36,053 bases of DNA from a virus, in IMG/VR virus record IMGVR_UViG_3300012954_000026, positions 1 to 36,053 of that record, one strand, 5' to 3'. This document shows, in pieces, positions 1-36,053 of the stretch. Positions within the stretch are counted from its first letter, which is position 1; each line of letters opens with the position of its first letter. The position numbers were made by a program, and so were the translations under genes. The notes below the pieces were generated by a model. The model was not told the DNA's origin. It ran no database searches and saw only the letters and a list, made by a program, of their open reading frames with translations.

Positions 1-2
1 AG

Positions 3-407
3 TTAGAAAAATTAGGAGTTTCAAAAGATGATGATATGTACAAAATTAAACAATTAGAAGTACAAAATAATCTAAGCAACGTGTCATTAGGACAACTTGG
101 TATCACTATGAGAAGATTTAAGGAATTACAAGCTGATATAAAAGATAAACTAGCCGCCGGCAAAACAGCAAGAGAAAAAGTAGATGCACAAAATAAAGCA
201 AGTGATGATAGACTTATAGCACTTGCAAAAGGAAGAGCAACAGACCCAACAGGAAATCCAGTATCAACTCCACCTAAAGCAGGAGATACCAGTGGAACAT
301 TTGCAGATGATGCACAAGCGTCAGGTAGTGGCGGATCATCTGAACCAACAATAACAACAGGTTATATAGATGAAAAAGGACTTTGGGTTCCTTATGGAAT
401 AGATTAA
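3..407 (+). CDS. 3' end of an unidentified gene upstream of the baseplate hub (5' truncated by the window)
   Basis: The frame is open from the left edge to a TAA at 405-407, so this is most likely the C-terminal end (about 134 residues) of a longer protein. The first in-frame ATG at 36 is a poor start: the nearest AGGAG is at 14-18, about 17 bases away, and the codons before it read on without a stop. The visible part starts with a charged, probably helical stretch (KRFKELQADIKDKL-like), then a low-complexity Pro/Gly/Ser/Thr/Asp linker, and ends in GLWVPYGID. I do not recognise the family. It sits just before gp5 and shares the TAATG overlap with it, so it is probably another baseplate or tail component (in T4 relatives gp53 can lie here). 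That assignment comes from position only. Confidence 0.6.
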   Translation, partial: LEKLGVSKDDDMYKIKQLEVQNNLSNVSLGQLGITMRRFKELQADIKDKLAAGKTAREKVDAQNKASDDRLIALAKGRATDPTGNPVSTPPKAGDTSGTFADDAQASGSGGSSEPTITTGYIDEKGLWVPYGID

Positions 408-3214
408 TGGAATACGAATTACCGTCAGGCGGAAAAAACAAAAGGTCAGCAGGTGCTGGAGTCAAAAAAATGTCTCCAGGTCCATACGTGGCTAAAGTTG
501 TAAGTCATTTAGATGCTAAACGACAAGGTTCTTTAAAAGTACAACTTCTATCTAACGTTGTAGCGTCTAATGATGACGAACAAGAAGGTCAACTTTTTAC
601 TGTAAGATATTGCATGCCATTTTATGGCGTCAACAATGTTGACAGCAATAGTAAAAATCTAGATTACTATAATACACAACAGAGTTATGGATTTTGGGCA
701 GTACCACCAGATCCAGGCGTTAAAGTTTTAGTTATTTTTGCTGAAGGATTACCTAACCAAGGATTTTGGATTGGTTGTATTCAAGACGAATATATGAATT
801 ATATGGTACCTGCCGGATACCCTTCAGACAAAGGAAGCAACATAATTCAAAAAGATTTACCTAACGATCTTAAAAATTTGCCATTACCAGTAGGAGAATT
901 CAACAAGCGTGTTACAGTAGTTGATGGAAAAAATTTAAAAGCAGGTATGAATCCAGATAAATTTCCTAGACCTCATAATCCTATGATGTCAAGAGTATTA
1001 GCAACACAAGGATTACAAGAAGATATTATTAGAGGACTTACATCTACAACTTCAAGAAGAGATACCCCTAACACTGTTTACGGATGGAATACTCCAGGCC
1101 CGTTAGACAAGCGTCCTGGTAGACCTAAAGGAAGATATGGAGAAGCACAAAACAAAGTTAATTTTTTTAGAAGTAGACTTGGCGGCTCGGCAATTACAAT
1201 GGACGACGGAGATCCAACATTATTGAGATCAGGACCAGCTACAACTACTGGTGCAAAATATTTTGATATTGAAACTACACCCAAAGATGTTTCTAGAGCT
1301 GATGTAACACTGCCTTTCAACGAACACATTAAACTAAAAACTAGAACCGGACATCAGATATTATTACATAATACTGAAGATTTAATTTATATAGGTAACG
1401 CACAAGGTAGTGCATGGATTGAACTTACAGGTAACGGTAAAATAGATGTTTACGCTAATGACAGTATCAACATTAGGACTGAAACTGATCTTAACATAAC
1501 AGCTGACAGAGATATCAATATTAGAGCAGGCAGAGATTATAATTTAACAACAGGTAGAGATAAAAAAGTTCAAGTGGGTCAAAACAATGATGTTATTATT
1601 TCAAATAACGATACAAAAAATGTTGGAGTTAATCAGGACCTTAGAGTAAGTGGTGCTAGACAAAAAGCAATAGGCGCCGACGAAGATGTTCAAATCGCTG
1701 GTACACAAAGATCAACCATATCTGGAGATTACAATTTACAAGTTAGTCAAGATGGACACATTGCTGTAAATGCAAACTTCCATAGTAAAGTAGTTGGTGA
1801 TTATAGGCAGACTGTAAATGGTGCATTTAACTTAAACACACTTGGAGAAAACAAACTTACTAGTTATCAAAGCACACAAATTAAAAGTTTTCTAAACAAT
1901 AAACTTGATGCTAGTACAGGTAATACAGAAATTAAATCTGGAGTCAATCATCTTGAAACAGCAGGTAACCATATACACATGAATAGTACAATACCAGCAA
2001 CATCAGCAGACACAGCAGATGTAATTGGTGACACATTTACTAAACCAGCAACTGGTAATTCTTTAGACGATGCTGACGAAGTACGCGACAAGGATAATCA
2101 AGTTATTAATGATGCTGACGGAAATCCATTAAGAGTAACAGCAGATGCAACAAGAGCAGGCGAAGCCGCAGAAGCGGCCACTCCAAGACGTGTTCCGTTA
2201 CACGAACCTTGGGCAGGACACGAAAGTTACAATCCATCAGGACATACTCCGGGGTCTACAGAAAGTATTATTCAATCATCACCTTCTTTAAGGCAATCAT
2301 CTCCAACGTTGGAGAAAGAATCAGACATGCCTGAACGTAACAGCACCTCTGGTGTATATAGAGCAGGAGATTCGGATCCAAAAGTTGTTGAAATAGACAA
2401 AGTATTTAAAAGCAATGATGACGGCACAGTTGGAACACAACCGTCAGAACCAATATCAAGAACAGAGTCAAAAAGATTTTTCTTAAGCGAACTTATAAAA
2501 GCCTTAGGATTAGATCCGGTAAAAGCATTACAAAGCGGAGCAGTAGAAGGAGGAGCAGGAGAAGCATTAGCTATGGCTATTGCACAGGTCCAAGCTGAAT
2601 GTCGTTTTGAACCAAGAAGTGAAAATTTAAATTATAGTGCCCAAGGATTAAGATCTACATTTAGAATGTTTAAGAAGCCTGGCGGTTATCAATTATCAGA
2701 ACAGTTACATAGAAAGCCTGTAGAAATAGGTAGTGTTGTTTATGGAAGCAGAATGGGCAACGGCGGACCTGAAACTGGTGATGGCTGGAGATATAGAGGA
2801 CGTGGATTAATCCAATTAACTGGTACAGACAATTATAAATTATACGGAGGATTTATTGGAGTAGATATTTACAAAAATCCAGAATTAGCAAATGATCCTA
2901 AAGTTGCTTGTAAACTAGCAGTTGCTTATTTGACCAAAGGACCAAAGGCAAGATTTATTACTTGGACTGATACTAACTTTACTAGTTTAGGAAAACAATT
3001 TCAAAATGCTGTTGGTTACGCTAATCCAGGAGCAAAAACACCAAAGAGAATCGAATCAGGAAAAGGTTTTTGGCAACAAATTAAAAACGGAGATTTGACT
3101 CCGTTAGCTGATGTAACACCACCAGCCGCAATTGATAATGGTGAAGGAACAGCATCAGTGCAAACAGAAGAACAATCAAAAAATGAAAACGCAGGATTAG
3201 ATGGACCATTTTAA
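407..3214 (+). CDS. 5: Baseplate hub / tail spike protein, gp5-like, with C-terminal GH19-type muramidase domain
   Basis: This 935-residue protein is the central tail spike that is driven into the cell envelope. An OB-fold spans residues about 25-140, with the marine-T4 gp5 signatures SYGFWAVPPDPG and GFWIGCIQDEYMNYMVP. The stretch RTGHQILLH (about 312) leads into repeats of the NI.A.RDINI.AG type up to about 525, consistent with the trimeric beta-helix needle. A Ser/Pro/charged linker follows. A domain at about 690-900 resembles GH19 chitinase/endolysins: QVQAEC, ENLNYSAQGL, and YRGRGLIQLTGTDNY. E731 and E739 are the candidate acids. T4 gp5 has its lysozyme between the OB-fold and the needle; here the enzyme is of another family and lies at the C-terminus. 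The ATG at 407 overlaps the previous stop (TAATG). A TTG at 383 would add eight residues but has no support. Confidence 0.92.
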   Translation: MEYELPSGGKNKRSAGAGVKKMSPGPYVAKVVSHLDAKRQGSLKVQLLSNVVASNDDEQEGQLFTVRYCMPFYGVNNVDSNSKNLDYYNTQQSYGFWAVPPDPGVKVLVIFAEGLPNQGFWIGCIQDEYMNYMVPAGYPSDKGSNIIQKDLPNDLKNLPLPVGEFNKRVTVVDGKNLKAGMNPDKFPRPHNPMMSRVLATQGLQEDIIRGLTSTTSRRDTPNTVYGWNTPGPLDKRPGRPKGRYGEAQNKVNFFRSRLGGSAITMDDGDPTLLRSGPATTTGAKYFDIETTPKDVSRADVTLPFNEHIKLKTRTGHQILLHNTEDLIYIGNAQGSAWIELTGNGKIDVYANDSINIRTETDLNITADRDINIRAGRDYNLTTGRDKKVQVGQNNDVIISNNDTKNVGVNQDLRVSGARQKAIGADEDVQIAGTQRSTISGDYNLQVSQDGHIAVNANFHSKVVGDYRQTVNGAFNLNTLGENKLTSYQSTQIKSFLNNKLDASTGNTEIKSGVNHLETAGNHIHMNSTIPATSADTADVIGDTFTKPATGNSLDDADEVRDKDNQVINDADGNPLRVTADATRAGEAAEAATPRRVPLHEPWAGHESYNPSGHTPGSTESIIQSSPSLRQSSPTLEKESDMPERNSTSGVYRAGDSDPKVVEIDKVFKSNDDGTVGTQPSEPISRTESKRFFLSELIKALGLDPVKALQSGAVEGGAGEALAMAIAQVQAECRFEPRSENLNYSAQGLRSTFRMFKKPGGYQLSEQLHRKPVEIGSVVYGSRMGNGGPETGDGWRYRGRGLIQLTGTDNYKLYGGFIGVDIYKNPELANDPKVACKLAVAYLTKGPKARFITWTDTNFTSLGKQFQNAVGYANPGAKTPKRIESGKGFWQQIKNGDLTPLADVTPPAAIDNGEGTASVQTEEQSKNENAGLDGPF

Positions 3215-3417
3215 TGCATAAATTTGTAGTAATGAAAAATAATGAATTGCAAACGTATACAGACTATGATGCAATACCTAACGACTTTGATCATGTAATT
3301 GAGTTTTTACCAGAAATTCCAGAAGGTCCACATACAGAAGAACAACATGAAGAAATTGCAAAATGGAATACAAAGTTACAAAAATTAATGGAGATTGAAC
3401 GTGCCGGCAGTATGTAG
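3214..3417 (+). CDS. Small conserved phage protein of unknown function (67 aa)
   Basis: The ATG at 3214 shares its A with the TAA of the hub gene, so translation is probably coupled. The product is small and acidic in its second half (DFDHVIEFLPEIPEGP followed by a helix rich in Glu and Lys) with no signal peptide, membrane segment or Cys. From memory, similar short proteins sit between gp5 and the PAAR gene in marine T4-like phages, but I cannot assign a role. Its 3' end overlaps the start of the PAAR gene by 17 bases. The position between hub and spike tip would fit a small assembly factor or minor baseplate part; this is inference only. Confidence 0.75.
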   Translation: MHKFVVMKNNELQTYTDYDAIPNDFDHVIEFLPEIPEGPHTEEQHEEIAKWNTKLQKLMEIERAGSM

Positions 3418-3700
3418 AGGTGATAGTGTAGATTCAGATGTAGTACACTGTTCTACCCCAAAAAGAGATGAGTGTAGTGGTGATGTATATGTAAATGGTA
3501 CAGGAGTATCTAGGCAAGACGATAACAATACTACCCATGATGAACCTTCGATTGTGCCGTGTCCTAATCATGCCGCTCCTATTACAACAGGTAGCACAGA
3601 AGTATTTGCTAATGGTAAAGGTGTAGGTAGAGTTGGCGATGCTATTACAGACTGCACAAGTGTTGCAACAGGAAGTCCTACAGTTTTCGCTGGTCCTTAG
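3401..3700 (+). CDS. 5.4: PAAR-repeat tail spike tip protein (gp5.4-like), GTG start
   Basis: This 99-residue PAAR protein caps the gp5 needle and sharpens the membrane-piercing tip. It begins PAVCRGDSVDSD, the usual start of PAAR proteins, and has the repeating pattern G-(S/T)-x-x-V-(F/Y)-x-NG-x-G-V-x-R-x-GD: DVYVNGTGVSRQDD and then EVFANGKGVGRVGD, ending in GSPTVFAGP. Several His and Cys residues (in VVHC, HDEPS, PCPNH and TDC) are candidates for metal binding, as known for the family. I chose GTG at 3401 because GGAG at 3390-3393 lies seven bases upstream and the product then begins at the conserved PAV; the TTG at 3395 would place the start too near that GGAG. The start lies inside the 67-aa gene. 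The next gene, gp25, follows after 17 bases. Confidence 0.88.
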   Translation: MPAVCRGDSVDSDVVHCSTPKRDECSGDVYVNGTGVSRQDDNNTTHDEPSIVPCPNHAAPITTGSTEVFANGKGVGRVGDAITDCTSVATGSPTVFAGP

Positions 3701-3717
3701 AATAGGTAAATATTAAT

Positions 3718-4152
3718 ATGGCAACAGATTTATATAAACAAATTAAAATTACACCTAAGAAAGAGAAGAAGAATCCTATTAGGGCAAAAACATATAGGGG
3801 TTTCAGTACAGTAAATGCTGAAAATAGCTCCTTTCAGCAGTATGATATTGCTTTGATTAAACAGAATTTGCTTAATCATCTGCATATTAGACAAGGAGAA
3901 AAGTTATCCGATCCTACGTTTGGTTGTATTATCTGGGAAGCATTATACGAACCATTAACAACTAGATTAAAAGAAGCGATTACATCTAACGTTACAAATA
4001 TTGTTAATTATGACCCAAGAACAAGAGCATCCGGCGTACAAGTTTCTGAATTTGAAAGCGGACTTCAGGTTGAATGTACGCTAACGTATTTAGACTACAA
4101 TATTAGTGAACAACTAAAAATGCAGTTTGATAAAAACGTTGGATTATCGTGA
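3718..4152 (+). CDS. 25: Baseplate wedge protein gp25 (sheath-initiating, GpW/gp25 family)
   Basis: The 144-residue product matches T4 gp25 in length and motif. The family signature LLNHLHIRQGEKLSDPTFGC lies at about residues 50-70 and is followed by the conserved (I/L)W-(E/D)-x-L-(Y/F)-EP segment (IIWEALYEP). The C-terminal half is a compact alpha/beta domain ending in TLTYLDYNISEQLKMQFD. In contractile tails gp25 joins the inner baseplate wedge and provides the handshake strand on which sheath polymerisation begins. An N-terminal extension rich in Lys and Arg (about residues 8-30) is typical of phage versions. It lies between the PAAR tip gene and gp6, the expected neighbourhood. After its stop come 64 non-coding bases that contain a late-promoter-like motif for gp6. 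Confidence 0.9.
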   Translation: MATDLYKQIKITPKKEKKNPIRAKTYRGFSTVNAENSSFQQYDIALIKQNLLNHLHIRQGEKLSDPTFGCIIWEALYEPLTTRLKEAITSNVTNIVNYDPRTRASGVQVSEFESGLQVECTLTYLDYNISEQLKMQFDKNVGLS

Positions 4153-4181
4153 CACAATTAACTACTAGTATTATTGTTTAT

Positions 4182-4189
4182 AATAAATA
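4182..4189 (+). promoter_or_regulatory. T4-type late promoter motif before gp6
   Basis: AATAAATA matches the T4 late -10 element TATAAATA at seven of eight positions and lies in the only substantial gap of this region (4153-4216). Transcription would start near 4195, upstream of the AAGGA at 4206-4210 and the gp6 ATG at 4217. T4 late promoters need only this -10 box plus the phage sigma factor gp55. The match is by eye. Confidence 0.5.
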
Positions 4190-4216
4190 CTGTAAGCGTT
4201 AAAAGAAGGATAACCA

Positions 4217-7200
4217 ATGTCATCAACCGACAGACAAAATAGACTGCTACTTGCAGAAGATTGGCAGAAAGTATACCAAAGCTACCGTAATGCGGAGTTC
4301 CGTAGTTACGACTTTGACACACTTAGACGGGCAATGATCACCTATCTAAGACAAAATTACCCAGAAGATTTTAACGACTATGTAGATACATCAGAGTATA
4401 TTGCTCTTATTGATATGATTGCGTTCTTAGGACAAAATATCAGTTACAGAGTTGATCTAAACGCAAGAGAAAACTTTTTAGAACTAGCTGAACGTAGAGA
4501 ATCAGTTCTCCGTTTAGCACGTATGCTATCGTACAATCCTAAACGTAATCAATGTGCAAACGGATTAATCAAATTTGAGACAGTAAGCACTTCAGAATCG
4601 TTAGTAGATAGTAATGGTAGTAATCTATCAGGCCAAACAATTATTTGGAACGATCCTAGTAACGCAAATTGGGCAGAGCAGTTTAGACGTGTTCTTAATG
4701 CGGCACTACCTCAAAATGGAACAATAGGTAAGCCAGCTAAGACAGTAGTAATTAATGGAGTGTCAACACAACAGTATAGATTTAATAGTGAAGGAGCAGA
4801 TGTTCCTGTATTTGCTTTTACTAAAGCAGTTGGTGGACAGCCAACACAATTTGAAATGGTGTCAACTGGTATTGACGAAGATAGAAAAGTAATTAAAGAA
4901 GAGAATCCTGTACCAGGAACAAGTTTAGCATTTTTGTATAGAGAAGATGGTAGAGGTTCAGGAAGTGCAAACACAGGATATTTTTTACATTTTAGACAGG
5001 GAACTTTAAAATCTAATGTGTTCAATGTTAATAGCCCAAGTTCAAATCAAAAAATTGCAATTGAAGCACAGAATATTAACGATACAGATGTATGGTTATA
5101 TTCATTAGACGATCTTGGTATACCAGATAGAATTTGGTCTAAGGTTGATTCTTTAGAAGGTAACAATGCAATTTACAATAGTTTGAATAAGCGTATCAGA
5201 GACTTTTATGCTGTACAAACTAGAGCAGACGATGAAGTAAGTCTAGTATTTGCAGATGGAACTTTTGGTAATTTACCTGCAGGCCAGTTTAGAGTTTATT
5301 ATAGAACTAGTGCTAATAGGCTAATGTCTATTGCACCTAGCGAATTAACAAGTATAACATTCTCTCTACCTTATGTTAGTCAATCAGGTACAACGGAAAC
5401 AATGACTATTGGTGTTGAACTTAAAACACCAGTCACTAACGCAACAACTAGTGAATCATCCGCAGACATTAGACAAAATGCTCCGCAAACTTACTACACA
5501 CAAAACAGAATGATTACCGGCGAAGATTATAATATTGTTCCTTTGACTAGTAACCAAGAAATTATAAAAGTAAAATCAACAAACAGAACAACAAGCGGTA
5601 TTAGTAGATATTTTGATTTAAAAGATGCTACTGGAAAATATTCAAGCACTAATTTATATGGCTCAGATGGTGTGTTATATAGAGAACCTTATGAGAGCAA
5701 AACGTCATTTACTTTTAATACACAAACAGATATTGAAGGTGCTATAGAAAATACTATATTACCTATTATACAAAGTAGAGCAATTAGTAATTTTTATTTT
5801 AGCAACTACGCTAAAATTATTGTTAGTGATCTAAATGCTAGATGGAAACAATCAACTAAAACTACAAATAGTTCAACAGGCTTACTTCAAAATATAAGTG
5901 ATGTTCCATATCAAGTAGGATCATTTACTGGAGGTTCTTTAAAATATATAGAAGCTGGGGCTTTGCTTAAATTTAAATCACCACTAGGTTTTTATTTTAT
6001 CGGTGATGGAGAACTTACTAGTGACGCATCAGCAAAAGGTGCAAGTGATTATAAATGGGTAAAAGTTATCAGTGTTAACGGTGCAGGTACAAGTGTTGAT
6101 AGTGTTACAGGTGTAGGTCCTATTGTGTTTAATGAAATACTTCCTGCTAACAGTGTACTTGAAGAAGTAAAACCTAAGATAGTAAAAGACATTACGCCTG
6201 ATATTAGATCACAGATTATTGATCAAGTGTTTGCATACAAAACATTTGCATTACGTTACGACCAAGTTAATCGTAACTGGAGAGTAATTATTAATGAAAA
6301 CTTGAATACAGTAGATGTATTCAGTAATGGTAAAACAGGTGATGTTACAAAAAATCAACTTGACTCAAGTTGGATTGTTCTTTTTGAAACTAACGGAGAA
6401 AAGTATACTGTTACAAACAGAGGACTAAGATATGTTTTTGAAAGTGATACAGAATTAAGTTTTTACTTTGATGGACAAAATAAAATTTACGATTCACAAA
6501 CAGGGCAATTAGTAAAAGACAAAATCGGTATAATGAATTTTAATACAAAGCCAGATTCATTAGAAAATTTTAACAATGATATAGATTGGGAAATTGTTAA
6601 TGAGTTTAGAAATACAGACGGATATATTAATAGTAAAAAAGTAGAAGTAAGTTTCTTTGATTTAAATGACGACGGAAGCGTAGACGATCCAGATATCTTT
6701 GACAATGTTGTTGCTCCGTTAACAAATCCATCTACAAAATATATATTCTTAAAGAAACAATCTACAGACGAAGGATTTAGCAAATACAATTATTATAGTC
6801 AAGGTAATACAATTAATGTTGTTTCTACAGAAACAGAAATTGGAGCATACAGTCAGTACAATGAAGGACAAGTGTTTTATATTATTGATACTAACAACTT
6901 TAAATTTTTAAGTAACAACATCCTTACAGTAACAGCAGATTACAAAGCACAAGTTGGAAGATCAAATCTAAAATTCCATTATGTACACAGTGCAGATGAA
7001 GGAAATAGAATTGATCCTAGTGCAAGTAATATTATTGACATTTATATGTTGACTAAAACTTATGATACAAACTTTAGAAGATATCTTGCAGGTGCAACAA
7101 GTGTTATGCCTTTACCACCAAGCACTGATGAGTTATTTCAAAACTATGGTTCGTCCATTGCTTTATACAAGTCAATAAGTGATGAAGTAATTTATCACCC

Positions 7201-7858
7201 TGTTAGTTATAAACCATTGTTTGGAGTACATGCACAAGATAACTTACAAGCAACAATTAAAATTGTAAAAAATGGCGGAGAAGTTGTTAATAATAATGAA
7301 GTAAAAGTTAATGTAATTGGAGCCATAAACAGATTCTTTGCATTACAAAATTGGGACTTCGGAGACACTTTCCACTTTACTGAACTTGCAACATATGTAA
7401 TGAACGAAGTAGCACCAGATGTTGTTAACATACTCCTTGTGCCTAAACAGGCTACACAAGGATTTGGTAGCTTATATGAAGTTAAAGCAGAGAACAACGA
7501 GATCTTTGTTAATGATGCAACAGTTGATGATGTTGAAATTATTGATTCTATTACAGCGTCAAGAATACAAGCATCAGGAAAAATTGTTACATCAACAGGA
7601 ACAACTAATGCTGGCATTAGAAGCCAACCATTAAACCAAGTGGCTACAACAAATACAACAACTACAAGCACTACTAGCACAACCACTTACTCAAGCTCAA
7701 GTAGCTCAAGTAGCTCCGGCAGTAGCTCGGGTGGCGGAGGATCATCAAGCGGTGGCGGAGGATCATCAAGCGGTGGCGGAGGATCATCAAGTGGTGGCGG
7801 CGGATCAAGTGGCGGCGGAGGTAGCTCCGGCGGCGGCGGTGGAGGCTATGGATACTAA
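4217..7858 (+). CDS. 6: Baseplate wedge protein gp6 with Gly/Ser-rich C-terminal tail
   Basis: This 1,213-residue protein is the large wedge subunit that forms the iris ring of the baseplate. The N-terminal part (DWQKVYQSYRNAEFRSYDFD, then IDMIAFLGQNISYRVDLNAR and RLARMLSYNPKR) is the conserved gp6 start. VFADGTFGNLPAGQ and the NRMITGEDYNIVP segment in the middle are also typical of gp6/gpJ-like wedge proteins. T4 gp6 is about 660 residues, so this one is roughly twice as long; marine versions also tend to be longer. The last 55 or so residues are almost only Ser and Gly in GGGGSSS units and end in GGYGY, which is unusual for a wedge protein. A good ribosome-binding site (AAGGA at 4206-4210) lies seven bases before the ATG. 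The stop overlaps the next ATG (TAATG). Confidence 0.9.
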   Translation: MSSTDRQNRLLLAEDWQKVYQSYRNAEFRSYDFDTLRRAMITYLRQNYPEDFNDYVDTSEYIALIDMIAFLGQNISYRVDLNARENFLELAERRESVLRLARMLSYNPKRNQCANGLIKFETVSTSESLVDSNGSNLSGQTIIWNDPSNANWAEQFRRVLNAALPQNGTIGKPAKTVVINGVSTQQYRFNSEGADVPVFAFTKAVGGQPTQFEMVSTGIDEDRKVIKEENPVPGTSLAFLYREDGRGSGSANTGYFLHFRQGTLKSNVFNVNSPSSNQKIAIEAQNINDTDVWLYSLDDLGIPDRIWSKVDSLEGNNAIYNSLNKRIRDFYAVQTRADDEVSLVFADGTFGNLPAGQFRVYYRTSANRLMSIAPSELTSITFSLPYVSQSGTTETMTIGVELKTPVTNATTSESSADIRQNAPQTYYTQNRMITGEDYNIVPLTSNQEIIKVKSTNRTTSGISRYFDLKDATGKYSSTNLYGSDGVLYREPYESKTSFTFNTQTDIEGAIENTILPIIQSRAISNFYFSNYAKIIVSDLNARWKQSTKTTNSSTGLLQNISDVPYQVGSFTGGSLKYIEAGALLKFKSPLGFYFIGDGELTSDASAKGASDYKWVKVISVNGAGTSVDSVTGVGPIVFNEILPANSVLEEVKPKIVKDITPDIRSQIIDQVFAYKTFALRYDQVNRNWRVIINENLNTVDVFSNGKTGDVTKNQLDSSWIVLFETNGEKYTVTNRGLRYVFESDTELSFYFDGQNKIYDSQTGQLVKDKIGIMNFNTKPDSLENFNNDIDWEIVNEFRNTDGYINSKKVEVSFFDLNDDGSVDDPDIFDNVVAPLTNPSTKYIFLKKQSTDEGFSKYNYYSQGNTINVVSTETEIGAYSQYNEGQVFYIIDTNNFKFLSNNILTVTADYKAQVGRSNLKFHYVHSADEGNRIDPSASNIIDIYMLTKTYDTNFRRYLAGATSVMPLPPSTDELFQNYGSSIALYKSISDEVIYHPVSYKPLFGVHAQDNLQATIKIVKNGGEVVNNNEVKVNVIGAINRFFALQNWDFGDTFHFTELATYVMNEVAPDVVNILLVPKQATQGFGSLYEVKAENNEIFVNDATVDDVEIIDSITASRIQASGKIVTSTGTTNAGIRSQPLNQVATTNTTTTSTTSTTTYSSSSSSSSSGSSSGGGGSSSGGGGSSSGGGGSSSGGGGSSGGGGSSGGGGGGYGY
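7730..7855 (+). repeat. In-frame tandem repeat encoding a GGGGSSS linker at the gp6 C-terminus
   Basis: Three near-identical 21-base units (7730-7750, 7751-7771, 7772-7792), differing only at the last base of the third, are followed by shorter 18-base variants (7793-7810, 7811-7828) and a run of Gly codons. All keep the gp6 frame. The unit sizes are multiples of three, so slippage or recombination would change the linker length without breaking the frame. The stretch is far richer in G and C than the surrounding gene. A GGAGG inside it (7841-7845) is the only visible ribosome-binding sequence upstream of the next ATG, 12 bases away. Confidence 0.9.
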
Positions 7859-10800
7859 TGGCACAAGATGAAAGTCCAATTCCAGTAGAAGGTGACACTT
7901 CAAAAAGAAAGTCAACAGATTTACTTCCAAAGTACTTTAGAACAGTAGCAAATAAAAAGTTTCTAAGTAGTACAATTGATCAGTTAATGCAACCTGGCGT
8001 TATTGAAAAGGTTGACGGATTTATTGGACGTAGAGATTCAAAAGCATTTAAAGCCTCTGATAATTATTTGTCAGATGTCACTCCTGATAGAGAAAACTAT
8101 CAATTAGAACCTGTTGCAACAATTACAGATGATTTAGGTAATACAACTTTTTACAGAGACTATAGAGATTATGTAAATGCATCTAAAATTAGAAATACAG
8201 ATAACACAGATCACAGTCTATATAATTCGCAAGAGTATTATGCGTGGCAACCACATATTGATTGGGACAAGTTTGTAAACTTTAGAGAATATTATTGGCT
8301 ACCACCAGGCCCAGACGAGATTCCAGTTTTCGGAACTGCAAGAGACGTCAAAAGTACTTTCAGTGTAAAGCGTCAAGATAACATAGATAACAACAGTTAT
8401 ATTTTTAGCGAAGAAAATAAAGTAAGCAATCCTACATTAACACTATACAGAGGACAAGAATATACATTTGATATTGATTGTATAGACATGCCCTTTAGTA
8501 TTAGGACTAGCAATAGTATTGATGACGATTCAAACTTGTACAATGTAGATGTAAGTCAACAAAAAGTTGAACAAGGTTCTATTACTTGGAAAATTAGTTT
8601 AGAATCACCAGATGTTTTATATTATACTAACGGGAATGACATAGAAGCATCAGGACTTATTATTATAAAAGATATTAGAGATAATACACAATTAGATGTT
8701 GGTAGTGAAATACTTGGCAAGAAAAGTTATACTATGCAAAATGGTTATAAATTAACCAATGGTATGAAAGTTAAGTTTTACGGACAAATTACACCAGAAA
8801 AATACGGAGAAGGTAACTGGTATGTAGAAGGTGTTGGCGAATCAATTAATTTAATTTCAGAAAGCGACTTAGTTATTACTGCTGACTATTTGTCAGATGT
8901 ATCTACAGAATTTGATGCACAAGGTTTTAGTGCATTACCATTTGATGATGCTACTTCTTATGCTACCCTAAAAGATTATATCGTTATTAACAGAGCTTCT
9001 AAAGACGGAAACCAATGGTCGCGTTATAATAAATGGACACATAAAAGTGTAATTGAAAATATTGCTAAGATAAACAACGTGCCTGTTGTATTAGATCAAA
9101 GATATAGAGCAACAAGACCAATTATTGAATTTGAAGCAGGTATAAAACTTTATCAATTTGGAACCGAATCGAAAACAGCAGTTGATTTGGTAGATACTGT
9201 TACTAATGATGTATTCTCAAACATCGAAGGACAAGTAGGTTATTTTGTTGACGGAGTTGAGCTAGTTAGTGGTATGCGTGTATTATTTACAGCAGACCCA
9301 GATAGTTTTGTTGCAGGAAAAATTTATGAAGTAGGTTTTATTAATCAAAACGGAACATTACAAATTGCACTTACAGAGACTACTGACACAGCACCATTAG
9401 AGAATGAAACAGTATTGGTAAAATCAGGTACAACTTATAAAGGTAAAATATTTTATTACGATGGCACTAATTGGAAACAAACCCAAGATAAAACAACAGT
9501 TAACCAACAACCTTTATTTGATTTATACACTGACAATGGTAGCCAATTATCTTCTTTAGATTCTAGCACTTTTAGAGGAAACAAAATTTTTAGTTACAAG
9601 GTTGGTACAGGTGCAAATGATACAGAACTAGGATTTCCGTTAAGTTATAGAACTATTGAAAATAGTGGTGACATTGTTTTTGATTTTAATTTATTATTAG
9701 ACACTTATCAATATGACGACATAGCAGATGTAATAACAAAAAGCACTGACACTGCATTATTAAGAAAGTATTCAAATAGAACTTCTTTTACAAATGTATC
9801 AGGTTGGACCAAAGCTCCAACAAAATCGTCACAGCCTGTTGTTAAACAAACAACAGTTGGTGCTAGAACAAATAATTTTATTGTTGATGTTTATGTAAAC
9901 AGTGGAGATTTAAACGACTTAGAAATTAAGGCTTACGTAAACAGTGTTCGCAAGCGTGAGAATGTTGATTATGTTATTAACAGAATTAACAATTATGCAT
10001 ATGTAACATTCAATGAAGAATTAACTAAAGACGACAAATTAGTTTTAAAAACAAAGTCTAGTGCTAAAAAGAGACCAGGTGTTGGATTTTACGAATTTCC
10101 GGTTAACTTTGAAAAAAATCCTCAAAATGAAAATGTAACAACATTTACTTTAGGTGAAGTATTAGATCATGTTGAAAGTATTGTTGATAATGTAACAGGC
10201 TTCGAAGGAGTATTTCCCGGAGTCAGTAATTTACGTGATTTAGGAAATGGATCAAAATATGGTTTAAAATTTGTACAACATAGTGGTCCAATTAACCTTG
10301 CATTATATAATTTGACAGATAAAGATTTCAATAGTATTGAAGCTATGAAATATTCTGCATTTGCTTATATTAAATTCAAAAGAGAATTTTTGAGAACAGC
10401 AGACGAACTTGGGTTTGAAGGATACGACAAAGTACATGTAGATAGAATTTTATCAAAACTACATGAAAACTTAACAAACAAAGATCCATTTTATTTTAGT
10501 GATATGATTCCACATGGTGGAGACACTAAGGTTAGACATATAATTGAAGATCAATCGCAAACTATTTTTAGTTTGACACGTGGTATTGACTATACAACAT
10601 TATCTGAAACAGCAGTGTTAGCATACTTAAATGAAAAACAATTATTAATCAACAAAGATTACACAGTCAGTACAGATGGTTTCTTAACATTATTAAATCC
10701 TCCAACAGGCGGCGACATATTAGATGTTTATGAATATTCTACAACAGATGGATGCTGGGTGCCACCAACACCTACTAAGTTAGGATTGTATCCTAAGTTT

Positions 10801-13800
10801 ACTCCAGAAATTATATTAGACGATACTTATATTACACAACCAACAGATGTAACAGGTCCGTGGAAAGTATACGGTAGAGACGAAAAAACAACAAAGTCTT
10901 ATAAAGGCAAACTTGGTTGGTTTTATCCACTGTATACAGATGAATTATCAGCGAAGCAAGCAGATACACTAAACGGCGGCGCCGGCGAAGTGCATACACA
11001 TGTATTTGCAGGTACTAATAAAGTATTTTATATGCCAAACAGTGAAATGAGTCATGCTACTAATGACAGTCAGTTACACGAAGAATATCCAAATGCTTAT
11101 CCAATGTTGCAAGGACACGATGGTAGTTTGTGGAGATGTTTTGGGGACTTTAGAGATAATCTTTTATTAGATATTGAAAAAAGAATTTATAACAATCTTA
11201 AGTTACCATACGATGAAAACATTGTAAACATTGCTGATTACATTCCTAGTAAAAATAGAGTCACAGGATTTACAAGAAAGCAAATTTCTAAAACGATGAT
11301 TTCAGAATTCAACAGTTGGTTAGAAACTGTTGGAACACCTGATTATGTGACTAACCAAGTTTATAAAGTTGGCAACGGATTTACATATAACTATGCATCT
11401 GCAGGAGACCCTAACAATAACGCACTTACAGGTTTTTGGAGATCAATATACAAAGACTTTTATAACACAGATAGACCACATAGTCACCCTTGGGAAATAT
11501 TAGGTTTTAAAGAAAAGCCTGATTGGTTTGATAGCGAGTATGGTGCATCACCTTATACAAGCAATAACTTATTACTTTGGGAAGATATTAGTAAAGGTAT
11601 TGTCAGAGGTCCAGAAGGATCAAAAGTTACATATAAAAATAAATTTAAGAATGAAGATATTTACAAATATATTCCAGTTGATGATGAAGGTAATTTGTTA
11701 GCCCCTAATGAGACAGGATATGCTGTAGGAAATGTTCCTACTACAAATAGTAATGAGTTTGCATTTGGTGATGAAGGACCTGTAGAAACAGCTTGGCGTC
11801 GAAGTTCACACTATCCGTTTAGTTTAATGATATCTTGGGCACTAAATCAACCAGCTCAGTTTTTTGGATTAGCATTTGATAGAAGTAGGATTGTACGTAA
11901 TGGCGCAGATCAATTAGTTTACAAAGACACAAGTAAGCGTATTGAATTGAATCAATTAATATTTCCTAATAGTGCTACAGAAGACACTAGGGTATTTACT
12001 GCTGGTATAGTTAATTACATACAAGGTTACCTTGCAGATAATGATACTGTTAGATTTAGTGATTATAAAACAAATATTAGATCTATTGAAAATAAGTTAG
12101 GATCTAAAATTGGAGGTTTCACACAAAAGTCTAAATTTAGATTAATTTTAGATTCAAGAACACCAACTAACGAAGGTAATGTTTTTGTTCCAGAAGAAAA
12201 TTATAAAATACAATTGACTAAGAGTGTTCCTACACAAGTATATTCTTACAGCGGAATGATTATTGAAGTTTCTCCATCAGGCTATATTGTAAAAGGTTAT
12301 GATAAAGATAATCCTGTATTTAAATACTATCCTGTTAGAAGAAAAAATAGCGATCAAGTAATTAATGTAGGTGGGATAAGTGAAAACTTTTTAACTTGGA
12401 GCGAAGGCAAGACTTATGAAGCAGGACAGATTGTTGAATTGTCTGACAACTATTATAGAGTTAAAATATCACATACATCAGGTGAAGGATTTGTCCAAGA
12501 CAACTTTCAAAAACTAGCAGAGCTTCCTGAAGAAGGCGGAGCATCAGCATACATTTCTACAAACTTTAGTGCATCACTTGCAGAACTTCCATACGGTACA
12601 TTGTTTAGAGAAAAACAAGATGTTGTTGACCTTATGATGGGATATCAAAAGTACCTTACTACAGTAGGTTTTAGTTTTGAAAATTTTAATAAAGAAATTG
12701 AAGAAATTGAAAACTGGAGACTAAGTGCTAAAGAGTTTTTATTCTGGACTACACAAAATTGGGAAGCTGGTACAATTTTAACAGTAAGTCCAAGTGCAAG
12801 ACAAATTACATTTGTGCAGAAATATTCTGTCATTGACGATATATATGATAACTTTTACGATTATAGTTTACTAAAAGCTGACGGCAAACGATTGCTTGCA
12901 GATTTTGCAACAACTGAGAGAGATAATACAAACGATTTTGGTATATTTGTTAAGAATACTGAAGATGGAATATTCCATCTTAAGTTACCATTAGTACAAC
13001 ATGAACATGCAATTATTATTGATAATAAAACTGTATTCGGAGATGTAATTTATAATAGAGCTCAGGGTTACAGACAAGAAAGAATTAAAGTAAAAGGATA
13101 TCGTTCAGACGAATGGAACGGATCCTATAATATTCCAGGATTTATTTTTGACGATGCAAAACCAACAGAATGGGTTGCTTGGCAAGATTATGACATAGGT
13201 GCATTAGTTAAGTATAAACAATATTTTTATGTTTCTAAAACTAAAATTACAGGATCTAATATTTTTCAAGATAAAAAGTTTTTAAGACTTATTGAAAAGC
13301 CTGAACAACAGTTGTTACCTAACTTTGATTATAAAGCAAAACAGTTTGCAGACTTTTATGATTTAGATAGTGATAACTTTGATATAGAGCAACAGAAGTT
13401 AGCTCAACATGCAACAGGTTATCAAAAACGTAAATACCTTGAAAATATAATTAATGACGAAGTAAGTCAATATAAATTTTTCCAAGGTGCTATACAAGAT
13501 AAAGGAACTAAAAATGTTCTTACTAAATTGTTTGATAAGCTAGGAAGTGCTAATAAAGATAGTCTAGAATTTTTTGAAGAATGGGCAGTGCGTGTTGGAC
13601 GCTATGGTGCAACTGAAGGTGACGATCAATTTGATATTATTTTTGATGAAACAAAATATAGACAAGAACCACAACAAGTTGAATTAGTTAATGAAATAAA
13701 TCCACAGGATACTAGTTTAATTTATAGACTATCACGAAATGATATCTATGTTAAGAGTAAAGATTATAATCATAAACCGTTTCCGACAAAATATTTTAAT

Positions 13801-16800
13801 GAAGAAAATAGCTATACAAAAACAGCAGGATTTGTTAACCCATCAGACGTAAGTTTGTCTTTATTAACTTACGATGATATTCTACAACAAACAAATATTG
13901 CAACAAACAGTTATATTTGGACAGCATCAGATAAAAGTCAACAAACATGGGGAGTTTACAAATTAGAATCTACAGATTTTAGAATCTCAGGTGTAACTGC
14001 AAGCCAGTCAAATAAATTTACAATTACATGTAATAAAGCACCAAATTATACAAAAGGTGATATTATTGGAATCAATGATATTTCAGATGCTACCGACGGG
14101 TATTATAAAGTAGACAGTGTTTCTTTAAATATTATAACATTAGAAAGCCTTGAAGGCGAAGATGTAGAAGCAACAGATGATACAGCTGATACTAACGGGT
14201 ACATTACTGAATTTAAAATTGCTAGGTTAGCAACACTTGCTAAAGCAAATGATAGTTTTATAAACACTGATATATTAAATAATAGACTTTGGATTGATGA
14301 TGATGACCTCGGCAAATGGTTAGTTTTACAAAATAGAAAAGTATTTGAATTAAAAAACAATATTGTTAATACTTCGGCAGGATTGCTTGACTCTACAGAA
14401 AAAGATTTTGGTAGTGCGTTTAGTGTATCAAGCAATAACAATCGTATTGCAATTACTGCACCTAAAGACCTTAACGGAAGCGTTTACATTTTTCAAAGAC
14501 CTAGCGATAATACAGACTTTGGATTTTTACAACAAATAGACGAACAATTATTCTTGTTTGATTCAAATGGAGGCTTTGGACAAAGTGTTGCAATGAGCCC
14601 AGATGGCAAGTATCTTGCAATTGGTTCTCCGCATGCTTCAAACGTTAAAAGTAGATTAAGAGGAGACTTTAATCCAAGAGAAGCATATGCTGTAGGGGAT
14701 ATTGTTTTATACTCTGAACAGTTATGGAAAGCAGATAGAGTTATTGAAGCAGATGCATTACAAGTATACAGTAATCATTCATCTAACCAACAAGCAAAAG
14801 AAAACGATTATGATTCAGCTACTCAAACTTATCCAGAAATTGAGTATATAGTTAGAGGCGATTATACATTAGGTGCAGATGAATCAACAGATCATATTTT
14901 AGTTAGAGCTGAAAAAGAACAGTTTGAAGGAACTAAGCCAGGAGATAAATTAACTCTAAAATGGAACAAATACACGACAACAGCTTCAGCTGGAGTATTA
15001 CCATTTAATGGCGACACTACATTAACTGAATCTTTAATTAATGGCACTCATACTATTATTGATAAAGTGCAACATATTATCCATATTCAAAGTGCGTTAA
15101 GTGTACCTGATGCTGGTACAGAAATTACGACAGACACTTGTAGAGCAGTTATACAATATAGAAAAGTCAACAATGAAAATGAAATGACTGTTTATATTAA
15201 AGATGTAAATGGCTCATTCCAAGGCACAGGAAAAATTTATGCAGACGGCATTCTAGTTGGTGACTATGTAGAATCATTACAAATTACTGATGATTATCAT
15301 ACAGGTTGGTGGCACGTAGGAGTAGGAAGTTCGTTTTTGTCAAACAATTTAGTAGAAACAAAAGCAAATCTTGTTATACAAAATATTACACTTGAAGGCG
15401 AAACAGTTAATGATCCGTTCTTTAGTAATATTTTAGATACTAAGCAGTTACAAAATGTACTTGAGCCAACTAAAGTAAGTGAAATAAGTATACTTTCTCA
15501 TACCCAAGGACAGAGTAATATTGAAGTCTTAGATAGTAAGTGGTGGGTTAGAACACCATTAGCTCACGGAAGCAGTATTACAGTAGGCGATAAAACAAGA
15601 CTTTGGCTAAACACCATACGTGTAAACGGATTAGTTCAAGATCCTTCAGCTATAGGATTGACATCAACTTATATTAATAATACTGAACACACAGTTGCTG
15701 ATATATGGAATGGTTATGTTGAAGTTAGATTAACAAACTTTGATCTTAACGGAGATCCTTTTATTCCAAATGTAGGAGATATACTTACAGACACTACAAC
15801 AGGATCAACTGGTGAGATTGCCTTTATTGAAAGAGCATTTTCTACAGCAAAAATTTATATTAAAAATAGAAATGGTACTTGGGCTGTAGGATCAGATTTT
15901 GGTGTTAATTCAAATGCAACATTTGTTGAAAATGTTCCAGGTCTTGGACCTGCTACAAGAACTATTGGACCTATTAATTCTGCACATATGGAAAATACTA
16001 TTTCAGGACCCATTATAGTTATTGACAGTGGTGTGAATATTCCTGTAGTAGTTGGCGGAGCAAATTATTTAAGAGATTTAGAATATTGGATTTATTCAGA
16101 TAACACAATCGAAGGTATTACAGATGTTGCTAATCCTCCGTCTAGCATTAACTTAGATTGGAAAAGGGTATACAATATACCAGCAATAGCAGAAGGTTAT
16201 GAAACAGCATTAGAAGAACAAGGTACGTTTGCAATTTATGAAATGAAAGGCGTTACCTATCAATTAATTAATTATTATACTGTTCCTAATAGTGCAAACT
16301 ATCGTAAGCTAGGAACAAAATTAAAATTTGTACAACCAGATTTGAATAGTTACAAATTATATATTCATGCTGAAGGCGACGGCACAGAAGCTAATCAAGG
16401 TAGAATCTATTTCGTTAATAAAAATGCTGAAGATGATTGGGCATTGTCTGTACAGAAAAATTACAGAGGAGACTTTAGAGTTTCAGCAACTTATTTTGAA
16501 GGTGAATTTGTAAGATTTGGAGAAACAATTTATAAAGCTAACACTAACTTAGTTCCAGGTGTGTTTAATGTAAGTCAATGGACTGCACAAAGTAATGGAT
16601 TAGATCTTTTAGGATATGTACCTAATGATACAAACTTCTCTTTAGTTGAAAGTACATTGGAGCAAAGAAATTTAGAAGCATTTGGATCTGATTTTGATGT
16701 AAGTTTAAAAGGCGAAGTATTAATTTCTAATTCTATGTATACTAGTGTTTACGAAATTGAATCAGGCGATACAGTATTAGGATTAGATAGTAGTATAGCA

Positions 16801-19800
16801 AATAGAAAAGTTGTAGTTTACAGACAAAATGGATCAAACTATGAATACTCACAAATACTAGAACCTTTTAATGAAACTGAGGATTTTGGATTGAGTATTG
16901 CAGTATCTAATGATGGTAAAAAGATTGCTGTAGGTGCACCACAAAATAGTGATATATCAAAGAACGGCGGAGCAGTATACATTTATGTTCAAAACGGAAA
17001 TACATTTGTTTACAATCAAACATTACGTCCAATAGATAAATCAGTAAACATTCAATTTGGTACAAAGATTGATTTCGATGGTAATACACTTGCAGTTGCA
17101 TCACGTGGCGGCAGTATGATCGAAAAAGCTACTTTTGATGTACATAGAGATAGAAAAACTCCAGATGTAACTTCTGTAGAAAGATATATTTTAGATAATA
17201 AATCACAAATAAATCCAATTGAAACTTCCTTCGATAATAATTCAACAGTATTCCAAACGATAGATCAAGGTAGTGGTGTTGTAAGTTTATATGAAACAGT
17301 GAATAACACATTATTATACAGTCAAAACTTTACATATGATTTAGATACGCAAGACTTTGGTAACAGAATGGCTGTAAACAGTAATCATGTTTATATTGGA
17401 TTACCTAAACAGCAAGTACCAAATAGTAGTATACTTGATAAAGGCTTAGTTGCAGAGTTTAGAAAACCAATGAACACAACGTCATGGTTGATTACAAGAC
17501 AACCTATAATACCAGTAGATACTAGTAAGTTTAAAGGTGTGTACTTGTATAACAAAAAAACTAACGGATTACGCACATATCTTGATTATATTGATCCTAT
17601 ACAAGGAAAGATTGCAGGACCAGCAGAACAAGAAATATCTTTTAAAACAAGTTATGATCCAGCAAAATATAATAATTCAACAGATGCAATTATTACAGCA
17701 GATACACTCGATTACACAAGCGATGAATGGATTGGTAAGTTGTGGTGGGATATTGACAGTGCTAGATTTATTAATTACCATCAAGGTGATATATCAGAAT
17801 CAACAGCAAACTTTAATACATTGTTTGCAGGAACTAATGTACAAGTTCACGAATGGGTTGAATCAACATTACTTCCAAGTGAATGGGATACTCAATCAGC
17901 TACACCTGATGGTGTAGAAAATGGTATATCAGGAACATCACTGTACGGAGATAGTGTTTACAGTTCTAGAAGAAGGTATGACGAAGCATCACAAACATTT
18001 GAAACTCATTATTACTATTGGGTAACAAATAAAACAACATTACCAGAAATAGAAAACAGAGTGACAACAGCAATTGATGTAGCTCGATATATTGCAAATC
18101 CTGCATCAATGGGTTATAGATTTGTTGCAATGTTAGGTGATAATAGATTTGCATTATTTAATTGTAGTCCGTTTATATCAGATACAGATACAGCTATAAG
18201 TTTCAATTGGTGGACTATTGAAAATCAAGAACAACCTACACACATTCAATATCAATTAGTAAGTGATGGTTTAGAAACAAGTGTACCTAACAGAGAAATT
18301 GAACAAAAATGGTTTGATAGTTTAGTTGGCTTTGATAAAAATGATAGACCTGTACCGGATATTAGTTTACCAATTAAGAGTCGTTATGGTGCATTAAATG
18401 ATCCGAGACAGAGTTGGTTTGTCAACAGAACAGAAGCACGTAAACAATTTATTGAAAGAACAAATGGTACATTGGCCAAACATTTAATTGTTGATGAATT
18501 TGATTTAACAAAACTAACTGGTTTTGACCCAAGTCCTACTTTAGCAACAGGACTTTATGATACAACAAGTGATAGTAATGCTGAACTAAGATTTGTAAGT
18601 GTTGCTAGAGTTAAACCAGCTTCGTTAACATTGGAAGTTGAAAATGGTGTCATTATTAATGTAATAGTAAATGATCCTGGACAAGGATACATTAACACTC
18701 CTACATACAAAATTGCAGATACTGAAGGTAGCGGATGTGAATTAAAATTTGAACTTGATGCTAACGGTAAAATTTCATCTGTAGAAATTGTTAACGGTGG
18801 TAGAGATTATACAGACCGTGTTACAATTACAGTAAGAAAATTTGCAGTTCTAGTCAAAAGTGACGAAACTGTGAGTGGTAAGTGGAGTGTGTATGAATAC
18901 GATGGTACAGAATATTTAAGAACACTTACACAAAGTTATGATATAAATCTTTACTGGCAATATAGAGATTGGTATGCAACAGGTTATAATAAATTTACAT
19001 TTATAAATTATACTGTAGATTCAAGTTATCAAATTTATGCATTAGATGATCAAATTGGTGACATTGTTAAAATTAATAGTGTTGGCACAGGCGGCTGGCT
19101 ATTACTTAGAAAGATTTCTAACTTAGATACACAAGATTACACATTAAGTTACGAAACTATAGGTAGAGAAAACGGAACAATAGAATTTAAAAACAGCTTG
19201 TACGATACTAGTGCAAGTAATAGTGCGTTTGACGGTGCAAGTTTTGATAAAATATTCTATGATACAGAACCAGATACAGAATTTAGAAAAATACTAGAAA
19301 TTTTAAAATCTGATATTTTCATTGATAACCTTGCAGTATACTGGAACGAATTATTCTTTGCAAGTATACGATATGTTTTATCTGAACAACCTAATGTTGA
19401 TTGGGTATTCAAAACTAGTTTTGTTAAAGCAAAACACAATATTGGTGAACTAGCACAAAAAGTTACATTCCAAAACGATAGTCTTCCAAGTTATCAAGAT
19501 TATGTTACAGAAATGAAACCTTACAAAACTAAGATTAGAGAATATCTAAGTGCATACGAAAAAGTAGATCCTGCAAGTAATGTTATTACTGACTTTGATC
19601 TTGCTCCTTATTACAATGAAGATGAAGGAAAGATTGTACCACAAAGTGTACAAGTTATTGGAAATGAAGTAATACCTGGAGTTTCAGATTTACAAAACTA
19701 TCCTAGCAGACATTGGTTAGATAATTTAGGCTTTGAAGTAACGTCATTTAGTATTGCCGATTCAGGTTCAGGCTACCAAGTTGCTCCTAAGATTATTATT

Positions 19801-22800
19801 AGCGGCGGAGGAGGCTCTGGCGCCACAGCAGAAGCATTTATTGGTACAGGTGGTAGAGTAACAAGTGTTAAAGTTACAAATGCAGGTAGCGGATATCTCA
19901 CAGCACCTACTATACAAGTTGTTGGATCTTTTGGTGACACAGGATCTATTGCTAGACTAAGTCCTATCTTAGGAAGAGGTAAAGCAAGATCTGCACACAT
20001 TAGATGTAAATTTGATAGAGTGACCGGAACATACTTGTTCCAAACACTTAATGAAACGCAAACATTTACATCTGGTGTTGATCAGCAAATATTTAATTTA
20101 AAATGGCCAATGCAGTTAGTGTCAACACAAATTACTGTAACAGTTGATGGATTAGAATCATTACGTAGTGAGTATACATTTAGTAATGTAACTGATACTT
20201 CAAAAGGATATACAAGAAGTTACGGACGTATTGTGTTTAGTAATGCACTGAATGTGAATAGAGCAATTACTATTACATATAATAAAGCACCAGAATTATT
20301 ACAAGCACAAGATAGAATTAATCTTTATTACAATCCAACTACTGGTATGTACGGGAATGATCTTGCACAGTTAATAGACGGTATTGATTATGGTGGAGTT
20401 GAAGTAAGTAGTTTTGACTTTGGTACAGGTACTGGTTGGGATTCAGATGGTTGGTTCACAACAACCTATGATACATTTGATACTACATTTGAGGATGAAA
20501 TTTTCCAAATTGGTGACGATAGTACACGGGTATTAAATTTTGCTACTCCGTTAGTAGCAAACACAGTTTATAATGTTTATAAAAACGGAGTCAGATTAGA
20601 CGATCCTAATTTTGGAACAGCTAATCCTGTCACTAATACAAATGCAGTTATGCAAAGTGTTACTGGTGCAGGTCAAACTGGTGTTGCGTTGTATGACGAT
20701 GCTGGCGATTTAGGAAGCAGTATAATTGTCCTAGACGAAGAAAATATTCCAACAGGACCAGGAGATATACTTGTATTTAGAAAAAGTACTTCCGACGGAG
20801 CATTTTTGCCTGATCCAAGATCTTATGATACTGTATTAACAGGCGGCGACTTAGCATTTAGTACAGCAAGAGGTATTAATCCAGAAGAAATTATTGTTGA
20901 CGGTGATGACTTTATAAGTCCAACAACATCAAAAGGTCCTGAAGAACAAGTACCAGGGCAAGTATTAGATGCAGTAAACATTAGAGTATTCCATAGACCT
21001 AAAGAAGGAGGCAGTTTACTTTCAAGTAACTCTTATAGATCAGATGGTATTTCAGGAGTATATGAATTTGGTATTCAACCACAGAATAAAGAAGGCTTAA
21101 TTGTTAAACTTAATGATGTAATATTAGCACAATCTTTATATAAAGTAGATTACAGATTGAAAACAGTAACATTTAATACTGTACCTAACGCAAACCAAGA
21201 AGTTAATATTGTATCAATTAGTGGTAACGGTAAAAACTCATTAGAACAAAGCGAATTTGTAGGTGACGGCAGTACTTTAGCATATGTTACTAAAGTTCAT
21301 TACGATACAAACTTAGATTATTATGCAACAGTAAATGGTAAAGCAGTAGAAAGTGTGCTTACATCAACCGGTGATAGTACTAACAAAGATCCAAAAGCAA
21401 TGATTGTATTTGGTAGTCCACCACCAGACAACAGTATAATTAATTTTGCAGTTTATACAGGAATAGATAACTTTAGTAAAATTGAAACAACAGAATTTAT
21501 AGGCGATGGAAGTACTAAGTTATTCACACTTCCTAAAACACCGTATAGTGCTTTACCTAATAGTCATAATGTAATTGTAAAACAAGGAAATAAAATTTTA
21601 AATCCTGGATACAATCAATCATTTGATTGTACACTAGCACAGAGAGAATATTTCTTAGAAATATGGCAAGCACCAATTGGAAGTTTCCAATCTAAAGACA
21701 TTCAAATATTACTTAATGGTAAAGAACTTACTATTGCAGTTGAATATAATCTTCGTCCTGCAAATAGTAGTGTTATACTTGAGCCAGGAATTGGTCGCGA
21801 AGGTGATATATTAGAAGTTTATATAAGAACAGATGGAGAGTATGCGTTTGGCGATGTACAAAATATTAACTCTAATCTTACTTGGGTAGATAGTGGTGCA
21901 CTTTTACAGCTAAACACAGCACCACCAGATGGCGAAAAACTTACAGTTTATACATTTAATAAACATGATAGTATGGATTTTGAAAGACAGAACTTTGATG
22001 TTGTTGCAAGAAGTGTAATTGCTGTAGGAACAGAAGACCATATACAGTTTAATCATATTAAAGCAGGATTAGTAAAACTTAGATACCCTGCTATTGATGC
22101 ACAGTACGTTTGGTTAACAATTAACGGTATATTACAAACACCTAGTGTTGATTATAAATTAACTGAAGACAGGAACTTTATAAAACACAAAGGCTCATTT
22201 GCAGATGATGATGTAATTGAAGTAATACAATTTAGTGCCCAAGGAGAAATTTCGCCTAAGTTTGGATTTAGTCAGTTTAAAGATATACTAAACAGAAATA
22301 TTTACAAACGACTCGGAGATGTTGCACCACTTAAACTTGCTCAAGATTTAGCAACATTTGATAAAGAAATACTATTAGATGATGCATCAGCATTAAGCAC
22401 ACCTGATAAAAATAGTAGTCAACCAGGAATATTGTTTGTAAATGGTGAGCGTATTGAATACTTAATTAAGCAAGGTAACGTGTTACGACAAATTCAAAGA
22501 GGAACACTAGGAACTGGTGTTGCAAGTATACACGAAGCAGGTAGTGATGTATACAATCAAGGACCTAATCAAACAGCACCTTATGCAGATCAAACTATTA
22601 TAGACGAGCAAATAGGTGACGGTTCTACTACAGTATTTCCTCTATCATTTACACCTACAAGCGTAAATGAGTTTGAAATATTCGTTGCAGGCAAAAGATT
22701 ACGTAAAAATGCTATACAGATGTTTAATCCAGCACTGGATCAAGATTCTCCAGAAGCGGATGAAACTGCACCAGCTGAATTTTCAGTAGATGGTACAACA

Positions 22801-22959
22801 GCAAACGTAACTTTGTTAAATACACCAGTAGTTGGTGCAAAGATAAAAATTGTCAGAAGACAAGGAAAACGCTGGGCAGATCCAGGAATTTCACTTAATG
22901 ATGCGGAAAGTTTGGTAGCACGTTTCTTTAAGGCGGAAAAGGTGGAGCTACCCAAATAA
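7858..22959 (+). CDS. Giant virion structural protein (5,033 aa), gp7 position, baseplate/fibre-like
   Basis: One uninterrupted frame. The N-terminus (DLLPKYFRTVANKKFLSSTI, EKVDGFIGRRDS, then WQPHIDWDKFVNFREYYWLP) and a central block (DRPHSHPWEILGFKEKP, about residue 1213) recall large structural proteins of marine myophages. Visible modules, approximate: four segments with a Y..G..V....YY/W... pattern like CBM5/12 sugar-binding domains (about 1515, 1768, 2268, 2870); five FG-GAP-like blade motifs (about 2183, 2239, 3009, 3066, 3166); two GSGY/GQGY beta modules (about 3600-3680, 3960-4020); three GDGST modules (about 4468, 4548, 4920); and a GERIEY...RGTLGTG module (about 4858). No membrane segment, signal peptide or catalytic motif was seen. 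It follows gp6, where T4 has gp7 (1,032 aa). It may be a gp7 wedge fused to adhesin modules, or a replacement for several wedge/fibre proteins. Being structural is well supported; a gp7 identity is inference. Confidence 0.8.
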   Translation: MAQDESPIPVEGDTSKRKSTDLLPKYFRTVANKKFLSSTIDQLMQPGVIEKVDGFIGRRDSKAFKASDNYLSDVTPDRENYQLEPVATITDDLGNTTFYRDYRDYVNASKIRNTDNTDHSLYNSQEYYAWQPHIDWDKFVNFREYYWLPPGPDEIPVFGTARDVKSTFSVKRQDNIDNNSYIFSEENKVSNPTLTLYRGQEYTFDIDCIDMPFSIRTSNSIDDDSNLYNVDVSQQKVEQGSITWKISLESPDVLYYTNGNDIEASGLIIIKDIRDNTQLDVGSEILGKKSYTMQNGYKLTNGMKVKFYGQITPEKYGEGNWYVEGVGESINLISESDLVITADYLSDVSTEFDAQGFSALPFDDATSYATLKDYIVINRASKDGNQWSRYNKWTHKSVIENIAKINNVPVVLDQRYRATRPIIEFEAGIKLYQFGTESKTAVDLVDTVTNDVFSNIEGQVGYFVDGVELVSGMRVLFTADPDSFVAGKIYEVGFINQNGTLQIALTETTDTAPLENETVLVKSGTTYKGKIFYYDGTNWKQTQDKTTVNQQPLFDLYTDNGSQLSSLDSSTFRGNKIFSYKVGTGANDTELGFPLSYRTIENSGDIVFDFNLLLDTYQYDDIADVITKSTDTALLRKYSNRTSFTNVSGWTKAPTKSSQPVVKQTTVGARTNNFIVDVYVNSGDLNDLEIKAYVNSVRKRENVDYVINRINNYAYVTFNEELTKDDKLVLKTKSSAKKRPGVGFYEFPVNFEKNPQNENVTTFTLGEVLDHVESIVDNVTGFEGVFPGVSNLRDLGNGSKYGLKFVQHSGPINLALYNLTDKDFNSIEAMKYSAFAYIKFKREFLRTADELGFEGYDKVHVDRILSKLHENLTNKDPFYFSDMIPHGGDTKVRHIIEDQSQTIFSLTRGIDYTTLSETAVLAYLNEKQLLINKDYTVSTDGFLTLLNPPTGGDILDVYEYSTTDGCWVPPTPTKLGLYPKFTPEIILDDTYITQPTDVTGPWKVYGRDEKTTKSYKGKLGWFYPLYTDELSAKQADTLNGGAGEVHTHVFAGTNKVFYMPNSEMSHATNDSQLHEEYPNAYPMLQGHDGSLWRCFGDFRDNLLLDIEKRIYNNLKLPYDENIVNIADYIPSKNRVTGFTRKQISKTMISEFNSWLETVGTPDYVTNQVYKVGNGFTYNYASAGDPNNNALTGFWRSIYKDFYNTDRPHSHPWEILGFKEKPDWFDSEYGASPYTSNNLLLWEDISKGIVRGPEGSKVTYKNKFKNEDIYKYIPVDDEGNLLAPNETGYAVGNVPTTNSNEFAFGDEGPVETAWRRSSHYPFSLMISWALNQPAQFFGLAFDRSRIVRNGADQLVYKDTSKRIELNQLIFPNSATEDTRVFTAGIVNYIQGYLADNDTVRFSDYKTNIRSIENKLGSKIGGFTQKSKFRLILDSRTPTNEGNVFVPEENYKIQLTKSVPTQVYSYSGMIIEVSPSGYIVKGYDKDNPVFKYYPVRRKNSDQVINVGGISENFLTWSEGKTYEAGQIVELSDNYYRVKISHTSGEGFVQDNFQKLAELPEEGGASAYISTNFSASLAELPYGTLFREKQDVVDLMMGYQKYLTTVGFSFENFNKEIEEIENWRLSAKEFLFWTTQNWEAGTILTVSPSARQITFVQKYSVIDDIYDNFYDYSLLKADGKRLLADFATTERDNTNDFGIFVKNTEDGIFHLKLPLVQHEHAIIIDNKTVFGDVIYNRAQGYRQERIKVKGYRSDEWNGSYNIPGFIFDDAKPTEWVAWQDYDIGALVKYKQYFYVSKTKITGSNIFQDKKFLRLIEKPEQQLLPNFDYKAKQFADFYDLDSDNFDIEQQKLAQHATGYQKRKYLENIINDEVSQYKFFQGAIQDKGTKNVLTKLFDKLGSANKDSLEFFEEWAVRVGRYGATEGDDQFDIIFDETKYRQEPQQVELVNEINPQDTSLIYRLSRNDIYVKSKDYNHKPFPTKYFNEENSYTKTAGFVNPSDVSLSLLTYDDILQQTNIATNSYIWTASDKSQQTWGVYKLESTDFRISGVTASQSNKFTITCNKAPNYTKGDIIGINDISDATDGYYKVDSVSLNIITLESLEGEDVEATDDTADTNGYITEFKIARLATLAKANDSFINTDILNNRLWIDDDDLGKWLVLQNRKVFELKNNIVNTSAGLLDSTEKDFGSAFSVSSNNNRIAITAPKDLNGSVYIFQRPSDNTDFGFLQQIDEQLFLFDSNGGFGQSVAMSPDGKYLAIGSPHASNVKSRLRGDFNPREAYAVGDIVLYSEQLWKADRVIEADALQVYSNHSSNQQAKENDYDSATQTYPEIEYIVRGDYTLGADESTDHILVRAEKEQFEGTKPGDKLTLKWNKYTTTASAGVLPFNGDTTLTESLINGTHTIIDKVQHIIHIQSALSVPDAGTEITTDTCRAVIQYRKVNNENEMTVYIKDVNGSFQGTGKIYADGILVGDYVESLQITDDYHTGWWHVGVGSSFLSNNLVETKANLVIQNITLEGETVNDPFFSNILDTKQLQNVLEPTKVSEISILSHTQGQSNIEVLDSKWWVRTPLAHGSSITVGDKTRLWLNTIRVNGLVQDPSAIGLTSTYINNTEHTVADIWNGYVEVRLTNFDLNGDPFIPNVGDILTDTTTGSTGEIAFIERAFSTAKIYIKNRNGTWAVGSDFGVNSNATFVENVPGLGPATRTIGPINSAHMENTISGPIIVIDSGVNIPVVVGGANYLRDLEYWIYSDNTIEGITDVANPPSSINLDWKRVYNIPAIAEGYETALEEQGTFAIYEMKGVTYQLINYYTVPNSANYRKLGTKLKFVQPDLNSYKLYIHAEGDGTEANQGRIYFVNKNAEDDWALSVQKNYRGDFRVSATYFEGEFVRFGETIYKANTNLVPGVFNVSQWTAQSNGLDLLGYVPNDTNFSLVESTLEQRNLEAFGSDFDVSLKGEVLISNSMYTSVYEIESGDTVLGLDSSIANRKVVVYRQNGSNYEYSQILEPFNETEDFGLSIAVSNDGKKIAVGAPQNSDISKNGGAVYIYVQNGNTFVYNQTLRPIDKSVNIQFGTKIDFDGNTLAVASRGGSMIEKATFDVHRDRKTPDVTSVERYILDNKSQINPIETSFDNNSTVFQTIDQGSGVVSLYETVNNTLLYSQNFTYDLDTQDFGNRMAVNSNHVYIGLPKQQVPNSSILDKGLVAEFRKPMNTTSWLITRQPIIPVDTSKFKGVYLYNKKTNGLRTYLDYIDPIQGKIAGPAEQEISFKTSYDPAKYNNSTDAIITADTLDYTSDEWIGKLWWDIDSARFINYHQGDISESTANFNTLFAGTNVQVHEWVESTLLPSEWDTQSATPDGVENGISGTSLYGDSVYSSRRRYDEASQTFETHYYYWVTNKTTLPEIENRVTTAIDVARYIANPASMGYRFVAMLGDNRFALFNCSPFISDTDTAISFNWWTIENQEQPTHIQYQLVSDGLETSVPNREIEQKWFDSLVGFDKNDRPVPDISLPIKSRYGALNDPRQSWFVNRTEARKQFIERTNGTLAKHLIVDEFDLTKLTGFDPSPTLATGLYDTTSDSNAELRFVSVARVKPASLTLEVENGVIINVIVNDPGQGYINTPTYKIADTEGSGCELKFELDANGKISSVEIVNGGRDYTDRVTITVRKFAVLVKSDETVSGKWSVYEYDGTEYLRTLTQSYDINLYWQYRDWYATGYNKFTFINYTVDSSYQIYALDDQIGDIVKINSVGTGGWLLLRKISNLDTQDYTLSYETIGRENGTIEFKNSLYDTSASNSAFDGASFDKIFYDTEPDTEFRKILEILKSDIFIDNLAVYWNELFFASIRYVLSEQPNVDWVFKTSFVKAKHNIGELAQKVTFQNDSLPSYQDYVTEMKPYKTKIREYLSAYEKVDPASNVITDFDLAPYYNEDEGKIVPQSVQVIGNEVIPGVSDLQNYPSRHWLDNLGFEVTSFSIADSGSGYQVAPKIIISGGGGSGATAEAFIGTGGRVTSVKVTNAGSGYLTAPTIQVVGSFGDTGSIARLSPILGRGKARSAHIRCKFDRVTGTYLFQTLNETQTFTSGVDQQIFNLKWPMQLVSTQITVTVDGLESLRSEYTFSNVTDTSKGYTRSYGRIVFSNALNVNRAITITYNKAPELLQAQDRINLYYNPTTGMYGNDLAQLIDGIDYGGVEVSSFDFGTGTGWDSDGWFTTTYDTFDTTFEDEIFQIGDDSTRVLNFATPLVANTVYNVYKNGVRLDDPNFGTANPVTNTNAVMQSVTGAGQTGVALYDDAGDLGSSIIVLDEENIPTGPGDILVFRKSTSDGAFLPDPRSYDTVLTGGDLAFSTARGINPEEIIVDGDDFISPTTSKGPEEQVPGQVLDAVNIRVFHRPKEGGSLLSSNSYRSDGISGVYEFGIQPQNKEGLIVKLNDVILAQSLYKVDYRLKTVTFNTVPNANQEVNIVSISGNGKNSLEQSEFVGDGSTLAYVTKVHYDTNLDYYATVNGKAVESVLTSTGDSTNKDPKAMIVFGSPPPDNSIINFAVYTGIDNFSKIETTEFIGDGSTKLFTLPKTPYSALPNSHNVIVKQGNKILNPGYNQSFDCTLAQREYFLEIWQAPIGSFQSKDIQILLNGKELTIAVEYNLRPANSSVILEPGIGREGDILEVYIRTDGEYAFGDVQNINSNLTWVDSGALLQLNTAPPDGEKLTVYTFNKHDSMDFERQNFDVVARSVIAVGTEDHIQFNHIKAGLVKLRYPAIDAQYVWLTINGILQTPSVDYKLTEDRNFIKHKGSFADDDVIEVIQFSAQGEISPKFGFSQFKDILNRNIYKRLGDVAPLKLAQDLATFDKEILLDDASALSTPDKNSSQPGILFVNGERIEYLIKQGNVLRQIQRGTLGTGVASIHEAGSDVYNQGPNQTAPYADQTIIDEQIGDGSTTVFPLSFTPTSVNEFEIFVAGKRLRKNAIQMFNPALDQDSPEADETAPAEFSVDGTTANVTLLNTPVVGAKIKIVRRQGKRWADPGISLNDAESLVARFFKAEKVELPK

Positions 22960-22962
22960 ATA
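22955..22962 (+). promoter_or_regulatory. Late promoter-like motif before the 203-aa structural gene
   Basis: AATAAATA (seven of eight to TATAAATA) contains the stop codon of the giant gene and ends 17 bases before the next ATG. A start site near 22968 would leave a leader of only about a dozen bases, just enough for the AGGA at 22969-22972. The same AATAAATAC sequence precedes gp6. The short leader lowers confidence. Confidence 0.4.
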
Positions 22963-22979
22963 CAGTATAGGACAAAGGT

Positions 22980-23591
22980 ATGATTGACAACATAAAAGAA
23001 GAAAACGGAGTAATGCTCCAAGGACATATTAAAATTTCCAACCCTGAAACGGGCGAAATTATAGTCGATAAACGTAATGCTATCCACTATGAGAACATGA
23101 GTATTTCACTTGCAGAAAGTTTAGCTAATGCAGGACAAGGTACTATCTATCAAATGGCGTTTGGCAACGGAGGAACTAGTATTGACCCAACTGGAATTAT
23201 TACATACCTTACACCTAACAGTACAGGTACTAATGCTAGTCTTTATAACCAAACATTTATTAAAGTTGTTGACGATAGAAGTGTTAATAACACAGACCCA
23301 GCAAGAAATAAAATTGAATCAAGGCATGTAAGTGGTACTAACTATACAGATATTGTTGTTAGTTGCTTACTTGATTACGGTGAACCTTCAGGGCAAGATG
23401 CTGTTGATAACGCAACTAACGCTGATAGTTTATATGTATTTGATGAATTAGGCTTAGTAAGTTATAGTCCATCGGGACAAGGTAGACTGTTAACACATGT
23501 AATTTTCCACCCAGTACAAAAGAGTTTGAATAGACTTATTCAAATTGATTATACTGTGCGTGTACAAAGTTTATCGGGGTTTAACGAATAA
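22980..23591 (+). CDS. Virion structural protein, gp8 position (203 aa)
   Basis: The product begins with a beta-rich segment (GHIKISNPETGEIIVDKRNA) followed by IHYENMSISLAESLA and MAFGNGGTSID. From memory this N-terminal pattern is common in small tail/baseplate structural proteins of many phages. The C-terminal half (SLYVFDELGLVSYS, then LLTHVIFHPVQKSLNRLIQI) is also beta-rich and Cys-poor. It lies where T4 has gp8, but I see no sequence likeness to T4 gp8, so I give no symbol. AGGA at 22969-22972 lies seven bases before the ATG. Its stop overlaps the start of the first fibre gene (TAATG), which points to coupled production with the fibres. A role as a connector between wedge and fibres would fit, but is inferred. 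Confidence 0.7.
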   Translation: MIDNIKEENGVMLQGHIKISNPETGEIIVDKRNAIHYENMSISLAESLANAGQGTIYQMAFGNGGTSIDPTGIITYLTPNSTGTNASLYNQTFIKVVDDRSVNNTDPARNKIESRHVSGTNYTDIVVSCLLDYGEPSGQDAVDNATNADSLYVFDELGLVSYSPSGQGRLLTHVIFHPVQKSLNRLIQIDYTVRVQSLSGFNE

Positions 23592-25672
23592 TGGCATACA
23601 CAATTAACTACTCAGACACTAACAAGGGAACTATCTCTATTGAAGATAGTACAATTAATCAGCAAACAAGTCTAGATATTCCTGGACGTAACACTACTAG
23701 TTATGGGTCAGTTATTGCAAACAGTTTTTTAAATTTACTAGAAAATTTTGCTAATACGTCAGCACCAAGAAATCCAATTCAAGGACAGCTATGGTATGAC
23801 AGTTCAACAGGTATTGATACTTTAAAACTATATGACGGAACAGGTTGGGTAAATGCCAGTGGACTTAAAAAAGGAACTACAGCACCAGACGTTGCTAATG
23901 CACTACAAGGTGACCTTTGGTCAGATACCGACAACAATCAGTTGTATATTTTTACAGGTAGTGGATGGACACTAGTTGGACCAGAATACAGTGATGGTTT
24001 GTTAACAGGTGCAAAGCCAGTTGTTGTAACAGGTAAAGACGAAGTACTTTATACTATTCTACAACTTGAAGTAGGTGGTTCACCTATAGCAATTTATTCA
24101 ACAAGAACATTTCAACCTAAAACAACAATCCCAGGATTTACAATTATTCAACCTGGCTTAAATTTATCTTCAGCAAATATTGGCGGAGACGGTGTAGGAA
24201 AATATTTTGGTACAAGTGAAAAAGCAGAAAGTTTAGTTGTTTCAGGTGCGGCAGTTAGAGCATCTAATTTTTTAAGAAGTGATGTTGCAAGTACATCATC
24301 ACAAAAACTAACAATTAGTAACAACTCAGGTTTACAAGTAGGACAGGATGCTATTGTTACATTTGATGTACAAGGTACATCAGGCGTTGTTACAAACTTA
24401 ACATCAGGTGCACCAATTGACTTTAAAGTTAATAACTTAGGTGTACAAAAGAATGTTATAAGAATTGACTCAACAGAAAAGGTTGGTATTAACACATTAT
24501 CACCTGCAGAAGCATTAGATGTAGCAGGTTCAATACAAACAAGTAATAATCTTATTGTACAAGGTACAACAGATAGTGCAAGTATTGGAACAGGTGCTGT
24601 AAAAATTAGTGGTGGTGTTGGTATTGCTAAAAAATTATTTGTTGGAACAGATTTGAATGTTGCAGGATCAAGTACAGTAGGTTCAGTGACACCTATATCT
24701 ACACAACAGTATTCATTAGGTACAACAGACAAACGTTGGTCAACAGTGCATGCAGTTGAATTTAGAGGAAATTTAATTGGTAATATTACAGGTACAGTTA
24801 CAGGTGGCGCGGCAAATGCTAACAAACTTACAAGTGCATCAACTTTCCAACTATCAGGAGATGTAAGTTCAAATCAAATTACATTTGACGGACAAGTTGG
24901 CGGTACAACAAAAGTATTTACAACAGCAATTAGTAATACATTTATTGCAAACAAGACACTTGCTACACAACCTAATAACGATGATGAAATTATTATCAAC
25001 AGGATTTCAGGTGATGATACAGGTGTGTTTAAGATTTCACAAGCGGCACTAGTTAGTAGTGTTCCTGTAATACCAGTTGGAACTATTGTACCATTTGGAG
25101 GAGTTAATACTCCAGCAGGTTGGTTGGCATGCGATGGTACTGAAGTTAGAATTGCTGATTACTTAGGTTTATATAATGCTATTCAATATCAATTTAAAGA
25201 CCAAAGCCAAGTTTCATCAGGATTTTTTGGACTACCTGACTTTAGAGGTAGATTCCCACTAGGTGCTGATAACATGGGCGGATCAAGTGCAAATAGAGTA
25301 TCAGACGTTAACGCTGATACAGTTGGACTAGCATCAGGAGTTGAAAGTAGAGCAATTGATGTTAAAAACTTACCAGAACACGAACACGATTTAAGATCAC
25401 CAAAAGGTGCACAGTTTTATGTTATATTAGATGATAGTGGCGCACAACAAGACGCTGATACTATTCCATATGATGCTCCGACAGGATCAGGTGCAGGACA
25501 AGCACGTACATCATCAGGTGGTGTCCTAAACAGAAGACTTATACAGTACAACCAACAAACAGGATTAGAAGAATTTGAAACTTTTGATCTTACAGAACTT
25601 GGTACTCCATACAATGTTATGAACCCGTTCTTAACAGTGAATTATATTATATACACAGGAGTAGGGGGCTAA
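23591..25672 (+). CDS. Tail fibre protein with C-terminal phage tail-collar domain (short tail fibre-like)
   Basis: This 693-residue fibre is the first of three tandem paralogues. Residues 1-165 carry the shared module: an I..DGTI-like start, NSFLNLLENFANTSAPRNPI, QGQLWYDSSTG, LKLYDGTGW, and GDLWSDTDNNQLYIF. The middle has shaft-like motifs (VGINTLSPAEALDVAGSI, LFVGTDLNVAG), typical of trimeric beta-fibres. From about 494, PVGTIVPFGGVNTPAGWLAC and GLPDFRGRFPLG mark a tail-collar domain (PF07484 type), as in T4 gp12, with a histidine-containing LPEHEHDL segment and the usual C-terminal NPFLTVNYIIYTG. In T4, gp12 binds the lipopolysaccharide core and its collar region binds zinc through histidines; LPEHEHDL could play that part. 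The ATG overlaps the previous stop. Confidence 0.85.
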   Translation: MAYTINYSDTNKGTISIEDSTINQQTSLDIPGRNTTSYGSVIANSFLNLLENFANTSAPRNPIQGQLWYDSSTGIDTLKLYDGTGWVNASGLKKGTTAPDVANALQGDLWSDTDNNQLYIFTGSGWTLVGPEYSDGLLTGAKPVVVTGKDEVLYTILQLEVGGSPIAIYSTRTFQPKTTIPGFTIIQPGLNLSSANIGGDGVGKYFGTSEKAESLVVSGAAVRASNFLRSDVASTSSQKLTISNNSGLQVGQDAIVTFDVQGTSGVVTNLTSGAPIDFKVNNLGVQKNVIRIDSTEKVGINTLSPAEALDVAGSIQTSNNLIVQGTTDSASIGTGAVKISGGVGIAKKLFVGTDLNVAGSSTVGSVTPISTQQYSLGTTDKRWSTVHAVEFRGNLIGNITGTVTGGAANANKLTSASTFQLSGDVSSNQITFDGQVGGTTKVFTTAISNTFIANKTLATQPNNDDEIIINRISGDDTGVFKISQAALVSSVPVIPVGTIVPFGGVNTPAGWLACDGTEVRIADYLGLYNAIQYQFKDQSQVSSGFFGLPDFRGRFPLGADNMGGSSANRVSDVNADTVGLASGVESRAIDVKNLPEHEHDLRSPKGAQFYVILDDSGAQQDADTIPYDAPTGSGAGQARTSSGGVLNRRLIQYNQQTGLEEFETFDLTELGTPYNVMNPFLTVNYIIYTGVGG

Positions 25673-25673
25673 T

Positions 25674-27515
25674 ATGGCATATCAAATTAATAAGACTAGC
25701 GGTGCATTACTTGTTAACCTAGCAGACGGACAAATAGATACAGTATCAACTGATATCACACTTATTGGTAAAAACTATACAGGGTTTGGTGAAGCAATAA
25801 ATGAAAACTTTGTTAAGATGTTAGAAAACTTTGCAAATGCATCATCACCGTCTAATCCATTAGCAGGACAAATTTGGTGGGATACATCAGCATCTAGATT
25901 AAAAGTTTATACAGGTACTGACTGGACAACAGGTGGCGGACCTATTGTACAACCTACAGAGCCTGGAATGGTTGCAGGTGACATGTGGATTAACAATGAT
26001 GCAAACCAACTTTACTTTTTTGATGGTACTGATTTAGAATTAGCAGGACCAATTTACAATGCATTCCAAGGACGTTCAGGACCTGAAGTTGTAACAGTAC
26101 TTGATAATACAGGTACAAGTAGAACTATTGTAAAATATTGGGTAGGTGGTACGTTTGTAGGCTTATGGAGTAAAGTTGCATTTACTCCGCAAAACGTAGA
26201 TACTATTCCAGGATTCACTGGAGATGCTGTTAAAGGATTTAATGTTGTTGACGCAGACTTTGTTTTTGCTGGTACAGCCGCTAGAACATCAGCACTAGTT
26301 GATAGTAATAACGTTGCAAGAACAGCGGCACAGTTCCTTGCAAGTGACTCTGATGATGCAACATCAGGTGCATTAACAGTTAGAAACAACTTAGGACTTA
26401 CAGTAGGACTTACAGATAACAATGTTGTAAAAGTAACAGTAGACGGTGTTGTAAACGAAAACAATGTTAGTAACCAGAACTACACATTTAGAATGACCAC
26501 AAGTAGTGGTAAGAAAGATGCAATGACTATTGATTCTGGAAACAACAGAATTGGTATTTACAATACAACGCCATCAGAAACATTAGACGTTGGCGGAAAT
26601 ATGCGTGTTGCAGGAAACTTAATTGTTGACGGAGAGACAACAGAACTTGATATACAGAAATTATTAGTTAGAGATAAGAGTATTGAACTAGCAAAAGGGG
26701 ACGATAGTACACTACTAGATGACGTTGGAGTAGACGAAGCAGGTATTATAGTAGCATCATCCAATGGTAATAAAGAACTTTTATGGCGTAACGGAACAAA
26801 TTCATGGACATCTAACGTAAGTCTAAACTTGACAGGTGCAAGTTCACTTAAATTTAATGGTGTAGACATTATTACTGGATCAGCAGGTGTTGGTCTTACA
26901 AGTGTTGGTGCATTAACATCAGCAAATATTGGTAGTTTTCAGTTTACAGGCGGTAATAACTTATCAACCACAACAGTAGATGGTAGTGGAAATGGTATGA
27001 ATATTACAGCGGCTGGTAATATTAACTTAGTTACACCAAGACAAATTAGAAATGTAAGTGATCCAACAGCAGATCAAGACGTAGCAACAAAAGCATATGT
27101 TGATAGTAGCATTGATTTAGAAGTTTTAGCACTAGCATTAGATGTAACAGGGCTTGGAACAGCAGATTCTGCACAACAGCATACAAATATTGCTACTATT
27201 GTGAATGATATTGCTCCAGCAAGTACAAAACGAGACGGAACACAGGCTAGAATACACTGTACAACTACTACAGGTGCTACAGCAACACTAACTGGCTCTG
27301 CCTTAAACACAGCATTTAACGAAAGTACAATACTTGTACAACAAAAAGACAACAACGGCAATGATGACGGATCTGTAAGCGTAATTCAAAGTGCAACATT
27401 TAACGATGCAACTGGTAATATTACATCTACGGTATCTAGAACATTGAAACTATTTAGAGTTACTGGCGGAGCGTGGGTCTACGTTCAAAACTTAACTCCG
27501 GGCAGTCTTGTATAA
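25674..27515 (+). CDS. Tail fibre protein, second paralogue (613 aa)
   Basis: The N-terminal 165 or so residues repeat the module of the neighbouring fibres: GKNYTGFGEAINENFVKMLE, NPLAGQIWWDTSASRLKVYT, and GDMWINNDANQLYFFDG. The middle has a shaft pattern (AMTIDSGNNRIGIYNTTPSE, LDVGGNMRVAGNLIVDG) and an LLWRNGTNSW segment. Toward the end comes ATKAYVDSSID, a motif frequent in phage fibres just before a trimerising coil. The C-terminal 150 residues are beta-rich and lack the tail-collar domain of the first paralogue, so this is probably a different receptor-binding tip or a longer connecting part. The start follows the previous stop by one base; AGGGGGC at 25662-25668 is the ribosome-binding site. 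The late-promoter motif for the next gene overlaps its stop codon. Confidence 0.82.
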   Translation: MAYQINKTSGALLVNLADGQIDTVSTDITLIGKNYTGFGEAINENFVKMLENFANASSPSNPLAGQIWWDTSASRLKVYTGTDWTTGGGPIVQPTEPGMVAGDMWINNDANQLYFFDGTDLELAGPIYNAFQGRSGPEVVTVLDNTGTSRTIVKYWVGGTFVGLWSKVAFTPQNVDTIPGFTGDAVKGFNVVDADFVFAGTAARTSALVDSNNVARTAAQFLASDSDDATSGALTVRNNLGLTVGLTDNNVVKVTVDGVVNENNVSNQNYTFRMTTSSGKKDAMTIDSGNNRIGIYNTTPSETLDVGGNMRVAGNLIVDGETTELDIQKLLVRDKSIELAKGDDSTLLDDVGVDEAGIIVASSNGNKELLWRNGTNSWTSNVSLNLTGASSLKFNGVDIITGSAGVGLTSVGALTSANIGSFQFTGGNNLSTTTVDGSGNGMNITAAGNINLVTPRQIRNVSDPTADQDVATKAYVDSSIDLEVLALALDVTGLGTADSAQQHTNIATIVNDIAPASTKRDGTQARIHCTTTTGATATLTGSALNTAFNESTILVQQKDNNGNDDGSVSVIQSATFNDATGNITSTVSRTLKLFRVTGGAWVYVQNLTPGSLV

Positions 27516-27518
27516 ATA
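27511..27518 (+). promoter_or_regulatory. Perfect T4-type late promoter TATAAATA before the third fibre gene
   Basis: TATAAATA is an exact match to the T4 late consensus. It overlaps the stop codon of the second fibre gene and lies 26 bases before the next ATG. A start near 27524 would leave a leader of about 20 bases holding the TTAGGGG ribosome-binding site at 27531-27537. It is the only perfect copy I noticed in an intergenic position. Confidence 0.65.
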
Positions 27519-27544
27519 CATATAACACAATTAGGGGTTAATAA

Positions 27545-29032
27545 ATGGCATACGTAATAAATTTAACAAATGGAGGATCGTTAGTTACAGTTGAAGACGG
27601 TACCATTGACCAGAGTACTTCACTTAAATTAGTAGGTAAGAATTATGCTGGTTATGGTGAAATCCAAAACGAAAACTTTATCCATTTACTAGAAAACTTT
27701 TCTAGTGCAAATCAACCAGCTGGACCGCTTAACGGACAGATTTGGTTTGATAATTCACAAAAAAAATTAAAGTTCTATGACGGAACTAAGTTTAGAACAA
27801 CAGGTGGAGCTGAAATTTCCACAACACAACCAGTTGGATTAACAACAGGTGATTTTTGGTGGGATACTAGCAATAACCAACTATATGCACAGAACTCAGA
27901 TGGTGGATTTGTCCTAATTGGTCCACAATCAATTGGTGAAACAGTAAGTGCTATGGTTACTGCACAGGTACGTGATAGCAACCAAGTAAACAGAACTATA
28001 ATTAAGGGTACTGTTGATGACGGTGTTGTGTTTATTGTTAGCAATGCAGAATTTACTATAGATACTACAGATCCAGCTAATGCCATTACTGGTTTTGACA
28101 TTGTACGTCAAGGACTAACACTAAGAAATACAACTAGTGCGGCAAGTGGTGTTACAAGTTCAGCACATAGATTCCACGGTACAGCAACAAACGCTGAAAA
28201 ACTTGGCGGCGTAGCGGCGGCAGATTATGCTCTTGCAGGCGCGGCTAATTTTAGTAGTGTTGTAAGATTTGCAGACGCAGGATTTACAGTTGGTGCGGCA
28301 AATGACTTAGCAGTGTTTATTGATGAGTCAGGATCAGGTAATGAAGGTGTTATTGACAATACAGTTGGACAGAAAATTAGATTTAAAGTTAAGTCAAGTG
28401 GTGGTGTAACAACAGAACCATTCCATATTCAATCAGGTGGACTTATACCTACAACTACAACAACGTATGATATCGGTGATTCAAACTATAAATGGAGAAA
28501 CATGTATGCAACTTCATTTAATGGATTGGCAACACAAGCGATTGCATTACAAGTTGGTTCGAATTATAGAACAGGTGACGTAAATCCAACAAACAATACA
28601 GTTGCAGTACGTGACTCAAGCGGTAATATTGCCGCAAACGTGTTTAATGGTATTTCAACAAGTGCAAGATATGCTGACTTGGCAGAGAAATATACAACAG
28701 CAGAAGAATATCCAGTAGGTACAGCAGTTGCAGTTGACTTTGGTGATGAAAACGAACATGAATGTGTAAGTGCAAAATCAAGCTCAATGCCAATTGGTGT
28801 TGTATCAGCAGAACCTGCATACTTAATGAACAGCGATGCCGAAGGCCAAGCAATTGGTTTAAAAGGTCGTTTACCAGTACGTTGCAAAGGCGTTATTAAG
28901 AAAGGTGAAGCAGTTTACGCTTGGGAAGATGGAGTATGCTCAGCAGTACAAACTACAGCATTAGTAGGAATAGCTTTAGAATCAAGTACTGACGAGTCAG
29001 AAAAACTTATCGAGTGTGTACTTAAAGTATAA
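27545..29032 (+). CDS. Tail fibre protein, third paralogue with distinct C-terminal domain (495 aa)
   Basis: The shared N-terminal module is clear: VEDGTIDQSTSLKLVGKNY, then GYGEIQNENFIHLLENF, GPLNGQIWFDNSQKKLKFYD, and GDFWWDTSNNQLYAQN. The shaft region includes TTTTYDIGDSNYKWRNMYAT, a pattern often seen next to the end domains of phage fibres. From about residue 369 a different C-terminal domain starts with YADLAEKYTTAEEYPVGTAV and continues through a beta-rich stretch (GRLPVRCKGVIKKGEAVYAW) to the end. DLAE-Y-x-PGT-type domains are common at the ends of marine phage fibres; I know no proven function. It has its own late promoter (27511) and ribosome-binding site, so its level could be set apart from the first two fibres. 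Confidence 0.82.
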   Translation: MAYVINLTNGGSLVTVEDGTIDQSTSLKLVGKNYAGYGEIQNENFIHLLENFSSANQPAGPLNGQIWFDNSQKKLKFYDGTKFRTTGGAEISTTQPVGLTTGDFWWDTSNNQLYAQNSDGGFVLIGPQSIGETVSAMVTAQVRDSNQVNRTIIKGTVDDGVVFIVSNAEFTIDTTDPANAITGFDIVRQGLTLRNTTSAASGVTSSAHRFHGTATNAEKLGGVAAADYALAGAANFSSVVRFADAGFTVGAANDLAVFIDESGSGNEGVIDNTVGQKIRFKVKSSGGVTTEPFHIQSGGLIPTTTTTYDIGDSNYKWRNMYATSFNGLATQAIALQVGSNYRTGDVNPTNNTVAVRDSSGNIAANVFNGISTSARYADLAEKYTTAEEYPVGTAVAVDFGDENEHECVSAKSSSMPIGVVSAEPAYLMNSDAEGQAIGLKGRLPVRCKGVIKKGEAVYAWEDGVCSAVQTTALVGIALESSTDESEKLIECVLKV

Positions 29033-29051
29033 GTATTAAGAAGGAAGCATT

Positions 29052-29966
29052 ATGGCAGTAGGCGATACAATTACCGCGGCGCGGTATAACATTATTCAAG
29101 CAAGAGTAGCGGCAGTCATTGGACTAGGGTCTGGTGATGAAGGCTATGGACAATCTAGAACTAGTAGTACAGTAGCAGTAGGAGCAACAATTACAGCTCA
29201 AGATATGCAAAACTTGTTTACTGACATGACAAAAATTAGATTACACCAAACAGGTTCGGTGCCTGCTGAAATAGCAGTACCAAGTGTAGGTGATACAGTG
29301 TTAGATTCAAATACAACTAACAAAGAAGGTTATGCACAATACGAATCATTAAGTACAACATGTCAAAGTGCAAGATTAAGTGCGGCCGCAAGCCAATTAG
29401 GCTTACAATCAGGAACATCAAGTGTAAGAAATTCAAATTGGTCAACTGATATTAACCATACATTTACAGTTACATTTGGCGGGTATTCAGTAACTAACGG
29501 AGACGGAACAACAACTACAGTAAACGGTGAAAATCATATGCGTGTATTTTTTAATGCAGGCGGAACAATTAATCTAAGCGGATCTATTGGTAGTGGTAAC
29601 TCAACTATTAACAATGACTGGCGTAATTTGATGAGTAGTGTTGGTACAGTTGTATTTGGTAGAAGCACTACAAGTAATGGATCTACTGGTACTAACTTTG
29701 GTTTTGTAAATTTACCTACAGGTTTTACAACAATTTTTAATAAAAATGCATCAGCGTATTCAGCAAACGATTACTTAATTCAAGCAAAGAAGAACGGCAA
29801 TGTTCTAACTTTTACAGTGACATTCAATGAAGATAAAGTAGCAAATCCAAACTTTGACGAAGCAGTTACAGCAACAACAACTAGTACTGCACAGTTAAAA
29901 CGTCCTAATAATTCAAGTAGCGTTAATATTACAGCGCCAACTTTCAACAATACAGATAACCTATAA
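29052..29966 (+). CDS. Virion structural protein, probable fibre-associated adhesin (304 aa)
   Basis: The N-terminal region (GDTITAARYNIIQARVAAVI, GSGDEGYGQS, then AQDMQNLFTDMTKIRLHQTG) resembles structural proteins that occur near the fibre genes of marine T4-like phages. The rest is rich in Thr, Ser, Asn and Gly with alternating hydrophobic residues (HTFTVTFGGYSVTNGDGTTT, VFFNAGGTINLSGSIGSG), as expected for a beta-sandwich or fibre tip; there is no Cys-rich or enzymatic motif. It is followed by the glycosyltransferase-like cassette, and its Ser/Thr/Asn content would make it a possible acceptor of sugars, which is speculation. AAGGA lies six bases before the ATG, about 20 bases after the previous stop. 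Confidence 0.68.
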   Translation: MAVGDTITAARYNIIQARVAAVIGLGSGDEGYGQSRTSSTVAVGATITAQDMQNLFTDMTKIRLHQTGSVPAEIAVPSVGDTVLDSNTTNKEGYAQYESLSTTCQSARLSAAASQLGLQSGTSSVRNSNWSTDINHTFTVTFGGYSVTNGDGTTTTVNGENHMRVFFNAGGTINLSGSIGSGNSTINNDWRNLMSSVGTVVFGRSTTSNGSTGTNFGFVNLPTGFTTIFNKNASAYSANDYLIQAKKNGNVLTFTVTFNEDKVANPNFDEAVTATTTSTAQLKRPNNSSSVNITAPTFNNTDNL

Positions 29967-29972
29967 GAGTAA

Positions 29973-30004
29973 ATAGTTATACTATAAAGTAGGAGTATAA
30001 CTAT
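29973..30004 (+). promoter_or_regulatory. Perfect 10-bp hairpin enclosing the ribosome-binding site of the 115-aa gene
   Basis: ATAGTTATAC (29973-29982) is the exact reverse complement of GTATAACTAT (29995-30004). The 12-base loop (29983-29994) contains the AGGA of the ribosome-binding site, and the last two bases of the 3' arm are the A and T of the ATG at 30003. In mRNA this could form a stem that partly hides the start codon and displays the Shine-Dalgarno in a loop. It could control translation, bind a protein, or act as a DNA operator. It marks the border between structural genes and the accessory cassette. Confidence 0.6.
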
Positions 30005-30350
30005 GGACGAAGCACTGAAGAAGGCGTTAGATTTTTCTAATTTCACCTCTACTCTTAATGCTCAGAAGGCGATCCTTAAAAATAAATGTAAAGATGACTC
30101 TGCATTGTACTTCGGCGGAGGAAAGTTTACAGTAACTATGACACTTTTTTCTTTTGTGTCTAGTTTAGTACTTCACAAAATTGAATCAACAATACTAGTT
30201 GATGACAACAATACACCTATTCAAGTAGATAATGTTATAGAATTTTTTGATCTTGTAAAAAACAAATATGGAACAGCAACAAACACTTATCTCAACGACT
30301 ATAAAAAGTTGACAACTAAACGAAGTATAGAAGGTTTAGTAGATGAGTAA
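30003..30350 (+). CDS. Conserved T4-like phage protein of unknown function (115 aa)
   Basis: The product starts DEALKKALDFSNFTSTLNAQ and contains YFGGGKFTVTMTLFSFVSSL, ILVDDNNTPIQVDNVIEFFD and, at the end, YKKLTTKRSIEGLVDE. From memory, a short protein with the same layout (ALDFSNY at the start, VDDNDTPI in the middle, KTKRSVEGLV at the end) is widespread in marine T4-like phages, but its function is not known to me. The sequence suggests a small helical globular protein with no membrane segment. AGGAG at 29991-29995 precedes the ATG by seven bases and sits in a hairpin. The end overlaps the next gene by eight bases. Confidence 0.8.
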   Translation: MDEALKKALDFSNFTSTLNAQKAILKNKCKDDSALYFGGGKFTVTMTLFSFVSSLVLHKIESTILVDDNNTPIQVDNVIEFFDLVKNKYGTATNTYLNDYKKLTTKRSIEGLVDE

Positions 30351-31164
30351 TGGAGTTCTTTGTTTTGCAAATAACAATGGTAAGATAAACTATATTCTGC
30401 AAGCACAAGAATTAGCCAAACGTGTACGCAAATATTTAGACTTACCTACATCAATTGTTACTTCTACACCTTGCCAAGTAGACAAATCATGTTTTGATAA
30501 AGTAATTCATTCAGAACATCCTATGGGAAATTTTAAAAGGTACTATGATGGTGCAAGTACCCATGTCAATATTCCTTTTAATAATGCAGGACGAATAAGC
30601 AGTTATGATATTTCACCTTATGATCAGACACTAGTATTAGATACTGATGTTATTATATGTAACAGTGATCTAAAAAATGCTTTTGATAGTGTACATGATT
30701 TTCAAATTTACAAAGATTGTATAGATCTCACAAATTGGAGAATACATAAAGAATTTAATTACATTAACGATAAAGGTATTCCGTTTTATTGGGCAACAGT
30801 TTTTTGTTTTAGGAAAACAAAGCAAACAAAAATATTTTTTGAGTTAATGAAACATATAAAGCAAGAATGGACACATTATAGTAATGTATTTGAATTAGGA
30901 TCAAGAAATTTTCGGAATGATCATATTTTTAGTATTGCTATTCATATAATGAATGGATTTTTAGATAGTGATTGGGCAAAGACTTTACCAGGGTCTCTTT
31001 ACTATACATTAGATAGAGATATATTACACAAGATTGATAAATCTAAACTTGTATTTTTGTTAGAAAAAGAAAATTTACACGACGAGTACATTTTGTCTGC
31101 AACTAACAATATGAATGTACATGTAATGAATAAGTTTAGTTTAGAGAGATTGTTAAATGTCTAA
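30343..31164 (+). CDS. Glycosyltransferase-like protein (GT-A fold, DTD motif)
   Basis: This 273-residue protein reads like a small nucleotide-sugar transferase. The segment TLVLDTDVIICNS places a DxD motif at D100-T101-D102 at the end of a hydrophobic strand, where GT-A enzymes bind metal and nucleotide sugar. About 50 residues on, PFYWATVFCFRKTKQTKIFF resembles the acceptor-side region of GT8-like proteins, and RNDHIFSIAIHIMNG may carry a second acid/His pair. It lacks transmembrane segments and is likely cytosolic. Its neighbour (31157) has the same SYD-or-PYE-then-VLDTD arrangement and similar size, so the two are probably diverged paralogues. The ATG lies inside the end of the 115-aa gene. 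Substrate and acceptor cannot be told from sequence. Confidence 0.68.
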   Translation: MSNGVLCFANNNGKINYILQAQELAKRVRKYLDLPTSIVTSTPCQVDKSCFDKVIHSEHPMGNFKRYYDGASTHVNIPFNNAGRISSYDISPYDQTLVLDTDVIICNSDLKNAFDSVHDFQIYKDCIDLTNWRIHKEFNYINDKGIPFYWATVFCFRKTKQTKIFFELMKHIKQEWTHYSNVFELGSRNFRNDHIFSIAIHIMNGFLDSDWAKTLPGSLYYTLDRDILHKIDKSKLVFLLEKENLHDEYILSATNNMNVHVMNKFSLERLLNV

Positions 31165-31957
31165 AGGTTATCTATTAGTAGCAATGGGCGATGATTATAT
31201 TAAACAAGCATGCTTATGTGCTTTAAGTATTAAAAAGACACAAACATTATCTAATGTTTCTATTATGACAAGTGATGTTGTTCCTGATAATTATAAAAAT
31301 TTGTTTGACCAAATAATTGAAATACCTTGGTGGACCCCTGATAGAAGTTTTTACGGACCAGAGCATCGCTGGAAAGTTTTCCATATTACTCCTTATGAAG
31401 AAACTATTGTGTTAGATACAGATACAATATTTTTAAATAATGTAGATTATATTTGGAATAGTTTACAAGGTTATAGTGTTGGCTTTTTAACTGATGTAAA
31501 AACGTATAGAGGAACCACAGTAACAGATAATTTTTATAGGCAAGTATTTGTTAAAAATAATCTGCCAAATATTTACAATGCATTTCATTATTTTAAAAAA
31601 GATGATATTGCATTAGATTACTATAAACACTTAGAATTAGTTTGTAAGAATAGCAAACAATTTTATAACATACATTTGAAAAAATTAAAACCTAAAGTTA
31701 CAAGCATGGATGTTAATCATGCTATTGCTATTTTAAATAGTAATTTACAAACATACGAAATAAATTCTTTGAACTTTGTACATATGAAGTCAAAAGTTCA
31801 AGGTTGGGAAGAATCAAACGTATCTTGGGTGCATGATATTCCTTTTTATTTTGATAACGAACATAATCTTAAGATAGGTAACTATCGACAATCAGGTGTT
31901 TTCCATTATGTTGATCACAAGTTTTGTAATGAAGTTATAGGAAAATACCATGCATAG
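31157..31957 (+). CDS. Glycosyltransferase-like protein, second GT-A member (DTD motif)
   Basis: The product has 266 residues. The N-terminus (KGYLLVAMGDDYIKQACLCA followed by LSIKKTQ) is typical of GT-A enzymes that start with a strand and a helix binding the nucleotide. HRWKVFHITPYEETIVLDTD gives a DxD at D87-T88-D89. MDVNHAIAILNS, and HMKSKVQGW further on, could provide the acceptor-side acid and the C-terminal metal-binding His seen in GT8-like families. No membrane segment is present. The ATG overlaps the end of the previous gene by eight bases, so the two would be made together. It could glycosylate a protein, or extend a lipid- or surface-linked glycan; the sequence does not decide. 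Confidence 0.7.
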   Translation: MSKGYLLVAMGDDYIKQACLCALSIKKTQTLSNVSIMTSDVVPDNYKNLFDQIIEIPWWTPDRSFYGPEHRWKVFHITPYEETIVLDTDTIFLNNVDYIWNSLQGYSVGFLTDVKTYRGTTVTDNFYRQVFVKNNLPNIYNAFHYFKKDDIALDYYKHLELVCKNSKQFYNIHLKKLKPKVTSMDVNHAIAILNSNLQTYEINSLNFVHMKSKVQGWEESNVSWVHDIPFYFDNEHNLKIGNYRQSGVFHYVDHKFCNEVIGKYHA

Positions 31958-32480
31958 TATAAAAGTTGAAACAAAACAGTATGTGTGCTTTGATTCTAAA
32001 ACAGGAGAAATTTTTTCTATAGGACCAAGCCAAGAACCCGAATACGAATATATAGAAGTTACTGAAGAAGAAATAGAGCCTATACAAACATACAAAGAAA
32101 GAATGGAAGATTACAAAGTTATTTTCAATTCTGTTTCTAAAAAGTTTGAATTAAGAAAGCTGGCAAATTTAGAAATAGAAAGTAATTTTGTATTACATCA
32201 AATACAAGAAAAAACTACAGATCCTTACTATGACATAGTGTTTACGGTTGACAAACAAAGAGATTTATGCTATATTAGTACAATCGATAGTCTATCTAAT
32301 GTAAATTTTGATACAAGCATTATGTTTAGTATCACTAAAAAAGATGATCCGCATTTTTTAATCAAATCTGTAGATTACAAAGTCGGAGAAGAAACAGAAT
32401 TTAGTATGAAGGCAGATAGCTCATACAGTATATACACAAATAGTAATTCACTAAGATGTGTATACGAGGAGATACAATGA
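31950..32480 (+). CDS. Unknown protein (176 aa) in the glycosyltransferase cassette
   Basis: I do not recognise the family. The N-terminal third (VCFDSKTGEIFSIGPSQEPE followed by an acidic stretch EYEYIEVTEEEIEP) looks like a short beta-hairpin plus linker. The middle (YKVIFNSVSKKFELRKLANL) and C-terminal two thirds look like a beta-sandwich. There is no enzymatic motif, signal or membrane segment. It starts eight bases inside the previous glycosyltransferase gene, and its stop overlaps the next ATG (ATGA), so it belongs to the coupled unit. A small binding or adaptor protein for the modifying enzymes, or a minor structural protein that they modify, would both fit. Confidence 0.6.
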   Translation: MHSIKVETKQYVCFDSKTGEIFSIGPSQEPEYEYIEVTEEEIEPIQTYKERMEDYKVIFNSVSKKFELRKLANLEIESNFVLHQIQEKTTDPYYDIVFTVDKQRDLCYISTIDSLSNVNFDTSIMFSITKKDDPHFLIKSVDYKVGEETEFSMKADSSYSIYTNSNSLRCVYEEIQ

Positions 32481-33385
32481 AGTTAAAAATTGCAGAACTT
32501 GATATAATTTATTTAAGTTATGACGAACCTAATGCAGAAAAAAATTATGCAGACTTATTAAGTAAAGTACCTTGGGCAAAACGTGTACACGGAATAAAAG
32601 GTTCAGATGCCGCACACAAGGCATGTGCTGAATTAAGTGAAACTGATAGATTTATTACAGTAGATGGTGACAATACTATACGTCAAGATTTTATTAACCA
32701 AGTATTAGACTTTGACGAATCCAAAGATCTTAAAAATTGTGTTATTAGTTGGTGCGGTAAAAATGCTATTAATGGACTAGTATACGGTAACGGAGGATTA
32801 AAATGCTGGCCTAAAGAATACGTGTTGAATATGAAAACACATGAAAATGCTGATGACAGCAACATACATGCAAAGATTGATTTTTGTTGGGACGCACAGT
32901 ATATACAACAGAATAGTTGTTATTCAGATGTACATAATAATGAAACTCCGCAACAAGCCTGGCGAGCAGGCTTCAGAGAAGGTGTAAAACTAGCCACTGA
33001 CCGAGGAGCTAAAATTGCTAAAGAAGAATTTATTAAAGGACATGCAAAAAATTTAAACATGCTGTATATTTGGATGATGGTTGGTTCAGATGTTACAAAC
33101 GGAAACTGGGCAATATTAGGTGCTAGAGAAGGACTAGCCATGACTATGTTAACTGATTGGGATTATGTAAACGTAAGAGATTTTGAACATTTAAATGAAA
33201 TGTGGGCTGGCAGAGATGAAATGCCTGCTGATGTATTGCACGATGAAATTTTTAATTATGGAAGCGACTTAGTCAACCAATTAGAGATACCTATCGCAGT
33301 ACAACCTCTTAACGAAGAACAAAGTTATTTTTTTAAAACAGTAAACAATAATTATGGTAGGAATAATGCGTCCGCAAACAGTTGA
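32477..33385 (+). CDS. VDGD-motif glycosyltransferase-like protein, first paralogue (302 aa)
   Basis: The product opens with DIIYLSYDEPNAEKNYADLL and KRVHGIKGSDAAHKACAELS and then TDRFITVDGDNTI, placing a DxD-type motif at D63-G64-D65 after a hydrophobic strand. This is the layout of GT-A/GT2-like glycosyltransferases. KNAINGLVYGNGGLKCWPKE follows. Everything up to about residue 120 has a close counterpart in the 34700 gene; an extra segment (AGRDEMPADVLHDEIFNYGS and beyond) lies at the C-terminus. ATG 32477 was chosen because GAGGAG at 32466-32471 is five bases upstream and the ATGA overlap with the previous stop is typical; the ATG at 32456 lacks a ribosome-binding site. A sugar-transfer role is likely from the motif, not proven. 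Confidence 0.65.
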   Translation: MKLKIAELDIIYLSYDEPNAEKNYADLLSKVPWAKRVHGIKGSDAAHKACAELSETDRFITVDGDNTIRQDFINQVLDFDESKDLKNCVISWCGKNAINGLVYGNGGLKCWPKEYVLNMKTHENADDSNIHAKIDFCWDAQYIQQNSCYSDVHNNETPQQAWRAGFREGVKLATDRGAKIAKEEFIKGHAKNLNMLYIWMMVGSDVTNGNWAILGAREGLAMTMLTDWDYVNVRDFEHLNEMWAGRDEMPADVLHDEIFNYGSDLVNQLEIPIAVQPLNEEQSYFFKTVNNNYGRNNASANS

Positions 33386-34712
33386 AGTTAAGGAAAAACT
33401 AGATGCTGTTGGTTGTGGCTTTTGTCTTGCTAAGTGGACACAAGTAACAATTCACTTAGGCTCTGGACTTACACACAGTTGTCATCACGTCAAAGCACAC
33501 CCTATTGATTTAAACGAACTTGCAGAAAATCCTGGTACTTTACATAACACTGGATTTAAAAAGAACGTAAGAAAACAGATGCTTAACAACGAGCGTCCAC
33601 ATGAATGTGACTATTGCTGGCGTATTGAAGATAATACAGACGAATATAGTGATAGAGTTTTTAAAAGTAGCGACCCGTACAGTTGGTCTGATTTTGATAC
33701 TATATCTAAGATGACTGGTGATGAAAACTTTTATCCTCGTTATGTTGAAGTAAGTTTTAGTAATGTTTGTAACTTTAAGTGTGGATATTGTGGTCCTGCA
33801 TTTAGTAGTAAGTGGGGCGACGAAATTAAAGAACACGGTCCATACACATTTAGTATGATTAATTGGAAATACAATCAGCCAGATGAATATCAAAAGCAAA
33901 TTCCGCAAAGAGAAACTAATCCGTATATTGATGCATTTTGGAAATGGTTTCCAGAAGCAGTAAAACATATGCATACTTTCCGTATTACAGGAGGAGAGCC
34001 TCTAATGAGTAAGCATACAAACAAGGTAATAGAGTATTTGATTAAAAATCCTCAGCCTGAGTTAGAGTTTGCAATAAACACAAATGCATGCCCTCCAGGA
34101 AATACGCAATGGCAGGAATTTGTAGATAAGATTAAAGCCTTAGAAGATAATAATTGTATTAAACGATTTGTTCTATTTGTAAGTGCTGAAGGCAAAGGAG
34201 CTCAACAAGAATATAATAGACATGGTATGAATTGGACAATGTTTGCAAACAATGTAAAGTATTACTTGAAGCAGACAACAGGTAGTTGTGTCTTTATGAG
34301 TGCATTTAATGTATTAAGTATTCCTACGTTTTTACCTTTTTTAGAATATGTTGCTAGACTTAAAGGTGGCTACGATAACACTGTCAGAGTAGATATACCT
34401 TATGTTAGAAATCCAGGATTTTTAGATGCTAAAATTGCTACAAATGATTTAATTGAAGAATATCTGCATCCTTGCGTTTCTTATATGGAATCAAAGAAGT
34501 TTAGTAATAAAGAAATAACACAAATGAAACGTATTATACAAGATTTAAATATAAGACAGAATAATCCTAATTTTGAAAAAGAAACAACCGAAGGCAGGAG
34601 AATGTTTTATGAATGGGTACAAGAATACGACAAAAGACGAGGCACTGACTTTGTGAAGACTTTTCCACAAATGAATAATTTTTTACAGGACTGTAAAGCA
34701 TGTATGATATAG
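33366..34712 (+). CDS. Radical SAM enzyme (twitch/SPASM-like) of marine phage type
   Basis: The CNFKCGYC motif (C135, C139, C142) binds the [4Fe-4S] cluster that cleaves S-adenosylmethionine, and FRITGGEPLMSKH is the GGEP SAM-binding strand. Extra Cys pairs lie in GCGFC (C17, C20), HSCHH, HECDYC and the C-terminal DCKAC, as in members with an added twitch- or SPASM-type cluster region. The product has 448 residues from this start. It lies between two paralogous VDGD proteins, so it may modify the same substrate: a peptide, protein side chain or sugar. The start is uncertain. ATG 33366 has AGGA only three bases upstream; ATG 33354 (four residues more) has no visible ribosome-binding site. Both overlap the previous gene. 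The enzyme class is firm, the substrate unknown. Confidence 0.88.
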   Translation: MRPQTVEVKEKLDAVGCGFCLAKWTQVTIHLGSGLTHSCHHVKAHPIDLNELAENPGTLHNTGFKKNVRKQMLNNERPHECDYCWRIEDNTDEYSDRVFKSSDPYSWSDFDTISKMTGDENFYPRYVEVSFSNVCNFKCGYCGPAFSSKWGDEIKEHGPYTFSMINWKYNQPDEYQKQIPQRETNPYIDAFWKWFPEAVKHMHTFRITGGEPLMSKHTNKVIEYLIKNPQPELEFAINTNACPPGNTQWQEFVDKIKALEDNNCIKRFVLFVSAEGKGAQQEYNRHGMNWTMFANNVKYYLKQTTGSCVFMSAFNVLSIPTFLPFLEYVARLKGGYDNTVRVDIPYVRNPGFLDAKIATNDLIEEYLHPCVSYMESKKFSNKEITQMKRIIQDLNIRQNNPNFEKETTEGRRMFYEWVQEYDKRRGTDFVKTFPQMNNFLQDCKACMI

Positions 34713-35383
34713 TCTTTATAAGTTATAACGAACCAAATGCCCGTCAAAATTTTGACGATTTGTACAGTAGATTTAACACTATTGGTGTATTTGGTGATAG
34801 AGTAAAGCATGTTTCTAATGTAAAAGGCATACATAATGCACATATTGAAGCGGCCAAACTAGTAAACACAGATTACTTTTTTGTAGTAGATGGAGATGCA
34901 CAAATTTTAGACAGTTTTGTTTTTGATTATACTGTTCCTAATCTTGTTGATGATGTTGTGCATGTTTATCACAGTAAGAATCCTATTAACGATTTAACAT
35001 ATGGTTATGGTGGTGTAAAATTATTACCAACTAAACTTACAAAGAACATGGATATAACAACTACTGATATGACTACAAGTATTAGTAATAAATTTAAAGT
35101 AATAAATGAAGTAAGTAATATTACAGCATTTGATACAGACGAATTTAGCACATGGAAAAGTGCATTTAGAGAATGTGCAAAGTTAAGCAGTAAAGTAATT
35201 GATAGACAAGATGAAGGAGAAACAAATGAAAGACTCAAAATATGGACTACTAAGGCTAATGGAAGATTTTGTGAGTATGCGATTCGAGGTGCTAGGGCTG
35301 GTATGGAGTTTGGCCTTTCTAGCGGGACTGACCTTCGGCTAATAAATGACTTTGATTGGTTAAAGGAAAAATTCAATGCTTAA
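34700..35383 (+). CDS. VDGD-motif glycosyltransferase-like protein, second paralogue (227 aa)
   Basis: It parallels the 32477 gene along most of its length: YDIVFISYNEPNARQNFDDL, then NVKGIHNAHIEAAKLVNTDY, FFVVDGDAQI with D64-G65-D66 (almost the same position as in the paralogue), and KNPINDLTYGYGGVKLLPTK. AFRECAKLSSKVI resembles the AGFREGVKLATDR stretch of the paralogue, and AIRGARAGMEFGLSS its ILGAREGLAMTM stretch. It is about 75 residues shorter, lacking the C-terminal extension. The ATG lies 13 bases inside the end of the radical SAM gene, with AGGA nine bases upstream. Placed around the radical SAM enzyme, the two paralogues may act on successive steps of one product; that is inference from layout. 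Confidence 0.65.
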   Translation: MYDIVFISYNEPNARQNFDDLYSRFNTIGVFGDRVKHVSNVKGIHNAHIEAAKLVNTDYFFVVDGDAQILDSFVFDYTVPNLVDDVVHVYHSKNPINDLTYGYGGVKLLPTKLTKNMDITTTDMTTSISNKFKVINEVSNITAFDTDEFSTWKSAFRECAKLSSKVIDRQDEGETNERLKIWTTKANGRFCEYAIRGARAGMEFGLSSGTDLRLINDFDWLKEKFNA

Positions 35384-36053
35384 TATTGTTGTTACAAGTA
35401 AACCTGTAGATGGACTTTTTTATTATAGTTATGAATACTGTTCTCTTTTAAATAGTTTAGGAATAAAAGCGAGAGTGATTGTAATTACACATAGGAATTT
35501 TACTCAACAAGATTACCTAGATGTTTTAAAGTACAAATACATACATCAACATAATGTTTTGTTTAACTCATTAGACGGTTGGACAGGTGATGCTACATTA
35601 ATTATGGGCAGAAGTATGATGACATTAAGCTATCAAGATTTTGATAGTTATACAATGCAACAGCAAATGATCTTACGTACTTTGTTTGCAGGTAATGTAA
35701 TTAGTGTATACTCAGAAAATCATCCTGCGAAATATCCACTAGCAGTTGAATTTTACCAACCTGAGAAAATTGTGGACTTATGTGATACAGAAGTATATCC
35801 TAATGGTGTAGGAATACATTTTGAGAAAACAATTAATTTTGACATATACAAAAAGCACAAAGACAATATACAATTCAAGCATTTATTTTTAGGCACTAAT
35901 GACAAGTATTATGCAACAATAGAAAAAATAATTGATCAATATCCAGATCATGGTATTTTAACATATGATGCTGATTACATAAATCCTAAAAATAATAACA
36001 TATTTGTTCCTGTAAAAAATCTAATGAGTTTGTTTGAAACATACGTATATACA
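35376..36053 (+). CDS. Partial unknown protein, possible glycosyltransferase N-terminus (cut by the right edge)
   Basis: The frame is open for 226 codons from an ATG at 35376 to the window edge, and the end is missing. AAAGGA at 35362-35367 lies eight bases upstream, and the start overlaps the previous gene by eight bases, matching the other junctions of this cassette. The N-terminus (NIVVTSKPVDGLFYYSYEYC followed by SLLNSLGIKARVIVITHRN) looks like the first strand and helix of a Rossmann-type domain, as in GT-B glycosyltransferases. DATLIMGRSMMTLS and VISVYSENHPAKYPLAVE continue the alpha/beta pattern. No catalytic residues can be named from the part that is visible. The context supports a role in the same sugar pathway; the family assignment is tentative. 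Confidence 0.65.
   Translation, partial: MLNIVVTSKPVDGLFYYSYEYCSLLNSLGIKARVIVITHRNFTQQDYLDVLKYKYIHQHNVLFNSLDGWTGDATLIMGRSMMTLSYQDFDSYTMQQQMILRTLFAGNVISVYSENHPAKYPLAVEFYQPEKIVDLCDTEVYPNGVGIHFEKTINFDIYKKHKDNIQFKHLFLGTNDKYYATIEKIIDQYPDHGILTYDADYINPKNNNIFVPVKNLMSLFETYVYT

Follow-up and report, generated by a model that had tools for sequence, protein, structure and literature searches.

The distal part of the window, which is the whole 36,053-nt stretch of viral DNA analyzed here, carries a cassette of overlapping genes for glycosyltransferase-like proteins and a radical SAM enzyme, located directly after tail fibre genes. The gene set is not a product of chance; its order and overlaps recur over approximately 100 marine viral contigs. 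We tentatively interpret it as an operon for the assembly and tailoring of a glycan, with the host envelope as its target, a reading to which we give slightly less than an even chance and which we favor over glycosylation of the virion. The source is an uncultured marine T4-like jumbo phage in which the cassette occupies the host-recognition region.

Eight co-directional genes on the plus strand, beginning at 30003, run off the end of the window (Table 1). All seven gene junctions overlap, by 8, 8, 8, 4, 20, 13, and 8 nt in gene order; these lengths assume that VDGD1 starts at 32477 and not at 32456 (ATGA overlap, GAGGAG ribosome site) and that the radical SAM gene starts at 33366, with 33354 as a possible alternative. 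Overlapping genes, two of them encoding proteins with DTD motifs, two encoding proteins with VDGD motifs, and one encoding a radical SAM protein, are present where the initial annotation placed them. It counted six genes between 30343 and 36053, where there are actually seven, the 176-aa gene having been missed, and it began the unit one gene too late, at 30343; g0 overlaps DTD1 and belongs to the same unit.

Table 1. Features of the fibre region and the adjoining cassette (positions in the window).
Feature	Position	Strand	Basis
T4-late-like box TATAAATA of fib495	27511-27518	+	TAAATA in 75/76 relatives
fib495, tail fibre gene upstream of cassette	27545..29032	+	PHROG tail fiber
fib304, second conserved fibre-region gene, directly upstream of cassette	29052..29966	+	ORF, conserved in relatives
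Spacer fib304-g0	29967..30002	+	TAAATA (T4-late-like) in the window's clade; sigma-70 promoter in most other relatives
g0, small prefoldin-like protein (115 aa), first gene of unit	30003..30350	+	ORF, AF2 model
DTD1, GT8/glycogenin-like, paralogue of DTD2	30343..31164	+	DXD, hhalign to DTD2
DTD2, GT8/glycogenin-like glycosyltransferase	31157..31957	+	Glycogenin profile match
g176, 176-aa protein, size varies among relatives	31950..32480	+	ORF
VDGD1, GT-A-fold protein, unnamed family	32477..33385	+	AF2, DXD, structural matches
Twitch radical SAM enzyme, N-terminal twitch-type Cys motifs	33366..34712	+	NF033640, Pfam, invariant Cys
VDGD2, paralogue of VDGD1	34700..35383	+	hhalign, invariant DXD
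f23, 5' part of a conserved 283-aa protein	35376..36053	+	Partial at window end

VDGD1 is the most conserved gene of the cassette, with a mean column identity of 69%, and the aspartates of its DXD motif, D63 and D65, are invariant among 50 sequences. Its AF2 model (pLDDT 90.7, pTM 0.90), when compared with structures (VIA), matches B4GALNT1 with a Z of 10.7 (138 residues, rmsd 2.9). The top structural matches are nearly all nucleotide-sugar enzymes, and the nucleotidyltransferases MobA and IspD also share the fold (Z 8.7-9.2). VDGD2 is homologous to VDGD1 (hhalign, 99.95%), and its D64/D66 pair is invariant in 36 sequences. In Pfam, none of the 50 VDGD1 members reaches an E-value of 0.001 (the best match, Glycos_transf_2 at 0.0091, occurs in one of them), and NCBIfam and PHROGs gave no significant match to the VDGD proteins of the window. 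The fold is predicted with confidence, and VDGD1 and, by homology, VDGD2 are putative glycosyltransferases of the GT-A fold that belong to a previously unnamed family.

The hallmark of GT8 enzymes is a DXD motif combined with a C-terminal motif of the H-x(n)-K..W type. DTD2 fits this pattern, as D87, D89, H209, and K211 are invariant and W224 is near-invariant, and its profile matches glycogenin-1 structures at an E-value of 8e-7 over profile positions 4-105. DTD1, with an invariant D100/D102 pair, is homologous to DTD2 (hhalign, 99.8%), while its direct match to glycogenin is weak (E 0.39). The best PHROG match of g176 (E 0.0025) is a PHROG of unknown function.

The radical SAM protein is a member of the NCBIfam family NF033640 (301.4 bits against a cut-off of 170), which comprises twitch domain-containing radical SAM proteins and to which the library description assigns no function. 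It also matches Pfam Radical_SAM (7.7e-7) and contains a GGEP motif together with seven cysteines invariant in 32 sequences, namely the CxxxCxxC motif (C135/C139/C142) and C20/C39/C81/C84. The AF2 model of g0 (pLDDT 94.8) is an alpha-beta coiled coil whose best structural match is prefoldin, at a weak Z of 7.5 that lies within the range of common arrangements; this model speaks against g0 being an acyl carrier or a precursor peptide. The full-length homologue of f23 in the closest relative has 283 aa, and full-length homologues are 61-93% identical. That homologue has no Pfam match and no PDB profile match better than E 0.35, which leaves the earlier description of the last gene as GT-B-like unsupported, though not refuted.

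Gene neighborhoods were counted around DTD2 in 75 other viral contigs. DTD1 accompanies it in 72/72 loci, g0 in 69/69, and VDGD1 in 60/60, and a radical SAM gene directly follows VDGD1 in 52 of the 60. The fixed core g0-DTD1-DTD2-g176-VDGD1-radical SAM is kept across lineages, and in relatives a single operon-like cluster holds up to 17 radical SAM genes. The joint pathway suggested by the initial annotation is supported by this co-inheritance as one overlapping block, as well as by the glycogenin match of DTD2, the GT-A fold of VDGD1, and the radical SAM cysteines. Independent occurrence of the homologues, which had been named as evidence against such a pathway, is not seen among these phages and is partly seen outside them, in Rhodobacterales and Vibrio phage K566. 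Neither tblastn of the core against 50,697 INPHARED phages nor the search for DNA or protein relatives in cultured phages gave a match. Downstream, the cassette of the closest relative continues with a DegT/StrS aminotransferase gene (Pfam 2e-82 on the homologue in contig G012; PseC 2e-55 in G009) and a NodU-like carbamoyltransferase gene. This relative also carries AMP-binding-like genes, and Asp/Asn-hydroxylase-like genes are found in relatives. The clusters are almost purely cytoplasmic, with few proteins of at least three predicted TM segments, including a TctA-like permease.

A near-perfect sigma-70 promoter (TTGACA-N17-TATACT/TATAAT, at least 11 of 12 positions) lies upstream of g0 in 56 of 102 distinct upstream regions of relatives, compared with 0.2% of shuffles. 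The other tabulated boundaries of the cassette and fibre genes have 0-1 such promoters, except for VDGD2 (8/61). Because fib495 is preceded by a T4-late-like box, the sigma-70 promoter before g0 suggests that in most relatives the cassette is transcribed separately from the fibres, and probably earlier. In the clade of the window itself, g0 is preceded by the late-type box TAAATA and not by the sigma-70 promoter. A single 11/12 site within the window, at 32248-32276 inside g176, was set aside, the total number of sites being no greater than in shuffles.

Related modules are found in bacteria. Chromosomes of Bdellovibrionota (loci L151, L164, L166, and L167) contain VDGD1, usually VDGD2, and several radical SAM genes, in most cases with a methyltransferase-like protein (f6); two of their radical SAM types share 61-67% identity with those of the phages. 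These clusters differ from the phage cassette in having no g0, DTD genes, or fibre genes adjoining. In Rhodobacterales, VDGD1 occurs without radical SAM genes and is adjoined by a GT4-type gene.

In the mechanism we propose, the DTD1/DTD2 and VDGD pairs would act as sugar transferases that draw on nucleotide-linked donors, while the twitch radical SAM enzyme would introduce a radical change into the sugar or its carrier (epimerization, dehydration, methylation, or C-C bond formation). The downstream genes of relatives would add further radical SAM steps and provide sugars altered by amination, carbamoylation, or other means. The product may decorate a glycan of the host envelope, such as the LPS core while it still faces the cytoplasm, and be exported by the host. 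The infected cell would thereby present no receptor to rival phages, and progeny would not be trapped on debris. Such a role would account for the linkage of the pathway to the fibre genes. Host export has to be assumed, since 16 clusters yielded no recognizable gene for a flippase, a polymerase, or another multi-TM protein of glycan export.

The initial annotation had named a virion protein or a host glycan as the target; the promoter data and the bacterial counterparts lean to the latter. The enzyme classes, their co-inheritance, the cassette's own sigma-70 promoter in most relatives, and the sugar-type downstream enzymes all point to the host envelope, as do the Bdellovibrionota module without phage fibres and the GT4-type neighbor of VDGD1 in Rhodobacterales. 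Similar regions of pelagimyophages are read as host O-chain modification in the relevant passages of PMC7029224, which we count in the same direction. Conversely, the late-type box of the window's clade fits virion modification equally well, and the Asp/Asn-hydroxylase-like genes of relatives, which in known systems act on proteins, count against an envelope target.

It is possible, although we consider it rather unlikely, that the same enzymes work in the cytoplasm to build and tailor a glycan on a virion protein, either the tail fibres or another one; g0 would then serve as an adaptor for the enzymes or a chaperone for the fibres. The constant placement directly after fibre genes, the invariable presence of prefoldin-like g0, the almost purely cytoplasmic clusters, and the late-type box of the window's clade would all suit this explanation, and glycosylated mycobacteriophage virions provide a precedent (Freeman et al. 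2023, as cited in PMC12619734). Moreover, the window is mostly 90-99% identical to its nearest relative outside two divergent islands, one at 28.6-29.0 kb in the fibre C-terminus and one at 33.4-34.6 kb in the radical SAM gene. However, co-evolution of the two islands is not general and we do not claim it: with the backbone controlled for, distances of fibre tip and radical SAM gene show no covariation (partial r 0.08, p 0.11), and in two other pairs the fibre tip differs while the radical SAM gene is close. The early-type promoter in most relatives and the fibre-free Bdellovibrionota module also weigh against a virion target.

The synthesis of a glycosylated small molecule or modified peptide, secreted or intracellular, as in RiPP clusters, is improbable. 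The large radical SAM arrays, the AMP-binding-like genes, and the sharing of the module with predatory Bdellovibrionota are compatible with it, as is the resemblance of the VDGD1 fold to glycocin S-glycosyltransferases; SunS/ThuS are the top Foldseek matches. Their lead is nevertheless small, with a TM of about 0.35, and other GT-A enzymes equal or exceed them by Z; no precursor peptide was identified, and g0 is a well-folded protein. Phage glycosyltransferases acting on DNA exist, and modification of phage DNA bases to evade restriction by the cassette's glycosyltransferases and radical SAM enzymes was considered on this ground. We regard it as highly improbable, since the annotated proteins include no recognizable base hydroxymethylase or DNA kinase and the cassette adjoins fibres, with a sugar aminotransferase and a carbamoyltransferase downstream.

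Returning to the host envelope, we speculate, with more doubt than confidence, that a conserved glycan pathway based on the new GT-A family VDGD and on multi-enzyme radical SAM arrays, common to marine jumbo phages and predatory Bdellovibrionota, makes undescribed, radically rearranged surface sugars; phages would express this pathway from its own host-type promoter for receptor masking or superinfection exclusion. If true, a widespread group of giant ocean phages spends 5-30 kb on an unusual glycan, and the up to 17 radical SAM genes of a single cluster represent an extraordinary investment in oxygen-sensitive chemistry. The identity of the product would reveal the way in which marine phages govern the display of receptors or shield their virions, and a conserved family nameless in current libraries would gain a function; the module of predatory bacteria is another starting point for finding that function.

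The earlier description of the cassette as an undescribed system was too strong, given that similar fibre-adjoining cassettes have been published (PMC7029224) and a T4-like genome carrying 12 radical SAM genes has been on record since 2017 (PMC5332604). A description of this exact core was not found in the open-access literature subset, which is not proof of absence; the VDGD family, the conserved core, its promoter, and the bacterial counterpart appear to be new. The host recognition cluster (HRC) of pelagimyophages, as described in passages of PMC7029224, is a hypervariable part of the structural region in T4-like marine phages; it contains tail fibres, radical SAM cassettes, and many glycosyltransferases, most often of the GT8 type. 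The window likewise combines fibres, glycosyltransferases, and a radical SAM cassette within structural genes, but it belongs to a jumbo-type phage and has a core fixed across lineages, with its own sigma-70 promoter in most of them; those passages make no mention of the VDGD family. The HRC is flanked by VrlC and the neck gene gp14; the window has an upstream 5033-aa FG-GAP/CBM-bearing ORF unmatched to VrlC, and the gp14 side lies beyond its end. The genome reported in 2017, TARA_ERS488813_N000010 (183 kb, marine, viral), is treated in the corresponding part of PMC5332604 in terms of Fe-S cluster metabolism, without a link to fibres or glycosyltransferases. Moraphages (PMC12619734) were set aside as a counterpart, as they have other predicted hosts and the term 'radical SAM' is absent from the text. 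The Vibrio phage isolates K566 and K567 (INPHARED, 255 kb) differ in that no VDGD, DTD, or g0 homologue was detected in them; in K566, four twitch-type radical SAM genes are interleaved with glycosyltransferase-like genes, and a gene for lipid A acylation, annotated as PagP, lies close to the cluster.

Glycosyltransferase-type proteins and radical SAM proteins, conserved and co-inherited as a set, are encoded beside the fibre genes of the window, and the set has its own promoter in most relatives. By its baseplate genes the window, a virus record of 36 kb, belongs with the jumbo T4-like myoviruses: the wedge protein is about 35% identical to those of Phosso, Atu_ph07, SCTP-2 and PBECO4-type phages. 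A 5033-aa ORF, which may correspond to the VrlC gene bordering pelagimyophage host recognition clusters, is followed by several fibre genes and then by the cassette run (Table). The initial annotation had counted six genes here; the overlapping run was confirmed, but it comprises eight, the first gene (g0, 115 aa) and a 176-aa gene (g176) having been overlooked. The last gene is truncated by the window end.

Table. Positions of the cassette and of virion-related ORFs in the window
Feature	Position	Location	Remarks
Baseplate hub/tail lysozyme ORF	383-3214		C-terminal matches to endolysin and chitinase families
Virion-like ORF, 5033 aa	7858-22959	Between baseplate and fibre genes	FG-GAP repeats, CBM5/12 module
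Cassette, eight co-directional genes	30003 to window end		All junctions overlap, by 4-20 nt

Two pairs of proteins, named by their motifs, accompany the radical SAM enzyme. DTD2 matches the profile of glycogenin-1 (GT8; E 8e-7), and DTD1, which alone reaches only E 0.39 against glycogenin, is its paralogue by profile comparison. VDGD1 and VDGD2 are likewise paralogous (99.95%); comparison of VDGD1 with DTD2 gave no sequence relation, and no family in Pfam, NCBIfam or PHROG covers the VDGD proteins. The predicted structure of VDGD1 (pLDDT 90.7, pTM 0.90) has SunS/ThuS, RmlT, WrtF and TarP as its best Foldseek matches, with VIA Z scores of 10.7 against B4GALNT1 and 10.6 against a Leptospira glycosyltransferase, and the model thus groups among GT-A enzymes. 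Because some nucleotidyltransferases of the same fold also match (Z 8.7-9.2), we infer its activity from the GT-A fold together with the invariant DXD. The radical SAM protein is a member of NF033640, with an invariant CxxxCxxC, four more invariant cysteines and a GGEP motif.

A search of IMG/VR with VDGD1 returned at least 600 match rows, and in the loci kept from among the matches listed the order fibre-fibre-g0-DTD1-DTD2-(g176)-VDGD1-radical SAM is almost constant, with junctions that are mostly short overlaps (commonest 8, 4 and 1 nt). With DTD2 as a second, independent anchor, DTD1 lay upstream in 72/72 loci and g0 in 69/69, while VDGD1 lay downstream in 60/60; these counts cover the best-scoring relatives, including some near-duplicates. 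The co-occurrence of VDGD and radical SAM genes, for which the initial annotation had proposed a survey, is close in phages (at most 60 nt from VDGD1 in 52 of the 60), but Rhodobacterales carry VDGD1 without radical SAM genes, adjoined by a GT4-type gene where tested. VDGD2 is linked more loosely (a radical SAM gene lies no more than 2.5 kb away in 40/47). Of the full-length genes of the cassette that were compared, none is as conserved as VDGD1 (mean column identity 69% vs 45-62%).

Upstream of fib495, a fibre gene, a T4-late-like TAAATA box occurs at 12-45 nt in 75/76 relatives (4.7% in shuffles). At g0, a sigma-70 consensus (at least 11/12 positions) was found in 56 of 102 distinct upstream regions (shuffles 0.2%), with the start codon 20-32 nt after the -10 box in 55 of these 56; no other tabulated boundary had more than one such site, apart from VDGD2 (8/61). 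The window's own clade has TAAATA and no sigma-70 site at this spot upstream of g0. Sigma-70-type promoters are the early type in T4-like phages. Given these patterns at g0 and fib495, the cassette is probably a separate transcription unit beginning at g0, and lineages probably differ in the timing of its expression.

Outside phages, Bdellovibrionota contigs with chromosomal neighbours hold VDGD1 relatives and radical SAM genes, usually also VDGD2; for two of their radical SAM types, identity to the phage counterparts is 61-67%. Phage and Bdellovibrionota members occur in VDGD1 and VDGD2 alike (VDGD2 clade support 1.0), which suggests that the gene was duplicated before phages and bacteria exchanged it. 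Several contigs in genome bins of marine bacteria (L137, L139, L149 and L142, Neomarinimicrobiota MAG RS350) carry phage fibre genes next to VDGD1 and its cassette; they probably stem from jumbo phages and were wrongly assigned to a bacterial genome.

In relatives, the cassettes grow into mostly single-direction clusters, with 17 radical SAM genes by the cassette-derived profile in the viral contig G019 (the maximum), 13 in G002 and G018, 12 in G008 and 11 in G016. A single 863-aa ORF in G019 (L121, 11970-14561) has two radical SAM motifs and is apparently a fusion of two such enzymes. One protein family, which by its motifs looks like a class I methyltransferase, was found in 16/16 clusters, and integral membrane proteins are almost missing. 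Past f23, the eighth cassette gene, the closest relative (G009) has a sugar-aminotransferase-type gene and a NodU-like carbamoyltransferase, as well as nitroreductase-like genes, one more radical SAM gene, and GDSL-like, Asp/Asn-hydroxylase-like, AMP-binding and TctA genes. Its TctA-family transporter gene precedes what may be a gene for a substrate-binding protein (L133:3444-5913), and the start of the gene across L132/L133 resembles a flavin-dependent tryptophan halogenase (GGGTSGWWTAGYL). Downstream of this cluster, a protein with a major tropism determinant N-terminal domain (Mtd_N, E 7e-11) is encoded at L133:8688-9812 on the minus strand. The cultured jumbo Vibrio phage K566 (L326, 161.5-171 kb) has four twitch-type radical SAM genes alternating with glycosyltransferase-like genes, with a PagP-annotated gene nearby.

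The cassette enzymes would assemble and tailor a glycan. Its target may be the host envelope, the reading that we tentatively favour at somewhat under even chances because of the early-type promoters, the bacterial counterparts without fibres and the sugar-building genes. The position of the cassette by the fibres, the resemblance of g0 to prefoldin and, in the window's clade, a late-type box point instead to the virion, which we consider less likely as the target, and a product other than a glycan of either kind is less probable still. Since related regions are already known (PMC7029224; PMC5332604), the system does not form a new category. The elements that appear to be new are the VDGD family, which has no name so far, the fixed core, the g0 promoter and the Bdellovibrionota counterpart; the open-access literature subset yielded no description of them.

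Over its final 10.6 kb, the window shares mostly 90-99% identity with G009, apart from islands of lower DNA identity at fibre residues 352-486 (28600-29000; 62-76%) and in the radical SAM gene (33400-34600; 72-83%). The islands suggested co-evolution of the fibre tip and the radical SAM enzyme, but a partial Mantel test did not support it (53 loci, r 0.08, p 0.11), and two other pairs have differing fibre tips and near-alike radical SAM genes.
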